In this document: positions 1 through 64,000 of the stretch, piece by piece
How positions within the stretch are numbered: position 1 is the first letter of the stretch
How the letters are laid out: every line of letters starts with the position of its first letter
NCBI RefSeq assembly: GCF_002087085.1
Contig: NZ_MWQY01000001.1
Location: forward strand, 248,001 to 312,000
Source of the DNA: Marispirochaeta aestuarii
Lineage (GTDB): Bacteria > Spirochaetota > Spirochaetia > JC444 > Marispirochaetaceae
DNA length: 64,000 bases
Direction: 5' to 3'
The notes under the pieces: generated by a model
What the model saw: the letters and a program-made list of their open reading frames with translations, nothing else
The model's database searches: none
What the model was told of the DNA's origin: nothing
Position numbers and translations under genes: made by a program

Positions 1-2
1 TC

Positions 3-224
3 AGACGTCCGGCGACTCTGGGATTCCTGAGCGACCGCATCAAAGGCTCTGTAATGGCCACCGGGCTCTCCGGAGAGAGCCAGCTCAAGACCCTCATGAT
101 CGCCGTGCTGTCCCCCCTCTTCGGTCTCGCCGCGGACCGCTTCGGCCTGGGGCCGGCAATGCTGCTGGCAGCCCTCGTTCCGGCCCTGGCGTATCCTCTT
201 ATAAGGTTCCGTCCGGATACCTAG
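3..224 (+). CDS. MFS transporter, C-terminal fragment
   Basis: The reading frame is open from the window edge to a TAG at 222-224. The 73 visible residues include a hydrophobic helix (MIAVLSPLFGLAADRFGLG), a loop with basic residues and a second hydrophobic helix, ending in a short polar tail. The FGLAADRFGLG segment resembles the GxxxDRxG-type loop of major facilitator superfamily proteins, so this is probably the last two membrane segments of an MFS carrier. The substrate cannot be told from this piece, and the start lies outside the window. It converges on the P-type ATPase gene. Confidence 0.6.
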   Translation, partial: RRPATLGFLSDRIKGSVMATGLSGESQLKTLMIAVLSPLFGLAADRFGLGPAMLLAALVPALAYPLIRFRPDT

Positions 225-230
225 GAAGCT

Positions 231-268
231 TTCTTCTGCGGCCCTCCGCTGCCCCGGCCGCAGAAGAA
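231..268. terminator. Perfect 13-bp inverted repeat between convergent genes
   Basis: TTCTTCTGCGGCC (231-243) and GGCCGCAGAAGAA (256-268) form a perfect 13-bp stem with a 12-nt loop. It lies between the convergent MFS and P-type ATPase genes. There is no long T-run on either side, so it is a probable bidirectional stem-loop terminator rather than a textbook one. An extra copy of the right arm (GGCCGCAGAAG) recurs at 288-298 inside the ATPase C-terminus. Confidence 0.6.
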
Positions 269-277
269 CGGGGTTAT

Positions 278-2158
278 TCAGTCCGCCGGCCGCAGAAGCC
301 GCATGCCGTTCAATATAACCAGCATTACCGAGGCCTCGTGAATCAGCATCCCCCCCGCCATGTGGACGTTACCGCTCAGAACGCCGATCAAGAGTCCCGT
401 GACGGTAATTATTGCCAGCGCGATATTCTGACGTATGTTCCGCAATGTTCCGCGGGAACGCTCGATTGCCTGGGCGACCACGGTCAAATCATTCCGCATG
501 AGGGCTATATCGGCGGTTTCCATGGCTATATCGGTTCCGCCGTCTCCCATTGCGATGCCCACGTCGGCGCTGGCCAGAGCGGGGGCGTCGTTTATGCCGT
601 CCCCCACCATTGCCGTGGTGAATCCCTCCTCCTGAAGAGCCCGTATATGTGCCAGTTTTTCTTCAGGCAGCAGTTCCGCGTGCACTTCGGTAATGCCCAC
701 CTGCCGGGCGACGGCCTGGGCAGTTCGCCGGTTGTCTCCTGTAAGCATGACAATTCTCTTGACCCCGCTTGAGCGCATCCGGGCGACGGCCTCCTTTGCA
801 TGGCTTCGCACCGGGTCGGCGACGCCGATAAGCCCGACCAGCCGATCGTCCAGGGCTACAAATACCATTGTCTCCCCCGATCCGATATCCGCTGCTCCGA
901 CATCTTCTTGATCAATATTGATCCCCGACTCTTCCATGAAGCGTCTGGAACCCACCAGGATATTTTTTTCCTGCCACGCCGCCTTTATTCCTTTGCCCGC
1001 GACAGCCTCGGCGCTCGTCGGCGGGGGAACCGGCCCCTGCTTCTCTGCAGTCTTTACAATTCTTCCCGCTATCGGATGTTCCGAGGCGCTCTCGGCAATC
1101 GCAGCGTAAAACAGAACCATATCCGGACTGATTCCGTCATCTTTCTGCAGAGAAACAATCCTTTCCACTCTCGGATCGCCGAGAGTGAGGGTTCCCGTCT
1201 TGTCTAGGGCGACAGCGTCGATTTTTCCGCTTGTTTCCAGATGGGTTCCGCCTTTCATGAGGATTCCCTGCCGCGCCGCTCCTCCTATGCCGGCTACGAT
1301 CGAGACGGGGGTCGAGATCACCAGCGCTCCGGGGCATCCGATTACCAGCACCGTCAAGGCAAAGGACGGGTCTCTGGTAACAAGGTAGATCACCCCTGAA
1401 AGCCCAATAATAAGGGGGGTATACCAACGGGCAAAGCGTTCCATAAATCGCTGGGCAGGGGCCTTGGCCTCCTGGGCTTCTTCCACGCGGTGAATGATAC
1501 GCGCCAGGGTTGTGTCTTCTCCAATCCCAGTAGCGCGGAGGGTAAGTACTCCGTTCTCGTTCTGCGTACCCGCAAAGACGGAATCTCCCGTCTGTTTAAG
1601 GACCGGAAGGGGTTCTCCGGTAATGGCGCTCTCGTTGACACTGGAGGAGCCGCTTTTGACCTCACCGTCAACGGGGACGCGGCCTCCGGGTTTCACTATC
1701 AGAATATCGTTAACTTGAATTTCCTCTAGAGGAACAGAAATCTGCTCTCCGTTTTTTAGCAGAATGGCTTTGGAAGGAGCAATTTCAATGAGCTCTCGGA
1801 TTACCCGGCGAGTTCTGGCCATGGTACGGGCTTCCAGATATCCGCCGAGGTTGAACAGAAAGGTAACCGCCGCGGCTTCCCAGTATTCCTGAATAAGAAT
1901 GGCCCCTATCATTGCGAGAGAGACCAGGAGTTCGATTCCGACGTGGCGGTTTCCGAGGGATCGGAGGGCTTTTGCCGTTATGGGCAGGCCCGATACAAGC
2001 GCGGACGCCCCCATCAGAACCGCCCATAGAACCTCGAGTTTTAACAGCCATCCGGCGGCCAGGGCCCCGATAATGAGGCCCCCCGCTGTAATGACAGTTC
2101 CCTTTGAACTTGTGGTAATGGCCCCAAGTACTCTGGAGATGGTCGCGTTCATATTCAC
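278..2158 (-). CDS. Heavy-metal translocating P1B-type ATPase (CPG variant)
   Basis: Inner-membrane pump expected to export a soft or transition metal ion using ATP. Visible P-type motifs are TGEP (180-183), the phosphorylation site DKTGT with Asp319, SEHPIAGR in the nucleotide domain and GDGINDAPA near residue 510. The membrane metal site reads GCPGAL (Cys275-Pro-Gly277), so the usual CPC is CPG. About 626 residues is short for the family because no N-terminal HMA domain is present; that domain is encoded by the gene just upstream, whose TGA overlaps this GTG start (GTGA, 2155-2158). An ATG two codons in (2152) is an alternative start. The metal cannot be assigned: Zn/Cd, Co or Cu are all possible. 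Confidence 0.9.
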   Translation of the reverse strand: MNMNATISRVLGAITTSSKGTVITAGGLIIGALAAGWLLKLEVLWAVLMGASALVSGLPITAKALRSLGNRHVGIELLVSLAMIGAILIQEYWEAAAVTFLFNLGGYLEARTMARTRRVIRELIEIAPSKAILLKNGEQISVPLEEIQVNDILIVKPGGRVPVDGEVKSGSSSVNESAITGEPLPVLKQTGDSVFAGTQNENGVLTLRATGIGEDTTLARIIHRVEEAQEAKAPAQRFMERFARWYTPLIIGLSGVIYLVTRDPSFALTVLVIGCPGALVISTPVSIVAGIGGAARQGILMKGGTHLETSGKIDAVALDKTGTLTLGDPRVERIVSLQKDDGISPDMVLFYAAIAESASEHPIAGRIVKTAEKQGPVPPPTSAEAVAGKGIKAAWQEKNILVGSRRFMEESGINIDQEDVGAADIGSGETMVFVALDDRLVGLIGVADPVRSHAKEAVARMRSSGVKRIVMLTGDNRRTAQAVARQVGITEVHAELLPEEKLAHIRALQEEGFTTAMVGDGINDAPALASADVGIAMGDGGTDIAMETADIALMRNDLTVVAQAIERSRGTLRNIRQNIALAIITVTGLLIGVLSGNVHMAGGMLIHEASVMLVILNGMRLLRPAD

Positions 2159-2370
2159 ACCTTCGATACTTTGGCGGAATAGCCTGCCTGGCGGACTGCA
2201 CGGACTATATCGTCCTGCGACGTAAGCTCGTCATCGTGCTCCACCTCAATCTTTCCGGTATTGAAGTAAACCTTCGCGAAATGAACGCCCTTGTTGGACA
2301 TAAGACTCTTTTCTATCTTTGCCACACAGGACGGACAGGATAACTGATCGCTTCTAAGCAGTGTTTTCAT
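2155..2370 (-). CDS. HMA-domain metallochaperone
   Basis: A 71-residue stand-alone heavy-metal-associated domain (ferredoxin-like fold). The metal motif is CPSC (residues 12-15) in place of the commonest GMTCxxC surroundings. It has no signal peptide, so it should act in the cytoplasm, probably delivering metal to the ATPase whose gene it overlaps by 4 nt. A strong GGAGG lies 5 nt before the ATG. An FNR-like dyad upstream suggests the pair is controlled by the adjacent Crp/Fnr regulator. The family is secure; the metal identity is unknown. Confidence 0.85.
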   Translation of the reverse strand: MKTLLRSDQLSCPSCVAKIEKSLMSNKGVHFAKVYFNTGKIEVEHDDELTSQDDIVRAVRQAGYSAKVSKV

Positions 2371-2399
2371 AATTGCCTCCTCGCAATGTATCTGACGAT

Positions 2400-2441
2400 A
2401 AATTACAGGAGACGGAAGCAGGGAACCATGATCCAGATCAA
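2400..2441 (-). promoter_or_regulatory. FNR-type box and -10 of the HMA/ATPase operon
   Basis: On the minus strand 2441-2428 reads TTGATCTGGATCAT, matching the FNR consensus TTGAT-N4-ATCAA at 9 of 10 positions. A -10-like TAATTT lies at 2405-2400. A start site near 2393 puts the dyad centre about 41.5 bp upstream, the class II activator position. The regulator gene next door carries the FNR recognition-helix residues (Glu212, Ser215, Arg216). Confidence 0.7.
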
Positions 2442-2456
2442 TTAACGGGGAATTTT

Positions 2457-3212
2457 TCAGTCGAATACGTCTTCCGTCAGTTTTTTTAATCCCTCCGGAT
2501 CCTTTATGGCGATCCAGCCGCGTCCGCTTTCGATGAGGCCTTTCTTTTGAAAACGGCTGACGATCCGGCTGGCCGTCTCCGTCGTAATCCCGATCATCGC
2601 TGCGAGTTCCTCTCTGGAAACAGGGGCGTTTATAAGGTTTTTTCCCTCCCAGGGGCGGCCGAGTTTTTCTCCCAGACGCAGCAACAGCCAGGCGCTTCGG
2701 TTTTCCGCCGAGTATGAACCCAGACGCCTCATCAGCTCATGGGAAAAACGCACCCTGTGGGAAAGTATCTCCACCGTACGGACTGCAACCTGGGGGTGCA
2801 TGGTAAGAACCCGGTGAAAGTTTTCTGAGGAAATTTTCAGAAGACAGCAATCCATTGCGGCCACGGCGGTCTCCTCGTAGCATTCCGGTCCGAATCCGGC
2901 GACTGAGCCGAAGTGTTCTCCGGGTTTCAGTATGTCGATCAGCAGGATTCCTCCGTCGCCGCTGGCACTGTAGAGCTTTACAAGTCCTGTGGCCACAATG
3001 AACAGGGAATCGGCGTTGTCTCCTTCCCGGAGAATAGTCTTGTTCGCAGAGAATCCGACGTCCCGGAAGCGGCTGTTTATTTCATCGATCTGTCCGGGTT
3101 CCAGGTTTGAAAAAAAGGGACTTTCCCGGATCAGTTTCCTTCGCAGATCCAGGGAACAATGCTCGACAGGACCAGCCAGGGAATGGACCGGATTGCGATG
3201 ATGATGACTCAT
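2457..3212 (-). CDS. Crp/Fnr-family transcription regulator
   Basis: A 251-residue regulator with an N-terminal cyclic-nucleotide-binding beta-roll (about 30-145), a dimerisation helix (145-170) and a winged-helix DNA domain (about 195-235). The recognition helix reads TTETASRIVSRFQ, with Glu212, Ser215 and Arg216 in the E-xx-S-R arrangement that FNR uses to read TTGAT. It lacks the four-cysteine Fe-S arrangement of E. coli FNR: the visible cysteines are Cys19, Cys111, Cys122 and Cys123. Its signal is therefore uncertain (redox, heme or a nucleotide). It lies directly upstream of the metal-ATPase operon in the same orientation, and an FNR-type box lies between them. The ATG has a weak ribosome binding site and follows a His-rich start. 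Confidence 0.85.
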   Translation of the reverse strand: MSHHHRNPVHSLAGPVEHCSLDLRRKLIRESPFFSNLEPGQIDEINSRFRDVGFSANKTILREGDNADSLFIVATGLVKLYSASGDGGILLIDILKPGEHFGSVAGFGPECYEETAVAAMDCCLLKISSENFHRVLTMHPQVAVRTVEILSHRVRFSHELMRRLGSYSAENRSAWLLLRLGEKLGRPWEGKNLINAPVSREELAAMIGITTETASRIVSRFQKKGLIESGRGWIAIKDPEGLKKLTEDVFD

Positions 3213-3267
3213 GCTGTAATAATACGGGAATGCCGGAGAATTTCAAAGGGAGATACTCAGGAACCTT

Positions 3268-4188
3268 CTACTGTCGATATCTGGAGGCAATTCGCAGCAG
3301 TTCCAGCCTGCTTGAAGCGCCGGTCTTCTTGAAAATATTGTAGACGTGGGTCCTCACGGTAGGAAAACTGACGAAGAGGTTCTCCGCAATCTCCCTGTTG
3401 CTCATTCCCCGGGAGACCATCTCGATTACCTCGGCTTCGCGTCGGGAAATTCCATACTCCTTTATGAATTGCCAGCTTATTTTACCATCCTCTATAAAGG
3501 CGTTGGGTTGTCGAATGTAGCGGATAAAAGCTGCCAGGGTAAGCATATTCAGGAAAAAGAAGAAAAAGAACTCCAGAAGAACGACCTGCTCGACCTGGGT
3601 TCCCAGGAGAGCAAGGATCAGGCTGAAAACCAGAATGGCAACGCCGAAGGCCAGGAGTGCAAACCCGTAGCCCCGCAGGATAAACGCCGCTGTGTCCTGC
3701 TTGAGCCTGCGGGCTGCCTCAAGAAAGCCGCGCCCGATGTAGAAAACAAATATGGAACCGGCGGCCAGTTTGAAAAACATGAAGGGCAGGGGATGCTTCT
3801 CTGCGAAAACGAAGATCCCCGGAACCAGGGTAAAGCCCAGAAGCAGCAGCAGGTAATAGAGCAGCATGGGAGACAGGGCCAGCAGCAGCTCCGGTTTTCT
3901 TACCGGGGCGGGGGAACTCAGCATTGAAAAGAGCAGAAACAGATACGCCAGAGTTCCCATCAGAAGGTTGACGGGCCCCAGGAACCTCGCTGCAGGGATG
4001 CGGATGATCTGCTCCAGGTAGTAGACTATGGCGGTTACAAGGAGCCATGCTGTAAATGTCGATACAAGGGCAAGAATCCATCCCAGAAAACGATGGCCCA
4101 GTCTCTTCCAGAGTATCGATATCATGGTAATTCCGGCAAAACCGGAGGAGAGGAAAATAAAATAGAGAAACAACACCAGGTGCCGCAT
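3268..4188 (-). CDS. Membrane-anchored LuxR-type transcription regulator
   Basis: A 306-residue protein with about seven hydrophobic segments in residues 1-225, then a C-terminal LuxR-type helix-turn-helix (about 243-303). The HTH contains ISRREAEVIEMVSRGMSN followed by REIAENLFVSFPTVRTHVYN. There is no receiver or autoinducer domain, so this is a one-component regulator whose sensor is the 7TM-like membrane part, a layout seen in several phyla. A run of eight phenylalanines interrupted by one Leu (EFFFFFFLN region) marks one helix. The target genes and ligand are unknown. The start codon has no strong Shine-Dalgarno sequence. Confidence 0.8.
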   Translation of the reverse strand: MRHLVLFLYFIFLSSGFAGITMISILWKRLGHRFLGWILALVSTFTAWLLVTAIVYYLEQIIRIPAARFLGPVNLLMGTLAYLFLLFSMLSSPAPVRKPELLLALSPMLLYYLLLLLGFTLVPGIFVFAEKHPLPFMFFKLAAGSIFVFYIGRGFLEAARRLKQDTAAFILRGYGFALLAFGVAILVFSLILALLGTQVEQVVLLEFFFFFFLNMLTLAAFIRYIRQPNAFIEDGKISWQFIKEYGISRREAEVIEMVSRGMSNREIAENLFVSFPTVRTHVYNIFKKTGASSRLELLRIASRYRQ

Positions 4189-4271
4189 ATCGGAGAGAAT
4201 AGTATGCCACGGAGGAAAGACTGTAAATAGCCCCGCCCCCGGGCATCCCTTCCTTACGGCAGTTCAAGGTG

Positions 4272-4874
4272 CTAGAACCTGTACGCAATCCCCAGGTCAG
4301 CCCAGAAGCCGGAGAGTTCATCGGTATCCGCCAGGTCGGTCCGGATGGGACTGGTCGTTCTGAACCCTCCACGGACACAAAGGGAGTAGCTTTCACCCAG
4401 GTTCACCAGGCCTTCCAGCCCTGCGGAATAGACCGCGTAGCTCAGCTGGTCAAGCACCTCTTCGGTCCATCGCAGATCATCGGCATACTTGTGTTCATAC
4501 CGGTAGACCAGCTGTCCGGAGCCCATCTCCAGGGGCAGGGCCAGTTCTATACCCGGGGCAAGTTCCATCTTCGGCCGCAGTCGCAGTGCTGCATATGCGG
4601 TCTCCATGTGATATTCCCTTCCCAGAGGGTCCTCCATCCCGTGGTCTGTCCGGCTCATTCCCCGGGCCGACACGCCTATATCCAGCCAGCTTTTCATTTC
4701 CCGTGTAAGGGCGGCGCCGAATTCCAGGGTCCCCTCTCCGCCGCTGATTCCGCCTCCGGCTTCCATCTGCACGGACCATAATGCCCGGTCCTCCCGGGGC
4801 TGCTGGCAGATCAGCGGAGCCGCCAGCAAGAGTAATACCATCGAAATAATACCAGTACGGTAGACAGCCTTCAT
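4272..4874 (-). CDS. Exported outer-membrane beta-barrel-like protein
   Basis: A 200-residue protein with a Sec signal peptide (residues 1-23, cleavage after LICQ region). The rest alternates hydrophobic and polar residues in amphipathic strands and ends in IAYRF; a terminal aromatic is typical of outer-membrane barrels. I do not recognise a family. AATTTTCCTCC upstream gives a good ribosome binding site on the minus strand. It lies between the LuxR regulator and the M20 peptidase, with no clear functional link to either. Confidence 0.6.
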   Translation of the reverse strand: MKAVYRTGIISMVLLLLAAPLICQQPREDRALWSVQMEAGGGISGGEGTLEFGAALTREMKSWLDIGVSARGMSRTDHGMEDPLGREYHMETAYAALRLRPKMELAPGIELALPLEMGSGQLVYRYEHKYADDLRWTEEVLDQLSYAVYSAGLEGLVNLGESYSLCVRGGFRTTSPIRTDLADTDELSGFWADLGIAYRF

Positions 4875-4958
4875 AATTTTCCTCCAAGGCCTTGTGATGG
4901 CCCTACCGTACAGGCAGAAAGGAGAGGAAAAAATCGGAAATCTGTATGATTTTCTAAA

Positions 4959-6065
4959 CTAGGACGAAATTCCTAGATCTTTCAGAAGCAGGGAGTATAT
5001 TCTGGCGGCCCGGACCACCTCTTCAAAGTCCACGGACTCATCGATGGTATGGGCCAGGGAGAGCTGCCCGGGGCCCAGAATCAGGGCATGGCAGCCGGCA
5101 TCCCGCAGAAGGTTCGCATCGGAGTGGCTGCGGAATGCCGCGGGTTTCCATTCCATATGGGTTTGTCGGTAAACCTCTTTGAGTCCCCGGACCAGCGAGA
5201 CGGATTCATCTATTGTATAGCCGTCGGTACGGGTGGGAAACTCGATTTCGTAATGGGATGCCCCGGAACTGTTTAAATGCTGATTGGAGAACTCCTGGGC
5301 TTCCGCGGCGTAGTCGCTGGAGCTCACCTCGGGGGGGATATGCAGGTCCACCGCCGCGGCGCACTGGTCCGGAACGGCGAAACCGGACTCGGAACTGTGA
5401 AGATCCCGGATATTTATTATGGTATCAGGCTCCTCCTCGATTCTGTCTTCCAGGTATAGAAGATAGTTGAGCATGCAGCGCACGGCATTGGTCTCCCGGC
5501 TGGCCATGGCCGCGTGACGGCGGTAACCGTAGGTCCGGATCAGCATCTCCACATAACCGAAATGCTCAAGACAGGGCTGCAGCCCCGTTGGTTCCGCCAC
5601 CAGGGCCTCTTTATAGCTGAATTTCTCAAGCAGCGCAGCCGTACCGTCTCCGCTCTCCTCTTCGCCGACCACAAGAGCAAGGGTGGCGGACTCCGGCAGG
5701 CCGCCGTCTTCGTGGGCGCTGATGAATCCCTCGATCATGGCGGCGCAGCCGCTTTTCATGTCCGAGGTTCCAAGGCCGTAGCAGCGTCCCCCGGACTGGC
5801 TGAACTCGAACTCTTCGATATCGAAGGCTGGCACCGTATCTATATGCCCGAGAAACAGGAGCCCGTCGGAGTCGGTCCCGGAGCCGATTATCAGGTTGTC
5901 CCTTCCTTCGTCCACGCTTTGACGGCGGACGATCAGTCCCCGTTCCCGGATATACTCCTCGAGGTAATCCGTCAGCTCTTCCTCTTTTCCCGAAGGGCTG
6001 TAGATATCCACCATATCTTTCAGCAGGGCAAAGAGGCGTTTACGGTTTACCTCGTGTTCCTTCAT
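4959..6065 (-). CDS. M20-family metallopeptidase (ArgE/DapE type deacylase)
   Basis: Cytoplasmic zinc-dependent amidohydrolase of 368 residues. The co-catalytic metal site is complete: HID (His74, Asp76), SDMK (Asp102), GEEES with the catalytic Glu (135-136) and AEPT (Glu158), with a lid/dimerisation domain in the middle. Family members deacylate N-acyl amino acids (acetylornithine, succinyl-diaminopimelate, N-acyl lysine) or cleave dipeptides; the substrate cannot be fixed here. Its ATG overlaps the last base of the upstream GNAT acetyltransferase, so the pair is probably co-translated. An acetyltransferase and a deacylase side by side suggests processing of an N-acylated amine or amino acid. 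Confidence 0.85.
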   Translation of the reverse strand: MKEHEVNRKRLFALLKDMVDIYSPSGKEEELTDYLEEYIRERGLIVRRQSVDEGRDNLIIGSGTDSDGLLFLGHIDTVPAFDIEEFEFSQSGGRCYGLGTSDMKSGCAAMIEGFISAHEDGGLPESATLALVVGEEESGDGTAALLEKFSYKEALVAEPTGLQPCLEHFGYVEMLIRTYGYRRHAAMASRETNAVRCMLNYLLYLEDRIEEEPDTIINIRDLHSSESGFAVPDQCAAAVDLHIPPEVSSSDYAAEAQEFSNQHLNSSGASHYEIEFPTRTDGYTIDESVSLVRGLKEVYRQTHMEWKPAAFRSHSDANLLRDAGCHALILGPGQLSLAHTIDESVDFEEVVRAARIYSLLLKDLGISS

Positions 6066-6547
6066 CAGCGGGGCTCCCGGTAGTTCTGCAGGTTCAGTGT
6101 CATGTAGATATGGTCCACCGGATTTTCAAAGCCCCGCCGCTCAAAAAAGCGTATAGCCTCCTCGTTGTCGGCCTGGGTATCCACCAGAAGCATCCTGATT
6201 CCCTCTTCGTCCATGATTTTCCTGAAGCGGTCAAAGAGCATCCCGCCGATGCCCCGTCCGGCGTAGGCCGGATCCACACCCAGCCACAGCAGGTGGCCAT
6301 AGGTCCAGGCGGAACGGGCCTTTTCAATGGTCGTGCCCATGGCGAAACCGATTACCCGGCGGTTCACGTCCGCCACCAGCATGTGTTCGGATTCGGAATT
6401 AAAGAGGTTCGTAACCTCGTACTCGTCCCAGGTGCGGTAGAGGTTGGAGTAATTCTGGGGAGTAAAAACCTTCTCTCCAATGTGGAAGATCGCCGCAAGA
6501 TCATCTATGCCCGGAAAGCGGATCTTAAGATCCTCAATATTTTTCAT
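6065..6547 (-). CDS. GNAT-family N-acetyltransferase
   Basis: A 160-residue single GNAT domain. The acetyl-CoA pyrophosphate loop is visible as AYAGRGIGGMLFDRF (about 96-110), and the late ANNEEAIRFFERRGF-type segment reads ADNEEAIRFFERRGF. Substrate unknown. It lies 21 bp downstream of the old yellow enzyme gene and overlaps the M20 peptidase by one base, so the three form an operon. Family certain, role open. Confidence 0.85.
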   Translation of the reverse strand: MKNIEDLKIRFPGIDDLAAIFHIGEKVFTPQNYSNLYRTWDEYEVTNLFNSESEHMLVADVNRRVIGFAMGTTIEKARSAWTYGHLLWLGVDPAYAGRGIGGMLFDRFRKIMDEEGIRMLLVDTQADNEEAIRFFERRGFENPVDHIYMTLNLQNYREPR

Positions 6548-6568
6548 GGCTCTCTTGTTCTACCTGTA

Positions 6569-7663
6569 TCAGATTGTGTTTCCTGCGGCAAGCCGGGACG
6601 GACACTTCTCGGGCGTTTTATACCAGAGGCAGGGAGAACACTGTCTGCAGGTGTTTATCTTCTCCGCCGTGTTCCTGATTGTCTTCAGAGCCCATTGAGG
6701 ATCCGCCAGAATGCCCCGTCCCACCGCGACGAGGTCGGCGATTCCGGTCTTCAAGGCTTTTTCAGCAGTCCCTGGATCCAGGATTCCGCCGATACCGATG
6801 ACCGGAATACCCAGTTCCGGCCTGGCATTTCCCGCCAGGTGCAGCAGAGGATCGAAGCTGCTTCCCTCGGGGCGTACGGAATCCGGTACGCCGTGGGCCC
6901 GGGAAATATGCAGTATGGGGGCGCCTTCGGCTTCCAGCTTCCGGGCCGTGTCGATGCCTTCCTCCAGGGAGATTCCCCCTTCGTCCTTGTCGATAATGCC
7001 GAGACGGCAGCTCAGAAGGGCCTTGTCTCCCACAGCTTCCCGGCAGAGGCGATACGTCTCGATCAGGAAGCGCTGCCGGTTTTCAAGGCTGCCGCCGTAC
7101 CGGTCGGTCCTGGTGTTGGTCAGGGGAGAGAGGAACTGACTTCCCAGGTAGCCGTGGGCGTAGTGGAGTTCGATATACTCGAATCCCGCCTGTACCGCAC
7201 GTTTGGCGGCGCTGACAAAGTCGGCCTGAATACGCTCTATATCGTCGATACTCAGGGCCCGGCATTCGGGGCTGTCGGGTTGTATGCTGCCGTCGGTAGC
7301 GGGTGCCAGGGGAGTGAGGCCCCAGTTCCACTCCGGTGTGGACCTTCCTCCGGCATGGTTGATCTGTATTCCCGGAAGGGCCCCGGTTTTCCGGATTGTA
7401 TTCGCGAGTCGGGAGAGGCCCTGTATGTGCCGGTCTTCAAAAATCCCTAACTGATTTTTATGGAGTTTTCCGTCCGGAGAGACGGCCGTGGCCTCGACGA
7501 TCATCAGCCCCGGACCGGCGCAGGATGCGTAATGCCTGAGATGGACATCCCGTACTTCGGCATCTTCGCCGGATTTCCAGATTACCATGGGGGGCATTAC
7601 TATTCTGTTCTTAAGGTTTACATCCGCAACTTGAAAAGGAGAAAGCAGCCTAGAGTAGCTCAT
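6569..7663 (-). CDS. NADH:flavin oxidoreductase (old yellow enzyme family)
   Basis: An FMN-dependent TIM-barrel ene-reductase of 364 residues. Family hallmarks are the PPMVIWKS region near the start, QINHAGGRS, ELHYAHGYLGSQFLSP (substrate/FMN site), GGSLENRQRFLIE and the phosphate-binding IGIGGILDP/VAVGRGILADP loops. The closest subtype is the N-terminal half of 2,4-dienoyl-CoA reductase, but the C-terminal flavodoxin-like and NAD domains are absent. The chain instead ends with four cysteines in the spacing C-x2-C-x2-C-x8-C (TCRQCSPCLWYKTPEKC), a possible Fe-S or metal site. First gene of an operon with the GNAT and M20 genes. Confidence 0.85.
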   Translation of the reverse strand: MSYSRLLSPFQVADVNLKNRIVMPPMVIWKSGEDAEVRDVHLRHYASCAGPGLMIVEATAVSPDGKLHKNQLGIFEDRHIQGLSRLANTIRKTGALPGIQINHAGGRSTPEWNWGLTPLAPATDGSIQPDSPECRALSIDDIERIQADFVSAAKRAVQAGFEYIELHYAHGYLGSQFLSPLTNTRTDRYGGSLENRQRFLIETYRLCREAVGDKALLSCRLGIIDKDEGGISLEEGIDTARKLEAEGAPILHISRAHGVPDSVRPEGSSFDPLLHLAGNARPELGIPVIGIGGILDPGTAEKALKTGIADLVAVGRGILADPQWALKTIRNTAEKINTCRQCSPCLWYKTPEKCPSRLAAGNTI

Positions 7664-7748
7664 TGATGGGTCCTTGTTTTATTGGGTTATGCACTGGCCC
7701 TATTATAGGTAATTCCCCGGGCATCGGGCAAGCACAGAGGCGCGAAGT

Positions 7749-8036
7749 CTATCCGGAAATCTCGACGCTGAAGCCTGGAAACTCCCGTTCCATCTCCCGT
7801 TGAAGCTCCCGCCGGATGGATGAGCCCAGGTGTTCGTTGACAATGGAGCAGACCATACAGGTCGATCGGGGATCTGCTATGTCCATGAAAACGATCAGGC
7901 GCTTTTCGCTTTCGCTGTACCGTACCCGCCGGACAAGGTTGAGCTCTCCGATGCTGCGCAGGGTCTCCGGTTCCTTGACCCGCTGCAGCACTGAATCGAT
8001 TTTCCGCTGTACAGGAAGGGGCATTCCAGAACTCAT
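7749..8036 (-). CDS. MIP18/DUF59-like small protein
   Basis: A 95-residue protein starting at the ATG that overlaps the preceding TGA (ATGA, 8033-8036). The segment VQRKIDSVLQRVKEPETLR followed by SIGELNLVRRVRYSE has the shape of the MIP18/DUF59 family (xVxDPExxxSIxxLGLV), proteins tied to Fe-S cluster assembly. A CMVC motif at residues 60-63 could bind metal. It is the last gene of a four-gene operon containing an ArsA/Get3-like ATPase. Family assignment is by pattern only and is moderately sure; a longer upstream in-frame extension exists but would overlap the neighbour heavily. Confidence 0.6.
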   Translation of the reverse strand: MSSGMPLPVQRKIDSVLQRVKEPETLRSIGELNLVRRVRYSESEKRLIVFMDIADPRSTCMVCSIVNEHLGSSIRRELQREMEREFPGFSVEISG

Positions 8037-8665
8037 TTTTTCATGAACTCCGGCAGTCCCGCATAAATCCCGCTCAGGAGCTGCCGGAACCGGGGCTCCC
8101 GTGGAATACTGTGGATAAAGAAAACCTTGTTGTCCCGATAGCAGCAGAAGTGCAGCAGCGTATCGATGCCCTCCGTATTCTCGATCAGGGTCCGCATCTT
8201 CGCCTCCAGTCGGGGATTGTCCCATAAAAGAATAAATTCCCCTTCCCTGGTTTGAACTGTGTCGCGCTTCAGTTTATCTATTCCCTTTATGTCCACCCGC
8301 ATTTTAGGGAAGTAGCGTTTGGCAATAATATGACATTCTCCCTGAAGTTCTCTGGAAGAGTATATATGCAGATAGTAGCGGTCGTGGCGGGTTATCAACA
8401 GAGACAGGGGAAGGTAGAGTACGGAATGCCTGGGCAGCAGGGTAAAGGTGCCCTTTGCTTCCTTAAAGGGCGGATCGAGCTGATAGGTAAAATTGTGACC
8501 CAGAGTCCCGCCGATGTTTACATACTCCTTTTCCCCGGGAGAGAGTATCTCTTCCGTGACTGTACCGATCATGCCGCCGATTTCGCGGTTCTTTTTTCTC
8601 CCCTTGTAGTATCCGAGGGTTGTTGCAACGGCCAGAGCGATAAGAAGATAAATAAGTGAGTTCAT
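8033..8665 (-). CDS. Membrane-anchored protein of unknown function
   Basis: A 210-residue protein with one N-terminal membrane helix (residues 2-20, LIYLLIALAVATTLGYY) followed by a basic stop (KGRKKNR) and a soluble domain of about 180 residues, presumably cytoplasmic. I recognise no family. The neighbours give the only clue: its ends overlap the ArsA-like ATPase (8662-8665) and the MIP18-like gene (8033-8036) by 4 nt each, implying equimolar co-translation. It could anchor the ATPase complex at the membrane. Confidence 0.55.
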   Translation of the reverse strand: MNSLIYLLIALAVATTLGYYKGRKKNREIGGMIGTVTEEILSPGEKEYVNIGGTLGHNFTYQLDPPFKEAKGTFTLLPRHSVLYLPLSLLITRHDRYYLHIYSSRELQGECHIIAKRYFPKMRVDIKGIDKLKRDTVQTREGEFILLWDNPRLEAKMRTLIENTEGIDTLLHFCCYRDNKVFFIHSIPREPRFRQLLSGIYAGLPEFMKK

Positions 8666-9591
8666 GCTGAAGGCTCCTGTTGACGTATATGATCGAGGAT
8701 CTTGTCGATGGTAAGGTCTGCAAGATCCTCTGTCCTGTGGATACCCCCCGGAACCGACGCAATCTTGTTGATCGGAAAACTGGCGAAGTGGTTCTCGATT
8801 TCCGGATGGGAATCCTCCACCGAGGGGATCTTGTTAAGACAGACACTGTTGATGGTGATCTGAAGTTTCTGAAGCTCCTGTCTGATTCTCTTGGACTCTT
8901 CCAGGCTCAGGCGGTCATCGTTTATCACCAGAGACATGTAACTCCGTTCCGTAAAGAGCTGATAAAGCTTTTCCAGGCGGTCCGAGATCGACCCCAGCTG
9001 CATGGAGACCTTGTCGTCCTCTTTCTTTGTCGCCCCCTTCAGAACCGATGCTTCCGGATTCAGCCGGGTAAGGGTCTGCCTCTTGCTGAGGATTTTTTCC
9101 CTCATGGATGTGAGCTCCCGTACCCACAGGCGCGTTATTGACGGCATGGCCAGAAACTGCAGGGTCAGGGCCGTTGGCGGAGTGTCAAAAACGAGATACT
9201 CGTATTTATCCTTCCAGGTCTCATATATGTACTCGATGGCCCAGAGGGTCGCATATTCCTGGGTCCCCGGAGAGTATTTTAGAATATTCATATAGGAATC
9301 CAGGTTGATGGAAAGATTGTAGTTATAGTTCGATATCAGCTCGTCCCGGCTTTTCTTCAGATACCTCTGGACCCAGCCCTGGAGATCGATTTCCATGGCG
9401 TCGAGTCCTTTTACTATATTGCGGCGTTCATCCGCCAGGCGTGTATTGAAGATATCGCCCAGGTTATGAGCAGGATCCAGGCTGACGATAAGAACCGTGT
9501 TTCCCAGGCGGTTCAGCTGGTACGAAACCGCCGATGAGATGGTCGATTTACCGACCCCGCCTTTACCGAGAAAAAAAAGCATTCTTCGCAT
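8662..9591 (-). CDS. ArsA/Get3-family ATPase
   Basis: A 309-residue P-loop ATPase with the deviant Walker A FLGKGGVGKST (residues 7-17) and the switch segment VSLDPAHNLGDIF characteristic of ArsA/TRC40/Get3. The second box EYLVFDTPPTALTLQFLAMP matches the family's DTAPTGHTLRLL-type switch II. It has one ATPase domain, so it should act as a homodimer like Get3 rather than the two-domain ArsA. The CxxC zinc motif of Get3 is absent; the single late Cys lies in INSVCLNK. No arsenite pump or regulator is nearby, which argues against arsenic resistance. It may chaperone membrane proteins or metal clusters with its overlapping partners. Confidence 0.85.
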   Translation of the reverse strand: MRRMLFFLGKGGVGKSTISSAVSYQLNRLGNTVLIVSLDPAHNLGDIFNTRLADERRNIVKGLDAMEIDLQGWVQRYLKKSRDELISNYNYNLSINLDSYMNILKYSPGTQEYATLWAIEYIYETWKDKYEYLVFDTPPTALTLQFLAMPSITRLWVRELTSMREKILSKRQTLTRLNPEASVLKGATKKEDDKVSMQLGSISDRLEKLYQLFTERSYMSLVINDDRLSLEESKRIRQELQKLQITINSVCLNKIPSVEDSHPEIENHFASFPINKIASVPGGIHRTEDLADLTIDKILDHIRQQEPSA

Positions 9592-9872
9592 CAGTCCACC
9601 TCCAGCATTCCAAGAAGACTGCCCAATGGGTCCTGGGCCAGGTCGGCACGGGAGATCATCAGTTTTATCTCCTCTTCCATGTAGGGCATCAGTTCAAGGG
9701 CCATTGCCGAGGGGGGAGATGGGAGCCCGACGAAGCTGCCGAAGAGGAGCAGGACAAAGATGTTTTCCATCTCTTTCAGTTCAAACTCAAGCATTCCGGT
9801 AGCCTTGTCGCGGTGGACCTGTACGGCGGTTTCCCAGAATACTCTGAGTCCCCTGGAGATTTTTTCCAGCAT
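9591..9872 (-). CDS. Small protein of unknown function, first gene of ArsA-like operon
   Basis: A 93-residue protein rich in Met, Glu and Leu with a moderately hydrophobic stretch (ENIFVLLLFGSFVGLPSPP, about 35-53) that could be a single membrane helix or a buried core. The flanking amphipathic helices carry many charges. It overlaps the ATPase start by one base. I recognise no family. The consistent coupling suggests it is a subunit or client of the ATPase. Confidence 0.5.
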   Translation of the reverse strand: MLEKISRGLRVFWETAVQVHRDKATGMLEFELKEMENIFVLLLFGSFVGLPSPPSAMALELMPYMEEEIKLMISRADLAQDPLGSLLGMLEVD

Positions 9873-9909
9873 TGTTGTATGGTACTCCTTTTTCTTCCGG
9901 TACGGAATA

Positions 9910-9951
9910 CGGCCTGTGGCCCCCCCGCCTAAGGGGGGAACTCACAGGCCG
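9910..9951. terminator. Strong GC hairpin downstream of cstA
   Basis: Arms CGGCCTGTG (9910-9918) and CACAGGCCG (9943-9951) enclose an inner CCCCCC/GGGGGG stem. It lies just after the cstA stop and before the ArsA-like operon on the same strand. There is no T-run, so termination may be incomplete or the hairpin may protect the 3' end. A further small inverted repeat (TTCCG-GTA-CGGAA) sits beside it near 9895-9907. Confidence 0.55.
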
Positions 9952-9978
9952 CAATCATGGTAAAGTCCGTTTGCCGGC

Positions 9979-11661
9979 TCAGGCGCCGGTCTTTTCCTTG
10001 AAGTTCCTGAAGAACGAGACGATCATGGTGATATTCATGATCAGCATGATCAGGGTAATAAGCCCGACGGTGGTGCCGGTTACCATGCTCTTGACAGTAG
10101 CGCCGGTGGCGAAGTGGCCGGGTATTATAACCAGCTCATACCAGATAAGACCTGCCGTTACGGTTACCCAGAGAAGGATCGCCGGAATCAGCACGATATT
10201 GGTGTATTTTGCGCTCAGCTGCTTGTGTACCCACATGGCGACGGTAAGCATGACAACGGAAGCGATCAGCTGGTTGGCGCCGGAGAAGGCGGGCCACAGA
10301 ACGGTGTAGTTTCCTGTCCATGCAAGTCCGATACCCAGGACAGCGACCACCATGGAGCCGAACCACTTGTTCTGGAAAAGGTTGTAGGCACCGGTGTTCT
10401 TTTCCTTAAGGGGCAGGGCCAGTTCGCCGAGGATATACCGTCCCAGACGGTTTGTGGTGTCAAGGGTAGTCAGGGCGAAGGAGCTTACCCAGATGGAGGC
10501 AAAAAGCTTCATGAAATCCGCGGTAAAGACCGGCATTGCAGAGGCAACCATGGCACCGTAGCTGGAGGTAAAGCGGGGCAGTGCACCGGTGGTCAGTACG
10601 TTTCCTGCTCCCAGGGCCTGGATGCCGAAGGCTGCAATGGAAATTACAACGATGGTGGAAAGGAAACCTTCAGTCAGCATGGCACCGTAACCGACGAAGA
10701 GACTGTCTTTCTCTTCCCGGAGCTGCTTGCTGCTGGTTCCCGAGGCAACCAGGGCGTGGAACCCCGACAGGGCCCCGCAGGCGATTACCAGGGGTACCGT
10801 GGGCCAGAAGGGAGAGGGTTTTCCGCCGATGACCTTTGCGCTGAATTCTGTAAAGAGGGGAACGGAATCGAAGTTCTTTACCGCGATAACTGCGGCGACT
10901 CCCCCTGCGAGCAGTCCGAAATAGAGCAGGAAGCTGTTCAGGTAGTCCCGGGGCTGCAGCAGGATATTAACCGGCAGCGCGGCTGCAATGAAGATGTAAA
11001 CCAGAATTACCAGGAACCAGGTGTCCTTGCTGGCGGGGATCCCTACATTGCGTCCGATCATGAAGGCGGCAACCAGCAGAACAAGGCCGATAATCGTGCT
11101 GACGGAAAAGGGAAGTTTTGTCCGGTACAGCAGTATTCCCAGAACGATCGCTGCGGCACAGAAAAGGAAGAAGGTGGAGGCAACAGCTCCGTCTCCTGCA
11201 AACTGCCCTGCAACGATGTCTCCGAAGGCTGCAACGATCAGGATGCAGAGGAAGAGGATGAACCAGCCGAAGGATTTGCCGGCTTTTTTGCCGATCAGGT
11301 CCTGGGCCACAAACTGGACAGACCGCCCGTCATAGCGTACAGACGCGGTCAGGGCGAGATAGTCATGGATGGCCCCGATAAAGATATTACCGAACCAGAT
11401 CCACAGAAGACCCGGCAGCCATCCCCAGGCAACGGCCAGGGCCGGTCCGACGATGGGGCCCGCTCCGGCGATCGAGGCGAAGTGGTGACCGAAGAGCACG
11501 AATTTGCTCGTCGGAATGTAATCCACTCCGTCGGAAAGACGCTTCGATGGTGCGTCCGCCGCCTCGTGCGATTTTATCAGGTTCAGCTGCAGTTTTTTTC
11601 CGTAGACGAAGTAGAAGACCAGATAAATCGCCAGTGCAACAAGAATAATTAATGTTGACAT
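9979..11661 (-). CDS. cstA: Carbon starvation protein CstA family, peptide/pyruvate transporter
   Basis: An inner-membrane protein of 560 residues with at least 14 hydrophobic segments. The signature near the N-terminus is complete: DGVDYIPTSKFVLFGHHFAS then IAGAGPIVGPALA, and FIGAIHDYLALTASVRYDGRS. CstA proteins were described as peptide transporters induced in carbon starvation, and relatives (BtsT) import pyruvate. It is shorter than E. coli CstA (about 700) but in the usual range for many phyla. GGAGGAG precedes the ATG. A promoter-like element is visible upstream, and the gene is a single transcription unit. Confidence 0.9.
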   Translation of the reverse strand: MSTLIILVALAIYLVFYFVYGKKLQLNLIKSHEAADAPSKRLSDGVDYIPTSKFVLFGHHFASIAGAGPIVGPALAVAWGWLPGLLWIWFGNIFIGAIHDYLALTASVRYDGRSVQFVAQDLIGKKAGKSFGWFILFLCILIVAAFGDIVAGQFAGDGAVASTFFLFCAAAIVLGILLYRTKLPFSVSTIIGLVLLVAAFMIGRNVGIPASKDTWFLVILVYIFIAAALPVNILLQPRDYLNSFLLYFGLLAGGVAAVIAVKNFDSVPLFTEFSAKVIGGKPSPFWPTVPLVIACGALSGFHALVASGTSSKQLREEKDSLFVGYGAMLTEGFLSTIVVISIAAFGIQALGAGNVLTTGALPRFTSSYGAMVASAMPVFTADFMKLFASIWVSSFALTTLDTTNRLGRYILGELALPLKEKNTGAYNLFQNKWFGSMVVAVLGIGLAWTGNYTVLWPAFSGANQLIASVVMLTVAMWVHKQLSAKYTNIVLIPAILLWVTVTAGLIWYELVIIPGHFATGATVKSMVTGTTVGLITLIMLIMNITMIVSFFRNFKEKTGA

Positions 11662-11699
11662 AGCTCCTCCTTGAAGGTGTTTTTGTTAAATCTGTCTTT

Positions 11700-11743
11700 A
11701 TCCTACGCCCGTTTCGCCGACTGCGCAAATATTTTTTTGCGTA
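11700..11743 (-). promoter_or_regulatory. Probable cstA promoter with overlapping dyad
   Basis: On the minus strand, TTGCGC (11728-11723) and TAGGAT (11705-11700) are separated by 17 bp, a plausible sigma-70 promoter. A dyad, TACGCAAA-N6-TTTGCGCA (11743-11722), overlaps the -35 and may be an operator. Reads are by eye only. Confidence 0.45.
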
Positions 11744-11764
11744 TAGTTCTCATTTTTATCCCTG

Positions 11765-11808
11765 GACCTGCAAAATTTAATTAATACTGTATAAACTAAT
11801 TGCAGGTC
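11765..11808. repeat. 9-bp inverted repeat with AT-rich loop
   Basis: GACCTGCAA (11765-11773) and TTGCAGGTC (11800-11808) are perfect complements separated by 26 AT-rich bases. It sits downstream of the lipoprotein gene and upstream of the cstA promoter, so it could be the lipoprotein operon terminator or part of cstA control. Confidence 0.45.
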
Positions 11809-11825
11809 ATGCATGAGGCTGCCCC

Positions 11826-12680
11826 TCAGTCTTCAACCGCCAGCACCGAGAGCACCCTGGGGGCGTCCCGGGATTCCGCGGCATAAAGCCTGTACTTCGC
11901 ATCATTACCGAAGCGGAAGGACCCCTCGGCCATGATAAAGCGCCATCCCTCCTGATTGATACTCCTGCTATCCGAAACGACCGCATCGGCAAGGGTCCCG
12001 TCGGAATAGAGCTCGAGGTCGACGGAGGATTCACTGCGGGTCATATCGAAGACAAATAAATACATATCCTTCATGCCGTTTTCAGCCTTAAGCTCCCCCG
12101 CCTCGCTGGCGTTGGCGGCAACCAGAGGAAGCAGCTCCTCGAAATTCGCGTCTTCCAGGTACGACAGGGCGGGAAGCTGGTCCTTCTCTACGAAAAAGAA
12201 GCGGATTCTGTCGAAATTACCGTAGACGGGAGCCGCAGCGGAGGAAAGTATGAGGATACCCTCATCCTGCAGCAGGTATTCCGCGGCCCAGGACCAGTAC
12301 ATCTCCCGGCCCAGGGGATCCGCGAGGCGCAGCAGACCCGAGGTTTTCCGGAACAGGGGATCATCCCCCAGGGGCGTATCCTCTTCTATGGCCACATTAC
12401 CGAGGCCGAATCCCCGGATGTCCGTTTCTCCTTCGATTAACAGGGGCTTGTCGAACAGGACGGTCCCGTCAAGGGGGGCTTCCGGATTCCTGAGGCTTCC
12501 GTAGACGGCGGTAACCACGGCGGCCAGATCGGGACGGGCGTCTGCCAGGCGCAGGGGGACCTCTGCGGGCGCTTGTACCGCGGAAGTCGAGGTGCCGGGA
12601 GCGCTGCCGCTTGTGGCGCAGGAAAAGAGCAGGCTGAGGGCAAGCAGGACGGCAAAGGGGGTAGAGAGTATTCGAATCAT
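11826..12680 (-). CDS. Lipoprotein of unknown function
   Basis: A 284-residue protein with a lipoprotein signal peptide: hydrophobic LALSLLFSCA places the lipid-bearing Cys at about residue 21. A low-complexity Ser/Thr/Ala/Pro linker follows (about 23-42), then a globular domain of about 240 residues that I do not recognise. Its ATG overlaps the TGA of the upstream exported protein (ATGA, 12677-12680), so the two are co-translated and probably work together in the envelope. Confidence 0.65.
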   Translation of the reverse strand: MIRILSTPFAVLLALSLLFSCATSGSAPGTSTSAVQAPAEVPLRLADARPDLAAVVTAVYGSLRNPEAPLDGTVLFDKPLLIEGETDIRGFGLGNVAIEEDTPLGDDPLFRKTSGLLRLADPLGREMYWSWAAEYLLQDEGILILSSAAAPVYGNFDRIRFFFVEKDQLPALSYLEDANFEELLPLVAANASEAGELKAENGMKDMYLFVFDMTRSESSVDLELYSDGTLADAVVSDSRSINQEGWRFIMAEGSFRFGNDAKYRLYAAESRDAPRVLSVLAVED

Positions 12681-14329
12681 TGTTTTCCTCCGGCAATACG
12701 GCTGGCGTTCCCGGGCAGTTCCGTGGTTTCCGGACGCTCCCCGAGAAAGGAGTTCGTCACAACCTGATAGTTCAGCCCGGTGTATTTTTCCATTATCTCT
12801 TCAGAGTAGGCGGCCCCTTTACCGGTAAGAATTCCCGCCGCTTTCTTCCCCGGCTCAAGGCTCCGTCCCATGCGGCTGCCGTAGACGCGGGCGGCGGCAT
12901 AGCGGGCAAAGTCGTCTCCGTAGCCTCTGGCCGCGGCTTTGCTGCTCATCTCCGCAGCCTCCCGGGCCGCAACCCTGCTGATAACCGCAGTACCCAGGGC
13001 ATCACCGGCTTTGCCGCCGACGATATCCAGTACCGAAGCCTTGGTTCCGGCGTAGAGGGACTGTACGGGGTCTCCGCTGCCGTGGAGGTATTCAGCCGAG
13101 GCGGCGCCGACAAACCTGGCACCCTTTTCGACCCCCTCCATGGTAGCCAGGGCCACCGATCCGGCGGCCAGTACGCTGGCAGTCGCGGGATTACTGTACC
13201 CGACAACCAGAAGCAGGGCTTTGGTTGCGTCGGGAACGATCTCCGCCACATCGATGACCGTTTCGGTGTATTCTCCCGCAAAGTTGTAGAACTCGTCATC
13301 GATTTTGTTCTGTCGGGCCTGCTGATCCTCCCGGAGCCGGTAGCGATAGCGCATCTCCTCCACGAGTTCTTCCCGGGCGGAGGCCTCGATGTTGCTGCGT
13401 TTGACATAACTGTTCAGTTTGGACAGGAGTTCCGCCTGCCGGTCGGTGTTGCTGTCCATGTAGGCCCGGTCGATGGAGAGAAAATAGTGAACCAGTCCCC
13501 GTTCCTCTCTGGAGAGCTCATCCTTCAGGCTTTCGTAAAACTCCCAGCTGGTGGATGCGGCAATTACCAGGTCCATATCGATTTTGACGGGAGGCGGTCC
13601 GCCGTATTCCAGGACCGCGCCGTGAATAAAGGGCAGGGATCTGGAAACCAGTTCCGACATGATCAGGACCATATTCTCCGCCACGGGGCCGCTGTTCACG
13701 GCGACGAAGGATTTCTCGCCCTTGTATCTGTCCAGGGAAAAAACCTCCGAAGCGATCTGCTTCCCGTCCATGTACAGGTCGACCGTAAGATCAAGGTCCA
13801 CCCGGATGGTCTGGAGGACTATATCCGCCATGACAAATTTGTACTCGAAGCCCGAGAGGGAGGGAACTACCGCGAAGCCCCGCTGCGGAACAGCCCCGGA
13901 ATAGACTATCTGTACGGGACCCACATAGCGTTCCAGGTGGGCCTTCAGGGTCCCGGTGAGTCCCCGGCCCAGAAAGAATGCATAGGTCCGAAGGGATGCC
14001 CCAAGACCCCGCGGCCCGGAGGTATCCACGTATTCCGCCTGCTCCGGGGTCATGACCAGGCTGATCTGTGTTCCCGCTGCTTTGAGGGAGAGGGGGCGGA
14101 CGTGGATGCTATCGAAGGGGGATACTACCTTCCATCCGCCGTCCAGGGCACCCGCGGGAACGCTGTTGCGCAGCAGCCCCTGGGCTGCGGCAATCTCCTG
14201 TGAGTCTGCCCCCCTGGCTGTGCCGATGGTTTCTATCTTCTGGTCCAGTACCTCCCCGGTGGTCTGACCTGTCAGGGGCAGAACCAGAAATGCAAGTACC
14301 AGAACCGGGATGACTGATTTGTGCATCAT
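12677..14329 (-). CDS. Large exported protein of unknown function
   Basis: The start at 14329 is chosen because GGAGG lies 7 nt upstream and the sequence opens with a clear signal peptide (MMHKSVIPVLVLAFLVLPL, cleavage near GQT); the frame is open 16 codons further but without such signals. The 550-residue product has a beta-rich first half, a charged helical stretch (about 270-350, with many Glu/Arg and RYRLREDQQARQ) and an Ala/Gly-rich region with weak hydrophobicity (about 365-440). I know no matching family. It is the first gene of a two-gene operon with a lipoprotein. Confidence 0.6.
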   Translation of the reverse strand: MMHKSVIPVLVLAFLVLPLTGQTTGEVLDQKIETIGTARGADSQEIAAAQGLLRNSVPAGALDGGWKVVSPFDSIHVRPLSLKAAGTQISLVMTPEQAEYVDTSGPRGLGASLRTYAFFLGRGLTGTLKAHLERYVGPVQIVYSGAVPQRGFAVVPSLSGFEYKFVMADIVLQTIRVDLDLTVDLYMDGKQIASEVFSLDRYKGEKSFVAVNSGPVAENMVLIMSELVSRSLPFIHGAVLEYGGPPPVKIDMDLVIAASTSWEFYESLKDELSREERGLVHYFLSIDRAYMDSNTDRQAELLSKLNSYVKRSNIEASAREELVEEMRYRYRLREDQQARQNKIDDEFYNFAGEYTETVIDVAEIVPDATKALLLVVGYSNPATASVLAAGSVALATMEGVEKGARFVGAASAEYLHGSGDPVQSLYAGTKASVLDIVGGKAGDALGTAVISRVAAREAAEMSSKAAARGYGDDFARYAAARVYGSRMGRSLEPGKKAAGILTGKGAAYSEEIMEKYTGLNYQVVTNSFLGERPETTELPGNASRIAGGKQ

Positions 14330-14501
14330 ATATACGCCTCCGAATGTTTTTTTGGTAAATTCCGGGCTTCGTACCATCCTAAGGAAGATGCAGGCAAAAT
14401 CAAGGAACAGAAACCTTACGGTTTCATTACAAAAAGGTTACAAACTCTCCTTGTTCCCCGTCTGTGCCTGTGATAGTCTGGAAAAACCGGATTTTTACAC
14501 C

Positions 14502-16664
14502 ATGAAAAAAATGCAGACACCGGAAGCCGCTGATCATTCCATTTCCGAAGAATCCCCCGATGCTTTTTGTCCTGTAACAGGACTGCCCGTTACCTTTATG
14601 AAAGACTGGGTGTACGAAACCGGCGATGGCCACTACCGGGGAGAGATCCGCATGGTGGGCCGCAATATCGGTATATACAAATCCATCGGACGTCCCCGGG
14701 AGGAGGATGCCGACGGAACGACCCGGCTGGTGCGGCAGTTTCTGGATGTCTTTCTCGACCCCCGGGAGGATTTTTACGCCCTTTTTGACTATTCCGAGCT
14801 GATTCCTCCCCCCATCCGCAATCGAAACGAGGTGCTAAGCAATCTGCGGGAATTACTGCCCCGGCTCAGGCTGGTGGTTTTCTACGGCATGAGAGGCCCC
14901 ATGCGGGGAATTGTACGCCTGGCTGTGGCAATCTCCGGACTATCCGAGAAGATCTTCATATGCCGGGACTATGAATCGGCCCTGAAGGTCGTCCGGGTAG
15001 ATATGGAACGCCGGGGAATTCGCAATCCCTGGGTGCCCGGGAGTCCAGGGCGTCTGGACGAACTGCTTGAACTGATGGGCGAGATCGTCTGGAACCGGAA
15101 CTACGGCGTCCATATCCCCCGCATCGACGATGGGGACCCCCTGGCGGAGCTCTTCGGTGCGGTAAACGCCATGAGGGGCGACCTGCAGGAACTGTCCCGG
15201 GAGAACAGCAAGAAGCAGCAGCGCCTGGAGCACGCCAATAAAATCAAGGACGATTTTATCGATACCATGTCCCACGAGGTACGTACCCCCTTGAACGGTA
15301 TTCTGGGGGCTCTTCAGATGCTGGAAAACTGCGAAGAGAGGGAACGAAAACGCTACCTGGGTATCCTGAAAGATTCGGCCCGGGACCTCCTTTCGATGGT
15401 CAATGATCTTCTGGATGTCTCCAGACTGGAACGGGGACGAATACCCATCAATCCTGAATCCGTCGATCTGGCAGATCTCGCGGAGCGTTCGGCGGAGGCA
15501 GTTATGCCCCGCTGCAGTCTGAAGGGACTTGCTCTGGATGTGGAGATCGATCCCGCTCTGCCCCGGTCCGTTGCGGCCGATCCGCTGCGCCTCAGGCAGG
15601 TTTTCGACAACCTGCTGGCCAACGCCGTCGGCTATACCGCAGAGGGAGGGATTGTTTTTTCTCTCAACCTTGTCTCCCCGGGGGATTCCTCTGTCCGGGT
15701 TCGTTTTATGGTCCGGGATACGGGAATCGGGATACCTGCGGATCAACACGAGCGGATATTCCAGCGCTTCGAGCGGGTGGAGGAGTCCCGTTCCGGAACA
15801 GGCTCCGGCAGCGGACTGGGGCTTGCCATAAGCCGGGAGATCGTACGCCTCATGGGGGGAGATATCTTCCTGGAAAGCGAGCCTGGAATCGGGAGTATCT
15901 TCGGCTTCGATCTGGATTTTCCCCTTCTCGATACAGCGCCTGCAGAGGCATCCGGAGATTCCGGAAAGAAAAGCTTTCCCCTGAAGGTCCTGGTGACCGA
16001 TGACAACGAGACCAACCGGATTATTCTCTCCGCCATGCTCAAAGAGCTCGGCTGCACCGTGACCCTGGCCTCCTCCGGGGAGGAAGCCCTGACTCTTCTT
16101 GAGAGCGAGGTGTTCGACGCCCTGTTTCTGGACTGCCGAATGCCCGGCCTTGACGGCCTCGAGACGACGAGGAGGATACGGTCCCGGAACCACGGGGGCG
16201 GGGATATCCCTGTTATAGCCGCAACCGCCTGCGCCTCTGAGACCCGACGGGGAGAGATCCTTGAGGCCGGAATGGACGCCATCCTGGAAAAACCGCTAAG
16301 GATGGGGGAGCTGAAAAGCATTCTCGAAAGCTTTTTCGAGGCTCAGGATTTCGGGGCAGCGACTTCTTCGGAAGAGAGCTTTGATATTTCGGAGATTATT
16401 CAGCGCCGGGGAGGGGAGATACTGCAGGAGGACATCCCCGCCCTTAACAGGGCCTGCGGCGAAGGCCGGAGCGCCGAAGCCGCTGACCTGGCCCACAAAC
16501 TCGCCGGCTTCTGTTCCGATGCGGGTGCCTGTGAGGCCGCTGATCTGGCCCGGGAAATTGAAACAGCCGGGGAGGGCGGAAACCCGGTATCCCTGGTGGT
16601 GCTGGCAGACCGTTTTTCCCGGGAGTTTTTTCGCTGGTTTCACGAAAATACGGAGGGAGACTAG
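14502..16664 (+). CDS. Hybrid sensor histidine kinase (HisKA-HATPase-REC-HPt)
   Basis: A 720-residue kinase from the ATG at 14502; in-frame ATGs at 14388 and 14310 are possible but extend across the divergent promoter region. Residues 1-250 form a sensor region I do not recognise, with no membrane helix, so it is probably cytoplasmic. A coiled linker leads to HisKA (DTMSHEVRTPLNGILGALQ, phospho-His) and a HATPase with N box NLLANAV, RDTGIGIP and GSGLGLAI. A receiver follows (VTDDNETNR, phospho-Asp in LFLDCRMPGLDG), then an HPt domain with ADLAHKLAGFC (His). It overlaps the next gene, an OmpR-type regulator, by one base, so the phosphorelay partner is probably that protein. Confidence 0.9.
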   Translation: MKKMQTPEAADHSISEESPDAFCPVTGLPVTFMKDWVYETGDGHYRGEIRMVGRNIGIYKSIGRPREEDADGTTRLVRQFLDVFLDPREDFYALFDYSELIPPPIRNRNEVLSNLRELLPRLRLVVFYGMRGPMRGIVRLAVAISGLSEKIFICRDYESALKVVRVDMERRGIRNPWVPGSPGRLDELLELMGEIVWNRNYGVHIPRIDDGDPLAELFGAVNAMRGDLQELSRENSKKQQRLEHANKIKDDFIDTMSHEVRTPLNGILGALQMLENCEERERKRYLGILKDSARDLLSMVNDLLDVSRLERGRIPINPESVDLADLAERSAEAVMPRCSLKGLALDVEIDPALPRSVAADPLRLRQVFDNLLANAVGYTAEGGIVFSLNLVSPGDSSVRVRFMVRDTGIGIPADQHERIFQRFERVEESRSGTGSGSGLGLAISREIVRLMGGDIFLESEPGIGSIFGFDLDFPLLDTAPAEASGDSGKKSFPLKVLVTDDNETNRIILSAMLKELGCTVTLASSGEEALTLLESEVFDALFLDCRMPGLDGLETTRRIRSRNHGGGDIPVIAATACASETRRGEILEAGMDAILEKPLRMGELKSILESFFEAQDFGAATSSEESFDISEIIQRRGGEILQEDIPALNRACGEGRSAEAADLAHKLAGFCSDAGACEAADLAREIETAGEGGNPVSLVVLADRFSREFFRWFHENTEGD

Positions 16665-17350
16665 TGTACGGTTTTTGTCTGATTGTCGAGGACGAGGATT
16701 CCACAGCCCTCAGAATAAAGGATGCCCTCTCCCGGTCCGGGCTGGACTTTGCGGTCTCCCGGGTTTCCGAAGGTTCCCGGGCTCTGGAGATCCTGCAGAC
16801 CCGGCCGCCCAAGCTGGTTCTGCTCGACCTGATCCTGCCGGACATGGACGGGTATCAGGTGGGGCGAAAATGCATGGAGGAGGGGATCCCTTTTCTGATT
16901 ATCAGTTCCCGAACGCTGCCCATGGAGGTGGCCCTGGGGCTCAATATCGGCGCCGAGGATTATGTGGGAAAACCCTTCGATACCCTGGAGCTTGCGGCCC
17001 GTATCCGTCGGGTGTTCCGCCGTATCGAACCCTCCGCGGAACAGAACCTTCCCCGGGTCAGAATCGATTCTTCCCGGCGTTCGGTTTTTGTGGAGGGCAG
17101 GGAGGTGGAACTTACCCCGAAGGAACTGAAAATCCTCGGCCTGCTTGCGGACCGCCGGGGTGCCTATGTATCCTCTGAAGAGCTTGCCCGCCGGCTGGAC
17201 TACAGGGAGGCAGGCTCTGAAGCCCTCCAGGCAGTCCGCGTAAATATCCGTCGGCTCCGGGCAAAACTGGAACCCGATCCCTCCCGGCCCAGGTATATCC
17301 TGAACAGGTGGGGCGCAGGCTACGCTCTGGCCGGCAGCCGGCAGTCCTGA
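16664..17350 (+). CDS. OmpR-type response regulator
   Basis: A 228-residue regulator. The receiver domain (1-120) has the acidic pair in IVEDED, the phospho-Asp in LVLLDLILPDMDG and the conserved Lys in YVGKPF. The C-terminal winged helix (about 130-225) has VELTPKELKILGLLA and the wing RYILNRWGAGYAL. The GTG start overlaps the kinase stop (TAGTG) and follows GGAGGGAGA. With the kinase it forms a two-component system; its targets are not evident. Its end is 9 bp from the convergent cyclase gene. Confidence 0.9.
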   Translation: MYGFCLIVEDEDSTALRIKDALSRSGLDFAVSRVSEGSRALEILQTRPPKLVLLDLILPDMDGYQVGRKCMEEGIPFLIISSRTLPMEVALGLNIGAEDYVGKPFDTLELAARIRRVFRRIEPSAEQNLPRVRIDSSRRSVFVEGREVELTPKELKILGLLADRRGAYVSSEELARRLDYREAGSEALQAVRVNIRRLRAKLEPDPSRPRYILNRWGAGYALAGSRQS

Positions 17351-17359
17351 AGCTGGTGC

Positions 17360-20080
17360 TTATTTCAGCGTCAGATTGAATACACCGTCCCAGTTTTCCG
17401 CCGGAGGGGTGCTGACAAATTTTCTGCACCGTTCAATATAGAAACCAGAGGGTCCGTCCTCGGGCAGCAGCTTGGTAGCCGCCCTGAAGAGCTTTTCCGC
17501 CTCCTCCCATTCCCGCTCCTCGAAGAGTTCCAGGGCAGCGTGGAAGGTATCCAGCCCCTCCCGGGTGTTGGAGTCCAGATGTTCTGTCTCGTCGATAAGC
17601 TCATACAGGCGCACCGGCTGATGAATCCCCACAACCCGGACGCGGTCGAGCTGGCGGGCTGCGAAGGAGTCTCCCGCCGCCTCCCTGGTCTGTTCACTCA
17701 TCAGAATCCAGGTTCCGTACTGCTTGTTTACCCCCTCGAGGCGGGCGGCAAGGTTAACGGAGTTGCCCATGATGGTATAGTCCATCTTCTGCAGGGTACC
17801 CATGTTCCCGACGACCATCTCTCCGGTGTTTATCCCCACCCGGGTCAGCAGAGGCGAGGGGGACATACCGTCCTCCATGAAGCGCTGGTTAAGCTCCCGT
17901 TCCATCCTCTTCATGCGAACCGCGGAAAGACAGGCCCGGTAGGAATGGTCGAACTGTTCGATGGGGGCTCCGAAGAAGGCGATAATCGCATCGCCCTCGT
18001 ACTTGTCGATGGTCCCTTTGAGGTCCAGGATGGTATCGCTCATGGTCGTCAGGTACTGGTTCAGGAGTTTGACCAGATCCGTCGGATCAAGCTGTTCCGA
18101 TATGGTGGAAAACCCCTTGATGTCGGTAAAAACCGCCGTGAGCTCCTTTTTTTCGCCCCCCAGGTTCAGACGGTCCGGGTTGTCGATTATCTGCTTGATG
18201 ACATCCGCCGACAGGTAGCGGGAAAAGGCGTTCCGTAAAAAGCTTTTTTCTCCCTCGGTCTTGAGGAATTTGATACCCGAGATTGTAAGAAAGCTCAGGG
18301 AGAGCATGATCAGGGGACCCAGCATGGGCAGGTACACCCCGCTGAAGAGAAAAAGCAGGAGGCCTCCCCCAAGGGTCCCGAGAATGAATACCAGGCTCAC
18401 GATTATCGACTGCAGGGGCGAGAGGGTCCGGATAACCATGGAGAGTATGAGGGTCAGCAGTACCGCCGCGAGGAGAGACCAGCCGGTATGAAGCTCGTCC
18501 AGGAACTCCCCCTGCAGGATGGTATTGGCGACCGCTGCATGGGTTCCCACATTCATATACTCCTTCTCGAAGGGATTGACCCCGATATCCGTAGTGGATA
18601 TTCCCGTGTGTCCGATAATGACGAAGGATCCTGCGAGTTCCGTCTGCAGTTCCTCGCGAAGGGCCGTCAGCTCCCTGACATCCGCCCCGAGGGCTTCGAA
18701 GGAGGCGCTGACCTCTTTGCGGACAGCGGTATACTCATCCCGCAGCTCATCCTCCAGATCCGGGGAGGCCAGAATGCGGTCGATCTCCTCCAGGATAAGG
18801 GCCTCGGTCTCTCCTCCCGTAAAATCGGCGCAGGTCGCAAACAGGAGAGCCCGGAGTTCCCGGTATTTGGCTGCCTGAGCTTCGTCCGGAGAAGCGCTGC
18901 CGCCGGCGGAGAGGAGTTCCTCCTTCAGCTGCTGAGTATAATAAAGCAGGTCAGCCAGGGGGGCTTCACTCCGGTGAAAATCAAGGTAGCCCGCCTGCTC
19001 CATGATCTGCAGATTCCTGACTATCTGGCTTTCGATCCTGTCATGGACAACCAGTTTGTTGTAGGAGAGGTGCCGGAAACTGTCGTTGAACTTTTTCGGC
19101 GGCCAGTTGATCAGCATTCTGCCGTCCCTGTCCAGGGGGATCGTGATTGACTGTTCCGGGGCTTCGAGAACAATCCGGCCCTTCTGGAGCCGGATTGTCG
19201 TGATACCGAGGCTGGATACCAGGGGACTGAAAACAAGCTGCCCGAACCAGCTGTCCTGGTAGAGGGCCACAAGATCGATTCTGCGCCGTACTCCGTCCTC
19301 GTCCACAACCACGTTTGGAAAACCCGCCCCCGCGGCCCGGGATATAACAGGATAGATTGTCGGCTGAATGGCCATGGCTGAATAGGGATGCCGGTAGTCT
19401 TCCCGCACCGCAAGATTCTTCAGGCTGATCTCCTCTTTCACGTAGGATTTCAGCTCGTCTCCCACTTTGACCAGTTCCACCTCGTCGGGAAGCATGTTTA
19501 CCGTTGCCCAGGCATTGCCGAAAAGACTAAAGGCCCTGCCCAGATATTCGTCGTTGTCCCTGGCCACATGCCGGACCGACTGGAGCAGTTCGTCCCGGAC
19601 AGTGGAACTGATGTCCGTCAGGTCGTAGATGTACTCTTCCGCTTCTTCAAGGGGTATGTAGCCCTGCAGAATGGCTTCGAAGAGGGCGTTTATGTTTTCG
19701 TTCAGTTCGCCGAACTCCTCACGGAATCGCCGGGGAATCTCCTGCTCCAGATAGCGGGAGTCAACTCCCCTGGGGCTGGGGTCCACGTATTCGATATCGA
19801 ATACCACGGTATCCGTCTCGAACTCCTTCAGCAGTATGAGCCCGTCGGCGATGACGCTGCGGCTCCAGGGCCAGGTTCCCACCTGGGCAATGGCCAGATC
19901 GTCGATGTCGAGCAGAAGCAGTGATGACTCCTCCTTTACCGCCGGTTTTATATGCAGAAAGGTGTCGTAAATCCGGCGGTCCGCACCGCGCAGGCCGGGA
20001 AAAAGAAAGAGGGAACAGGTTATGACCGCAATAACAAGGGGGGTCAGATAATAGTTTCGGAACTCGAACTTTCTGGACAT
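17360..20080 (-). CDS. CHASE2-domain class III adenylate/guanylate cyclase
   Basis: A 906-residue membrane cyclase. One N-terminal membrane helix (about 11-30) is followed by a large extracytoplasmic CHASE2 sensor (about 35-540), three membrane helices (about 545-615) and a catalytic domain (about 645-830). The metal-binding Asp lie in FTDIKGFS and YEGDAIIAFFG; MDYTIMGNSVNLAAR carries the purine-selecting Asp and the transition-state Asn/Arg pair, favouring ATP as substrate. A short helical tail (about 850-900) resembles a TPR unit. The gene is divergent from an exported-protein operon that ends in a FecR protein, and CHASE2 cyclases are often found near FecR genes. It should make cAMP in response to an envelope signal. 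Confidence 0.9.
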   Translation of the reverse strand: MSRKFEFRNYYLTPLVIAVITCSLFLFPGLRGADRRIYDTFLHIKPAVKEESSLLLLDIDDLAIAQVGTWPWSRSVIADGLILLKEFETDTVVFDIEYVDPSPRGVDSRYLEQEIPRRFREEFGELNENINALFEAILQGYIPLEEAEEYIYDLTDISSTVRDELLQSVRHVARDNDEYLGRAFSLFGNAWATVNMLPDEVELVKVGDELKSYVKEEISLKNLAVREDYRHPYSAMAIQPTIYPVISRAAGAGFPNVVVDEDGVRRRIDLVALYQDSWFGQLVFSPLVSSLGITTIRLQKGRIVLEAPEQSITIPLDRDGRMLINWPPKKFNDSFRHLSYNKLVVHDRIESQIVRNLQIMEQAGYLDFHRSEAPLADLLYYTQQLKEELLSAGGSASPDEAQAAKYRELRALLFATCADFTGGETEALILEEIDRILASPDLEDELRDEYTAVRKEVSASFEALGADVRELTALREELQTELAGSFVIIGHTGISTTDIGVNPFEKEYMNVGTHAAVANTILQGEFLDELHTGWSLLAAVLLTLILSMVIRTLSPLQSIIVSLVFILGTLGGGLLLFLFSGVYLPMLGPLIMLSLSFLTISGIKFLKTEGEKSFLRNAFSRYLSADVIKQIIDNPDRLNLGGEKKELTAVFTDIKGFSTISEQLDPTDLVKLLNQYLTTMSDTILDLKGTIDKYEGDAIIAFFGAPIEQFDHSYRACLSAVRMKRMERELNQRFMEDGMSPSPLLTRVGINTGEMVVGNMGTLQKMDYTIMGNSVNLAARLEGVNKQYGTWILMSEQTREAAGDSFAARQLDRVRVVGIHQPVRLYELIDETEHLDSNTREGLDTFHAALELFEEREWEEAEKLFRAATKLLPEDGPSGFYIERCRKFVSTPPAENWDGVFNLTLK

Positions 20081-20182
20081 TTTTTCCTCCGTTTATTCCG
20101 GGGGGACTCTTGCACACAGGAAAATATAAAATTATAGTTTCCTTGTCAGTTCATAGAATGTATTATACCAAAAGAGGAAAGT

Positions 20183-20638
20183 ATGAAAAGAGTTACCCTG
20201 CTGCTGTTCGTTGGTATAACGATCAGCCTGCCGATTTTTTCTCAATCCAATGAGATCATCGACCAGATCCTCCTCGAAGAACGCCTGAGCGCGGGCAGTG
20301 CCGCCTATCTGCTGACCGTTCTTGAAGGGGATGCCTCCTATGGCTCCAGGGAAGAAGCCTTCGGTGCCCTGCGGTCGGAAGCTGCCTTTGAGCTTCTCGG
20401 ACTTGCAGCGGCCGATGCGGAGGTTAATCTCGGTCAATTCGCCCATCTTGTTCAACGCAAGCTGGATCTGCCCCGCGGGCTCGGGAGCATGCTGTTCCCG
20501 GGACCCCGGTACTCCCTGCGGGACCTGAAGTTTCTTCAAATGGTTCAGGGCCGGGGAGCCCCCGATTCTCCGGTATCGGGAGAAAGGGCCCTGCGTATTA
20601 TCGGGCGGGCCCTGAGTGAACTGGAGGAGCGTTCATGA
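20183..20638 (+). CDS. Small exported protein of unknown function
   Basis: A 151-residue protein with a Sec signal peptide (residues 1-20, cleavage near IFSQS). The mature part is helical and Leu/Ala/Glu-rich, with no recognised motif. The region has a ribosome binding site (AGAGGAAAG) directly before the ATG. It overlaps the next gene by ATGA (20635-20638) and starts the three-gene operon divergent from the cyclase gene. It looks like a periplasmic partner of the following barrel-like protein. Confidence 0.6.
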   Translation: MKRVTLLLFVGITISLPIFSQSNEIIDQILLEERLSAGSAAYLLTVLEGDASYGSREEAFGALRSEAAFELLGLAAADAEVNLGQFAHLVQRKLDLPRGLGSMLFPGPRYSLRDLKFLQMVQGRGAPDSPVSGERALRIIGRALSELEERS

Positions 20639-21783
20639 AAAAAACATTGTTCTATCTGTGTGCAGTTTTCATTATCCTGCTTCCCCTGGCCGGCCTGAAC
20701 GCCTTTGACTGGGGTGTCGTGGTGGACAGCCGTTCCGATATCGACCTTATGGAGGACGAAGACGCCGAGTACACCCCACGGTTCAAGAGCTCCATCTGGT
20801 TCAACCACTTCTGGGCCGATGACGCCGAAACCCAGTACAGTTTCGCTGGCAATGTCTTTTACCTGTACAACGAAGAAGAGTATCACATCTTCGATACCGA
20901 TCTGTTGCGTCTTGGCATCAAGAAGGGCGGGCTTTTCGGCGGCGAAACCGTTATGGACGCCTCCCTGGGGCGCTTCCGTTTTTCCGACCCTACCGGAATA
21001 GCCCTTGATCACCTGGCCGACGGCGCCAGGGCCCGTTTCGACATCGGCTCCGCGGCTGTTACAGGCGCAGCGGGCTATACGGGTCTCCTTACCAAGCCGG
21101 AAGCCTCCGTCAACATGACCCTCTCGGATTATGTCGATGACGCTGACGACGATGTCTATTTTGCGCCGAAGCGGCTGTTTGAGCAGTTGAGGGTGGAGTT
21201 CCCGAATCTTGTGGAGGGACAGCTTCTGTCTGTCGAAGGTCTTTTTCAACAGGACCTGAGCGGTGATGACGATGAACTGAACAGCCTGCACCTTGCCGGT
21301 GCTCTGGAAGGCAGTCTTGGAAGCGGTTTTTTCTATAATGTGAACGGAATATTTTCCCGGGACATCAGCAACGACCTGTCGGGATATTATGGTTCCGGCG
21401 AGGTATATTTATACATGGAGAGCTTTTACAACAGCCGGGTATCCGCCGGCGTGCTGGGGGGAAGCGAGGACTTCTTTACCGTCTCTTCCCCGACCCTCGG
21501 TTTAATCGTTTCCCCCGCCCCCGCAAAGCTTACCCGGGTTTCCGCGGATTATTCCATCCGGCCCTGGGCCGACCGCTTTGATCCGTTCTTCAGGAATCTG
21601 CAGTTCACCGCCGGCGGGCGGGCCTTCTACTTCGACGGGGAGTACACCGGCATGGAGGCTGAAGGGGGTGTCCGTTTCAAACCCGCCTCGGACGTGGGAG
21701 CATCCCTCAAGGGCGGCATGTACCTGCCCGATGACGGTCCCAATCAGGGGCTGATCCGCCTGGACGTCTCTGTAGGGCTTTAA
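20635..21783 (+). CDS. Outer-membrane beta-barrel-like protein
   Basis: A 382-residue protein with a signal peptide (1-22, LLPLAGLNAFD) and a body made of alternating amphipathic strands with many Asp, Tyr and Phe residues, including acidic turns such as DDADDD and SGDDDEL. The end IRLDVSVGL has the spacing of a final barrel strand but not the terminal Phe. It is not a recognised family. Its position between the small exported protein and FecR suggests one envelope complex, perhaps what the neighbouring CHASE2 cyclase monitors. Confidence 0.6.
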   Translation: MKKTLFYLCAVFIILLPLAGLNAFDWGVVVDSRSDIDLMEDEDAEYTPRFKSSIWFNHFWADDAETQYSFAGNVFYLYNEEEYHIFDTDLLRLGIKKGGLFGGETVMDASLGRFRFSDPTGIALDHLADGARARFDIGSAAVTGAAGYTGLLTKPEASVNMTLSDYVDDADDDVYFAPKRLFEQLRVEFPNLVEGQLLSVEGLFQQDLSGDDDELNSLHLAGALEGSLGSGFFYNVNGIFSRDISNDLSGYYGSGEVYLYMESFYNSRVSAGVLGGSEDFFTVSSPTLGLIVSPAPAKLTRVSADYSIRPWADRFDPFFRNLQFTAGGRAFYFDGEYTGMEAEGGVRFKPASDVGASLKGGMYLPDDGPNQGLIRLDVSVGL

Positions 21784-21804
21784 TGTAAGGAAAGGAGAGA
21801 AAGT

Positions 21805-22476
21805 ATGAAAATCAGATTAATCTGCATTACAGCGGTCCTGCTGATCGCTTTGATTGTACCCGCCGCAGCCCAGACCAGCGTGGTGGTGGAGAGCTTCAGC
21901 GGCAAAGTGGAGTACCAGAGCGGCGGCGCCTGGACAGCCGTGAGCACCGGGCTGAGCATCCCCGAGGGTGCGACAATCTCCACGGGTTTCCGTTCCGAAG
22001 CCGTACTTAGGATCGGCGACTCCACCTTGGAGGTTCAACCTCTGACCCGCATGCGCATCGACGAACTGGCTGAACGGGAAGGAACCGTAAAGACCGACCT
22101 TTATCTGCGGGTGGGCCGGGTAAAAGCCGAGGTGCGGCGCACCGGAGGCCTGCAGCAGGAGTTCCGCCTGAGAAGCCCCGTATCCACCGCTGCCGTGCGG
22201 GGAACCAGCTTCAGCTATGACGGCTACAACCTGCAGGTCGTTGAAGGCCTGGTGGCCCTGATAAACGCCTACGGCCAGAGCGCCGGCATCCCCGCGGGGG
22301 TCAGCATCACCTCCGACGGTATCGAGATTCCCCCGGGAACCCTCCAGGCCCTGGAGCAGCAGTTTGGGGTGAATATCAGTGCCGCGCAGATTGAGGAGCT
22401 GGTGGAGAGCTTGCCTGTTCCAACAGGATATGAAGATTATGGAACAGCGACCATACCATGGATATATCCAAATTGA
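21805..22476 (+). CDS. Exported FecR-domain protein
   Basis: A 223-residue protein with a signal peptide (1-23, IVPAAAQ). Residues about 45-150 match the FecR domain: GLSIPEGATISTGFRSEAVL, then RVGRVKAEV and SPVSTAAVRGTSF. It has neither a cytoplasmic regulator segment nor a membrane helix beyond the signal, so it is unlike the FecR anti-sigma factor and more like the stand-alone FecR proteins thought to bind envelope polymers. It is 21 bp after the barrel-like gene. Confidence 0.8.
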   Translation: MKIRLICITAVLLIALIVPAAAQTSVVVESFSGKVEYQSGGAWTAVSTGLSIPEGATISTGFRSEAVLRIGDSTLEVQPLTRMRIDELAEREGTVKTDLYLRVGRVKAEVRRTGGLQQEFRLRSPVSTAAVRGTSFSYDGYNLQVVEGLVALINAYGQSAGIPAGVSITSDGIEIPPGTLQALEQQFGVNISAAQIEELVESLPVPTGYEDYGTATIPWIYPN

Positions 22477-22486
22477 TGGAGCGTAT

Positions 22487-22987
22487 ATGAATAATTTTTT
22501 TAAGTTATTTTTACCTGTTTTGATTTTTGTACTAGTTTCTCTTTCTGGCTGTTATATTGAGCCTGGTGAGAGTGATAATGAGCAAAATGCGATTACAATC
22601 GATTTGCAGACACAGAATGCAGTTGGATATGCAGGGTATGGAAGATATGTGAAAGTCTACATATATCCTGAGGAAGACGTCGATGCGATGCTTGCGAATG
22701 AGACAATTACAATAGACCAATTTAGTAACTACTACTATTATAGTACTTCTTCTTTATTGCCTCCCATTGATACACAGGCTTACTATTATGGCCCTGTGGC
22801 TAATAATGTATCTATAGGCACTATTATCGTTGCATTACCTGCCAGGAGATATAGGCTTATATTAGAACTTGTTGATTATACTGCAGTTGCCATGGCCTCT
22901 AATTATTCTGCTATAACAGACGGGTTCGAAGTTAAAACTGGGGAAAACACAGTAGTTAGCGAAGTAGTCTTCTATTTCCATTCCTGA
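22487..22987 (+). CDS. AT-rich lipoprotein gene, unknown function
   Basis: A 166-residue lipoprotein starting at the ATG preceded by TGGAG; the lipobox is LSGC with Cys22. The mature part is rich in Tyr, Asn and Thr (for example NYYYYST and AYYYGP) and ends in a predicted strand. Its base composition is unlike its neighbours: positions 22501-22560 contain 16 G+C of 60 and 22681-22740 contain 21 of 60, against 42 of 60 at 22141-22200 in the FecR gene. That suggests a recent acquisition or fast evolution. It lies 10 bp after FecR and 22 bp before the glycosyltransferase-like pair. Confidence 0.65.
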   Translation: MNNFFKLFLPVLIFVLVSLSGCYIEPGESDNEQNAITIDLQTQNAVGYAGYGRYVKVYIYPEEDVDAMLANETITIDQFSNYYYYSTSSLLPPIDTQAYYYGPVANNVSIGTIIVALPARRYRLILELVDYTAVAMASNYSAITDGFEVKTGENTVVSEVVFYFHS

Positions 22988-23009
22988 ATTGAAAGCATTG
23001 AAAAAATAG

Positions 23010-24419
23010 GTGGAAATTGTAATCCCAACCAACCAGCGCCCCGAAATCCTGAAAGAGGCGCTGGTTTCTTTTATTCAGTATCTGAAAAACAGCAGTAGAG
23101 CCGCGAAGATCACAATCCTGGACGATTCCCGGGACTCCGTCTCGGCTGCGGCGAACCGGGACCTGTGCGCCGGTCTCGCCGGGACCTTCGGCGGCAGTCT
23201 GCGCTGCTTCGGCCGGGCCGAACGGGAAGCTCTGTCTGACAGGTTCAATAACAGCAGCCGGAGTTCTCTCTTCGAGTTTGCCCTGGGTCTGCCGGAAACG
23301 GTTGTAACGGGTCACCCCGGGGCCAACCGCAATGTCGGGCTCCTGCTGTATGCCGGTCGGAAGGTCCTGAGCCTGGACGACGATGTACGCTTCCGTTTTC
23401 TCCGATTCCGGGATGCAAATGGTTTTGCAGGGAATGACGACGGGATACCTCTGCTTCTTCCCCTGGGAAGCCGTAAGCGCCTTGATAAACTGACGGTGCC
23501 GGCGGACTGGAACCCGGATACAATAGATACGGTACTGGGAAGCTCTCCGTCTTCCGTGGACCATAACGGGCCGGTGAAGCTCGCCATGTGCGGGATCTAC
23601 GGCGGTCGCTGGTATACGAATCCTTTTTCCCTGTGCGCTGTGCCTTCGAATTTGTCCGGCCAGATCTGGCGGGGCAAAAAGGAGTACGAAACCGCCCGCA
23701 CTGAGCCCTGGGCCCTTATGCTCAATCCCGAAATCAGTTTTTCCGGCGCACCCTTCTTTGTTTCCACCTGTTTCGCCTATGACGGCAGCGAATTGCTTCC
23801 CCCCTTTTTGCCGGGAATCCGCAGCTCCGACAGCCTCTGGGCCTGGATGCTCAGGGCGCTGTATCCCGAGTCGCCGATCTGCCACCTGCCTCGCGCGATT
23901 GAACATGATCGAAGTATCAAACGGCCTTTCGCGGGAAACGATTTTACCGGCATCGTTCCCGGAACGTCGGAAATCATGCTGCAGCTCCTCAGGTTCATAC
24001 AGAGCGGTATTCCCGGGACCCCGGATGCCGCCGGCGTATTGTACGCCCTGGGGACCGGTCTGTCCCGTTATGCAGGAGAACCGCTAAAGCGCCGGCGGGA
24101 GATTTTGACGGAACTCTATCTTGCATCCCTGGGCGGCCGTCTTGGGGTCTTCAGGCAGGGGCTTGAAGAGAGCCGGGGGAAGCCCCGTTTCTGGGCGGAA
24201 GATCTGGAACTGCATATTCGTCTCCTGCGAAACGAGGCCCGTGAAGCCCGGCCCTGGCTGCCCCGGGAGTTCAGAAACCCCGGTGGAGAGGTAGAGGAAG
24301 AACTAGACGAAGAGGCCTTCCGGGAGTACCTTGCGCACTGCGGTGAACTCCTCTGCGCATGGCCGGAGATCTGGCGGAAGGCGGCGGACTTGAACCGGAG
24401 GGGAGGTCCGGGGCCATGA
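23010..24419 (+). CDS. GT-A-type glycosyltransferase-like protein
   Basis: A 469-residue protein. It opens like a family 2 glycosyltransferase (MEIVIPTNQRPEILKEAL) with TILDDS near residue 35, then HPGANRN (102-108) and SLDDDV with an Asp triplet at 123-125 as candidate DxD metal site. No signal peptide or membrane helix is seen. The GTG start has a poor ribosome binding site. It is clearly paralogous to the next gene: both have GANRN followed about 15 residues later by DDD, a GxRW(Y/F)T motif and the C-terminal pattern ELL-AWP-I. The sugar donor and acceptor are unknown. Confidence 0.65.
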   Translation: MEIVIPTNQRPEILKEALVSFIQYLKNSSRAAKITILDDSRDSVSAAANRDLCAGLAGTFGGSLRCFGRAEREALSDRFNNSSRSSLFEFALGLPETVVTGHPGANRNVGLLLYAGRKVLSLDDDVRFRFLRFRDANGFAGNDDGIPLLLPLGSRKRLDKLTVPADWNPDTIDTVLGSSPSSVDHNGPVKLAMCGIYGGRWYTNPFSLCAVPSNLSGQIWRGKKEYETARTEPWALMLNPEISFSGAPFFVSTCFAYDGSELLPPFLPGIRSSDSLWAWMLRALYPESPICHLPRAIEHDRSIKRPFAGNDFTGIVPGTSEIMLQLLRFIQSGIPGTPDAAGVLYALGTGLSRYAGEPLKRRREILTELYLASLGGRLGVFRQGLEESRGKPRFWAEDLELHIRLLRNEAREARPWLPREFRNPGGEVEEELDEEAFREYLAHCGELLCAWPEIWRKAADLNRRGGPGP

Positions 24420-26170
24420 TGCAGGAGCGTTTTTATCCCGCGGAATGCGCGGCCTTTCCTGCGGGGCGGGAGGAGGTACTGCTCAGGAACCGGAATGCCG
24501 GGGAAACATTGATTTTACCGGCGGCGCAATATGGTTTGTTTCGTTTTCTTACAGGCTGTATTTCCCTGGACGGCCACTTGGAAACCCTGGTTCAGGCCGA
24601 CCGATACGGTTTTGCGCTTGATGTTTTGCGGCGACTTCTTACCGGATGGGTCGAGTCCGGTCTGCTCAGGCCGGAGGCCCTTCTTTCTGCAGAGAAAAAA
24701 AGCAGCAAAGACCATAAACGCGGGGGGCTTTCCGCAGCGGTAATTACCGCGGACCGTCCTGAATCCCTGAAAAAGTGGCTCGAGTCACGGACCGGTCATT
24801 CGGACTTTTCGGGGCCGCGAATCCCTCTGTATGTTTTCGACGGCAGCGGAAATTCGGACAATGCGAAGCGAAACAGGAAAATCACCGCTGATCTTGGAAA
24901 GGACTATCCCGGACCTCTTGTCTATTTCGGGGAGGAGGAAAAGCGCCTGTTTCGCGACTCTCTTGCGGCCGCCTGCAGCCTGGACGGTATCTCTCCGCAG
25001 CTGCTGGACTTTGCTCTTCACGGTCCCGGGGATGGAGCTGGTTTTGTACGCACCGGGGCCAACCGCAATACCGCCCTGCTTGCAGCCGGCAGGGGACGGA
25101 CCTGGTACAGCGATGACGACCTGTACTATCGGATTTTTTCGCATCCAGGAGCAGTTGGAGAAGGCAGGCGTTTCGAGGCGGGGGGATACTCTGAGCTGAA
25201 GTTCTTTGCGTCCCAGGGGGAGCTGCGGGACTACTTCGTAGCCATGGAGAATTACAATCTACCCCGGGAGATTCTGTCCAGGTTGGGGGAGCCCCTGAAG
25301 CTCGATGAAGCGGGTCGGGAAGATCTTGCAGCTCTGAGCCCCGAAACGGCCAGGGTTATCGAGGGCGGAGAAGCCCTGATCGGCGCCGTCAGTGCCGGCT
25401 ATTGCGGTGCCCGCTGGTTTACCGACAGTTTTTTTATCGATTCCCGGCGATATTTTTCGGATGATGACATTTACCTGGATAAAAGGCGTTACTCCGCCTC
25501 GGTTTTGTCGGGCTTGAATATCCATGCGCCCCGGATGCCTGTTGTACGGGACGGGTTAAACCTGCAGGGAGGCAGCCTGGCCCTGGAGGGTACCCTGGAA
25601 CTGCCCGCCTGGTTTCCCCTGGATCGTCAGGAGGACTCCTGCTTCGGCATGATGTTTCTGGCCTGTAATCCTCAGGTCCGGGCAATGTACCTGCCCGCGG
25701 CCCTGTATCACGATCCGGAAGTGGACAAACCGGACTTGTCGGGGACAGACCGGGACCTGCTGCCCGGACCGGGAAGGATGAACCATATGATTCTCGGAGA
25801 TTTCGTCAGACAGTTTGTCTCGGAATCAGCCGAGGGCAGGCTGCAGGAGGCAGCGCAGAAATATATCCGGACGGCTTCCCTGGGGCAGACCTCCTTCCGG
25901 GAGTATCTGAGGGCACAATACACAAAATACTCAGACAGCCGCATCGAGTTCATAGATAGGCTTCTTGATATTTACAACGATGAACCCGGGTGGTGGGCCG
26001 AATCCTTAACATCCTACCGGGATGCCCTGACCGCAGGCGTTAAGGATCCCCTCGCCGGACTTCCGGGAGGCTATCAGGAGTGGCTGAAGCTCTACGGTGA
26101 GCTCCTGGAAGCCTGGCCGGTAATCCGGGAGAGGGCCGCGTCACTCGCCGGGGAGAATCAGCTCTGCTGA
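24416..26170 (+). CDS. GT-A-type glycosyltransferase-like protein with N-terminal PqqD-like domain
   Basis: A 584-residue protein started at the ATG overlapping the previous TGA (ATGA) and preceded by GGGAGG. Residues 1-90 form an extra domain with a beta-rich start (EVLLRNRNAGETLIL), then a helix and a helical end (LLTGWVESGLL), an outline resembling PqqD/RRE peptide-recognition domains. From about 105 the glycosyltransferase-like region begins (AAVITADRPESLKKWL), with TGANRN (213-218) and YSDDDL (Asp 233-235). It is the second copy of a tandem duplication. The PqqD comparison is weak and by eye; if true, the enzyme could modify a peptide. Confidence 0.55.
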   Translation: MMQERFYPAECAAFPAGREEVLLRNRNAGETLILPAAQYGLFRFLTGCISLDGHLETLVQADRYGFALDVLRRLLTGWVESGLLRPEALLSAEKKSSKDHKRGGLSAAVITADRPESLKKWLESRTGHSDFSGPRIPLYVFDGSGNSDNAKRNRKITADLGKDYPGPLVYFGEEEKRLFRDSLAAACSLDGISPQLLDFALHGPGDGAGFVRTGANRNTALLAAGRGRTWYSDDDLYYRIFSHPGAVGEGRRFEAGGYSELKFFASQGELRDYFVAMENYNLPREILSRLGEPLKLDEAGREDLAALSPETARVIEGGEALIGAVSAGYCGARWFTDSFFIDSRRYFSDDDIYLDKRRYSASVLSGLNIHAPRMPVVRDGLNLQGGSLALEGTLELPAWFPLDRQEDSCFGMMFLACNPQVRAMYLPAALYHDPEVDKPDLSGTDRDLLPGPGRMNHMILGDFVRQFVSESAEGRLQEAAQKYIRTASLGQTSFREYLRAQYTKYSDSRIEFIDRLLDIYNDEPGWWAESLTSYRDALTAGVKDPLAGLPGGYQEWLKLYGELLEAWPVIRERAASLAGENQLC

Positions 26171-26562
26171 GTAAGCCATTTAAAGGCGTCGTCAAATTCC
26201 GAAAATATCTGAACCGTAACACCCATTCCCGCATAGCGGTCTACTATGGGACGCATATTCATTTTTCCGATGGCCTTTTCCGGCACCATGAGTGCCCAGT
26301 ACTTCCAGCCCTTCTCGAGAATACGGCCTTCCCAGTTTTTCTGGCCCCATTCGAGATCCTCCTGTCTCATGGCGGAATTGCTCTTGTCGTTGGATAACCA
26401 CTTGGTGCATCCGTGTTCAATAAAGGCATCCGCACCTTTCATCATCATTTCCCGCCAGGGTTCACCGAATACAAACTTATGGATTTCGTGATGTATTATT
26501 CCTTGTTCAGGGTAGCAGTAGAGAGAAACAGAATCATTGTCCAGAAGGGTAATAGTCTTCAT
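26158..26562 (-). CDS. SpoIIAA-like/STAS-fold protein
   Basis: A 134-residue soluble protein. The pattern of an N-terminal strand pair, HHEIHKFVFGEPWREMMMKG, CTKWLSNDKSN and a C-terminal FDDAFKWL helix resembles the small SpoIIAA-like (SEC14/STAS fold) proteins common in many bacteria. These have no known enzyme activity. It overlaps the end of the convergent glycosyltransferase-like gene by 13 bp. The family call is fairly confident, the role unknown. Confidence 0.6.
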   Translation of the reverse strand: MKTITLLDNDSVSLYCYPEQGIIHHEIHKFVFGEPWREMMMKGADAFIEHGCTKWLSNDKSNSAMRQEDLEWGQKNWEGRILEKGWKYWALMVPEKAIGKMNMRPIVDRYAGMGVTVQIFSEFDDAFKWLTQQS

Positions 26563-26815
26563 GCAGCATCTCCGAATTTAATATTTTTGATCTTTAAAAT
26601 GAGATCTACCAGGAATTCTATGAACAAGCTTATGAAACGCAAATTCTGTCCTGTGTATTTCTGCAGAAATCAGCTTTTTGAAGGGAATTCCCATCGTCGA
26701 AGAGATCCAGACCCTCAGAGTTACGGATTGGACGGGTATACAGGGGCTCAATTCCGAGGTCAATCCTTATTGACCCTCATACTGCTTAAGTGCGAAACTT
26801 TGCGGCGAAAACCCG

Positions 26816-29080
26816 ATGAAGTCTAAAATTGTCATCTTTATTCTGCCCCCTCTGCTGATTGTCCTGCTCATTACCTCCGGTCTGGTGTATCTCAATACCC
26901 GGCTGCTGCCGAAGTCTGTAACAGCAATGGCAAACCGGCTCGAAGAACGTACCGGCCTCGTTTTTCATGCGGATTCCATCAGCTATTTCCCTTTCGCCGG
27001 CCTGAAGCTCTCCCAGGTCCGTCTTTTTGACGCATATAAGGAGTCTGATGACCCATTTTTTACCGCCCGGCGGATGGATATCGATCTGAACATACTGCTA
27101 CTGCTTAGCCGGGGAACGGGGGCGGGGAATCTTGTAAAGAGTGTAAATTTTCATGATCCGCGAATCCTTCTGACAATGGATCTTCTCTCCTTCGCGAGGG
27201 ATAGGCATAATGTACATCAGCCTGAAGGCGGCATGAAAACTCCCGATAACATGTCTGCACCGGCGGATCCCGGGACCCCGGAATCCTCTGCCGGTACAGG
27301 TACAGACAGCGGGGAAAAGTCAGTGTCCCGGGTTCCGCCTGAGTTTATCCGCTTCTGGAACATCGGCTCCCGGATAATCGGACACCGGCTCTTTCCAGAT
27401 CAGCTTTTCCTGTATAACCCGTCTTTTATCTGCACCGGCAAAACTGGAAAAACTGAAATTTTCAACGGTCCCGATGTATTTATCGACCGGGAATCCTCCC
27501 CCGGACTGCTTCAGATTACAGCAAAGGATGAGCGAACAGGCTTAAGCGTCAGTCTGAACTTCGAGGAAAAGAAAGCCGAGGGCGATTTCGAGGTTGCTGG
27601 TATCGATCTGGAACGCCTTGTTCCTCTCTTCTTCTCTGCAGATGCTCTTCCCCGCATTTCCGGATTTCTCGATGTAAAGAGCAGGTTCCTGAGCCCCGTC
27701 CCCGGGCTCATTGAGCTTGAAGGGGCATTAATGGGAAGAAACCTCGCTGTTTCCCACCAGCTCCTGGGGGAAGAGGCTGTTTCAGGGGTCGATCTGGACT
27801 ACGATTTTAACCTGATCTTTGATCCGGAACCCCCCCTGGCCCCGCCCAGGATTCTTGGAAAAGCAACCCCGTCAAATCCGGCAATCATAGCAGCCATGCA
27901 GGAGTCTCATTTGAGGGATCCCTCTTCCGCCTGGGGAGAACTGCGGGTGCGAACAGGGAATCTCAGGGTAAACGGTATTGCCATGGATTTTCTTCCGGCA
28001 ATACGGGGCATCTTTCCACGAACCTCTGCGCCGGCCCGGCTTGATCTGCGTCTTCATCTGCCGGAAACCGGAGCTGATGCGATTCTCAGGGCGGTGCCCG
28101 ATGGACTTTCCGGCCCCTTCGAAGGGATGAAGCTCGCCGGAAGTCTCTCCTGGGATCTGGACCTGGAGATTCCCCTGGATATGATTCGGGAGATGAACTG
28201 GCGGTCCTCTGTATCCATGGAAGACTTTGCTGTGGATTCAATACCGGCGGAGCTGAACGTCTATAAACTGAAACGATCCTTTGTTCACATACTGGAAGAT
28301 GGGAGAAATTCCCGAAAGATCAGGGTCCCTGAACCGCGGAGGGTGGGGCTTCAGTGGATGCTGGATAACTCTGAGCTTACGGAAAGACAGATATACCGTC
28401 TGCAGAACCGGGAAAAACAGGGGGCTCCGGAACCCGAGGTCTTCGGCGGGGAGGAAGAGGCAGCCGATGTTCCCCTCGACCGGAGTTACCGCTATGTGTA
28501 CCTGGAGGATATGTCCCGTTGGATTCCCCTGGCGGTTCTGACCTGTGAGGACGGAGACTTCTTTTTTCATGACGGCATAAACTGGCTGACCTTTCGCCAC
28601 GCAATGGAACGGAATATACTTTCCGGCGGCATCGAAGTGGGGGCCAGTACCCTGACGATGCAGCTTATAAAGAACCTTTTTTTGAGCCGCGACAGGGTTC
28701 TTGCCCGCAAGATCCACGAGGCCTTCCTGGTCTACCTTCTGGAAGGGAACGCCCGGGTTTCCAAGGATCGGATTTTAGAGCTTTACATAAATCTGGTGGA
28801 GTTCGGTCCGGGAATAATCGGTATTCGCGAGGCGGCGCAATACTATTTCGGAAAGGTGCCTGGTGAAATCAGCGCCCCGGAAGCGGTCTGGCTGGCTTCC
28901 ATTCTCCCGGCCCCACGCAGCTATCATGGCATGTTTCTTGACGGTGAAGTTCCGGACTACTGGTGGGCACATATGCGGGGTTATTTTGATCTGATGCTGG
29001 AAAGAGGTCGCCTCAGCGAGGAAGAATACCAGCGGGCTGTTTCACGGCGTCCCCGATTCAGGAATGGAGACGCCTCATGA
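26816..29080 (+). CDS. AsmA-like/GT51 peptidoglycan glycosyltransferase fusion
   Basis: A 754-residue envelope protein. An N-terminal membrane anchor (about 5-28) leads into a long AsmA-like periplasmic region (about 30-560) with a Gly/Pro/Ser linker (about 140-170). A family 51 glycosyltransferase domain follows (about 565-730) with the catalytic EDGDFFFHDG (Glu-Asp), GASTLTMQLIKNLFL and LELYINLVEFGPG. No transpeptidase domain is present, so it is a monofunctional peptidoglycan polymerase with an AsmA front end. The start has a weak ribosome binding site. It overlaps the chromate-transporter gene (29077-29080). Confidence 0.85.
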   Translation: MKSKIVIFILPPLLIVLLITSGLVYLNTRLLPKSVTAMANRLEERTGLVFHADSISYFPFAGLKLSQVRLFDAYKESDDPFFTARRMDIDLNILLLLSRGTGAGNLVKSVNFHDPRILLTMDLLSFARDRHNVHQPEGGMKTPDNMSAPADPGTPESSAGTGTDSGEKSVSRVPPEFIRFWNIGSRIIGHRLFPDQLFLYNPSFICTGKTGKTEIFNGPDVFIDRESSPGLLQITAKDERTGLSVSLNFEEKKAEGDFEVAGIDLERLVPLFFSADALPRISGFLDVKSRFLSPVPGLIELEGALMGRNLAVSHQLLGEEAVSGVDLDYDFNLIFDPEPPLAPPRILGKATPSNPAIIAAMQESHLRDPSSAWGELRVRTGNLRVNGIAMDFLPAIRGIFPRTSAPARLDLRLHLPETGADAILRAVPDGLSGPFEGMKLAGSLSWDLDLEIPLDMIREMNWRSSVSMEDFAVDSIPAELNVYKLKRSFVHILEDGRNSRKIRVPEPRRVGLQWMLDNSELTERQIYRLQNREKQGAPEPEVFGGEEEAADVPLDRSYRYVYLEDMSRWIPLAVLTCEDGDFFFHDGINWLTFRHAMERNILSGGIEVGASTLTMQLIKNLFLSRDRVLARKIHEAFLVYLLEGNARVSKDRILELYINLVEFGPGIIGIREAAQYYFGKVPGEISAPEAVWLASILPAPRSYHGMFLDGEVPDYWWAHMRGYFDLMLERGRLSEEEYQRAVSRRPRFRNGDAS

Positions 29081-29625
29081 TCATGAGGCTTTTCGTACAG
29101 TTTTTCCGGATAGGCCTCTTTACCATCGGCGGAGGCTACGCCATGGTACCGATTATTGAGCATGAGATTTCCACAACCGCAAAGCTGCTCAGCAAGGCGG
29201 AGATAGACCATGTACTGCTTGTAGCCCAGTCGGCACCGGGTCCCATCGCTGTCAATACGGCCTTTTTGATCGGGCGCCACATCGGAGGCTGGAAAGGAGC
29301 TGTGGCCACCTGTCTGGGGGTGTCTCTTCCTTCCTTTTTGATAATTCTGTTAATTGCGATCCATCTTTCGGGATTTTTCGAGCTGCCGGAGGTCATGTCC
29401 TCCTTCCGGGGAATCCGTGGCGCTGTTGTCGCCCTTATAGCGCTGACCGGGATTCGGGTCGCCCGGCGCACTTTCTCCGTGTTTCTTGTTATCCTCGCGG
29501 TAATCTGGTTTCTCCTGCTCATTCTTACCGGAATAAACCCCTACCAGATTGTCGCCCTCTCGGTTGCTGCCGGTCTTGTGCGGGAGTTTCTGCGCAGGAG
29601 ACGCAAAGGAGGGAAAGCCGGATGA
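29077..29625 (+). CDS. Chromate-transporter family protein, first half
   Basis: A 182-residue membrane protein with the CHR signature: FRIGLFTIGGGYAMVPIIEHE near the start and QSAPGPIAVNTAFLIG about 60 residues later. It has about five hydrophobic segments. It represents one half of a ChrA-type carrier; the other half is the overlapping next gene. CHR pairs transport chromate or other oxyanions, but the true substrate of many family members is unknown. It is preceded by the AsmA-GT51 gene, which it overlaps by 4 nt. Confidence 0.85.
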   Translation: MIMRLFVQFFRIGLFTIGGGYAMVPIIEHEISTTAKLLSKAEIDHVLLVAQSAPGPIAVNTAFLIGRHIGGWKGAVATCLGVSLPSFLIILLIAIHLSGFFELPEVMSSFRGIRGAVVALIALTGIRVARRTFSVFLVILAVIWFLLLILTGINPYQIVALSVAAGLVREFLRRRRKGGKAG

Positions 29626-30140
29626 CGCTGCTTTCGCTGCTGCTTGCCTTTCTAAAGATCGGTGCTTTCAGTTTCGGCGGCGGATATGCCGCGATCCCCC
29701 TCATAGAAGTCGAGGTCGTTCGAGTGCACGGCTGGCTCTCCCCTCACCAGTTTGCCGACCTCATTGCAATCTCTCAGCTGACCCCCGGCCCGATTGCCAT
29801 TAACTCTGCCACCTTTATCGGATACAGGGTGGCCGGGATTCCGGGTTCAGTCCTTGCAACCCTGGGAGTTCTGCTTATTCCAATCCTTATTGTGATTCTT
29901 CTGTGGATTGTCGCGGACCGCTTCTACCATTCCAGCTGGATACAGGGTGCCCTGCTGGGGCTGAAGCCGGCGCTGGTTGCCCTGATTTTTTACAGCGCCT
30001 GGTCCATAGGCCGGGTAGCTTTTGATTCTTCAGGACCGATTCTGCTGGCCCTGGGAGCATACGCTGTTCTCCGATTTTCAAGACTGCATCCTGCTTTCAT
30101 TATTGCGGCTTCGGGGCTTGTGGGGTTTCTGTTTTTGTAA
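29622..30140 (+). CDS. Chromate-transporter family protein, second half
   Basis: A 172-residue partner of the preceding gene, with the same two signature elements (FLKIGAFSFGGGYAAIPLIE and QLTPGPIAINSATFIGY). The two short CHR proteins form a heterodimer in the family. The ATGA overlap (29622-29625) implies co-translation. It ends 22 bp before the promoter of the EIIA-diadenylate cyclase gene. Confidence 0.85.
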   Translation: MTLLSLLLAFLKIGAFSFGGGYAAIPLIEVEVVRVHGWLSPHQFADLIAISQLTPGPIAINSATFIGYRVAGIPGSVLATLGVLLIPILIVILLWIVADRFYHSSWIQGALLGLKPALVALIFYSAWSIGRVAFDSSGPILLALGAYAVLRFSRLHPAFIIAASGLVGFLFL

Positions 30141-30162
30141 TTCAGCGGATTACATACGATCC

Positions 30163-30190
30163 TTGACAGGAAAGACCCGTAGGGTATTAT
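30163..30190 (+). promoter_or_regulatory. Sigma-70 promoter of the EIIA-diadenylate cyclase gene
   Basis: TTGACA (30163-30168) and TATTAT (30185-30190) are separated by 16 bp. The predicted start site, 6-8 bp later, falls at about 30197, only one or two bases from the ATG at 30199. This would make the mRNA nearly leaderless. Confidence 0.65.
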
Positions 30191-30198
30191 TGAAGGTA

Positions 30199-31527
30199 AT
30201 GACAATTTTCAGTCGCATGCTGACGGAAGGCTCGGTGTTTATCTACCCGGCAGGTCAGGGAGTCAGCAAGGACGAGGTTATACGGCGCCTGTGTAGAGCC
30301 GTCGCCGCGGATCTGGGGGGAATGGATGCCGCTCAGGTCGAATCCCTGGTGCAGAAACGGGAGGCCTCCCTATCCACCCGGCTGAGTCCTCTCCTCGCAG
30401 TTCCCCACGCCGTTATCCCCCACAGTAAGGACAACAGGATGGCGGTGGCTGTTATTCCGGATGGTCTGGACTGGGACAGTGACCGGGATAATCCGGTTCG
30501 TCTCGTGATGTTGCTTGCGGGGGGAAGGGAAAAACACCTCAAGCTCCTCAGTGAAATGGCTGCGGTTCTGCAGAATGAAGAGCTCCTTGATCGCCTCATT
30601 TCCGCCCTGAATGCCGCAGAACTTATCTCCATTCTGCGTCAACCGGAGGAAACCCGGGGCAATATATACCATGATCGTCTGGGCATTTCTTCGCTTATTT
30701 TCAACGAGGCGGTGAGGATTCGGAATTCCATCGATTCCGCCCGTCTTCTGCTGCATGCCGATGCCATTGAGGATGATGAGTTTATCGAATCCCTTGTGGA
30801 GGGAACGGATGCAATTATCGTTACCAGCCGGGAGGGACGTTTCGATTCCCGGCTCACCGATGGAAACAGTCCGATTGTCATGCCCTTCAAAGGAGTCAAG
30901 CGTTCCGCCCATGTTCAGTTTACCCTGATGTATCTTCTCAGCCGAAAAGTGCTCAGCCAGACTGATATCATTGTAAATGTCTTCGGGCAGCCTGGTTCCG
31001 GTTTTCTTGATTCCCTTCGGCTGACCCGGCTCGAGGATGCGGAGATTCCCTTTTCATCTGCAACCGAAGGTTTCCCGGAGGACCTGGAGATCTCCACCTT
31101 CACCCGTGTCCTTCAGGTCGCGACCCAGATCGCCCTGGAGGGAAGGGAGGGGAAACCGGTGGGGACCCTTTTTGTGGTCGGCGATTACGATGGGGTCGTG
31201 CAATATACCAGGCAGATGATCGCCAATCCCTTTCATGGTTATCCCCGGGAGGACAGGAATATTCTTGATCCGAGCATTGAAGAGACGGTAAAGGAGTTCG
31301 CCCGCATCGACGGTGCCTTTATTATAAACGGTGACGGCACAATTGAATCCGCCGGGACCTATTTGTCCGGCCAGCCGACCGCCGAAGAGATGCATTCAGG
31401 CCTTGGCGCCCGGCATGCTGCAGCCCAGGGAATATCCGCCGTCAGTTCCGCTCTTGCTGTGGCAATATCCGAATCGACACGAAAGATAAGCGTCTTCAAA
31501 TCAGGACGGCTTATTATGGAATTATAA
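30199..31527 (+). CDS. PTS EIIA domain fused to DacZ-type diadenylate cyclase
   Basis: A predicted 442-residue c-di-AMP synthase. Residues 1-150 look like a fructose/mannitol-type EIIA domain with the phospho-acceptor candidate His70 in AVPHAVIPH. Residues 155-315 resemble the pyruvate-kinase-C-like domain of archaeal DacZ proteins (TDAIIVTSREGR, VNVFGQPGSG). Residues 320-442 form the DAC domain: VVGDYDGVV, NPFHGYPREDRNI, DGAFIINGDG (Asp371-Gly-Ala) and GLGARHAAAQGIS (Arg404-His405), close to the RHR motif. Condensing two ATP to c-di-AMP under PTS phosphorylation control is an inference. It precedes an epimerase by 34 bp. Confidence 0.85.
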   Translation: MTIFSRMLTEGSVFIYPAGQGVSKDEVIRRLCRAVAADLGGMDAAQVESLVQKREASLSTRLSPLLAVPHAVIPHSKDNRMAVAVIPDGLDWDSDRDNPVRLVMLLAGGREKHLKLLSEMAAVLQNEELLDRLISALNAAELISILRQPEETRGNIYHDRLGISSLIFNEAVRIRNSIDSARLLLHADAIEDDEFIESLVEGTDAIIVTSREGRFDSRLTDGNSPIVMPFKGVKRSAHVQFTLMYLLSRKVLSQTDIIVNVFGQPGSGFLDSLRLTRLEDAEIPFSSATEGFPEDLEISTFTRVLQVATQIALEGREGKPVGTLFVVGDYDGVVQYTRQMIANPFHGYPREDRNILDPSIEETVKEFARIDGAFIINGDGTIESAGTYLSGQPTAEEMHSGLGARHAAAQGISAVSSALAVAISESTRKISVFKSGRLIMEL

Positions 31528-31561
31528 AAAGACCCCGAATATAAGATGTAAGGAGAATGTT

Positions 31562-32467
31562 GTGAGTAAAAGAATTCTGTTCACCGGCGGTACAGGAAAA
31601 GCAGGCAAACACGTGATCCCCTGGCTGATGGAAAAGGGCTATCGTATTCTGAACTTTGATCTGAAAGCCCTTGATACTCCCGGTGTGCATACTCTTATCG
31701 GGGATGTAACCGACAGCGGTCAGGTCTTCAATGCCATGACAAGTCATTTCGGTTTTGACGGACTGGAGAAGGGCTCCGCCCCGGGACCGGTGGATGCGGT
31801 TGTACACTTTGCGGCGGTACCGCGGATTCTCATCAATACCGATAACGAGACCTACCGGGTCAATGTAATGGGTACCTACAATATTATCGAGGCGGCCATG
31901 AAGCTGGGGATCCGCAAGGTAGTAATTGCTTCCAGCGAGACCACGTATGGTGTCTGCTTTGCCGAAGGAGATAAAGATTATCACAGTTTTCCCCTGGATG
32001 AGGAGTACGACGTGGATCCCATGGACAGCTACGGACTCTCCAAGGTGGTGAACGAACGTACTGCCCGCGCCTTTGCCGCCAGATTCAAGGCTGATGTCTA
32101 CGCTCTGCGGATTGGAAACGTGATTGAACCTCACGAGTACAACAGGTTTCCCGGTTTTGTCGCTGACCCGCCCTCCCGCAAGCGTAATGCCTGGAGTTAT
32201 GTTGATGCCCGGGACCTGGCGCAGATTGTACATCTCTGCCTGGAGAAAGACGGATTGGGCTTTCAGGTTTTTAATGCTGTAAACGACACGATAACCGCGG
32301 ACATCCCCACGGAGGAGTTTCTCGGCCGCTGGTCTCCCGGAGTCCCCCTGACCCGACCGATTCCCGGAGATGAGGCCCCCCTGTCAAATAAGAAGGCTCG
32401 GGAAATCCTGGGTTTCAGGGAGCAGCACAACTGGCGGGAGGAGCTGAAGAAGCTGCCGCATCAGTAG
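31562..32467 (+). CDS. NAD-dependent epimerase/dehydratase (extended SDR)
   Basis: A 301-residue extended short-chain dehydrogenase. The NAD loop is FTGGTGKAGKH (residues 7-17), followed by VVHFAAVPR, an ASSETTYG serine region, and the catalytic pair in YGLSKVVNE (Tyr, Lys). Such enzymes act on sugar nucleotides or on sugar acids (uronate dehydrogenases are similar in size). The start is a GTG with AAGGAG upstream. The substrate is not identifiable. Confidence 0.8.
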   Translation: MSKRILFTGGTGKAGKHVIPWLMEKGYRILNFDLKALDTPGVHTLIGDVTDSGQVFNAMTSHFGFDGLEKGSAPGPVDAVVHFAAVPRILINTDNETYRVNVMGTYNIIEAAMKLGIRKVVIASSETTYGVCFAEGDKDYHSFPLDEEYDVDPMDSYGLSKVVNERTARAFAARFKADVYALRIGNVIEPHEYNRFPGFVADPPSRKRNAWSYVDARDLAQIVHLCLEKDGLGFQVFNAVNDTITADIPTEEFLGRWSPGVPLTRPIPGDEAPLSNKKAREILGFREQHNWREELKKLPHQ

Positions 32468-32649
32468 ATCTCAATAAGGCCAGCCGTACCGGCAGACCTT
32501 TTTCCGTTCTGGAGCTGATGGGAGTCCTCTCCGACCGTTGACATCCTGTCTCCGGTCTTCGAGCCGCCTTCGTTCGCTGCCGCGCACATCCTGTGCGCTC
32601 TTCCTCGCACCTGCTCGGCGCTCACTTTGTTTCGACTCCCACCTCTTAC

Positions 32650-32684
32650 AAAAAACAAGAGGCCCGCAAAAGCGGACCTCTTGT
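32650..32684 (-). terminator. Terminator copy in distal repeat unit
   Basis: A 13-bp stem (32655-32667 with 32672-32684), loop of four, then a T-run of five to six on the minus strand. The stem is complete apart from one G-U pair. It is the less altered of two copies. Confidence 0.75.
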
Positions 32685-32827
32685 TTTTGGAGCTGATGGG
32701 AGTCCCTTCCGGTCGGCGGCTTCGTGCCTCCTCCCTCCAGGCCGCCGCGCTCACTGGCGCTAAACATCCTGTTTAGCTTCCGGCCCTTTACGGGCCGCGT
32801 TCGCTTGTTTCGACTCCCATCTCTTAT

Positions 32828-32861
32828 AAAAACAACAGGCCCGCAAAAGCGGACCTCTTGT
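32828..32861 (-). terminator. Terminator of the tRNA-Ala gene
   Basis: The same hairpin as the copy at 32650-32684, just after the tRNA 3' end on the minus strand. The stem pairs 32832-32844 with 32849-32861, with one mismatch (32836/32857), then a short T-run. It should end the tRNA transcript, though less efficiently than the distal copy. Confidence 0.7.
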
Positions 32862-32864
32862 TTT

Positions 32865-32938
32865 TGGAGCTGATGGGAGTCGAACCCACGACCTGTTGAT
32901 TGCGAACCAACCGCTCTAGCCGGCTGAGCTACAGCCCC
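32865..32938 (-). tRNA. tRNA-Ala (anticodon CGC)
   Basis: The minus strand folds into a full cloverleaf: acceptor GGGGCTG/CAGCTCC, D-arm GCTC/GAGC, anticodon stem GTTGG/TCAAC with loop TTCGCAA (anticodon CGC), 5-nt variable loop and T-arm GTGGG-TTCGACT-CCCAT. The acceptor has the G3-U70 pair that identifies alanine tRNAs, and the discriminator is A. CCA is not encoded. It decodes GCG. Confidence 0.93.
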
Positions 32939-33071
32939 TTCTATTTAAAGCCTTTTATTGTAAACAGTTATCCAGATAATTATAGGAATTATAATATGGA
33001 TCTTAAAAAAAGTACACTGAAAAATTGAGACGGGCCGGTATTTCGGCAGTATATTTTTACAAGAGGAAAAT

Positions 33072-33584
33072 ATGAAAAAGCGATCCACTGTCATGCTGAT
33101 GAGCTGCGTGCTTGGGATCGTTACCTGCTTCTCCCTTGAGGCTCAGCAGATTTTTTCAGTGGAACTTGACCAACTCCTTACACCCAGGGCCGCGGTGGAA
33201 TTCCTTTTACAGCCGCAGACAGGGCTTCGCGGATCTTTAGGCGTATCGGTACTCGGTTTTCCCACCGTCTCCTATGGACTTGTAGCTGTGCGCCATATGA
33301 GATCTCCGGACAGTAAATTCCAGCTTGATCTGGAAGGCGGTTTACCCGTCGGCTATTTCAACCTGCTGGAAGGGGCCTGTATTGACTGGGACCCCAACAT
33401 AGACGATCCTTTTGCCGGGTGGCTCTGGGGCGGAGGCATCAGCTGGGGATGGAGAAGCAGACAGCGGCAGTTCTCCCTTTTCACGGGCTGCTCCGCCTGG
33501 TGGGAGGTCCAGCGGGATTCCGGCTGGAAAGGTCCCGGCCCGATCTTCCTTGTGTTGCTGCGTTATTCCAGGCTGAAGGGATAG
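33072..33584 (+). CDS. Small exported protein of unknown function
   Basis: A 170-residue protein with a Sec signal peptide (1-24, LEAQQ) and a Gly/Trp-rich mature part with alternating strands (WGGGISWGWRS, TGCSAWWEVQ), compatible with a small beta-barrel or beta-sandwich envelope protein. AGAGGAAAAT precedes the ATG. A candidate promoter TTGAGA (33025)-N19-TATATT (33050) lies upstream. It converges on the LarA-like gene and stands alone. Confidence 0.55.
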   Translation: MKKRSTVMLMSCVLGIVTCFSLEAQQIFSVELDQLLTPRAAVEFLLQPQTGLRGSLGVSVLGFPTVSYGLVAVRHMRSPDSKFQLDLEGGLPVGYFNLLEGACIDWDPNIDDPFAGWLWGGGISWGWRSRQRQFSLFTGCSAWWEVQRDSGWKGPGPIFLVLLRYSRLKG

Positions 33585-33607
33585 GGCTTTTCAGGCCGCC
33601 TGTCTAT

Positions 33608-34876
33608 TTATACCAGGTTACCTTTTTCGTCAAAGCGGAAATCGTAGGGGCCTTCCAGCACCTCCAGGTTCGGGTTTTGTTCTACCTCCATCATAAGGGT
33701 TTCAGATACTTCAAACTCTTCCAGGGAGAGGGTGTCCCGGATTCGTACGAGTCGCGCCCGGGTTTTATCCCACAGCAGGCAGGTCTTTATTGCTGCCTGG
33801 ATTGCCTGACGATCGTTCTTCATAACCAGGGGTATTTTTGATGAAACTGTCACGTTCGAGGTCAGGGAGTTGGGGTAGGATGCGGCGAAATCGAACTTTT
33901 CAAAGGCCCGTCGGGTTGTAAAATCCCCGATTCCCAGGCCGCAGCCGTTACCGTGAGAGGCTTCAGTAATATCAAGGATGCTTATCCGGGTTACCGAGGG
34001 GCCTCCGCTGCCGAGGCCGGTATGATAGCGGCCCACCACGTTGGGGTCCAGTCCCGCCCCGCTGATTTCTTTACCTATACGGTCGATTATCAGCGCCTCC
34101 AGTTCCTTGAAGGGTACCCGGGCAAGGAGTTTCTTGGCCCGTTTTTGAAGCTCCAGTTCTTTCTTCTCTATTTCTTCCCGGGCTACTACATGGATTTCCG
34201 CCGTCTCATGCAGACCGTTTTCCAGCATGGCCAGTCCGAACAGAATGGAAGCCTTATCGATTATTGTCCTGGATATTTCCAGAAGCCTGGGTTCCATCTG
34301 CTCAAAACCCAGTTCGTGACATATTTCTGCACCCTTCTGTTTTCCAAGACCGATGACGCTCATCTTGATTAGTCCGCTTTCAATTTCGCCGGTAAAGGAT
34401 GTGTGAACCTTTACGCGGTTTACCAGGATTATTCCGTCGGCTTCGTGGGCATACCTGTCAATATATACCGGAAGGCCCGAGGGAGTCTGCCCGATTTGTA
34501 CAGTCTCCATGCTCGCTCGTATAGGCGCCCCGGTGTATTCTTCGGTAAAACCAAGGTCCCGGAGGATCTCGATCTGTCCTTCTGCGGTGGCGCCGCCGTG
34601 ACTCCCCATTGCGGGAATCAGAAACGGTTCGGCTCCGGCTTTTCTCAGCTCTTCCACCAGGGTTTTTACCACCAGGGGCTGATTGACGATTCCCCGGCTG
34701 CCCACGGTTATTGCTATGCTTTGTCCCCTCTTGATTTTTGCAAGCGCCTTGCCGGAGGCAAGCTGCTTACGGACTTCGCCGGGAACATCGGATATGGACG
34801 GGCCTTCAATGCGGTGGCGCACACGGTACATCCTCGGTAGTGGCATCGGGTCGAGAATTTTGCTTATGGAATCCAT
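33608..34876 (-). CDS. LarA-like (lactate racemase domain) protein
   Basis: A 422-residue protein of the LarA/DUF2088 family. The N-terminal domain carries AITVGSRGI and IPAMGSHGGATAEGQ; the following VNRVKVHTSFTGEIESGL has the Lys and His of the family cofactor site. Family members racemise or epimerise 2-hydroxy acids using a nickel-pincer nucleotide, but the substrate range is wide and cofactor-making larBCE genes are not in the window. It is divergent from the TTT transporter genes, with TGGTATACAA operator-like motifs between, so it is probably in the same hydroxy-acid regulon. Confidence 0.75.
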   Translation of the reverse strand: MDSISKILDPMPLPRMYRVRHRIEGPSISDVPGEVRKQLASGKALAKIKRGQSIAITVGSRGIVNQPLVVKTLVEELRKAGAEPFLIPAMGSHGGATAEGQIEILRDLGFTEEYTGAPIRASMETVQIGQTPSGLPVYIDRYAHEADGIILVNRVKVHTSFTGEIESGLIKMSVIGLGKQKGAEICHELGFEQMEPRLLEISRTIIDKASILFGLAMLENGLHETAEIHVVAREEIEKKELELQKRAKKLLARVPFKELEALIIDRIGKEISGAGLDPNVVGRYHTGLGSGGPSVTRISILDITEASHGNGCGLGIGDFTTRRAFEKFDFAASYPNSLTSNVTVSSKIPLVMKNDRQAIQAAIKTCLLWDKTRARLVRIRDTLSLEEFEVSETLMMEVEQNPNLEVLEGPYDFRFDEKGNLV

Positions 34877-34906
34877 AAAATCTCCTGCTTGATGTGGTGA
34901 AAAATA

Positions 34907-34916
34907 TGGTATACAA
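34907..34916. promoter_or_regulatory. GntR operator-like site between larA-like gene and tctC
   Basis: TGGTATACAA, identical to the sites at 35060-35069 and 38639-38648. It lies 31 bp upstream of the LarA-like start codon. Confidence 0.6.
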
Positions 34917-35018
34917 AAGTAATAATATCGTATTCTTGAAAAATACCAGCTGGAATTATATTCGGCATTGAAAGGAACTTCAAGGGCAAAAAGAGCCTTT
35001 ATTCTGATCCATTTTTCA

Positions 35019-35069
35019 TTGACAGATGTATTATTTGCTCTTAGAATAAAAAATATTATTGGTATACAA
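35019..35069 (+). promoter_or_regulatory. tctC promoter with operator-like site
   Basis: TTGACA (35019-35024), 17-bp spacer, TAGAAT (35042-35047). The motif TGGTATACAA (35060-35069) covers the region just after the predicted start site, a repressor position. AGGAGG and the ATG follow at 35107 and 35118. Confidence 0.7.
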
Positions 35070-35117
35070 TGTATTCAAAAAAGTACACAATTCAATTTCC
35101 AGTTCCAGGAGGTTCTC

Positions 35118-36251
35118 ATGAAGAAAAGGATTTTTATTGGTTTAGTTGGTGCCTTACTCGTGCTTGCTCTTGCAATGCCGGTATTCGCCGAAGGTGCCAA
35201 GGAGGGTGGTGATGCTGCCCCCGAATGGCCTACTCGACCCATCACGGTTATGCTCGGATGGTCCGCAGGTGGAACATCCGATACCACCGCACGTGCCGTA
35301 GCTCAGGAAATGTCTGAGTATCTGGGGGTCGAAATCAAGATTACAAATATGGAAGGTGCCAACGGTGGTATCGCGTATCAGAACGTGTATCAGGCCGAAA
35401 GTGACGGTTACCGCTGGTTCGGTGGGGCCCAGGTACAGGCGACATATCCCATTACACGGCAGGCCAAGGTGGGCTGGGAAGAGTTCTATCCTTTCCCTGC
35501 AGGTATGGGTGCAACTACCATCTATGTACGCACCGATTCCGGGTATGATGATATTACCGATCTTGTGGATGCCATCAAGAGCGGAAACAAGGTGGTAAAA
35601 TACGGTTCCACCAGCCGCGGCGGTAACGGCTCAATTTTTGGCGAGGTTTTTGCTCAGGCTGCAGGGATCGCTGACAAGGTCCAGGAAGTTCCCTACAACG
35701 GCGGCCGCGAAGCAGGACGATACCTCCTGTCCGGCGACGTTGAATACATTTCCGTATCCCTCGGGGATGTTTCCGACTGGGCCGAAGAAGGTAGAATCAA
35801 ACCAGTTCTTAATCTGTACGACAAAGACTATGTATGGCGAGGTGTAACTTTCCCGACAGTAAACAAGTACTATCCTGAACTGGAAGTCTATATGTCCATC
35901 AACCCATACTGGGGAATTGCTGTAAAACGTGATACCCCGGAGGCGGTTATCGAAAAGATGGCTGAGGCTTTTGTGTACGCTGTAAAGCAGGATCGCTTCA
36001 AGGCTGCTCTTGAATCCAGAGGTATTATTGTAAATCCCAAAATGGGAGATGCTGCGGACGAGGCGGCAGCAATTGTAGGTGCCGGCCGTGGCTGGGCTCA
36101 GTACGACTATGGCATCGTTGATGTAAGCCCTGAAACTCTTGGAATTCCAAGGGTAACTGAATGGGAATGGCCTTACAACGAAACATCAGCCAACATTCGC
36201 CCCTGGCCTGCCAAGGCTGAGGAGCTGTATGAAAGCGAGCTGGCCGACTAA
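35118..36251 (+). CDS. tctC: TTT-family (TctC/Bug) substrate-binding protein
   Basis: A 377-residue periplasmic receptor. The ATG at 35118 is chosen because AGGAGG lies 5 nt upstream and a signal peptide follows (MKKRIFIGLVGALLVLALAM, cleavage VFAEG). The Bug-family features are WPTRPITVMLGWSAGGTSDTTARAVA near the mature N-terminus and VKYGSTSRGGNGSIF in the middle. Such receptors bind carboxylates (citrate, tartrate, adipate, 2-hydroxy acids). It begins the tctCBA operon, with a hairpin separating it from tctB. The frame open upstream to 34968 is not coding. Confidence 0.9.
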   Translation: MKKRIFIGLVGALLVLALAMPVFAEGAKEGGDAAPEWPTRPITVMLGWSAGGTSDTTARAVAQEMSEYLGVEIKITNMEGANGGIAYQNVYQAESDGYRWFGGAQVQATYPITRQAKVGWEEFYPFPAGMGATTIYVRTDSGYDDITDLVDAIKSGNKVVKYGSTSRGGNGSIFGEVFAQAAGIADKVQEVPYNGGREAGRYLLSGDVEYISVSLGDVSDWAEEGRIKPVLNLYDKDYVWRGVTFPTVNKYYPELEVYMSINPYWGIAVKRDTPEAVIEKMAEAFVYAVKQDRFKAALESRGIIVNPKMGDAADEAAAIVGAGRGWAQYDYGIVDVSPETLGIPRVTEWEWPYNETSANIRPWPAKAEELYESELAD

Positions 36252-36299
36252 GAGGGCGGCACAATAACTTTACTCAGGATTTCTTTCAGAATTATCATC

Positions 36300-36323
36300 A
36301 GAGGCAGCCGTCAGGCTGCCTCT
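36300..36323. terminator. Hairpin between tctC and tctB
   Basis: AGAGGCAGCC (36300-36309) and GGCTGCCTCT (36314-36323) form a perfect 10-bp stem with loop GTCA. There is no T-run, so it may act as a 3'-end stabiliser or attenuator that raises receptor mRNA over permease mRNA. Confidence 0.6.
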
Positions 36324-36433
36324 GAATCTGCAAAAAGCAATACCAAGGCACCTTAAGAAAATGGCAGTAAAAAGGGTAGTTTTAAAGGTGACCTGTAATC
36401 ATACTGTAGCCTAATTAGAGAGAGGCATTAATC

Positions 36434-36940
36434 ATGAAAGATAATCAGCCGAATGAACAGATGAAGCCTTCAGGTCATGAAACACTTTCCGATATCCTGG
36501 CGGCCTGTTTTTTTCTTCTGTTCGCGATACTCATGTTTATCGGCGCCACCCAGTTTACCTATAAATCCAATATGGGCTTTATTACATCGGCGGGTTTTAC
36601 CCCTATGCTTCTGTCCGTACTGGTTTCCGTATTATCGGTTATTCTTATTATTGAGACCTTGAAGAAAAACAAATCTGCGAGTCTAAGTATAAGCGAATGG
36701 TTTAAGAATGCCCGTGGGGATGAAGCTGTCAGGCGGTCTGTTGCTCTGATCGTAATGACCGGGATCTATATTGTCCTGGTGGGCGTGGTTAATTTTATTC
36801 TTATTACCTTCGTTTTCTTGTTTGTGATCTACTATTACCTGCAGGTTGGAAGACTCTGGCGCGTTCTGTTATACAGTGCCATGAATACGGTACTTATCGC
36901 CTATATAGTCCCAACCGTATATCAGATGCCGTTACCCTAA
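36434..36940 (+). CDS. tctB: TTT-family small membrane subunit (TctB)
   Basis: A 168-residue protein with four hydrophobic segments (about 16-40, 55-75, 98-120, 122-145), the size and pattern of TctB. It lacks sequence motifs of its own, but its place between tctC and tctA fixes its identity. AGAGAGGC precedes the ATG. Confidence 0.85.
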   Translation: MKDNQPNEQMKPSGHETLSDILAACFFLLFAILMFIGATQFTYKSNMGFITSAGFTPMLLSVLVSVLSVILIIETLKKNKSASLSISEWFKNARGDEAVRRSVALIVMTGIYIVLVGVVNFILITFVFLFVIYYYLQVGRLWRVLLYSAMNTVLIAYIVPTVYQMPLP

Positions 36941-37000
36941 GCAGGATTTCAAATTGTTATGAAGAATACGACATTATGTAACCCTAGGGAGGTTGGCTAG

Positions 37001-38506
37001 ATGGATTGGGGCATACTTATACAGGAGTGGACGATGCTGCCGAGCATGGCCCTCTCCGTTCTTACAAACCCGCAAACCCTTATGGGGCTTGTCCTCGGTG
37101 GTCTGCTGGGAATAATCGGCGGAATCCTGCCGGGAATCTCTGCGGTCATGTCCATGACCCTTATGCTCGGCTTCGTGTTCAAGATGCCTGTGGACGCCGG
37201 AATCGGGCTTCTTGTGGGGATCTATACCGGGGCGATTTACGGCGGAAGTATTACGGCTATTCTTCTGAATATGCCCGGGACACCCGCTGCTGCGGCAACC
37301 GTTCTTGACGGACACGCCATGGCAAGAAACGGAAAATCCCGCGAGGCCGTAGGGCTTGCAACCTGGTCGAGTTTCTTTGGAGAAATCGGCGGAGAACTGG
37401 GCACCTTTATTCTGCTGCCCTTCATTGCCGTGGTAGCCTTGAAGCTCGGGGACTGGGAAATCTTTCTTGTATCCCTGATCGGACTAACCCTTGCCGGTGC
37501 ACTTGGTGCCAAGAATCCTGTGAAGGGATGGATTGCGGCTTTCGCCGGCTTTCTGGTTGTAATGATCGGTACAGACCCCATCTGGGGTGTCTTCCGCTAT
37601 GGTTATACTCCGGCCCTGATGCGGGGAGTAAAATTCCTGCCTGTTCTTATCGGTCTCTTCGGTATCGCCGAAGTTTTCTGGGTTCTGCGCGACAGGGTTC
37701 CATACCAGTTGACCGAGAAGCCTGGACGCATGATTGCCAGGGTTCGGGATTTCAAGGGAAACATCAGAACAATCTTCAGATCCATAATGATAGGAATTGG
37801 GGTCGGAATAGTACCCGGGGTTGGTGAGTCTGTGGCTCCCTGGCTGGCCTACGACATGGCCCAGAGAAAATCGAAGGACGGCAGCAAGTTCGGCACCGGT
37901 ATTCCCGAGGGAGTCATCGCTCCGGAGGTCGCGAACAACGCCACCTCCGGCGGGGCCTTGATTCCCATGCTGGTTCTGGGTATTCCCGGAAGCGGTCCTA
38001 CAGCCGTTATGCTCGCAGCGCTGTTCATGTACGGTATCCGGCCGGGTCCCATGCTCATTATCGAATTCCCCGGATTCATCGCGAAGGTTATCTTTCTTTT
38101 CTGGGTTTCAGCGGTGATATTCCGGCTCTTGTCCTGGCTGCTGTCCAAATATTTTATCGGACTCCTGTCGGTCCGGCGGGAGGTTATACTTCCGGTTGCA
38201 GTGGGACTCGGAATAATCGGCGCCTGGGGCGTTGGGTTCAATACCTTTGATGTTCTGGTCATGTTTATCTTCGGCGTCGTCGGATATGTAATGCGCCTGA
38301 GAAGCTTTCCCCTGGCACCCATGGTCCTGGGAGTTATGATAGGCACCGTGGCTGACCAGTCCCTGCGCCGCGCTCTCGTTACCTATTCCGGTAACATCCC
38401 CGGTATGTTTATGCGGCCCTTCGGCCTGGTGCTGCTCATCGCATTTATCATCATCATCTACAGTCAGATGAAGTTCCGCAAGAAACTGAAGATTCAGGAT
38501 GAGTAG
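37001..38506 (+). CDS. tctA: TTT-family large permease subunit (TctA)
   Basis: A 501-residue inner-membrane protein with about a dozen hydrophobic segments. TctA signatures are LGGLLGIIGGILPGISAVMSM, YTGAIYGGSITAILLNMPGTP and PEGVIAPEVANNATSGGALIP, with ILGIPGSGPTAVM-type loop (LGIPGSGPTAVMLAAL). It moves a carboxylate captured by TctC across the inner membrane using an ion gradient. A strong inverted repeat follows the stop. Confidence 0.92.
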   Translation: MDWGILIQEWTMLPSMALSVLTNPQTLMGLVLGGLLGIIGGILPGISAVMSMTLMLGFVFKMPVDAGIGLLVGIYTGAIYGGSITAILLNMPGTPAAAATVLDGHAMARNGKSREAVGLATWSSFFGEIGGELGTFILLPFIAVVALKLGDWEIFLVSLIGLTLAGALGAKNPVKGWIAAFAGFLVVMIGTDPIWGVFRYGYTPALMRGVKFLPVLIGLFGIAEVFWVLRDRVPYQLTEKPGRMIARVRDFKGNIRTIFRSIMIGIGVGIVPGVGESVAPWLAYDMAQRKSKDGSKFGTGIPEGVIAPEVANNATSGGALIPMLVLGIPGSGPTAVMLAALFMYGIRPGPMLIIEFPGFIAKVIFLFWVSAVIFRLLSWLLSKYFIGLLSVRREVILPVAVGLGIIGAWGVGFNTFDVLVMFIFGVVGYVMRLRSFPLAPMVLGVMIGTVADQSLRRALVTYSGNIPGMFMRPFGLVLLIAFIIIIYSQMKFRKKLKIQDE

Positions 38507-38524
38507 GATTTCGGAGTAAAACAG

Positions 38525-38551
38525 TACGGGGGATCTGTCAGATCCCCCGTA
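38525..38551. terminator. Perfect hairpin after tctA
   Basis: TACGGGGGATCTG (38525-38537) and CAGATCCCCCGTA (38539-38551) are perfect 13-base complements around one base. No T-run follows. A second inverted repeat, ATGCCTGG/CCAGGCAT (38558-38587), comes right after. Together they probably end the tctCBA transcript. Confidence 0.7.
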
Positions 38552-38619
38552 TGAAATATGCCTGGTGTATGATAAAGTGCCAGGCATACGGATCGTGACA
38601 TACTATATGCTGGAGCCCC

Positions 38620-38648
38620 TTGACTTATGGTATCCAATTGGTATACAA
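38620..38648 (+). promoter_or_regulatory. gntR promoter with tandem operator-like sites
   Basis: TTGACT (38620-38625), 16-bp spacer, TATACA (38642-38647). Two tandem copies of the operator-like motif, TGGTATCCAA (38628-38637) and TGGTATACAA (38639-38648), cover the spacer and -10, predicting autorepression by the GntR protein encoded just downstream. Confidence 0.7.
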
Positions 38649-38677
38649 ATATTTTACAAGGCGGGTCAACCTGAAAA

Positions 38678-39364
38678 ATGACAAAAAATGAGATCTTGAA
38701 TGATCTGCGGGAAAAAATACTGACTGAAGTCTATGAGCAGGGGGAATCCCTGATCGAGCGGGAGTTGTGTGAATTTTATGAAATCAGCAGAACTCCCATA
38801 CGGGAGATCCTCTGGCGCCTGGTGCTCGAAGGCATTGTAGAGCAGAAACCCTCCCGGGGGTTTTTTGTCCGCAAATTGGGCTGGGAGCAGATCTTTGACA
38901 TTTTTCAGGCCCGTGAAGCTATTGAAGGCATGGCTGTACGGCTGACCTGCCAGCGCGGCGATGTTCAGATATTCGAAAGGTTAACGGCACTGCGAAAAAG
39001 ACTGTTCAGCCTGGACGATACAAATATGGCGGAAGAGGGGCCGAAAGCGGGCCGGCTGTTTCATGAGACGGTCATGGAAGGCTCCTCAAACGCGCTTTTA
39101 AAGGAAATCTATCAGAAAGTCAGCTATATGGCGAAAATGACGAGCAATATTGCGCGGCATTCTGTATCAATAGAAACTCTTTCCAGGGATTATCATGTCT
39201 CTATCATTGATTCTATTCTCTCCGGTGATCCCGATAAAAGTGAATCCCTCATGCGGGAGCATCTGCGAACTACATGCAGAGGAATACTTGATACGTTTTA
39301 TCCCCAGGTCTTTGTTCCCCGGGGCAGTAATGGAAAAAGCAGAAAAGAAATTGAAAATCGGTAA
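38678..39364 (+). CDS. GntR-family regulator, FCD (FadR) subfamily
   Basis: A 228-residue regulator. The N-terminal winged helix carries LIERELCEFYEISRTPIREI and LEGIVEQKPSRGFFV; the C-terminal FCD all-helical ligand domain has Asp/His/Arg positions typical of metal and carboxylate binding (FHETVMEGS, DYHVSIIDSI, MREHLRTT). The predicted operator TGGTATACAA occurs in its own promoter, in the tctC promoter and near the LarA-like gene. It probably senses a hydroxy- or keto-acid intermediate of the island. The ribosome binding site is poor. Confidence 0.88.
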   Translation: MTKNEILNDLREKILTEVYEQGESLIERELCEFYEISRTPIREILWRLVLEGIVEQKPSRGFFVRKLGWEQIFDIFQAREAIEGMAVRLTCQRGDVQIFERLTALRKRLFSLDDTNMAEEGPKAGRLFHETVMEGSSNALLKEIYQKVSYMAKMTSNIARHSVSIETLSRDYHVSIIDSILSGDPDKSESLMREHLRTTCRGILDTFYPQVFVPRGSNGKSRKEIENR

Positions 39365-39422
39365 TTGAAAGCTGTACAGCAGGATTCTGTAGAGGCTTTA
39401 CAATATATCAGGAGGAGCAAAA

Positions 39423-40178
39423 ATGGCAGTAAAGGAACTGCGGGAAGGTAAAAAAATTATTGGAACAATGGTCAGGATGATGAGAAATCCTGCTGTTGCA
39501 CAGATTGCGAAACACGCCGGGCTCGATTTTATCATGTTTGATATGGAACACGGCCCTCTCTCCATTGAATCCTTTTCCGATGTGGCAAAGGTGGCCCGGT
39601 CCGTGGGGCTGGGAATTTTTGTACGTATACCGGAATTATCCAAGGGATATGTTTCCCGCCTCATGGACGCCGGTGCCGATGGAATCATGTGCCCCATGCT
39701 GAGTACTGAAGAAGAAGCGAAGACCCTTGTAAAGTATTCCCGTTATGCTCCCGTCGGAGGCCGGGGATTCGGAAGCAATGGTGTTTTCACCTCTTTCGGG
39801 GGAGTCAAGACTGACGTGCCGACCTTCATGAAGGAACAGAACCAGGCAACCCTGGCTATCGCCCAGATCGAGACCAAGGAAGCAGTGGAAAACATCGACA
39901 AGATTGCGGCTGTGGACGGCATCGATGTTCTTCTCATCGGCCCCAACGACCTGGCAATTTCTCTCGGTGTTCCCGGAGATACAATGTGCGAGACCAACCA
40001 GGCCGCTATCGCCAAGGTCGTCGCTGCCGCCAAGAAACATAACAAGTACTTTGCTCTCCATGCAGGCGGGGCGCTCTTCGACAAGTGGCTTCCGGATATG
40101 GATATGGTAATGAATGATCTGGATATCAATATTCTCAGCAGCGGTTTTGCCGCTATTGCCAAGAAAGTAAAAGGGTAA
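39423..40178 (+). CDS. HpcH/HpaI-family 2-keto-acid aldolase
   Basis: A 251-residue class II aldolase. Motifs are GLDFIMFDMEHGPLS (metal-binding Glu near the start of the barrel), VRIPELSKGYVSRLMDAGADG, APVGGRGFG and IAQIETKEAVENI (Glu ligand), then DVLLIGPNDLAISLG. The enzyme retro-aldol-cleaves a 4-hydroxy-2-keto acid to pyruvate and an aldehyde. It has AGGAGG before the ATG and is followed 11 bp later by a hydroxyacid dehydrogenase. It fits a route that ends in pyruvate plus a short aldehyde. Confidence 0.85.
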   Translation: MAVKELREGKKIIGTMVRMMRNPAVAQIAKHAGLDFIMFDMEHGPLSIESFSDVAKVARSVGLGIFVRIPELSKGYVSRLMDAGADGIMCPMLSTEEEAKTLVKYSRYAPVGGRGFGSNGVFTSFGGVKTDVPTFMKEQNQATLAIAQIETKEAVENIDKIAAVDGIDVLLIGPNDLAISLGVPGDTMCETNQAAIAKVVAAAKKHNKYFALHAGGALFDKWLPDMDMVMNDLDINILSSGFAAIAKKVKG

Positions 40179-40188
40179 GGAGCATATA

Positions 40189-41157
40189 ATGGCTGCATAC
40201 AAGGTTTTAATCCCGCAGGACATTATGGAAGAAGGCAAAGCCTATCTTCGGGATAAAGGCTATGAGATAAAAATGGGCAGCGGTATCACCGTGGAAGATA
40301 TCGTTAAGGATGTTGCTGACTGTGATGCCATTCTTGCCAGGACTGCACCTTTTCCCGCAGAGGTGCTGGAAGCAGGTAAAAAACTCAAGGTTATCGGACG
40401 CCACGGTGTCGGCGTGGATAATATTGACGTTAAAAAAGCCGAGGAGATGGGAATCTGGGTGACAAACGCACCGGAATCCAATTCGAACACCGTTGCCGAG
40501 CACGCTCTTGGTCTCATTATAGCTCTTGCCCACAACATCGTACGAAGCGACAAGGCCTTCAGGGCGGGAGATTTCGAAATCAGAAACCGGGTAAAGGGAA
40601 GCGACCTGGAAGGCAAGGTCCTTGGTGTTCTGGGCATGGGAAAGATCGGTCGTCTTGTGGCGCAAAAAGCCTACCACGGACTTGGCATGAAGGTCTTCGG
40701 ATATGATCCATATCTTAAGGCTGATGAGTTTCCTCAGTGGGTTACAAAGGTCGATGATTGGGATGAGATCTTCAGGTCCTCCGATTATCTGACAATCCAT
40801 ATTCCCGCCACCCCCAAGACCAAGAACTCCATAGGTGCAAAGGAGTTCGGTCTGATGAAAAAGAGCGCCTGCATAATCAATGCTGCCAGGGGTGAGGTCG
40901 TTGATGAACCTGCCCTTGTAGAGGCTCTGAAAAAGGGCGAGATTGCCGGCGCCGGTCTTGATGTGTTTGCCGAAGAGCCGCCTGTCAAGGACCATCCCTT
41001 CTTCAGTATGGATAATGTCGTCGTGACTCCCCATAACGCTGCACTCACAACCGAGTGTATGATCAGAATGGCTACTCACGCGGCCCAGGGAATCGATGAA
41101 GCCCTCAACGGGAAAAAGCCGACCTGGCCGGTTAACAACCCTTCGAATCCCAGATAA
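40189..41157 (+). CDS. D-2-hydroxyacid dehydrogenase (phosphoglycerate dehydrogenase-like)
   Basis: A 322-residue NAD-dependent enzyme. The nucleotide loop is GVLGMGKIGRLVAQ (about 145-158). The catalytic triad is seen as Arg in INAARGEVVD, Glu in FAEEPP and His in VTPHNA. There is no ACT or ASB regulatory domain, so it is a catabolic dehydrogenase rather than SerA of serine synthesis. It may interconvert a 2-keto and a D-2-hydroxy acid for the adjacent aldolase. AAGGAG precedes the ATG. Confidence 0.88.
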   Translation: MAAYKVLIPQDIMEEGKAYLRDKGYEIKMGSGITVEDIVKDVADCDAILARTAPFPAEVLEAGKKLKVIGRHGVGVDNIDVKKAEEMGIWVTNAPESNSNTVAEHALGLIIALAHNIVRSDKAFRAGDFEIRNRVKGSDLEGKVLGVLGMGKIGRLVAQKAYHGLGMKVFGYDPYLKADEFPQWVTKVDDWDEIFRSSDYLTIHIPATPKTKNSIGAKEFGLMKKSACIINAARGEVVDEPALVEALKKGEIAGAGLDVFAEEPPVKDHPFFSMDNVVVTPHNAALTTECMIRMATHAAQGIDEALNGKKPTWPVNNPSNPR

Positions 41158-41199
41158 TACGGTAATCCGGGGGACTTCCTTCGGGGAGTCCCATATTGA

Positions 41200-41233
41200 A
41201 AACAGGGGAGGGTTTTCCGAACCTGTTTTTTTT
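41200..41233 (+). terminator. Rho-independent terminator after hydroxyacid dehydrogenase
   Basis: AAACAGG (41200-41206) pairs with CCTGTTT (41222-41228), then a T-run to 41233. A weaker GGGACT/AGTCCC hairpin (41171-41192) precedes it. It separates the gntR-aldolase-dehydrogenase unit from the alcohol dehydrogenase. Confidence 0.7.
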
Positions 41234-41271
41234 GTTACCCTACAAGAGATTAATTTTACAGGAGTTATTTT

Positions 41272-42540
41272 ATGGACTATCGAAAAACAGCAGAAGGCCT
41301 GCTCAAGGAGTTCAAGGGCGATAATTATCTCTATGGCAGAGATGTCCTTGGAGACGTGGGTAAGGTAGCCGCTGCTGTTGGTAAAACAGCAGTATTCGTT
41401 TGCGACAAATTCCCCGGAAGTGACGAGCATATTGAAAAAATACGCAAGTCCCTGACGGATGCGGGCGTGACCATCGCAAAGGAAGAGGCAGGAGCAGGAC
41501 CCAACGCACCCCGTGAAGACCTCAGCAGGATCACCAGGGCCATAGTTGACGCCAACCCCGACGTGCTCGTAAGTTTCGGCGGCGGAAGCACGATTGACGC
41601 AGTAAAATCCGCAGAGGTTCTGCGCACCCTCGGCGGGGATATCGAAGACTATTTCGGAACCGGACAGGTGACTGCCGTAGTGGAAAAGAGCGGAAAAAAG
41701 CTTACCCCCCACATCGCCATTCAGACTGCTGCAAGCTCCGGTGCGCATCTGACAAAGTACTCAAACATCACCGACCTTAAAACCGGTCAGAAAAAGCTGG
41801 TTGTTGATGAAGCCATCGTTCCCCAGTTTCCTGTTTTTGATTTTTCCGTTACCTATGGCGCTCCCAAGAGCCTGATTATGGACGGAGCACTGGACGGAAT
41901 TGCCCACTGTCTTGAAGTACTGTATGGTGCAGTCGGAAACCCGAACTACGATAAGGTCGAAAAGATTGCCGAGGCCGGTATCGGGCTGGTAGTCGAAAAT
42001 CTTCCCAGAGTTATCGATAATCCCGATGACCTCGATGCCCGGGACGCCCTGTGTCTCGCCACTGATATGGGCGGATACGCCATCATGGTCGGTGGAACCA
42101 ACGGTGCTCACCTGACCAGCTTCTCCCTTATCGACATCCTGAGCCATGGCCGGGCCTGTGCCATGATGAATCCCTACTACACCGTATTCTTTGCCCCGGC
42201 CATCGAAAAATCCCTGAAGCTCGTTGGCGGTATCTATGAAAAGGCCGGCCTGCTCAAGGGCGATCTTTTTTCCCTTACCGGCCGCGACCTCGGGGTAGCG
42301 GTAGCAGAAGCAATGCTCGAGCTTTCCCGGAAGATCGGTTTCCCTGTAAAGCTGTCTGAGGTTGAAGGTTTTACCCAGGCCCATATCGACCGCTGTCTTA
42401 CCGCGGCCAAAAACCCGCAGCTGAAGATGAAGCTTGAGAACATGCCGACCCCGATGACTGCAGATCAGATCGACGTCTATATGGGATCCGTTCTTGAAGC
42501 AGCAAAGACCGGAGATTTCTCGGTTATAAAAAACCTGTAA
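41272..42540 (+). CDS. Iron-containing alcohol dehydrogenase
   Basis: A 422-residue group III alcohol dehydrogenase. The NAD loop is VLVSFGGGSTIDAVKSA (about 97-113), with metal ligands expected in IMDGALDGIAHCLE (Asp, His), GTNGAHLTSFS and ILSHGRACAMM (His). The size and two-domain layout match the family. It would reduce or oxidise an aldehyde, such as the one released by the neighbouring aldolase. A terminator lies on each side, so it is probably its own transcription unit. Confidence 0.85.
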   Translation: MDYRKTAEGLLKEFKGDNYLYGRDVLGDVGKVAAAVGKTAVFVCDKFPGSDEHIEKIRKSLTDAGVTIAKEEAGAGPNAPREDLSRITRAIVDANPDVLVSFGGGSTIDAVKSAEVLRTLGGDIEDYFGTGQVTAVVEKSGKKLTPHIAIQTAASSGAHLTKYSNITDLKTGQKKLVVDEAIVPQFPVFDFSVTYGAPKSLIMDGALDGIAHCLEVLYGAVGNPNYDKVEKIAEAGIGLVVENLPRVIDNPDDLDARDALCLATDMGGYAIMVGGTNGAHLTSFSLIDILSHGRACAMMNPYYTVFFAPAIEKSLKLVGGIYEKAGLLKGDLFSLTGRDLGVAVAEAMLELSRKIGFPVKLSEVEGFTQAHIDRCLTAAKNPQLKMKLENMPTPMTADQIDVYMGSVLEAAKTGDFSVIKNL

Positions 42541-42564
42541 ACTCCAGGATGAGCGATTATTCCC

Positions 42565-42599
42565 GGCCTGCCGCCCTCAGCGTGGCAGGCCTTTTTTTT
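42565..42599 (+). terminator. Rho-independent terminator after alcohol dehydrogenase
   Basis: GGCCTGCC (42565-42572) and GGCAGGCC (42584-42591) form an 8-bp stem with an 11-nt loop, followed by eight T residues. Confidence 0.9.
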
Positions 42600-42609
42600 G
42601 ATGGTATGA

Positions 42610-42615
42610 TATAAT
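42610..42615 (+). promoter_or_regulatory. Extended -10 of the PrpR-like regulator gene
   Basis: TGATATAAT carries a TGn extension and a perfect TATAAT (42610-42615). The GTG start codon is at 42623, about 7 bp later, so the start site predicted from this -10 coincides with the codon. The bases between (CCTCCCC) contain no ribosome binding site. Confidence 0.6.
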
Positions 42616-42622
42616 CCTCCCC

Positions 42623-44512
42623 GTGAATATTCTATTTATCGCACCCTATCTGGATCTTGTTAAAACTGCCGGAGAGACCCTGAAGGATTCCCCGTACCAG
42701 GTTAAAGTCCTTTTGGGGGATTTGGAAAAGGGGCTTCAGATCGCCCACGATGAACTTGTCCGCAGTCAGGTTGATGTAATAGTGAGCCGCGGAGGGACCG
42801 CCTCACTTTTACGGCAGAACCTTCAGATTCCGGTTTTTGAGATCGACGTTACAGCTTTTGACCTGCTGCGGGTGGTTTACCCATACGTAAAGAGGGGCAG
42901 CAAAGTCGCTGTTGTAGGCTATGAGAATGTAGTCAGCGGCGCACGGAGTCTTGCGGAAATCCTCGGGGTGGAACTTGGGTATTTTCTGGTCCAGCACCGG
43001 GAAAAAATCGACAGCGTGCTCGATAGGGTCAAGAACTGGGGTGCGGATATTCTGATCGGCGATACCGTATCGATAACGACGGCCCAGGGCAGAAATATCA
43101 ATTGCGAGCTGGTGCGTTCCGGACCGGAGGCCATAAGGGCCACGGTCGAAGCCGCCGCCAGGTTTTATGACCATATGCACGAAGGCATTGTCCGCAGCAA
43201 CAGGCTGCATACGATTCTGGAGCATACCGACAAAGGGGTTATCTACCTCGACTCGGAAGATACCATTGAAATTATAAACTCAAAGGCGGAAAAGATCCTC
43301 GGAGTCAGCCGGTACAGGCTGACCGGAACGAAGATAAGCTCAGATTTAATACCCGGCCAGATCGGCGAATCAGTTCACGGCAAGAACAGGAACCGTCTTA
43401 TACAGATCGACGGCAAGGATTTTTTACTGGAGGTCTCGGCAGTCCGGGTGGATGGGATCCGGGAGGCGACGCTGCTGTTTCTCCAGAGTACGGGATACTA
43501 CCATGATATGGAAGGAATGATACGACAGCAGCTGACGAGCAGAGGACTTATTGCGAATGATACCTTTGACTCCATAGTAGCCCGCAGCAAGATCATGTTA
43601 AAGACCGTTGAACGCGCCAGACGTTTCAGCAGAACAGACTCCACGGTCCTGCTCCTGGGAGAAACAGGCTGCGGAAAAGAAATTTTCGCCCAGAGCATTC
43701 ACAATGCCTCTCCCCGTAGTGACGGGCCTTTTATCGGAGTCAACTGTGCAGCTTTACCGGACAGTCTCCTGGAAAGTGAACTCTTTGGTTACGCGGAAGG
43801 TGCCTTTACCGGCGCACGTAAGGGAGGAAAGCCGGGGCTTTTTGAACTGGCCCATAAGGGTACTATATTTCTGGACGAAGTGAATGATATGAGCAATGCC
43901 GTTCAGGCCCGCTTTCTGCGGGTCCTTCAGGAAAAGAAGCTTATGCGAATCGGGGACAACAAGATTTTTGATATAGATATCAGGATTATCGCTGCGAGCA
44001 ACAAGGATCTGCTGGAGGAAGCTGAAGCGGGAAGGTTCCGAAAGGATCTCTATTACCGGCTCAAAATCCTGGATATTGAGATTCCGCCCCTCCGCAAACG
44101 GGCTGAGGATATAGTACCCCTTTTCGCGGCCTTCTATTCAACAGCGAAAAACAGGAACTCCGTTCCCGTGGACTGTATATCCGACAAACTCTATGAAGTG
44201 ATGATCCAGTATCCATGGCCGGGTAACGTGAGACAACTGCGCAATTTTGCCGAAAAAGTCGCTGTTCTGACCTCCCTGGAGGAGGAGCGGGAAGAAGTCT
44301 ATCTTGATCTGATTGATGAGCTGAAGTCAGAGCATTCCATAAAAACATATTCCGCCGCGAAAAGTACCGACGGCGAGGCAAAAACTCTGCGGGAGATCGA
44401 GGAGGAGATTATCCGGCAACGCTGGGAATTGAACGACCGAAACGTTTCCCGTACAGCCAGGGAGCTGGGAATCGACCGTGTCACCCTTCGCAAGAAACTG
44501 GCCTTGAAATAA
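42623..44512 (+). CDS. PrpR-like sigma-54-dependent transcription activator
   Basis: A 629-residue activator. Residues 1-175 are a PrpR_N sensor domain (VIVSRGGTASLLRQN, PVFEIDVTAFDLLRVV, VAVVGYENV), which binds acyl-CoA or related ligands in propionate regulators. A PAS domain follows (about 195-290), then the AAA+ domain: Walker A GETGCGKE, GAFTGA loop YAEGAFTGARKG, Walker B GTIFLDEV. A Fis-type helix-turn-helix closes it (NVSRTARELGIDRVTLRKKL). It must act on sigma-54 promoters, but I found no convincing GG-N10-GC element nearby. No methylcitrate genes are present, so the ligand differs from propionate. Confidence 0.88.
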   Translation: MNILFIAPYLDLVKTAGETLKDSPYQVKVLLGDLEKGLQIAHDELVRSQVDVIVSRGGTASLLRQNLQIPVFEIDVTAFDLLRVVYPYVKRGSKVAVVGYENVVSGARSLAEILGVELGYFLVQHREKIDSVLDRVKNWGADILIGDTVSITTAQGRNINCELVRSGPEAIRATVEAAARFYDHMHEGIVRSNRLHTILEHTDKGVIYLDSEDTIEIINSKAEKILGVSRYRLTGTKISSDLIPGQIGESVHGKNRNRLIQIDGKDFLLEVSAVRVDGIREATLLFLQSTGYYHDMEGMIRQQLTSRGLIANDTFDSIVARSKIMLKTVERARRFSRTDSTVLLLGETGCGKEIFAQSIHNASPRSDGPFIGVNCAALPDSLLESELFGYAEGAFTGARKGGKPGLFELAHKGTIFLDEVNDMSNAVQARFLRVLQEKKLMRIGDNKIFDIDIRIIAASNKDLLEEAEAGRFRKDLYYRLKILDIEIPPLRKRAEDIVPLFAAFYSTAKNRNSVPVDCISDKLYEVMIQYPWPGNVRQLRNFAEKVAVLTSLEEEREEVYLDLIDELKSEHSIKTYSAAKSTDGEAKTLREIEEEIIRQRWELNDRNVSRTARELGIDRVTLRKKLALK

Positions 44513-44536
44513 GGCGGGATACGGCTGTACCCCGCC
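44513..44536. terminator. Hairpin between convergent PrpR-like and dctM genes
   Basis: GGCGGG (44513-44518) pairs with CCCGCC (44531-44536), with TAC/GTA pairing inside. It begins at the stop codon of the activator and serves both converging genes. No T-run. Confidence 0.55.
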
Positions 44537-44561
44537 TGAAGCCAGACCTTCACCGGACTTT

Positions 44562-45842
44562 CTACAGGTAACCTGTAATGCGCGGAAGAAAGAGAACCAT
44601 ATCCGGCAAGTAGGTGATCATAAGAAGTACGACAATCTCTATTCCGATAAACGGCATTGCGGCCCTGGCGATCTTTTCAAAGCGAACTCCGGCAATGGGG
44701 GCTGCTGTAAACAGGCAGACACCCAGGGGGGGGGTTGTCAATCCAATATTCAGGTTGACCAGCATGATCAGCGCAAAGTGCAGTGAATTGATTCCGTACA
44801 GCTGGGCAATCGGAAGGAGAATCGGTGCCAGAAGAATTACATTGGCTCCGGTTTCAAGGATCATGCCCATAAACAGCAGAAATACATTGATGATCAGCAG
44901 GAACATATACTTGTTCGTGGTCAGGTTCACCATGAACTCCGCCAGAGCCTCGGGTATCTTTTCAATGGTAAGCACAGTTGAAAAGAGGGTCGCCGTGGTG
45001 ATTATAAGAAGAATTACTCCGGAGGTTATGGCGCTTTTGCCGAAGCTGGCGATGATGTCTTTTAACGAAAGGTTTCTGAAAACAAAAACGCCGACAATAA
45101 GCGCGTATGCACAGGCAACGGCAGCTGCTTCCGTCGGGGTAAAGACACCGGAGAGAATACCGCCTACGATAATCAGGGGGCACAGGAGCCCCAGCAGGGA
45201 GTTCTTTGTAGTTACGTATAATTCCCGTGCGGGCATTCTGGTTTTACGGCGGGGATGCTTGTATTTCAAGGCGAACAGCAGTGCGACGAGCATCAGGCCA
45301 AGACCGATGAGGAGACCGGGAACAAAACCACCGATAAAGAGGGCTCCCACGGACTCCATTGTTGCCGTGGCGTAGATTACCACAATAATGCTGGGCGGGA
45401 TTATAGGGCCGATGATTGAAGAAGTTGTTGTCACTGCGGCTGCGTACTCGGGAGAATAGCCCTCTTTTTTCATGGCGGGTATAAGAAGAGAGCCGATAGC
45501 AGCGGTATCCGCGACTGCCGCCCCGGTAAGTCCTGCAAAGAAGATACTGGTTACTATGTTGACCTGGGCCAGAGCACCAGGGATTCGACCAACCAGGGCT
45601 TTGGCAAAGCTTACCAGATCGTCTGTTATCCGTGTACGGTTCATCAGTTCCCCGGCAAGAACGAAAAAGGGTATTGCCAGGAGTACATAGTTATCCGTAC
45701 CTGTGTATAATTTCTGACCGATAACCGCGAGGGGGATGTTGCCGAAAAAGAGAAAGTATATAAGTGACGAGATTCCCAGTACGAAGGCGATGGGAACATT
45801 CAGAAGCATAAGTATGATAAAGGATGAAAAAACCAGTGCCAT
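44562..45842 (-). CDS. dctM: TRAP transporter large permease (DctM)
   Basis: A 426-residue protein with about twelve membrane segments. Family features are IPFFVLAGELMNRTRITDDLV, DTAAIGSLLIPAM and SSIIGPIIPPSIIVVIY, with NLNIGLTTPPLGVCLF near the end. It carries the ion-coupled transport step of a TRAP system. The dctQ stop and its ATG abut (TAGATG). It is the last gene of the dctPQM operon. Confidence 0.92.
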   Translation of the reverse strand: MALVFSSFIILMLLNVPIAFVLGISSLIYFLFFGNIPLAVIGQKLYTGTDNYVLLAIPFFVLAGELMNRTRITDDLVSFAKALVGRIPGALAQVNIVTSIFFAGLTGAAVADTAAIGSLLIPAMKKEGYSPEYAAAVTTTSSIIGPIIPPSIIVVIYATATMESVGALFIGGFVPGLLIGLGLMLVALLFALKYKHPRRKTRMPARELYVTTKNSLLGLLCPLIIVGGILSGVFTPTEAAAVACAYALIVGVFVFRNLSLKDIIASFGKSAITSGVILLIITTATLFSTVLTIEKIPEALAEFMVNLTTNKYMFLLIINVFLLFMGMILETGANVILLAPILLPIAQLYGINSLHFALIMLVNLNIGLTTPPLGVCLFTAAPIAGVRFEKIARAAMPFIGIEIVVLLMITYLPDMVLFLPRITGYL

Positions 45843-46385
45843 CTATTCACTCTCCTCCGGGAAGAATTGGGATATCATATGCGATAAAGCATGGATTATC
45901 ATAAAGGCAAATCCCAGGGGAATGTTCATTTTAACCCAGAGCATGGAATAGGGGATTACGTCGCCTGTCTGATTTGCAGCCTGAAGTGCAACGATATACG
46001 AAGAATAGAGACAGATGGCCATGAAAATAAGGACCGTGATATCTGTGATAATCGCAACAGCCCGTTTGAGTACCGGTGGAAACAGATCAACAACAAGTTC
46101 AATTCCTATGTGTTCCTTGCGTTTGAATCCTACGCTGGCGCTTAACATCGCGAGACCCACCAGAAGCCAGCGGGCAAGCTCCTCGCTCCAGGGAAAGGGG
46201 CGTACTATATTCAGTCCCAGGTGTGCCTGAAGGGTGAACCCGGTTCGAAGAAGGACACCGGAAAAAACAATAAGAAAAACCGAAACCCCATAAACGATGC
46301 TGATGGTAATTCCAATCTTCTCGCATAGTTCGCTCATTTTTTTAAAGAGTACCTGAACGGCTTTTACTGCTTGTAAACTGCCCAT
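45843..46385 (-). CDS. dctQ: TRAP transporter small permease (DctQ)
   Basis: A 180-residue protein with four hydrophobic segments and the typical PFPWSEELARWLLVGLAMLSA segment followed by FKRKEHIGIELVVDLFP. It is the small subunit that partners DctM. It starts 24 bp after a strong hairpin that separates it from dctP. Confidence 0.9.
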   Translation of the reverse strand: MGSLQAVKAVQVLFKKMSELCEKIGITISIVYGVSVFLIVFSGVLLRTGFTLQAHLGLNIVRPFPWSEELARWLLVGLAMLSASVGFKRKEHIGIELVVDLFPPVLKRAVAIITDITVLIFMAICLYSSYIVALQAANQTGDVIPYSMLWVKMNIPLGFAFMIIHALSHMISQFFPEESE

Positions 46386-46409
46386 ACAATGTCCTTAAAA
46401 GTTGAATAT

Positions 46410-46442
46410 CCGACCGCACCGGAGGAGGCCCGGTGCGGTCGG
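46410..46442. terminator. Perfect 13-bp hairpin between dctP and dctQ
   Basis: CCGACCGCACCGG (46410-46422) and CCGGTGCGGTCGG (46430-46442) pair perfectly around a 7-nt loop. There is no T-run. Its position after the receptor gene mirrors the tctC-tctB hairpin and would favour receptor over permease expression. Confidence 0.75.
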
Positions 46443-46476
46443 ATGATGAAATTGTCTGAGGTATGCGTGGATAAAA

Positions 46477-47643
46477 TCAGTATCCGATTTCTTTTTCGGC
46501 TTCGGCAATTGCGGCATAGAAATCGTCTACCACCTGGGCACCGACTTCGCCTTTGAGCCATTCCTTTACCGGTTCAACCGCTGCCTTGAACTGTCCCATC
46601 TCGTTCGCGGTGGGAGAGTAGATGTCCATGTTTGCGTTCAGGACGCTGAAATCGGTAATCTTGCTTGCCAGGGCTTCGGATACCCGGTCGGCCCACTGAC
46701 CCTGAAGGGCGGCAACTTTGATGATCTGCTGAATATCAGCGGGGAGTTCGTTGAAGTAATCGTTGTTGATTACAACCATGTTTTCACTCCACACGTGACC
46801 ATCGAGGGTCATGTAATCCTGCACTTCGTACCATTTGTTGGCAGCGATGTTCCATACGGGGTTTTCCTGTCCGTCAACAACACCGGTCTGACAGGCGGTG
46901 TAAATCTCGTTATGAGCCAGGGGCATGGCGGTAGCTCCGAGGGCTTCGACCATCTTGCTGAAAATGGGGGAAGGCATTACGCGGAACTTCATTCCCTTCA
47001 TGTCTGCAGGAGACTTGATGACCTTTTTACTGTTGGTAAAGTGCCGGGTTCCGTTCTGACCCATCCCGAGAACGAGCAGGTTGGATTTTTCTGCCATATC
47101 AGCAACCATGTCTTTCCAGAAGTCGCTCTCATCGAAAACTCTCCAGGCCACCTCATCGGAGCGGAAGGCGTAGGGAAGGCTGAAAACCTGCATCGCCGGG
47201 TAGAAACCTGCAATGGTTCCGGTGGTAATGGCGATTTCCAGGGTTCCGTTCTGAACCATTTCAGTGGCAGCCTTACTCTGCGCCAGGGTTCCGCCGGGAT
47301 ACAGTTCAACCGACGCTACTCCGTTGGACATGCTCTCTACGACACTTTTGAAAAGAAGTGCGTAGGCGTGTTCTGCCTGAGGTTTTTCTCCCATTGCAGG
47401 CCAGGTGCCGGCATCGGTGTAGGCCATACGCATAACGTACTTGGCATCGGGCAGAGCCTTGGTCAGATTCTCGGGTACACTCTTTTTTTCCTGGGCGGGT
47501 TCAGCCGCTTCTGTTTTCTTTGCCTCCATGGCAGCTTTTGCTTCGGCGGCAGAGTCATCGGCGCAACCGACAACCAGTGCGCTCATCATGATAATACTGA
47601 GGGCAAGAATGCCAAGGAATACTTTGCTGATCTTCTTTTGCAT
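46477..47643 (-). CDS. dctP: TRAP transporter substrate-binding protein (DctP), lipoprotein
   Basis: A 388-residue receptor with a lipoprotein signal (ALVVGCAD, Cys27) rather than the usual cleaved Sec signal, then an acidic/Ala linker (about 28-55). DctP features are VELYPGGTLAQSKAATEMVQ, GMKFRVMPSPIFSKMVEALG (the Arg that binds the carboxylate) and VDGQENPVWN. AAAGGAG precedes the ATG. The palindrome CATGTAATACATG upstream indicates control by the local GntR regulator. It probably imports the organic acid or sugar acid that the island uses. Confidence 0.92.
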   Translation of the reverse strand: MQKKISKVFLGILALSIIMMSALVVGCADDSAAEAKAAMEAKKTEAAEPAQEKKSVPENLTKALPDAKYVMRMAYTDAGTWPAMGEKPQAEHAYALLFKSVVESMSNGVASVELYPGGTLAQSKAATEMVQNGTLEIAITTGTIAGFYPAMQVFSLPYAFRSDEVAWRVFDESDFWKDMVADMAEKSNLLVLGMGQNGTRHFTNSKKVIKSPADMKGMKFRVMPSPIFSKMVEALGATAMPLAHNEIYTACQTGVVDGQENPVWNIAANKWYEVQDYMTLDGHVWSENMVVINNDYFNELPADIQQIIKVAALQGQWADRVSEALASKITDFSVLNANMDIYSPTANEMGQFKAAVEPVKEWLKGEVGAQVVDDFYAAIAEAEKEIGY

Positions 47644-47674
47644 TGACAGCTCCTTTAACGGTAAATATTAGTAA

Positions 47675-47687
47675 CATGTAATACATG
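47675..47687. promoter_or_regulatory. GntR operator-like palindrome upstream of dctP
   Basis: CATGTAATACATG is a perfect 13-bp palindrome (6-bp arms around one A), 32 bp upstream of the dctP start codon. It matches sites at 47787, 50682 and 51544. Confidence 0.65.
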
Positions 47688-47786
47688 CTATAGTGAGTAT
47701 TGTCTCAGTGAAGTTGTTGCTTTGCAAGCTTTTTCTTCAAAAATTCATGCTATTTTACTCGTATCATTGTATACGGTGTTATATGG

Positions 47787-47799
47787 TATGTAATACAAG
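47787..47799. promoter_or_regulatory. GntR operator-like site upstream of the URO-D gene
   Basis: TATGTAATACAAG, 11 of 13 identical to the dctP palindrome, 31 bp upstream of the ATG at 47830. A -35-like TTGTAT (47768-47773) precedes it. Confidence 0.55.
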
Positions 47800-47829
47800 T
47801 TATCACATCAGGAAATATCAGGAGAAGAT

Positions 47830-48849
47830 ATGAACAGCTACGAACGTATGAAAACAGCCCTCGAAAAAGGTCTGCCGGACCGTCCTCCCCTGTTTGAACT
47901 CAGTATAGCTAATTCTGTGATCCAGGGGCTCGGATGCAGGGATTATTTCGATGTAATCGACTCGCTGGATCTCGATGGCATGACCGTCAATCAGGTACTC
48001 TATGAAAAAGAGGATTTTCCCTGGATCGATCCGGTCAAGAGGATCTTCAAAGATAACTGGGGCTGCCGTCTGGCTCTGGGAGAAGAGCCCTTTCCCTTTC
48101 TTCTTGACTGGCCGATTCGGGATGTCGACGATATTTCCCGGTTCTCTACCCCCGATCCCCGGGATGACGGCATGCTCACGTTAATTCCCGAATTTGTACG
48201 ACGCTACAAGGGCAAAAAAATGATAGCTCTCTTGAGTCGAGCGGTATTTGCTACCTCCTGGTATCTGCGGGGAATGGAAAATTTCCTGATGGACCTGGTT
48301 CTGTATCCGGATGCCGCCGCTGAACTGATGGAGAAGGTCGGCAGGTATTACCGTGAATTGCACAGTCTTGCCATCGAAGGCGGGGTCGATCTTATAGTTC
48401 TCGGAGACGATTATGCCAGCAAAACCGGTACTATTATGTCGCCGGTCACCTTTCGTCATATGATCCTTCCCGGACTGTCGGAAACGGTAAGAAACATCAA
48501 GCAGAAGGGCGGGTACTGTATAAAGCATACCGACGGAAATGTCTGGGCAATTATCGAAGACATGGTTTCAACCGGTGCAGATGCCCTGGGGCCGCTGGAG
48601 CTGGAGGCCGGCATGAACCTTGCGGAGGTCCGGGAAAAATACGGCCACAGGGTTGCCGTAATGGGCAACGTGGAGGTTGATCTTTTAAGCCGCGGGGCAA
48701 AGGAGGATATACGCCGGGAGGTGGAAATCCTTCTATCCAGGGTCTCGGCCAAGGGAGGACATATAATGTCTTCCGGGAATTCCATCAGTAACGCCGTCCG
48801 ACCGGAGAATTACCGCTACCTGGTGGAGTTGACGCAGTCAGCAGGGTAG
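47830..48849 (+). CDS. Uroporphyrinogen decarboxylase family protein (URO-D/MtaA-like)
   Basis: A 339-residue protein with the URO-D fold: MNSYERMKTALEKGLPDRPP at the start, then GGVDLIVLGDDYASKTGTIMSP, YCIKHTDGNVWAIIEDM and MGNVEVDLLSRG. It lacks the FRQAGR residues of heme-pathway HemE, and its relatives include corrinoid methyltransferases and enzymes of carbohydrate-acid degradation. No corrinoid protein is nearby. It has GGAGAAG before the ATG and shares the GntR operator-like motif with the TRAP and transketolase genes. Confidence 0.75.
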   Translation: MNSYERMKTALEKGLPDRPPLFELSIANSVIQGLGCRDYFDVIDSLDLDGMTVNQVLYEKEDFPWIDPVKRIFKDNWGCRLALGEEPFPFLLDWPIRDVDDISRFSTPDPRDDGMLTLIPEFVRRYKGKKMIALLSRAVFATSWYLRGMENFLMDLVLYPDAAAELMEKVGRYYRELHSLAIEGGVDLIVLGDDYASKTGTIMSPVTFRHMILPGLSETVRNIKQKGGYCIKHTDGNVWAIIEDMVSTGADALGPLELEAGMNLAEVREKYGHRVAVMGNVEVDLLSRGAKEDIRREVEILLSRVSAKGGHIMSSGNSISNAVRPENYRYLVELTQSAG

Positions 48850-48874
48850 AAAAAAGCCCCCGTTCGCCGGGGGC
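48850..48874 (-). terminator. Terminator between URO-D and transketolase genes
   Basis: GCCCCCG (48856-48862) and CGGGGGC (48868-48874) form the stem; on the minus strand it is followed by TTTTTT. It ends the transketolase transcript and may also serve the convergent URO-D gene. Confidence 0.85.
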
Positions 48875-48893
48875 TTGATGGAATACAAAACCC

Positions 48894-49820
48894 TTAAACG
48901 AGCTTCTTCGCCCGTTCCGCGATATCCTTCGCGGTAAGACCGTAATACTCGAGGAGCAGCTCATAGCTTTCAGCGGACTGACCGAAGGAATCCTGCATTC
49001 CCATATGGTCGATCTTGAGAGCCATGCCGGCGAGGGCGGATTTTACCGATGATCCGAGACCATTGATAACATTGTGTTCTTCAACGATCATGATCTTTCC
49101 GGTTTTTGCGGCGATTTCCCGTACCTTTTCGGTGGGAAAGGGTTTTATCGTCCCAAGGCTGACGACCTCGGCTTCGATGCCCTCTTTTGCGAGTATTTCC
49201 GCCGCTTCCAGGGAGTTGTGGATCATTCCGCTCATTGAGAAAATTGTCAGGTCCTTACCGGTCCGGAAGGTATCGACCTGGCCGATTGTGTAGGGTGCCT
49301 TCTCGGTAATAACCGGCAGTTCGTTCCTGGGAATACGGATATAACAGGGGCCCGGGTGATTTGCCATGGCCTCTACCATTCCGTCCACCTGATTGGCGTC
49401 GGCGGGTACAAGGACAGTCATGTTGGGAAGGACCTGCATAATGGCGATATCGTCCAGGGCCTGGTGGGTTTTTCCGTCACCGTAGTCGCTCAATCCCGCG
49501 CTGGATCCGCAGATGTTCACATTGAATCCGGGAATACAGATGGAGCTTCTGATCTGGTCATAGGCCCGTCCGGTTGAAAATACCGCGAAGGAGCTGAAAA
49601 AAGGAATCTTCCCCGCAATTGCCATACCGGCGGAGACCGCAGCCATGTTCTGCTCGGCAATTCCGACCTCGACAAAGCGTTCTTCTCCCAGTTCCTCAAT
49701 GGCCCGCGAGAAGGTGGATTTTCCGAGATCGGCGTCCAGGGCCACTATGTCTTTGTTTTTGCTTCCGATACGTACAAGGGCTTTACCGTATGCTTCTCGT
49801 AAACTTGCCATCTCTGCCAT
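48894..49820 (-). CDS. Transketolase, C-terminal half
   Basis: A 308-residue protein holding the pyrimidine-binding and C-terminal transketolase domains. Visible features are VALDADLGKSTFSRAI (Asp), the catalytic Glu region RFVEVGIAEQNMAAVSAGMA and DYGDGKTHQALDDIA. It makes a functional enzyme with the N-terminal half encoded upstream; the two overlap at one base (49820). Split transketolases are frequent in sugar-acid and ulose catabolic operons. Confidence 0.92.
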   Translation of the reverse strand: MAEMASLREAYGKALVRIGSKNKDIVALDADLGKSTFSRAIEELGEERFVEVGIAEQNMAAVSAGMAIAGKIPFFSSFAVFSTGRAYDQIRSSICIPGFNVNICGSSAGLSDYGDGKTHQALDDIAIMQVLPNMTVLVPADANQVDGMVEAMANHPGPCYIRIPRNELPVITEKAPYTIGQVDTFRTGKDLTIFSMSGMIHNSLEAAEILAKEGIEAEVVSLGTIKPFPTEKVREIAAKTGKIMIVEEHNVINGLGSSVKSALAGMALKIDHMGMQDSFGQSAESYELLLEYYGLTAKDIAERAKKLV

Positions 49821-50659
49821 TATTTTAAAGCCTCCTTAACTGCTAACAGGGCTTTCTTCCCTTCTTCGTGCTGTTCTTTGGTCATGGCACCGTTGTGGAA
49901 CCCGACAACGTTTTCAGCAAAGGGGAAGCCTTTACCTTTGATGGTGTGGGCGATGATTGCTTTGGGTTTTGAACCGGGATCCCTGTCCAGGGCTTCAATA
50001 ATCTGGGAAAAATCATGCCCGTCGATCTCTATTACTTCCCAGCCAAAGGCTGCCCATTTATCCGGAAGATTGGGAATGTTCATGATATCAACGCAGCTTC
50101 CGCATGCCTGAAGTCCGTTCTGGTCCAGAATCATTGTCAGGTTGGAAAGTTCATAGGTGGCGGCAAACGCTGCGGCTTCCCAGAGCTGTCCCTCTGCCAT
50201 TTCTCCGTCTCCGCACATGACGTATACCTTGTTTTGGGCCTTGTTCATGCGCTTTTTCGCATAGGCGATACCGGCACCAATGGAAAGTCCCTGCCCGAGG
50301 GATCCGGTTACCGCTTCCATTCCCGGAGTTTTCATATCCGGGTGGCCCTGAAGCATTCCCCCCAGGGTTTTCATCTTGGGGAATTCATCCCTGGAAAAGA
50401 ATCCGGCTTCCGCCAGAGCCGCGTACTGAGCGGGTACGGCGTGCCCCTTACTCATAAGAAAGAAATCTCTGTCAGGGTCGTTTGCATTCTTCAGGGAATA
50501 ATTCATCTTGTGAAAATACAGTGTTGCGACAATATCCGTCGCGGAACTGCTGCCGCCTAAATGGCCTACCTTGCCCGGTTCGAGCATTTCAAGCAGGTCA
50601 AGACGCATTTCAACGGCTTTCTTTTTCAGGCTTTTTATCAGGTCGTCCTGAGTTGACAT
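49820..50659 (-). CDS. Transketolase, N-terminal half
   Basis: A 279-residue protein with the ThDP diphosphate-binding domain: GHLGGSSSATDIVATLYF, SKGHAVPAQYAALA, GSLGQGLSIGAGIAYA and GDGEMAEGQLWEAA...DQN (ThDP motif GDG with Asn/Gln end). Together with the next gene it forms a complete transketolase. AGGAGG sits before the ATG, and a GntR operator-like site lies at 50682-50693. It should transfer a two-carbon unit between ketose and aldose phosphates, possibly on a sugar acid in this island. Confidence 0.92.
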   Translation of the reverse strand: MSTQDDLIKSLKKKAVEMRLDLLEMLEPGKVGHLGGSSSATDIVATLYFHKMNYSLKNANDPDRDFFLMSKGHAVPAQYAALAEAGFFSRDEFPKMKTLGGMLQGHPDMKTPGMEAVTGSLGQGLSIGAGIAYAKKRMNKAQNKVYVMCGDGEMAEGQLWEAAAFAATYELSNLTMILDQNGLQACGSCVDIMNIPNLPDKWAAFGWEVIEIDGHDFSQIIEALDRDPGSKPKAIIAHTIKGKGFPFAENVVGFHNGAMTKEQHEEGKKALLAVKEALK

Positions 50660-50681
50660 GGCCTATCCTCCTAGCATGTAA

Positions 50682-50693
50682 CATGTATTACAA
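50682..50693 (-). promoter_or_regulatory. GntR operator-like site upstream of transketolase
   Basis: On the minus strand TTGTAATACATG, sharing the TGTAATACATG core of the dctP palindrome, 23 bp upstream of the transketolase ATG. Confidence 0.55.
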
Positions 50694-50793
50694 CAAAATT
50701 GAACAAAAAAAATTCAATCCGGTCAGTAAGTATCATACAGTATATTGTTAAATTGTCAACCTTTTTGGCCCCGGGCTACATTAGGGATTAGCA

Positions 50794-51528
50794 CTAATCA
50801 AGCACAACCTTGGGAATCTCCGGTGTCTCCTGCCGGTCGTAATAATTCTTTATCTGGTTGAAGGTCCAGAGTACATGCTCCCGCATGATCTCTTCCGCTT
50901 TCTGCTTGTTCCGATTACGTATAGCCTGAAGCAGCCTGGCATGATAGTGAATGCCCGCATCGGGACCGAGGATATTGCAGACCTCGTTCCAGGCGGAATT
51001 GAAAATCTCGAAAAGCACCCTGTAGACCTTGTAGACAACGCTGTTGTTCACGATTTCCGTCAGTTTAAAGTGAAACTGCTCATCCAGCTGTGCGTGTTTT
51101 CTCATGTTGCTGGTGGAGCTCTTCATCTTTTCGAGAATGGCTTCCAGGTCCTGAAGATCCTTTTCGGTGGCGTTCTCAACAACGTAGGGCATGAAACTCG
51201 GTTCCGTAATCAATCGGAATTTCAGAACATCCAGAACGTCCTTTTTGCCCAGGGCAAAGATGGGCAGCAGAAGATCCAGCTGGTCCGACAGGTTGAAGTG
51301 CTTAACGTAGCTTCCCTCTCCCCGGCGTATTTCGATAAACCCCTGGGCTTCAAGGGATTGAAGGGCGGAACGGACAGAGACGCGGCTGACGCCCAGCTGC
51401 TCACATAGCTGACTTTCCGAAGGCAGACGATCCCCCGGTGCCCAGCTCCCGCTGACGATCATGGACTTACATTTTTCATACACCTGGATCTTGATCTGCG
51501 ATGTTTCAATTTTACCCAGTCTTGTCAT
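50794..51528 (-). CDS. GntR-family regulator, FCD (FadR) subfamily
   Basis: A 244-residue regulator. The winged helix carries LPSESQLCEQLGVSRVSVRS and SLEAQGFIEIRRGEGSYV. The FCD domain follows (FRLITEPSFMPYVVENATEK, DEQFHFKLTEIVNNSVVYK, HYHARLLQAIRNR, MREHVLWT), with conserved Asp/His/Arg ligand positions. Its own promoter contains an operator-like site between -35 and -10, and the same motif lies upstream of dctP, the URO-D gene and the transketolase genes, so it is the likely regulator of all four units. The start codon is only 6 bp after the -10, pointing to a leaderless mRNA. Confidence 0.88.
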   Translation of the reverse strand: MTRLGKIETSQIKIQVYEKCKSMIVSGSWAPGDRLPSESQLCEQLGVSRVSVRSALQSLEAQGFIEIRRGEGSYVKHFNLSDQLDLLLPIFALGKKDVLDVLKFRLITEPSFMPYVVENATEKDLQDLEAILEKMKSSTSNMRKHAQLDEQFHFKLTEIVNNSVVYKVYRVLFEIFNSAWNEVCNILGPDAGIHYHARLLQAIRNRNKQKAEEIMREHVLWTFNQIKNYYDRQETPEIPKVVLD

Positions 51529-51534
51529 GAAATT

Positions 51535-51563
51535 CTTATATTACATAATACAAGTGCTGTCAA
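51535..51563 (-). promoter_or_regulatory. gntR promoter with operator-like site in the spacer
   Basis: Minus-strand TTGACA (51563-51558), 17-bp spacer and TATAAG (51540-51535). The operator-like CATAATACAAG (51544-51554 on plus) lies in the spacer, predicting autorepression. The ATG is at 51528, 6 bp from the -10. Confidence 0.75.
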
Positions 51564-51600
51564 TGAAATAATTATCCCTTGAAGTCAGCTGTTCCTCGTG

Positions 51601-52956
51601 TCAGGCCCGTATAAGAGGCAGTACCTGACTGAAGCGGTCCATAATGGCGGTCTGAAAATCCTGAAACTGAAGACGCATGCTCTCGTACTGGGCCCGAAGG
51701 TCCTGGATCTCAGCGACGGCGGCTTCGATACGGCCGGCGACTTTGCTGCGGGCTGTCTGTCTGAAACCTTCTGCAAGCTCTCCCATAAGGGCGGCAACGG
51801 AGAGTATTTTCTCCACACGATATGCGTTGGATCCGGCGAAAACAAAGCCTTGGTTCAACTTTCCCCGCCGGGCATTATTAAGGGCAATGGATATGCAGTA
51901 CCGGGCTTTCTCCGCCTTGCAGCTGGCGAGGCACTGCCAGGCGCATTTAAAGGATGGCCTGCGCCCTGCTTCGGAGTCCTCAATAAAGCTGTTTCGTATT
52001 GCCCTGCCCGGCATGCCTACGGGGCTCTGGATCAGTCCAATATCCTCCGCGCTGCACTGTACATACGCCTCTTTGAATGCCGCATCGGCGTCGCATTCGT
52101 GGGTGGCTACAAAGCGGGTTCCCATCTGAACGGCGGAAGCCCCCAGCTCCAGGGCCCCGTGTATATCTTCTCCGGTAAAGATGCCTCCGCCGGCAATAAC
52201 CGGTATTCGGCGCTGAAACTCCTTCTCGTAAGGCCGGACAGCCTCCACAACCTGCGGTACGATAGACTCCAGCTGAAAAGCGGGATCATCGATCTGCTCC
52301 TCGCTGAAACCAAGGTGCCCGCCGGCTTTCGGCCCCTCGAAGACCAGGGCATCAGGAACATCGTTGTAGATCTTCTTCCACATTTTAAAAATCATCTCCG
52401 CTGCTCTGGCGGAACTGATTATGGGGACAGCCTTGACCCCGGCGGCCCGCATCTTCTCGACGGGTATATTCTTTATCGGCAGCCCTGCACCCATGAAGAC
52501 CAGGTCAACCTTCTCTTCAATGGCGACATCCAGGAGCTCATGAAAATCGTTGACCGCTACCATGATGTTTACGCCGAGTATGCCGTCGCTCTTTTCCCGG
52601 GCGCTGCGGATCTCCCGGCGAAGGGCCCGCAGGTTGGCGGCACGACCATCCTTGAAGTAGTCGGGCTCCAGCATGCCGATGGCATTGGCTGCGATTATGC
52701 CGATGCCTCCCTCGCTGGCTACCGCCGATGCCAGTCCGGAGAGGGAGATTCCCACTCCCATTCCACCCTGAACCACAGGAATTCTGGCGGTGAGGTCGCC
52801 TATCCGGAAAGAGGGCCAGTCGAAACGGGGCAGGGACAGCTGATTAAGCTTTTGCAGAATACCCTTGACGGGGACGGATTCGGACAGGTCCGAAGCGAGT
52901 TTTTTTAGAGAAGAAAAAGCAGTATCTAAACGCAGATTTTGCACAACAGCCTCCAT
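51601..52956 (-). CDS. FabK/nitronate monooxygenase-like flavoprotein
   Basis: A 451-residue FMN-dependent TIM-barrel protein. Features are RIPVVQGGMGVGISLSGLAS, GIIAANAIG, LVFEGPKAGGHLGFSEEQ, IPVIAGGGIFTGEDI and GASAVQMGTRFVATHECDA, shared by nitronate monooxygenase and FabK enoyl-ACP reductase. A C-terminal region of about 120 residues with four Cys (FKCAWQCLASCKAEKARYC) is an extension I do not recognise. It lies next to fabF and shares a palindrome with it, favouring a fatty-acid role. The ATG lacks an upstream ribosome site; a GTG at 52944 with GGAGG 5 nt ahead is an alternative start. Confidence 0.75.
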   Translation of the reverse strand: MEAVVQNLRLDTAFSSLKKLASDLSESVPVKGILQKLNQLSLPRFDWPSFRIGDLTARIPVVQGGMGVGISLSGLASAVASEGGIGIIAANAIGMLEPDYFKDGRAANLRALRREIRSAREKSDGILGVNIMVAVNDFHELLDVAIEEKVDLVFMGAGLPIKNIPVEKMRAAGVKAVPIISSARAAEMIFKMWKKIYNDVPDALVFEGPKAGGHLGFSEEQIDDPAFQLESIVPQVVEAVRPYEKEFQRRIPVIAGGGIFTGEDIHGALELGASAVQMGTRFVATHECDADAAFKEAYVQCSAEDIGLIQSPVGMPGRAIRNSFIEDSEAGRRPSFKCAWQCLASCKAEKARYCISIALNNARRGKLNQGFVFAGSNAYRVEKILSVAALMGELAEGFRQTARSKVAGRIEAAVAEIQDLRAQYESMRLQFQDFQTAIMDRFSQVLPLIRA

Positions 52957-52960
52957 AATG

Positions 52961-52979
52961 ATTCGGCCGCCGGCCGAAT
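52961..52979. promoter_or_regulatory. Palindrome shared with fabF promoter
   Basis: ATTCGGCCGCCGGCCGAAT is a perfect 9-bp inverted repeat around one base, just upstream of the FabK-like start. Its core TCGGCCGnCGGCCGA is identical to the fabF promoter palindrome except at the central base. Confidence 0.7.
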
Positions 52980-53108
52980 GACCAGCAGTATGACAGGATT
53001 TCTGAGATTAATAAAGGCGTAGAGACGGTATTTCCGCCGGGCGCCCTGAAAAATTACCCCTTCCTCCCGGACTATGGTTACAAACACTCTTTTTGAGCTG
53101 CTCCGCTT

Positions 53109-54350
53109 TTATTCCGCCCTGAAGGCGAGTACACCGTTCTGTCCGCCAAAACCGAAGGAGTTAGAGAGGGCTGCCCGGATTTTAACCGAACGGGCCTCGT
53201 TGGGAATATAGTCAAGATCGCACTCGGGGTCGGGATTCTCCAGGTTTATAGTGGGAGGCAGGACCCCATTATACAGGGCCAGAACGGTTGCTGCGGCTTC
53301 AAGCGCTCCTGCGGCTCCGAGGGTGTGGCCGATCATGGATTTTGTTGAACTGACGGGAGTTTTCCTTGCGGAGTCCCCCAGGGCGGATTTGATGGCCTTT
53401 GTTTCTGTGGAATCATTGGCCCGGGTGGATGTTCCATGGGCGTTTATATAATCCACGTCCTCAGGATTCAGTCCTGCCTCACGCATTGCCGTTTTCATGG
53501 CCTCAGCGGCCCAGCGGCCTTCGGTATCGGGCGCCGCAATGGAATGGGCGTCGGCGGTCATTCCGGTACCGGCCAGGGTGGCATAGATTCGGGCGCCCCG
53601 TTTTTGGGCCCGGTCTCTTCGTTCAAGTATAAGTACCGCGGAACCTTCTCCGATGACGAAGCCGTCCCGATCTGCGTCAAAAGGACGGCTGGCCCGCTGC
53701 GGTTCATGATTTCTGGTGGACAGGACCTTCATGCAGGCGTAGGCGTCCACTGCCAGGGGGGTTATGGTGGATTCTGCGCCTCCGGCAACGATTACATCCG
53801 CTTTGTTCAGCTGCAGCAGCTGGGCTCCCAGGGCAAGGGTGTGCGCTCCGGTGGCGCAGGCCGAGACAGCCCCGAAGCAGGGACCATGGATGCCAAGTTC
53901 AATCGCGACGTTCCCGGCAGCCATATTCGGAATTATTTTGGGCACCACAAGGGGATGTCCTTTGAGCGGCCCTTTATCGAGAAGCGTCTGGTGCTGAATT
54001 TCGATATGCTCATAATCCCCGGCCCCGCTGCTGACAAGAGAAGCGATACGGGCAGGGTCTTCCTTTTCCAGGTCCAGCCCCGCGTCTTCCCAGGCCGCAA
54101 GGGCGGTACAGACTGCGAGCTGGCTGAAACGCGCCATCCTCTTGGCCCGTCTTTTGTCCATCAAATCCTGGGGATTGAAATCCTTTACCTCACAGGCGAT
54201 GGTGCTGCCAAAGCCCGCAGGATTGAAAGCGTGTATGGTGTCCGCGCCGGATCTTCCGGCAATCAGATTTTCCCAGAAGGCCTCCCGGGTGTTTCCGATT
54301 GACGTAATGGCGCCTATCCCTGTAACAACAATATCATTCGCGTGTTTCAT
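53109..54350 (-). CDS. fabF: Beta-ketoacyl-ACP synthase II
   Basis: A 413-residue condensing enzyme. The catalytic Cys165 lies in GPCFGAVSACATGAH, with the two catalytic His in NAHGTSTRANDSTE and KSMIGHTLGAAGALE, as in FabF. It extends acyl-ACP with malonyl-ACP in type II fatty-acid synthesis. GAGGAAC precedes the ATG. No acyl carrier protein or fabG lies next to it; the neighbour is a FabK-like protein. Its promoter contains a palindromic operator-like site. Confidence 0.93.
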   Translation of the reverse strand: MKHANDIVVTGIGAITSIGNTREAFWENLIAGRSGADTIHAFNPAGFGSTIACEVKDFNPQDLMDKRRAKRMARFSQLAVCTALAAWEDAGLDLEKEDPARIASLVSSGAGDYEHIEIQHQTLLDKGPLKGHPLVVPKIIPNMAAGNVAIELGIHGPCFGAVSACATGAHTLALGAQLLQLNKADVIVAGGAESTITPLAVDAYACMKVLSTRNHEPQRASRPFDADRDGFVIGEGSAVLILERRDRAQKRGARIYATLAGTGMTADAHSIAAPDTEGRWAAEAMKTAMREAGLNPEDVDYINAHGTSTRANDSTETKAIKSALGDSARKTPVSSTKSMIGHTLGAAGALEAAATVLALYNGVLPPTINLENPDPECDLDYIPNEARSVKIRAALSNSFGFGGQNGVLAFRAE

Positions 54351-54368
54351 GTAAGTTCCTCAGTCTGT

Positions 54369-54397
54369 ATTTTATCGGCCGACGGCCGACTTGTCAT
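54369..54397 (-). promoter_or_regulatory. fabF promoter with palindrome in the spacer
   Basis: Minus-strand ATGACA (54397-54392) and TAAAAT (54374-54369) are 17 bp apart. The spacer contains TCGGCCG-A-CGGCCGA (54375-54389), a perfect 7-bp dyad positioned as a repressor operator. Confidence 0.75.
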
Positions 54398-54416
54398 CCA
54401 CCGGGAGGATATAAAC

Positions 54417-54446
54417 AAAAAAGCTGCCCGGAAAAATCCGGACAGC
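54417..54446 (-). terminator. Terminator of the aldehyde dehydrogenase gene
   Basis: On the minus strand GCTGTCCGG (54446-54438) pairs with CCGGGCAGC (54431-54423) through one G-U pair, with a six-base loop and then TTTTTT. Confidence 0.88.
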
Positions 54447-54469
54447 CCAGGAAAAACTGATAGATAGTG

Positions 54470-55966
54470 TCAGGTGCCGAACCAGTTGATCGGTTCGTTG
54501 GCATAGTTCTGATAGATATGTTTTATCTCGGTATACTCCTCCAGGCCGACCTTTCCTAGTTCCCGACCGCTGCCGGACTGTTTGTATCCGCCCCAGGGAG
54601 CCTGAACGAAATAGACATTAAAGTCGTTTATCCAGACGGTTCCTGCCCTGAGCCGGGAGGAAACCCGCTGGGCCCGGTCCTGGTCTCTGGTCCAGACGCC
54701 GGCGGAGAGGCCGTAGATGGTGTCGTTGGCCCGGGTGACCGCTTCCTCTTCGGTAGAGAAGGATTCTATGGTGATGACCGGCCCGAAGATCTCCTCCTTG
54801 GCCAGGCGCATGTCGTTGTGCACATCGCTTATCAGGGTGGGGAGGTAGTAGTACCCTCCTTTATCAGGCGGGTTCTCCGGTTCCGTACCGCCGCAGACAA
54901 TCGAGGCTCCTTCCTTCTTCGCCAGATCGATATAGCTCTTCACCTTGTTCCGGTGCTCTTCGGAGATCAGGGGACCCATCTGGGTTTCCGGGTCAAAGGC
55001 ATCTCCGATTCGTATATTTTTTATCCGCCGTTTAAGTTCGGCGGTGAATTTTTCTCGAATGGGTTCTTCCACCAGAATTCGTGAACCTGCTGAACATATC
55101 TGTCCGGCATGAAAAAACACGCCATTCAGGGCGAAATCCACCGCGGTATCAAAGTCCGCGTCGGCGAAGATGATGTTGGGATTCTTCCCGCCCAGTTCAA
55201 GGGCCACCTTCTTGACCGTATCGGCTGCGGCCTTGAGGATCTTTTTGCCGGTAACGATGCCCCCGGTAAAAGAGACAAGATCCACTCCCGGATTGGTGGT
55301 CATCTCCGAGCCCACAGTGTCGCCCGCACCGAGCACAAGGTTGATTACTCCTTTGGGGAATCCGACCTCTTCGGCGAGTTCTGTAATTCTGATGGTGGTA
55401 AATGGGGTTATTTCGCTGGGTTTCATAACGATTGTGCAACCCGCGGCCAGGGCCGGCGCAATCTTCCATGAGGCCTGAAGAAGGGGATAATTCCATGGCG
55501 ATATCTGTGCCGCTACGCCGACGGGTTCCCGTACAACCAGGCTGGAGGTGTTGGGGTTGGGGGACTGGATGATTTCTCCCCCTTCCTTGTCTGCCAATTG
55601 ACCGAAGTAGCGGAATATGCCGGCTATGTCGTCCATGTCCCAGCGGCTCTCTTCAACGGTTTTACCCGTATCGAGGCTCTCCAGGCGGGCGAGGCTTTCC
55701 CGGTTTTCTTCGACTTTATCCGCAAGTCTTTCAATGAGACGGCCCCGTTCGGCAGCAGGAGTGCCGGGCCATTCTCCCAGGTCAAAGGCTGATCGGGCAG
55801 CATCGACAGCCAGTGTAACATCTTCTGCGCTGCCCTCCGTTACTTTCGTAATTACTTCTCCCGTGCAGGGATAGACAATTTCTCTCATGTTTCCGGAGAC
55901 GGAATCTACCCATTCTCCGTTTATGTACATTTTTGTTTTACCGGTATATTTAAGCTCTTTTGCCAT
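54470..55966 (-). CDS. gbsA: Betaine aldehyde dehydrogenase (GbsA-like)
   Basis: A 498-residue ALDH-superfamily enzyme; start set at 55966 because GGAGGAG lies 6 nt upstream, inside a longer open frame. Catalytic residues are Cys in FFHAGQICSAGSR and Glu in ALELGGKNPN. The sequence follows Bacillus subtilis GbsA closely in my memory, including LESLDTGKTVEESRWDMDDI, SPWNYPLLQASWKIAPALAA and the ending INWFGT. It would oxidise betaine aldehyde to glycine betaine with NAD. A betaine/choline-binding protein is encoded 1.4 kb away, supporting this use. No choline dehydrogenase is in the window; the SDR next door is a candidate only. Confidence 0.85.
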   Translation of the reverse strand: MAKELKYTGKTKMYINGEWVDSVSGNMREIVYPCTGEVITKVTEGSAEDVTLAVDAARSAFDLGEWPGTPAAERGRLIERLADKVEENRESLARLESLDTGKTVEESRWDMDDIAGIFRYFGQLADKEGGEIIQSPNPNTSSLVVREPVGVAAQISPWNYPLLQASWKIAPALAAGCTIVMKPSEITPFTTIRITELAEEVGFPKGVINLVLGAGDTVGSEMTTNPGVDLVSFTGGIVTGKKILKAAADTVKKVALELGGKNPNIIFADADFDTAVDFALNGVFFHAGQICSAGSRILVEEPIREKFTAELKRRIKNIRIGDAFDPETQMGPLISEEHRNKVKSYIDLAKKEGASIVCGGTEPENPPDKGGYYYLPTLISDVHNDMRLAKEEIFGPVITIESFSTEEEAVTRANDTIYGLSAGVWTRDQDRAQRVSSRLRAGTVWINDFNVYFVQAPWGGYKQSGSGRELGKVGLEEYTEIKHIYQNYANEPINWFGT

Positions 55967-56026
55967 ACGCAACTCCTCCGTAATCATCGGGATATAAAAA
56001 GATGTGGGAAATACTCTGTTTTTCCT

Positions 56027-56863
56027 TTACCACAGGGAACCTCCGGATACCGTAATGTCCTGGCCATTAATTCCGTATGCACCGTCGCTGGTCAGAAACA
56101 GTGCGGTTGCCCCGATTTCTTCCGGCTTGATCAGCCTCTTCTGGGGGTTATTGCCCGCTTCCTGGGCAATCAGTTCATCACCCTTCATGTTCATCTGTTT
56201 TTCAGCAATGTCGGAGATCCAGTCCCGTCCAAAATCGGTCTCGACCCAGCCTGGGCAGATGGCGTTGGCGGTAACACCCTGTTCCGCTCCCTCAAGGGCC
56301 ATGGCGCGGGTCATACCCAGGACTGCCGCCTTTGAGGCACAGTATGCTGGAGACATGGGGGCTCCGACGTTTCCGGCGGTGGAAGAGATTGTTATTATGC
56401 GTCCCCATTTGCGTTCCATCATGCCCGGAAGGCAGAGTTTGCTCATGCGGAAAGGACCGTTGGCGTTTACGTCCATAACCTTGAGCCAGAGACCTTCCGG
56501 ATGATCCACGACACCGTGCTCGGCGGTTATACCGGCGGCGTTGGCGAGGATGTCGACCTTGCCGAAGGCCTTTACGGTTTCCGCGTAGAAATTCTCACAG
56601 GATTCTGTGGATGTTACATCAAGCTCAACCGCCAGTGCCCGGACACCGAAGGACTCGATCTCTTTCTTTGTCCGGTCCATCTCTTCGGACCCCGGCATGT
56701 TCACAAGCTCTCCGTCGGCTTTGGTCTCCCTGCGATTTGAAAGGAGGGACCCGATTGAAACGTCCGCGCCTGCTTTTGCAAATGCCAGTGCCATGGCGCG
56801 TCCCATACCGGAAGCGCCCCCGGTAACCAGAGCTACCCGTCCTTCAAGAAATCGTTCACTCAT
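56027..56863 (-). CDS. Short-chain dehydrogenase/reductase (SDR)
   Basis: A 278-residue classical SDR. The nucleotide loop is TGGASGMGRAMA (residues 14-25), the active-site Ser in TISSTAGN and the Tyr-Lys pair in PAYCASKAAVLG. An insert of about 20 residues after the first strands (SLLSNRRETKADGELVNMPG) is unusual. It lies 60 bp upstream of the betaine aldehyde dehydrogenase on the same strand and is probably co-transcribed, so it may oxidise or reduce an alcohol/ketone related to choline or carnitine. The substrate is unknown. Confidence 0.85.
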   Translation of the reverse strand: MSERFLEGRVALVTGGASGMGRAMALAFAKAGADVSIGSLLSNRRETKADGELVNMPGSEEMDRTKKEIESFGVRALAVELDVTSTESCENFYAETVKAFGKVDILANAAGITAEHGVVDHPEGLWLKVMDVNANGPFRMSKLCLPGMMERKWGRIITISSTAGNVGAPMSPAYCASKAAVLGMTRAMALEGAEQGVTANAICPGWVETDFGRDWISDIAEKQMNMKGDELIAQEAGNNPQKRLIKPEEIGATALFLTSDGAYGINGQDITVSGGSLW

Positions 56864-57390
56864 ATAAACTCCTTAAAAAGATAATAAAATAATTTGCATA
56901 CACCTGTATCGAACCTGTTGCCGTGTTCGATTAAAGGTGAATACCAACCAAAGCAGTGAGGTCAGATTCGAACGACTTTTTTCTATTCCCGTGTCCTGTA
57001 TATGTTGCGACACCGGTACGGAAGAAGGATAAATTACTGCATTTCTGCGTCGATAATGTTTAGCCTACCACATAAATATTGTTAGAGTCCATAGGAAATA
57101 TAAAAAATCAGAATGACTTTTCTCTAAAACTGATTTCGTGGGCTGCAAGGAATGGAATAGTATTTGTATATTCTCCGAAGAATGAGATTACTGGGAAATT
57201 ATAAATATTTGTATATAAAAGATATATTGTTTTGTTTCAACTGGATGTCAAGAATGAATCCCATCTTTATTCCTGGCCGGAATATCCGACTTGCGGACTT
57301 GAAGTTCCTTTGAAACAAGTATATACTTAGAACACGAAGGATAAAATTTACATTTCTGTTAAGATTAAATCACCCATAAAGGAGATACTA
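56864..57390. other. AT-rich intergenic region without gene
   Basis: 527 bp between divergent SDR and substrate-binding genes. No credible ORF or RNA gene. It holds the 7-bp inverted repeat at 56908-56931 and a direct repeat TATTTGTATAT at 57161-57171 and 57206-57216, consistent with a two-sided control region. AAAGGAG before 57391 is the ribosome site of the binding-protein gene. Confidence 0.7.
56908..56931. promoter_or_regulatory. Inverted repeat upstream of SDR-gbsA
   Basis: ATCGAAC (56908-56914) and GTTCGAT (56925-56931) are perfect 7-bp complements with a 10-bp gap, 45 bp from the SDR start codon. It has the size and spacing of a dimeric repressor operator. Confidence 0.5.
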
Positions 57391-58371
57391 ATGGTGTTTA
57401 AAACAGGGAAAACCCTGCTGTCAGTTGTCTGTGTTCTATTTCTTGTAAGCGGTATGCTTTTTGCCGAAGGGCAGCAGGACAATGCTTCCATCGAAGCGAA
57501 GATTTCCGATGCCGACACGACCGTCGATTTTGCAGAAGTCCAGTGGACCGATATCAACTCCACTACCGCCGCTACCAGGATCGTTCTGGAGGCAATGGGA
57601 TACGACACTACAAGTAAAATTGTATCCGTGCCCATAGCATTCCAGGCTATCAGCACCGGCGATATTGATGTTTTTCTCGGCGACTGGGAACCCTCCATGC
57701 GTTCCATTACCAGGCCTCTTCTGGAAGAAGGCGAGATAATTGATTACAAGACAAATCTTACCGGAGCCAAGTATACCCTCGCTGTTCCCCGGTACGTTGC
57801 CGATGCGGGTGTTACAAGCTTTAAAGACCTTGCCGAGCACGGAGAAAAATTCAATTACAGAATTTACGGTATAGAGCCCGGGAACGACGGAAATATACTG
57901 ATTCAGCAGATGATTGACAGCAACGCCTTCGGTCTTGGGGATTTTGAGCTCATAGAGTCCAGTGAAGCCGGAATGCTTGCGGAGGTACAGGCGGTTACAA
58001 AGAATGACGAATGGATCATTTTTCTCGGTTGGGCTCCGCACCCCATGAATACTGTATTCGATATAGAGTACCTTGCCGATGGAGACGATTATTTTGGTCC
58101 CGACTTCGGGGCAGCTACTGTGCATACCATCACACGAGTCGGCTATGCGGCGGAAAACCCGAATCTGGGGCGTTTCTTCAAGAATCTGGAGTTTACCCTT
58201 GATATGGAGGGTGAGATCATGAAGATGATTGCCGACGGTATGACCGCCATGGACGCCGCGGAAGCGTGGCTGGCTGAGAATCCTGCGATTCTCGATTCAT
58301 GGCTCAAAGGCGTAAAGGCCGTGGATGGCCGCGACGCCCTGCCGGTTGTTCGGGAGAGTCTAAACCTGTAA
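57391..58371 (+). CDS. Glycine betaine/choline ABC transporter substrate-binding protein
   Basis: A 326-residue periplasmic receptor with a Sec signal (1-25, MLFAEGQ) and a mature domain of the OpuAC/ProX/ChoX type: DIDVFLGDWEPSM, a KYTLAVPRYV segment, IYGIEPGNDGN and WIIFLGWAPHPMN. The Trp residues in GDWEP and LGWAP form the aromatic box that binds quaternary ammonium groups; ChoX-like choline receptors share these. No permease or ATPase gene follows within the window; a terminator comes next. It shares an intergenic region with the SDR-gbsA unit. Confidence 0.85.
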   Translation: MVFKTGKTLLSVVCVLFLVSGMLFAEGQQDNASIEAKISDADTTVDFAEVQWTDINSTTAATRIVLEAMGYDTTSKIVSVPIAFQAISTGDIDVFLGDWEPSMRSITRPLLEEGEIIDYKTNLTGAKYTLAVPRYVADAGVTSFKDLAEHGEKFNYRIYGIEPGNDGNILIQQMIDSNAFGLGDFELIESSEAGMLAEVQAVTKNDEWIIFLGWAPHPMNTVFDIEYLADGDDYFGPDFGAATVHTITRVGYAAENPNLGRFFKNLEFTLDMEGEIMKMIADGMTAMDAAEAWLAENPAILDSWLKGVKAVDGRDALPVVRESLNL

Positions 58372-58433
58372 GACGGGAAGAAATACCGGATTCCTGCAAA
58401 TTGAAAAAATATCTGATTATTGATTTTCATGAA

Positions 58434-58492
58434 AAGGGTCCTGTGGTCGATGGAGGATCGTAACTCTCTCGGTACAGACAGGGCCCTTTTTT
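58434..58492 (+). terminator. Rho-independent terminator after the betaine/choline-binding protein gene
   Basis: AAGGGTCCTGT (58434-58444) pairs with ACAGGGCCCTT (58478-58488) through one G-T pair, with a long loop, and a T-run follows. It isolates the binding-protein gene from the following operon. Confidence 0.75.
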
Positions 58493-58558
58493 CTTTTTTA
58501 TTCCGCTCTGCTTTCTTATTTCTGTTTCTTCTCCGCGTATAGTGTTTCCCCGGAACTG

Positions 58559-60676
58559 ATGGTTGATAATCGGGAAACAGGCATCTATAATCGGACAATG
58601 CGTCGCTCTTCCAGCCTTCATATACCGGTACGCTCTGCTCTTCATCTGACAGGAGTATATATAAGAGGTCTTCTGGGGGCGCAGGTAAAATCAGTAGTTT
58701 TTATCATCCTGTATTTGATTATATTCCAGCGATTTATATTGGGTATACCATTAAGCGGCATCTCATGGATTGCCTTTGGCATTACCATGGTAATTCTGGG
58801 TCTTACCTTGTTTCTTGAAGGAATAAGATTCGGTCTGATGCCGTTGGGGGAGCAGGTCGGGGTAACTCTGCCTGCCAGGTACAGGAGTATTTTCGTAATA
58901 ATTGTATTCGGTTTTCTTGTCGGTTTTGGCTCAACCCTTGCCGAGCCTGCAATAGCGGCATTGAGAGAAATCGGAAGTACCGTACCTGCCTGGAAATCTC
59001 CTTTATTATATCTGCTGCTCCAAAGATATACATCCCTGCTTATTTGGGCCATCGGGATAGGAGTCGGAATTGCGGTAATTCTTGGTCTTTTGCGTTTTCA
59101 TTATGGGTTCTCCATTAAGTTCCTGATAATCACCGTAATCCCCCTCCTGCTGGCAGTGACCATCCTGGCCTATATTGATGATAAACTCCGGAGTATAGTC
59201 GGATTAGCCTGGGATTCCGGTGCTGTCACAACAGGTGCAGTTACCGTTCCTCTTGTACTCGCCATCGGTATTGGTGTATCAAGAGCCTCCGGACGAAACG
59301 AAGGCGGGCGCGGTGGTTTTGGAATTATCATGCTTGCTTCTGCACTGCCGATAGTATGCGTCCTTGTTTTGGGTATTGTCCTGCGGGAGAACGCACCGGA
59401 TCCCCGCACGGAGCATGCTTTTTTCCTGCAGGAACACAGGGAACAGGCTTTACAGCTTTTTGATAGTGAAAAATCTCTACAGCGGTATGCATTCCGGATA
59501 GCCGGAGAAGAGGGACGCAGGGCATTTTTCACGGAATCCGATGATTATCGGACCGCCTTGCGGTCCCTCGTGCTGAATGAAGGTTTCAGGCGCGATATTC
59601 TTGGAGATTTGAGTTTTTCCGAGTGGCTTCGTACGCGTTCTTCAGAAAGTGAACGGGAGTACCTTGCAGGTTTCTTCCATCAGGAGCCTGGGGAAAAGCG
59701 GGAGTCCGGGGGATTCAGCAGTATTATTTCTCAGAAAATGGCGGATGCATCCAGGGCAATAATCCCGCTTACTGGTTTGCTGCTTATAGTGCTGATTATG
59801 TTTCTCCGCGAAAGACCCCGATACCGCGACGAGGTGAGTTTGGGGATTATTCTGGCGATTCTCGGAATGACCTGCCTGACAGCCGGGATAAGTGTTGGAT
59901 TGACTCCCCTTGGCGAAGCTGTTGGCGAGGGGCTGCCTCGTTCCTTTCAAGCCAGGGAACAGGTGACAGACCGGATTGTGATAGAAGAGTTCGATACAAG
60001 TATAGTTATAAGAAGTATACATCCGGATGGAAAGAAGACTGCGTATTTTTATCTTGAGCGTGATGGTCGTCTTGAAAGGATACAGTATTTTTCGGAGCGA
60101 TATAATCCGGAAAATCGGCAGTATGAACACATTATTTATCGTAAACCGCTGTTCAAGGCTGAACTTTCATTTCTGGGAATTGCTCTTGTTTGTGTCTTCG
60201 CTTTCGGGCTTGGTTATGGTTCTTCATTGGCCGAACCGGCATTGCATGCCCTGGGGAAGACGGTGGAAGAAATGACCATCGGCAGAGTCAGGGAATTCAT
60301 GCTGGTACGGGTTGTTGCCATTGGTGTCGGTTTTGGAATCATGATGGGGATAATGCGTATTATATTTTCCATTCCCACGATCTGGCTTCTTCTGCCGCCC
60401 TACTTGCTTTTGTTACCCATGAGCATTATTGGGGATGAAGATTTTGTTGGAATAGCATGGGACAGCGGAGGAGTAACAACTGGACCAGTTACCGTACCCC
60501 TTGTATTGGCCATGGGCATGGGGATTGGTGCTGAGCTTCATGCCACCGACAGCTTCGGGGTATTGGCACTGGGGTCTGTGTATCCGATCTTTACGGTTCT
60601 TGTATATGGGTTGTGGGTGCGGATTAGTCAGCGTCGATCGATGGTGGAAAAAAGGGAAGAGTTGAGTAATGGATGA
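58559..60676 (+). CDS. DUF1538 integral membrane protein
   Basis: A 705-residue protein with two homologous membrane halves of the DUF1538 family. First copy: GLTLFLEGIRFGLMPLGEQV, GFGSTLAEPA and SGAVTTGAVTVPLVLAIGIG. Second copy: GLTPLGEAVGEGLP, GYGSSLAEPALHALG and SGGVTTGPVTVPLVLAMGMG. A soluble loop of about 120 residues (about 280-400) separates them. The family's biochemical function is unsettled; the double-repeat layout resembles a transporter. A TATAGT (about 58538) precedes the ATG at 58559; an ATG at 58598 is another possibility. It overlaps the PII-like gene by 8 nt. Confidence 0.75.
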   Translation: MVDNRETGIYNRTMRRSSSLHIPVRSALHLTGVYIRGLLGAQVKSVVFIILYLIIFQRFILGIPLSGISWIAFGITMVILGLTLFLEGIRFGLMPLGEQVGVTLPARYRSIFVIIVFGFLVGFGSTLAEPAIAALREIGSTVPAWKSPLLYLLLQRYTSLLIWAIGIGVGIAVILGLLRFHYGFSIKFLIITVIPLLLAVTILAYIDDKLRSIVGLAWDSGAVTTGAVTVPLVLAIGIGVSRASGRNEGGRGGFGIIMLASALPIVCVLVLGIVLRENAPDPRTEHAFFLQEHREQALQLFDSEKSLQRYAFRIAGEEGRRAFFTESDDYRTALRSLVLNEGFRRDILGDLSFSEWLRTRSSESEREYLAGFFHQEPGEKRESGGFSSIISQKMADASRAIIPLTGLLLIVLIMFLRERPRYRDEVSLGIILAILGMTCLTAGISVGLTPLGEAVGEGLPRSFQAREQVTDRIVIEEFDTSIVIRSIHPDGKKTAYFYLERDGRLERIQYFSERYNPENRQYEHIIYRKPLFKAELSFLGIALVCVFAFGLGYGSSLAEPALHALGKTVEEMTIGRVREFMLVRVVAIGVGFGIMMGIMRIIFSIPTIWLLLPPYLLLLPMSIIGDEDFVGIAWDSGGVTTGPVTVPLVLAMGMGIGAELHATDSFGVLALGSVYPIFTVLVYGLWVRISQRRSMVEKREELSNG

Positions 60677-61808
60677 TACAGAATTCCACGGCCGGAAGGC
60701 CGTCGGGGTCACCTGCATTGTGCATAAAAGCCTCCGTAAACAGGTGATGGAATTTCTGGAAGAAACCGGCGTTGGAAAGATCTATGTCGAGGCGGGTAAA
60801 AGCGAAAGGCTTTTTATCAGGTCACGTCCTTTCGGACTGCCCGGGACACGTCAGGTTCTGCACGATTCGCCTGCAGAAATCTTCCGATTCTCCATATCCA
60901 CCGGGGATACACAGTATGTGCTGAATTCTCTTATCGCAGCTGCAGAACTGGATGTTCAAGGACGCGGTATGATTTTCTCACAGAAGATATATGAGTACAG
61001 TAAAGATTCACTGCCGATCATTCCAGCCGGGGAAAAGTCTGGAGAAATCGATACGAAGTATTCGCTTTTGCCAGGGCTCTCACTTATAACCTGTATTCTG
61101 TCCAGACCTGGTAGCGGGGAAGAACTTTCCAGAACAGCCCTTGAGCTGGGAACCTGCGTGCCGATTATCACTAACGGACGCGGTACCGGGATGCGTGATA
61201 ATCTGGGATTGCTGAGAATAACAATTCCCTCCGAAAAGGAAATAGTCCAGCTAATCGTTCCGGAATATGATGCTGACAATATTATTCAACTGTTGATAGA
61301 AGAGGTAAAACTGAACCTGCCAGGACGCGGTTTTTTGTTCCGGACACCCATAGGCATGGGCGTGGTGGATACAAGGCTTCGAATCGGCCGTCAGGAACAT
61401 GCAGCCAGCATGGAACAGATTATTTCCGCTATTGATGAGTTGAAGATGGGAACTCACTGGCGTAAACGTTTTTCCGGTACAGAAAACAGCTCTTTTGGCA
61501 ATCCATCCCATCTTCTATTCAACTATAAAGCCATATCCTTTGTGTGTAGGGAAGGAAAGGGAGATTCCCTTGTCAACAGGGCCATGGAAAAGGGCGCTCC
61601 GGGTGCCACTATTTCCCGTATAAGCTGCTTGAATCTGCAGGACAGGGAGGGGGATTCGGCTGCTCGGGAACGGAATGTCATCTGTGTACCGAATAATCTC
61701 GCTGAAAAAGTTATAGATGCCATATTTCATGAAGAAGAGATAATTGAACAGTTTCTGGACCACCTTTGGATTCAGGACGCTCCCAGTGTTTTTTCATATA
61801 TCAGATAA
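60669..61808 (+). CDS. Triple PII-like (GlnB-superfamily) protein
   Basis: A 379-residue protein that looks like three PII-fold units: about 8-110 (ending LDVQGRGMIFSQ), about 128-230 (VPIITNGRGTGMRD, LNLPGRGFLFRTP) and about 285-375, the last more degenerate. PII proteins sense nucleotides and control membrane transporters by direct binding, and PII-like genes are often next to DUF1538 genes. The translational overlap with the DUF1538 gene makes regulation of it likely. The usual T-loop tyrosine is not evident. A sodium or nucleotide signal is guesswork. Confidence 0.7.
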   Translation: MDDTEFHGRKAVGVTCIVHKSLRKQVMEFLEETGVGKIYVEAGKSERLFIRSRPFGLPGTRQVLHDSPAEIFRFSISTGDTQYVLNSLIAAAELDVQGRGMIFSQKIYEYSKDSLPIIPAGEKSGEIDTKYSLLPGLSLITCILSRPGSGEELSRTALELGTCVPIITNGRGTGMRDNLGLLRITIPSEKEIVQLIVPEYDADNIIQLLIEEVKLNLPGRGFLFRTPIGMGVVDTRLRIGRQEHAASMEQIISAIDELKMGTHWRKRFSGTENSSFGNPSHLLFNYKAISFVCREGKGDSLVNRAMEKGAPGATISRISCLNLQDREGDSAARERNVICVPNNLAEKVIDAIFHEEEIIEQFLDHLWIQDAPSVFSYIR

Positions 61809-61818
61809 AGGAGAGGGT

Positions 61819-62103
61819 ATGGATTTTTCTACAGGACAATGTATCCTTCTGCACGATAAAGACAATACACTGACCGCTCTGCTTTCCCTCGCTGCCGGAC
61901 AGGAGATAGCTCTTAAGACCGTTCAGGGAATGCTAAAGCTGACGCTGCGGGACGAGATCCCTTACGCGCACAAGTTCGCCCGCCGTGATATTGAGGCCGG
62001 AGAAGATATCATGAAATACGGTGAGGTAATCGGATCTGCAACTGCCTTTATTCCGGCCGGGGCCCATGTACATGTACATAACGTCAAGGGGAAAAGGGCA
62101 TGA
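61819..62103 (+). CDS. UxaA-family small subunit (SAF domain)
   Basis: A 94-residue SAF-domain protein starting at the ATG after AAAGGAGAGGGT. It matches the N-terminal domain of UxaA-type altronate dehydratases (DEIPYAHKFARRDIEAGEDI, KYGEVIGSATAFIPAGAHVH, VHNVKG). It pairs with the large subunit encoded by the next, overlapping gene (ATGA, 62100-62103). Split UxaA enzymes dehydrate sugar acids such as altronate or galactarate, or act on sulfolactate. Confidence 0.85.
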   Translation: MDFSTGQCILLHDKDNTLTALLSLAAGQEIALKTVQGMLKLTLRDEIPYAHKFARRDIEAGEDIMKYGEVIGSATAFIPAGAHVHVHNVKGKRA

Positions 62104-63278
62104 GCTTTTCAGATGCGCAATTTCTTGGATATCACCGTCCGGATGGACAGGTGGGGGTAAGAAATTACCTGGGAGTTCTTTCCACGGTTACCTGCGCCAA
62201 CCAGGCTGCGGAGAATATTGCCGGGCACGTAAGGGGCACGGCCGTTTTTACCCATCAGCAGGGCTGCGGACTCCTGCAGGAAGACCTCGATCTTACCCGG
62301 CGAACCCTTATTAACCTGGGACGAAATCCCAACCTGGGGGCTGTTCTGGTTGTCAGCCTGGGCTGCGAAGGGGTTGATGCCGAAAAGATCGTGGAAGGCA
62401 TCGCTTCTTCCGGAAAGCCCGTGGAGCTGGTCAGAATCCAGCGGGACGGGGGCTACTTCGCCGCCATCAGCGAAGGGGGACTGAAGGCGCAGAAACTCGC
62501 ATCGGAGATCAGTATGCAGGTCCGTAAAGAGGCCTCCATACAGAACCTGCGTATCGGCGTCAAGTGCGGTGCATCGGACCCCACCTCCGGTCTCGCCTCG
62601 AATCCTGCGGTGGGTCAGGCCCTGGACCAGCTGATCGCCGCCGGAGGTTCAGCTGTATTCGGCGAGACAACGGAGCTGATCGGGGCGGAGCATCTCGTGG
62701 CCGGACGCTGCGAAACCGACGAACTCTCGGACAGGCTCCTTGGCATGGTACGCAGGCTCGAAGCCCGGGTAATCCAGCACGGAAGCGATATGCGGGGCGG
62801 AAATCCCTCTGCCGGAAATATCGCAGCGGGACTGACAACCATCGAAGAAAAGTCCCTGGGAGCTGTTGTAAAGTCCGGCACTGCACAGATTCACGGGGTT
62901 TTTGATTACGGGGAGTGTCCGCCCAGTGAAGGAGGCCTCTACTTTATTGATTCCCCCGGAAGGGAGCCGGAACTCCTGGCCGGACTCGGTGCCGCCGGGT
63001 GTCAGATTATACTCTTTTCCACCGGTATCGGCGCACCCCAGGGGTTCCCGTTTATTCCGGTTATCAAGGTTTCCGGAAACAGAAATACGGTAAAGGCCCT
63101 GGTGGATTTTATCGACCTTGATGTATCCCAGGTCCTGTTAAAAGGAGAGTCTCTGGAGAGTGCCGGCAGTCGGGTGCTGCAATATTCCCTTCGGACCGCC
63201 GACGGGCACACCACAAAGGCGGAGACCATCGGCTACAACGGGTCGACCGCGATCTATCAGCGGGGGCCCATCGTCTGA
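62100..63278 (+). CDS. UxaA-family dehydratase large subunit
   Basis: A 392-residue protein matching the C-terminal part of altronate/galactarate dehydratases: GYHRPDGQVGVRNYLGVLST at the start, THQQGCGLLQEDLD, VVSLGCEGVDAEKI, GVKCGASDPTSGLASNPAVG and AEHLVAGRC. The conserved Cys and His residues hold an iron centre in the family. The SAF subunit precedes it. It could feed a 2-keto-3-deoxy sugar acid to the HpcH-type aldolase encoded about 22 kb away, but that link is speculative. It overlaps the convergent SpoIID-like gene by 22 bp. Confidence 0.85.
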   Translation: MSFSDAQFLGYHRPDGQVGVRNYLGVLSTVTCANQAAENIAGHVRGTAVFTHQQGCGLLQEDLDLTRRTLINLGRNPNLGAVLVVSLGCEGVDAEKIVEGIASSGKPVELVRIQRDGGYFAAISEGGLKAQKLASEISMQVRKEASIQNLRIGVKCGASDPTSGLASNPAVGQALDQLIAAGGSAVFGETTELIGAEHLVAGRCETDELSDRLLGMVRRLEARVIQHGSDMRGGNPSAGNIAAGLTTIEEKSLGAVVKSGTAQIHGVFDYGECPPSEGGLYFIDSPGREPELLAGLGAAGCQIILFSTGIGAPQGFPFIPVIKVSGNRNTVKALVDFIDLDVSQVLLKGESLESAGSRVLQYSLRTADGHTTKAETIGYNGSTAIYQRGPIV

Positions 63279-64000
63279 TTCTGTTCACCCTTTACGGTGT
63301 ATATATTCTTTATTGTTGTACCCGGATAGTAGTGTGCCAATATCTCCTCCCAGGTCCACCCCTCGGCTGCCATGCCGGCGGCCCCGCTCTGATCCATTCC
63401 TACACCGTGTCCCCAGCCGCCGCCGGTAAAGACGAAAGACTCCGGTAAATCCCCATACCCGAGCACCGGTTCCGATACAAACAGGTTGCTCCTCAGGCTT
63501 CCCAGGACCGATCGGATTGCGTCCCCCTGTATTTCGGTACTGCCGCCGGTACCCCGGACGAGGATCTTCTCCACCCTGCCGCTTATGCCCCGGCCCCGAC
63601 TGGTCAGGGAGATGATTTCGCCAACTTCAGTGCCCCTGGCACGTAATCTGGCGGCGATTTCCTCTGCGGAGATCCAGCTGCGCCAGCGGTAGGCCGAGGG
63701 TGAATGAAGGCCCGGAGCGGAGCTGAAACCTGGCGGACGATCCGTCAGCCACCGGGCCAGTTCCTCCGGCGGCAGGAAAGATATTCTCTCCGGGATGGCC
63801 GGATCGTTGACTGCCTGCAGCGGGGAGGGGTATCTCCAGACGCTCTCGCCGCTCTCGGTGTGTCCGCCGCTGTTGGCGGAGTAGACGGCGTCCAGGGGCC
63901 TGTTATCGTAGATAAGGACCTTTCCCCGGCTTGCATCAACGGCGGCGCTGGTTCGCTCCGCCTCGTTGCCGGCTCCTCTGTAGGAGGCGGAGCGGACGGA
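63257..64000 (-). CDS. SpoIID/LytB-domain protein, 3' part
   Basis: The minus-strand frame is open from the window edge to the TGA at 63257, giving 247 residues of a longer protein. It has the SpoIID/LytB core: ASYRGAGNEAE, VYSANSGGHTESGESVW, then GGGWGHGVGMDQSGAAGMA and the terminal EEILAHYYPGTTI. SpoIID is a lytic transglycosylase acting on denuded peptidoglycan; non-sporulating bacteria use this domain in cell-wall turnover and septal binding. The N-terminus and any signal peptide are outside the window. Confidence 0.88.
   Translation of the reverse strand, partial: SVRSASYRGAGNEAERTSAAVDASRGKVLIYDNRPLDAVYSANSGGHTESGESVWRYPSPLQAVNDPAIPERISFLPPEELARWLTDRPPGFSSAPGLHSPSAYRWRSWISAEEIAARLRARGTEVGEIISLTSRGRGISGRVEKILVRGTGGSTEIQGDAIRSVLGSLRSNLFVSEPVLGYGDLPESFVFTGGGWGHGVGMDQSGAAGMAAEGWTWEEILAHYYPGTTIKNIYTVKGEQNQTMGPR

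Follow-up and report, generated by a model that had tools for sequence, protein, structure and literature searches.

A PTS EIIA domain fused to a DacZ-type diadenylate cyclase in Marispirochaeta aestuarii and relatives: a candidate receiver of a phosphotransferase relay

The locus described here raises the question of whether a diadenylate cyclase may carry its own receiver domain for the phosphotransferase system (PTS), and what such a domain would do for the enzyme. It lies within the window, that is, the whole stretch of 64,000 nucleotides of the Marispirochaeta aestuarii genome that was analysed. The initial annotation had read it as a single gene encoding a PTS EIIA domain, a pyruvate-kinase-C-like middle part and a diadenylate cyclase (DAC) domain.

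Domain organisation of the protein

The forward-strand frame at 30163–31527 is free of stop codons throughout and represents one intact gene, and its EIIA and DAC domains both score far above their Pfam cut-offs, which bears out the fusion of the two within a single protein (Table 1). The frame was thus read correctly, but its proposed start, TTG at 30163, fits less well than ATG at 30199, because the EIIA homology begins near the latter and the TTG opens a promoter-like site. Two sites of this type were found in the region against 1.9 expected by chance from shuffled sequences, and hence the motif is not proof of a promoter.

Table 1. Coordinates of the fusion gene and its features within the window
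Feature	Position	Strand	Details
Promoter-like TTGACA-16-TATTAT	30163..30190	+	11/12 consensus positions; overlaps the initially annotated start codon TTG 30163
EIIA – PK_C-like – DAC fusion gene	30199..31527	+	442 aa; start most likely ATG 30199; stop 31525-31527
PTS EIIA domain (residues 1-150)	30199..30648	+	PF00359 4.5e-23, residues 10-147; fold match EIIA-Ntr 1a6j
Arg54-Glu55 codons, conserved EIIA residues	30358..30363	+	R54 in 87/91, E55 in 91/91
His70 codon, putative phospho-acceptor	30406..30408	+	H in 83/91 distinct EIIA-bearing sequences; Q 6, K 1, Y 1
Middle domain, pyruvate-kinase C-terminal-like fold (residues 150-297)	30646..31089	+	Related to Pfam DacZ_P
DAC (DisA_N) catalytic domain (residues 311-437)	31129..31509	+	PF02457 1.1e-21; CdaA-AMP 8c4n Z 16.0, rmsd 2.5, 130 aligned
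DGA motif Asp371-Gly372-Ala373	31309..31317	+	D371, G372 in 91/91
RHA motif Arg405-His406-Ala407	31411..31419	+	R405, H406 in 91/91

Assignment of residues 1–150 to an EIIA domain is well founded. The PTS_EIIA_2 profile (PF00359) matches amino acids 22–159 of the frame counted from 30163 with 82.1 bits against a cut-off of 27 (E = 4.9e-23), and residues 2–150 of the predicted structure superimpose on EIIA-Ntr (1a6j; Z 21.5, rmsd 2.1, 146 aligned residues). The full-protein model, built from 53 sequences, has a mean pLDDT of 89.8 and a pTM of 0.70. On the label ‘fructose-type’ the evidence points two ways: the window protein scored alone against NCBIfam favours fruA (56.7 bits) over PtsN (34.5 bits), whereas the best PDB match of the EIIA family profile is EIIA-Ntr (PtsN), and EIIA-mannitol is a lower fold match (Z 17.6 versus 21.5). 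The active-site residues His70 and Arg54 are both present. His70, the candidate phosphohistidine of the initial annotation, is numbered correctly with ATG 30199 as the first codon, and few EIIA positions vary less across the 91-sequence alignment. The domain shares its conserved Arg, Glu and His residues with PtsN, which is a free-standing protein, whereas the EIIA domain of the window is joined to a cyclase. At His113, the other EIIA histidine, only 53 of the 91 sequences have His, and the remaining 38 have a different residue.

The pyruvate-kinase-C-like middle part is below threshold by sequence and clear by predicted fold. Pfam DacZ_P (PF21755) scores 19.6 bits on the window protein, short of the cut-off of 27.4; among the 53 scanned family members, it matches 41 at E ≤ 0.01 (best 5.2e-25), and PK_C matches 10. 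Modelled alone, the domain reaches a pLDDT of 86.2 and is closest to pyruvate kinase (5wrp; Z 12.5, rmsd 3.1, 121 aligned residues), and among the matches listed for it all 50 Foldseek and all 50 VIA-align rows are pyruvate kinases. Identity to the window protein in this domain is 13–39% across relatives. A loop that we take to be the counterpart of the fructose-bisphosphate loop of pyruvate kinase was considered as a sign of fructose bisphosphate binding and rejected as such, the loop being devoid of specific conservation (at position 209, T in 45 and S in 10 of 91 sequences).

The DAC profile (PF02457) matches amino acids 323–449 of the 30163 frame with 77 bits against a cut-off of 27 (E = 1.2e-21), and model residues ~246–442 match solved DAC structures. 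Profile and structure searches together thus place EIIA and DAC above their Pfam cut-offs and recover all three folds, and EIIA and DAC are both present in every one of the 53 scanned members. The DGA and GLGARH motifs are present, as initially described. The DAC fold is shared with CdaA (DacA), which is encoded in the same genome and has, to our knowledge, neither an EIIA domain nor a PK_C-like part. CdaA is reported to carry an N-terminal transmembrane domain (PMC8573169).

Closer in layout is archaeal DacZ, also named CdaZ (DacY), in which a PK_C-like domain is likewise followed by a DAC domain with a DGA motif. Alignment by hhalign with an annotated Haladaptatus DacZ gave a probability of 99.8 over 218 columns at 28% identity, in support of the DacZ layout; the score against the narrow, haloarchaeal NCBIfam DacZ equivalog (NF041371), in contrast, is 109.3 bits (amino acids 234–454), well below the cut-off of 430. 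The annotated archaeal DacZ examined, at 268 amino acids, lacks EIIA, whereas the window protein has EIIA ahead of its PK_C-like part. The Haloferax volcanii DacZ has been reported as an active, Mn2+-dependent and essential cyclase, with an N-terminal region that was modelled as PK_C-like and suggested to be regulatory (PMC6741144).

Distribution and genomic context of the fusion

In the wider scan, a single-protein query gave no matches, and an alignment query yielded at least 588 stretches and at least 562 relatives, of which the best 80 were kept; the spread given here is a lower bound. The three-domain architecture is shared by relatives in Spirochaetota, Fibrobacterota, Verrucomicrobiota, Kiritimatiellota, Planctomycetota and other groups. 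Among 98 near relatives, 32 genomes, including that of the window, gave a DacZ-type DAC match at E < 1e-25; 29 of them (again including the window's) have an EIIA-bearing open frame, and the other three comprise one locus with an in-frame stop (L082), one truncated at the edge of its contig (L057) and one with DAC only (L083). The fusion is rare in 296 genomes drawn evenly across the phylum, being found in six (G000, G130, G293, G253, G021 and G008), and three genomes of the same sample (G003, G107 and G042) have a DacZ-type DAC without EIIA. The 91 distinct EIIA-bearing sequences used for residue counts derive from 117 loci and still include near-identical rows; dropped beforehand were L144 (translated in a wrong frame), truncated sequences (L093, L102, L057 and L165), L082, L083, sequences without EIIA (L086–L088, L148, L152, L153, L156 and L162) and 11 rows with identical C-terminal 250 residues, a step that also took out most duplicates of genomes found by two routes.

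Several individual copies deserve mention. The interrupted copy of genome G353 (L082:2639-3952) aligns with residues 30–467 of its sister and has EIIA in the same frame, with an open frame of only 169 amino acids; it is either a pseudogene or the product of a sequencing error. The relative found in G253 (L071:9685-11529) occupies a 614-residue frame with a long, low-complexity-looking insertion before and within the middle domain, and in one Spirochaetaceae metagenome-assembled genome (GEM2.Bin30) a pair of near-identical copies lies on separate contigs (L089 and L090).

The window's genome encodes two DACs, the fusion and a CdaA-like protein, as well as a 7TMR-HD, PgpH-type candidate c-di-AMP phosphodiesterase. 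Ten EIIA loci, fusion included, were found in it, together with four matches each for EI and HPr. A CdaA-sized DAC accompanies the fusion in 30 of the 32 fusion-bearing genomes (50 examined), the exceptions being G355, which is 79% complete, and G008; this pattern counts towards our preferred explanation, under which the fusion would have a regulatory and not a housekeeping role in the group to which the window belongs. Outside this set, no DAC other than the fusion was found in 28 of 46 fusion-bearing genomes from the best 80 of at least 562 relatives, many of these genomes being metagenome-assembled and of unknown completeness, which makes the absence of a second DAC uncertain in any one of them. 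By phylum, such sole-DAC genomes make up 18/18 in Verrucomicrobiota, 7/12 in Fibrobacterota, 1/5 in Kiritimatiellota and 2/4 of those with no phylum name, with 0/4 in Planctomycetota and 0/1 each in Hydrogenedentota, Myxococcota and Spirochaetota.

Fusion-bearing genomes nearly always encode the upstream PTS proteins (EI in 77 and HPr in 72 of the 78 genomes, 32 plus 46). As evidence for a PTS link this co-occurrence was rejected, given that all 17 fusion-less genomes also have both. Pfam searches of the neighbours found no PTS gene adjoining the fusion gene in the window, nor any among ten conserved-neighbour representatives of other loci (nine with a Pfam match). Conserved neighbours vary by lineage, as judged from the 117 loci less 15 at which a simple ORF caller missed the DAC gene. 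About seven Fibrobacterota loci (L125, L127, L128, L131 and relatives, ~7700-11700) share an arrangement in which the DAC gene is flanked on one side by a glycerol-phosphate-acyltransferase-like gene and on the other by one for phosphoglucose isomerase, the Pfam assignments coming from L128 only.

Within the window, a tandem pair of half-size chromate-transporter (PF02417) genes (29077-30140, +) ends 22 bases upstream of the promoter-like site. Before it lies a gene for a 754-residue protein (26816-29080, +) with a transglycosylase domain confined to residues 555–704, near the C-terminus, and a long N-terminal part free of Pfam matches. Farther upstream, a 603-residue ORF (24359-26170, +) has no Pfam match at E 0.001. 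The sole tRNA, which is also the sole Rfam match, in the window is a tRNA-Ala (CGC) at 32865-32938 (-).

The EIIA domain as a putative receiver

The history of the EIIA domain was approached through two trees. The first was built from EIIA domains, 40 fused and 27 free, and left out L210, L212, L013 and free EIIAs devoid of the A/S-x-P-H motif; in it the two sets separate except for a single free row on a long branch (own_L206), and monophyly of the free set was not rejected (p-AU 0.879). This topology fits, and does not prove, one old fusion event. The eight EIIA-less rows of the DacZ tree fall in two places and could represent loss of EIIA.

His70 is missing from eight of the 91 sequences (L121, L125, L127, L131, L132, L146, L155 and L159). 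Seven of these losses fall in one supported, mainly Fibrobacterota clade of ten, the other three members of which keep the histidine. The eighth, L155, comes from a genome of 0.6 Mb (perhaps incomplete) in which a search detected neither EI nor HPr; the coincidence of a lost histidine with an absent PTS is a single case and suggestive only. One Chitinispirillum genome holds both a copy with His70 (L103) and a copy with Gln (L132).

Taken together, these observations lead us to favour, with moderate confidence, a reading in which the protein is a DacZ-superfamily diadenylate cyclase and its N-terminal EIIA domain the receiver of a regulatory PTS relay. The phosphoryl group would pass from phosphoenolpyruvate (PEP) through EI and HPr, both encoded in the genome, to His70. 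The phosphorylation state would then alter how EIIA packs against the PK_C-like domain and, through this, the dimer that brings two DAC domains together to join two ATP into c-di-AMP. The PK_C-like domain, judging by its fold, may supply a second metabolite input. In the spirochaete of the window, the fusion would supplement CdaA as a second, conditional source of c-di-AMP; many Verrucomicrobiota and Fibrobacterota would have no source but the fusion. This reading is supported by the recovery of three domains by both profile and fold, the retention of His70 in most sequences and the clustering of its losses; it is weakened by the lack of an adjoining PTS gene, the failure of EI and HPr to discriminate, the inconstancy of His113 and the persistence of copies that lack His70.

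Alternatively, EIIA could act as a docking module, such that phosphorylation-dependent binding to a K+ transporter or other partner brings the cyclase, and local c-di-AMP, to its target. The precedent is the unphosphorylated PtsN of Escherichia coli, which is reported to bind and inhibit the K+/H+ antiporter YcgO, phosphorylation weakening the binding (PMC11808508); PtsN and c-di-AMP have each been linked to K+ control in the literature, and both the family profile and the fold are nearest to EIIA-Ntr. However, no potassium transporter was found among the conserved neighbours scanned, and docking of this kind would still need a phosphorylatable histidine. We regard docking as a strong rival, if rather unlikely beside the receiver reading.

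Less likely still is that EIIA is a remnant with a purely structural or dimerising role, to which phosphorylation is irrelevant. Proteins without His70, or with another residue in place of His113, do persist, and Gln, Lys or Tyr is found at position 70 in places in the sole DAC of a genome; phosphorylation is therefore not required for retention of the gene. Yet His70 has been kept across several phyla in the great majority of sequences, while the middle domain drifted to its present low identity, which is hard to square with an idle EIIA domain and makes this explanation improbable to us.

The receiver reading presupposes a working cyclase, on which the initial annotation had cast doubt by noting RHA in place of RHR. 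The third Arg of the RHR motif is a feature of DisA and CdaA. At this position the window protein has Ala, and the 91 sequences have A in 59, T in 17, R in 6, V in 4, E in 3 and Q in 2; an annotated archaeal DacZ has RHH. The third Arg is probably not defining for the DacZ branch, and its replacement is unlikely to mean loss of activity. RHA cannot be equated with inactivity because the sole DACs of genomes carry A, T, E or V there, and the doubt is accordingly a weak one. That the DAC domain is dead and the protein a pseudo-enzyme or sensor, for which the Ala and the scarcity of Arg could be cited, is thus highly improbable, given that the motif varies family-wide, that archaeal DacZ departs from it too and that in 28 of the 46 genomes no DAC was found besides a version with A, T, E or V.

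Implications

No paper describing an EIIA-DAC fusion was found in literature searches, the reach of which did not extend to ‘All DACs in a Row’, a review published in J. Bacteriol. in 2023. This review reportedly sorts DACs into 22 families by domain architecture and is said to be the source of the name DacZ_P. The EIIA-DAC architecture may already be catalogued there, which we think likely because DacZ_P is found in most of the scanned EIIA-DAC proteins. What the present analysis seems to add is the conservation of His70 with its clustered losses, the sole-DAC pattern of Verrucomicrobiota and the family-wide variation of the RHx motif.

A broader proposition, which we advance tentatively and with somewhat less conviction than the receiver reading itself, is that c-di-AMP in whole clades, namely all 18 examined Verrucomicrobiota and 7 of 12 Fibrobacterota, would rest on one EIIA-bearing cyclase, the level being set directly by the PEP phosphorelay, and that the pyruvate-kinase-like pocket might admit carbon status by a second path. 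The regulatory PTS would then have an output of a new class, and the Fibrobacterota proteins in which Gln or Lys takes the place of His70 would be natural fixed-state versions.

The control of diadenylate cyclases is largely open, and a cyclase that bears its own receiver names an input (PEP/HPr), a residue (His70) and an output (c-di-AMP). If the genomes reflect the biology, the fusion is the only cyclase in many Verrucomicrobiota. Carbon supply may thus directly steer c-di-AMP, as the domain arrangement suggests, and a coupling of carbon supply to K+/osmotic control is thereby opened to direct tests.

Follow-up and report, generated by a model that had tools for sequence, protein, structure and literature searches.

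Downstream of a tRNA-Ala(CGC) gene in the window, the 64,000-nt stretch of DNA analysed here, of the genus Marispirochaeta (Spirochaetota), lies an array of two units of ~133 nt, which runs on the tRNA-Ala strand with a period of 177–178 bp. Its features are listed below in the 5' to 3' order of that strand, with unit scores from two covariance models: R1, which was made from the units of the same genome, and R2, a retrained model whose training set was the 104 units from the R1 search.

32979..33006 (−): promoter-like site before the tRNA, TTAAGA-16-TATAAT (consensus scan only)
32865..32938 (−): host tRNA-Ala(CGC) gene (ARAGORN and Rfam RF00005, 65.4 bits)
32822..32864 (−): first spacer, from the tRNA to the near unit, with a terminator-like hairpin (stem 32837–32856, then a T-run)
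32689..32821 (−): near structured unit (R1 139.9 bits, the unit being in the R1 training set; R2 135.9 bits; fold z −4.5)
32812..32821 (−): near unit, 5' strand of P1, reverse complement of the 3' strand of the host T-arm
32759..32777 (−): near unit, hairpin P3, loop CAGGAUG, CsrB-type
32718..32728 (−): near unit, inner hairpin of the P5 arm, loop CACGAAG, without GGA
32688..32704 (−): near unit, tail together with the 3' strand of P1, matching the last 17 nt of tRNA-Ala exactly
32644..32688 (−): second spacer, whose terminator hairpin is almost that of the first (54-nt repeat, 98% identical)
32511..32643 (−): far structured unit (R1 119.5 bits, the unit being in the R1 training set; R2 113.2 bits; fold z −4.5)
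32634..32643 (−): far unit, 5' strand of P1, antisense T-arm
32582..32598 (−): far unit, hairpin P3, loop CAGGAUG
32540..32550 (−): far unit, inner hairpin of the P5 arm, loop CAGGAUG
32510..32526 (−): far unit, 17-nt copy of the tRNA-Ala 3' end

The first-pass annotation of this DNA had described tRNA 3'-end repeats at 32689 and 32511 with periods of 177 and 178, and these are confirmed, GGAGCTGATGGGAGTC recurring at 32689–32704 and 32511–32526 at spacings of 177 and 178. The inverted T-arm copies and the shared terminator hairpin, once after the tRNA and once after the near unit, are present as described. Hairpins with a fixed AGGAT loop had also been claimed; such hairpins are indeed found, with ACATCCTGT occurring three times in the 64-kb window, all within the array, against an expectation of 0.36, but the loop is not fixed, as the second hairpin of the near unit carries CACGAAG and relatives carry CA[G/C]GANG or CANGGANG.

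On the tRNA strand, both the near and the far unit fold more stably than shuffled sequences (z −4.5 each) and more stably than on the opposite strand. A consensus scan found no promoter-like site between tRNA-Ala and the units. No integrase was found in or beside the array, the units being too short and four flanking window proteins having been searched; these gave matches to an epimerase, to a lactate-racemase-like/DUF362 protein and to PTS-EIIA plus DisA-type domains, with one protein left without a match. The protein predicted at 30022–31527 (+) of the window combines a PTS EIIA domain with a DisA-type diadenylate cyclase domain.

A family of structured units behind spirochete tRNA genes

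Homologous units lie behind the Ser, Gly and Leu tRNAs of the same genome. A search of this and related genomes with a covariance model had been suggested in the first-pass annotation; the model was built, and the units proved to recur behind many tRNAs. R1 matched eight units in its own genome and detected units in 20 of 60 relatives, and R2 (E ≤ 0.001) extended this to 87 of 393 Spirochaetota genomes, 84 from the same class and three from outside it, with unit counts per genome being lower bounds. Two contig ends, G000:C15 (L014/L065 1–230) and G000:C40 (L013/L066), share one Gly unit, suggesting that the arrays break short-read assembly and that unit counts in draft genomes are too low. AGGAT hairpin words elsewhere in the genome lie mostly away from tRNAs, and most genome-wide pattern matches were due to chance. 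Spread into other phyla was likewise set aside under the present model, since 13 non-spirochete genomes gave no convincing match and nothing better than E 0.3. The searchable literature, which omits most subscription journals, holds no description of a spirochete family of this kind.

A five-helix multi-branch structure emerged from a plain MAFFT alignment of six units from the same genome, in which 19 of 38 pairs are doubly changed; this alignment is free of the bias towards the model that affects the larger alignments of 98 and 42 units. Pairing holds in 83% of cells across the 98 distinct units. When P1 is excluded, the inner helices contain 730 double-change cells, compared to 212 in shuffled and 85–141 in slid controls (104 units, 98 distinct), and compensatory changes were seen in all 31 inner pairs. 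The same covariation behaviour was obtained with another set of 42 distinct units, most of which come from genomes outside the training set. A chance repeat or a simple duplication is ruled out by the covariation together with the phylum-wide recurrence.

Apart from P2, the well-formed inner helices hold more G-U than A-C combinations (51 vs 9), the same bias as in the host tRNAs (155 vs 9), while no such bias is seen in P1 (27 vs 27) or P2 (4 vs 4). This excess points to an RNA of the tRNA strand, which is very probably the functional form of the unit. We rejected a DNA-only structure on the same grounds: G-U and A-C are nearly equal overall, but the well-formed inner arms except P2 favour G-U. 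Of the two readings offered in the first-pass annotation, that of a structured RNA read past the tRNA is thus strongly supported as far as structure is concerned, by recurrence, compensatory changes and G-U bias.

Nearly every unit with upstream sequence sits 3' of a tRNA or tmRNA on the same strand, such a gene being detected within the fetched DNA for 121 of 140 distinct units. The hosts comprise tRNAs for Ala, Gly, Ser, Leu, Met, Arg, Val, Pro, Thr, Lys, Asn, Glu, Gln, Tyr and Trp, as well as tmRNA. Most first units begin 40–68 nt past the host tRNA, and a terminator-like hairpin is found in 71 of the 88 family spacers longer than 25 nt. Nine units lie 2–17 nt past the tRNA, several of them within Ser or Arg tRNA operons without a terminator, and are therefore probably co-transcribed with the tRNA. 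For eight units of the first set, which lie far from the ends of the fetched DNA, no host was detected. In at least one case, L122 748–1263 (genome G045), a three-unit array follows a sequence resembling a tRNA-Leu 3' half (~640–700), uncalled by ARAGORN and Rfam, which is possibly a degenerate tRNA that has kept its units.

The boundaries of the units are set by the host. The 3' end of each unit is a copy of the host tRNA end from T-loop to discriminator, with at least 12 consecutive nucleotides matching exactly in 99 of 121 comparisons of a tail with its own host, and in 0 of 2420 comparisons with sampled other tRNAs. At the 5' end, the host T-arm appears as its reverse complement, which closes helix P1; this inverted head shares a median of 10–11 nt with its own host, compared to 5 nt with other tRNAs. 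We regard it as almost certain that the units form a family that is structured and under selection, and whose tRNA ends match the host.

Relation to RtT RNA of E. coli

The closest known relative, which the first-pass annotation did not mention, is the RtT RNA of E. coli (rttR, Rfam RF00391), encoded by the ~178-bp repeats of the tyrT operon. As in the spirochete units, RtT lies 3' of a tRNA on the same strand, and the two have in common a 5' end antisense to the T-arm, a copy of the host tRNA 3' end, the closing helix P1 and a tandem arrangement of variable copy number with a period of 178 bp. The RtT core differs from that of the spirochete units in having fewer arms and in missing the GGA-loop hairpins. 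The E. coli repeats score 133–137 bits with the Rfam RtT model, which has no match in the window at gathering and none at E ≤ 1 in the eight spirochete family loci tested. In the tyrT locus, R1 and R2 alike rank the four RtT copies as their top four matches, with weak scores (9–15 bits). Because the anatomy is shared but the Rfam RtT model finds no match, we call the spirochete family RtT-like in design, and not RtT; the best reading of the window array is that it consists of two copies of this undescribed family of RtT-like, tRNA-tailed structured RNAs.

RtT is expressed and released from tRNA transcripts, as reported for E. coli and Actinobacillus (PMC4986893). The annotated RttR ends at CCA, and the RtT core is followed by the tRNA-Tyr 3' end. 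Seen beside the spirochete family, the tyrT repeats are no longer a peculiarity of E. coli but an instance of a more general design, the rule of which is strict: the core is conserved, and the ends are copied from whichever tRNA is the host. The role and origin of RtT RNAs also become testable, including the match of each copy to its own tRNA.

A proposed role as a CsrA-binding RNA

The P3 loop contains GGA in 84 of 98 units, mostly as CAGGANG or CANGGANG; half of the P5 loops are CAGGANG and the rest mostly CACGANG, with CGA in the P5 loop of 45% of units. CsrA recognises GGA within a loop, typically a hexaloop, and the motif repeated in the hairpin loops of CsrB is CAGGA(U/A/C)G (PMC7652899, PMC5027483). 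The units are therefore like the CsrA-titrating sRNAs of the CsrB/CsrC/RsmZ type in their CAGGA(U/A/C)G and CANGGANG loops, and also in being rich in GGA (6.1 per spirochete unit vs 5.0 when shuffled); the PrrB/RsmZ model gave a weak match among the family loci (28.8 bits, below the gathering threshold of 44). Unlike CsrB-type sRNAs, a single unit bears only one such loop or two, of which one is often CGA, with tandem arrays adding more, and the units are attached to tRNA genes. Compared to the preferred CsrA SELEX hairpins, most P3 stems have greater length and a higher GC content, and the pentaloop has one base fewer than the CsrA-typical hexaloop.

The csrA gene was found in 82 of 87 unit-bearing genomes and in 252 of 306 others (p 0.006, a statistic that ignores phylogeny), and most csrA-bearing spirochetes have no unit detected by the R2 search of 393 genomes. 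In three csrA-less species (G013, G056 and G053), which represent two lineages, the units found are short and lack both GGA hairpins. In G261, csrA and fliW were both undetected, yet the GGA loops are kept. With the loops and the co-occurrence with csrA in support and G261 against, titration of CsrA is a plausible, if unproven, role of the units. The CsrA idea of the first-pass annotation thus gains circumstantial support from CsrB-like loops and from the distribution of csrA, including the csrA-less species without the hairpins, and is weakened by the frequent CGA in second loops, by the one csrA-less genome with GGA loops and by E. coli RtT, which has none. Leptospira has no known csrB or csrC homologue, and FliW has been proposed as the CsrA antagonist there (PMC8668096). 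The units would give spirochetes a candidate CsrA-sponge RNA.

In our full account, RNA polymerase would pass the end of the tRNA, either through the terminator or directly inside tRNA operons, and the unit would fold into a closed multi-branch RNA, with P1 formed by the antisense T-arm copy paired to the host T-arm copy. The 3' end of the unit would be matured by the tRNA 3'-processing machinery, since it is itself a tRNA 3' end, and as suggested by the end of E. coli RtT at CCA. The released RNA would then display one or two GGA-loop hairpins, binding and titrating CsrA, and CsrA activity would thereby be coupled to tRNA transcription. We put this combination of an RtT-like RNA transcribed with its tRNA, tRNA-like 3' maturation and CsrA titration forward tentatively, with confidence slightly short of even. 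The data demonstrate the family itself, its structure and boundaries, the match to the host tRNA and the gain and loss at tRNAs; read-through transcription, 3' maturation and CsrA binding are inferred.

A precedent in principle may be 3'ETS-leuZ, reportedly an excised tRNA-operon spacer that acts as an sRNA sponge. If the unit acts as proposed, it would likewise be a product of a tRNA transcript serving as a sponge, with the difference that its target would be a protein, not an sRNA; 3'ETS-leuZ is not known to have the structure or the tRNA end that characterise the spirochete units.

Mobility, cis regulation and evolution of the units

An alternative is that the units are mobile or recombinational elements, small modules bounded by tRNA 3' ends that would be inserted and excised at tRNA or tmRNA genes by a recombinase acting in trans, with restoration of the tRNA; the folded core would be needed for mobility, perhaps as single-stranded DNA, and P1 would provide a double-stranded tRNA-like site. 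As with integrative elements at tRNA and tmRNA 3' ends, the direct repeats, including those at tmRNA, span T-loop to 3' end and restore the tRNA. Furthermore, precisely a spacer with its RtT unit is missing in E. coli SK1144 from between two 3' ends of tRNA-Tyr (L144 1400–1800 compared to K-12 L145), RtT matches vary from 0 to 9 per E. coli genome (none in 771 of 5426), nearly identical tandem copies occur, the two Ala units stand in swapped near/far order between G000 and G002, and P1 lacks the G-U bias. We nevertheless consider this reading unlikely as a whole. Unlike tRNA-targeting integrative elements, the units have no integrase and no genes, measure ~178 bp and contain an inverted copy, and no recombinase is linked to them. 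Orthologous units of G000 and G002 are 91–99% identical, which within one genus argues for vertical inheritance; homologous recombination between direct repeats accounts for gain and loss without an enzyme; and the inner helices behave as RNA. Transport as phage or plasmid cargo was rejected, as the listed phage and plasmid matches show tRNA similarity alone, being tRNA genes or tRNA-like stretches, and two viral pattern matches hold no unit and have no R2 match. What stands of the other first-pass reading, that of small elements at tRNA 3' ends, are the boundaries and the gain and loss seen at the E. coli RtT empty site and in array copy-number changes, but not active transposition.

The unit could instead be a cis regulator of its own tRNA, the antisense T-arm pairing either with the real T-arm or with its copy, such that the read-through RNA would act as a switch that leaves the tRNA precursor folded or misfolded, or would tune termination and 3' processing. 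Consistent with this, P1 matches the host tRNA and not tRNAs generally, and when the whole array is folded to minimum energy, the antisense T-arm of the near unit pairs with the T-arm of the tRNA itself, around the terminator. When the unit is folded alone, however, P1 forms as readily as the alternative pairing, and the conserved five-helix core and its loops would be superfluous for such regulation, so that the cis reading in its entirety appears distinctly unlikely to us.

Miniature units of ~85 nt with near-identical cores occur in G013 at tRNA-Leu(GAG) and tRNA-Leu(CAG) (L284 1501–1586 and L291 1501–1583), and each bears the ends of its own host tRNA. Two histories would account for this: the core was transferred and its two ends rewritten, or gene conversion homogenised the cores of older units. 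Rewriting of ends from the host could be likened to retroelement primer sites copied from tRNA. A joint reading, in which a widespread class of elements would spread among tRNA and tmRNA genes, rewrite both its direct and its inverted end from each new host and earn its keep as an RNA that binds CsrA and is tied to tRNA output, is in our estimate more doubtful still. That tRNA 3' ends and terminators were duplicated in tandem over and over, with the units as a neutral outcome, is scarcely credible: direct repeats do make tandem copies and copy-number change easy, but strong phylum-wide covariation and homologous cores at many tRNAs would be unexpected without selection, and alignment error is an unlikely escape given the slid-structure control.

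A second kind of tandem repeat, of ~70 nt, is found at the Marispirochaeta tRNA-Val(CAC) and also ends in a tRNA 3'-end copy, TCCAGTATCGCCCA. In these repeats, a hairpin replaces the T-loop (end of L307, which is G000:C40, as well as L308 and L310), and in G001 the ~70-nt Val repeat comes after a full unit.
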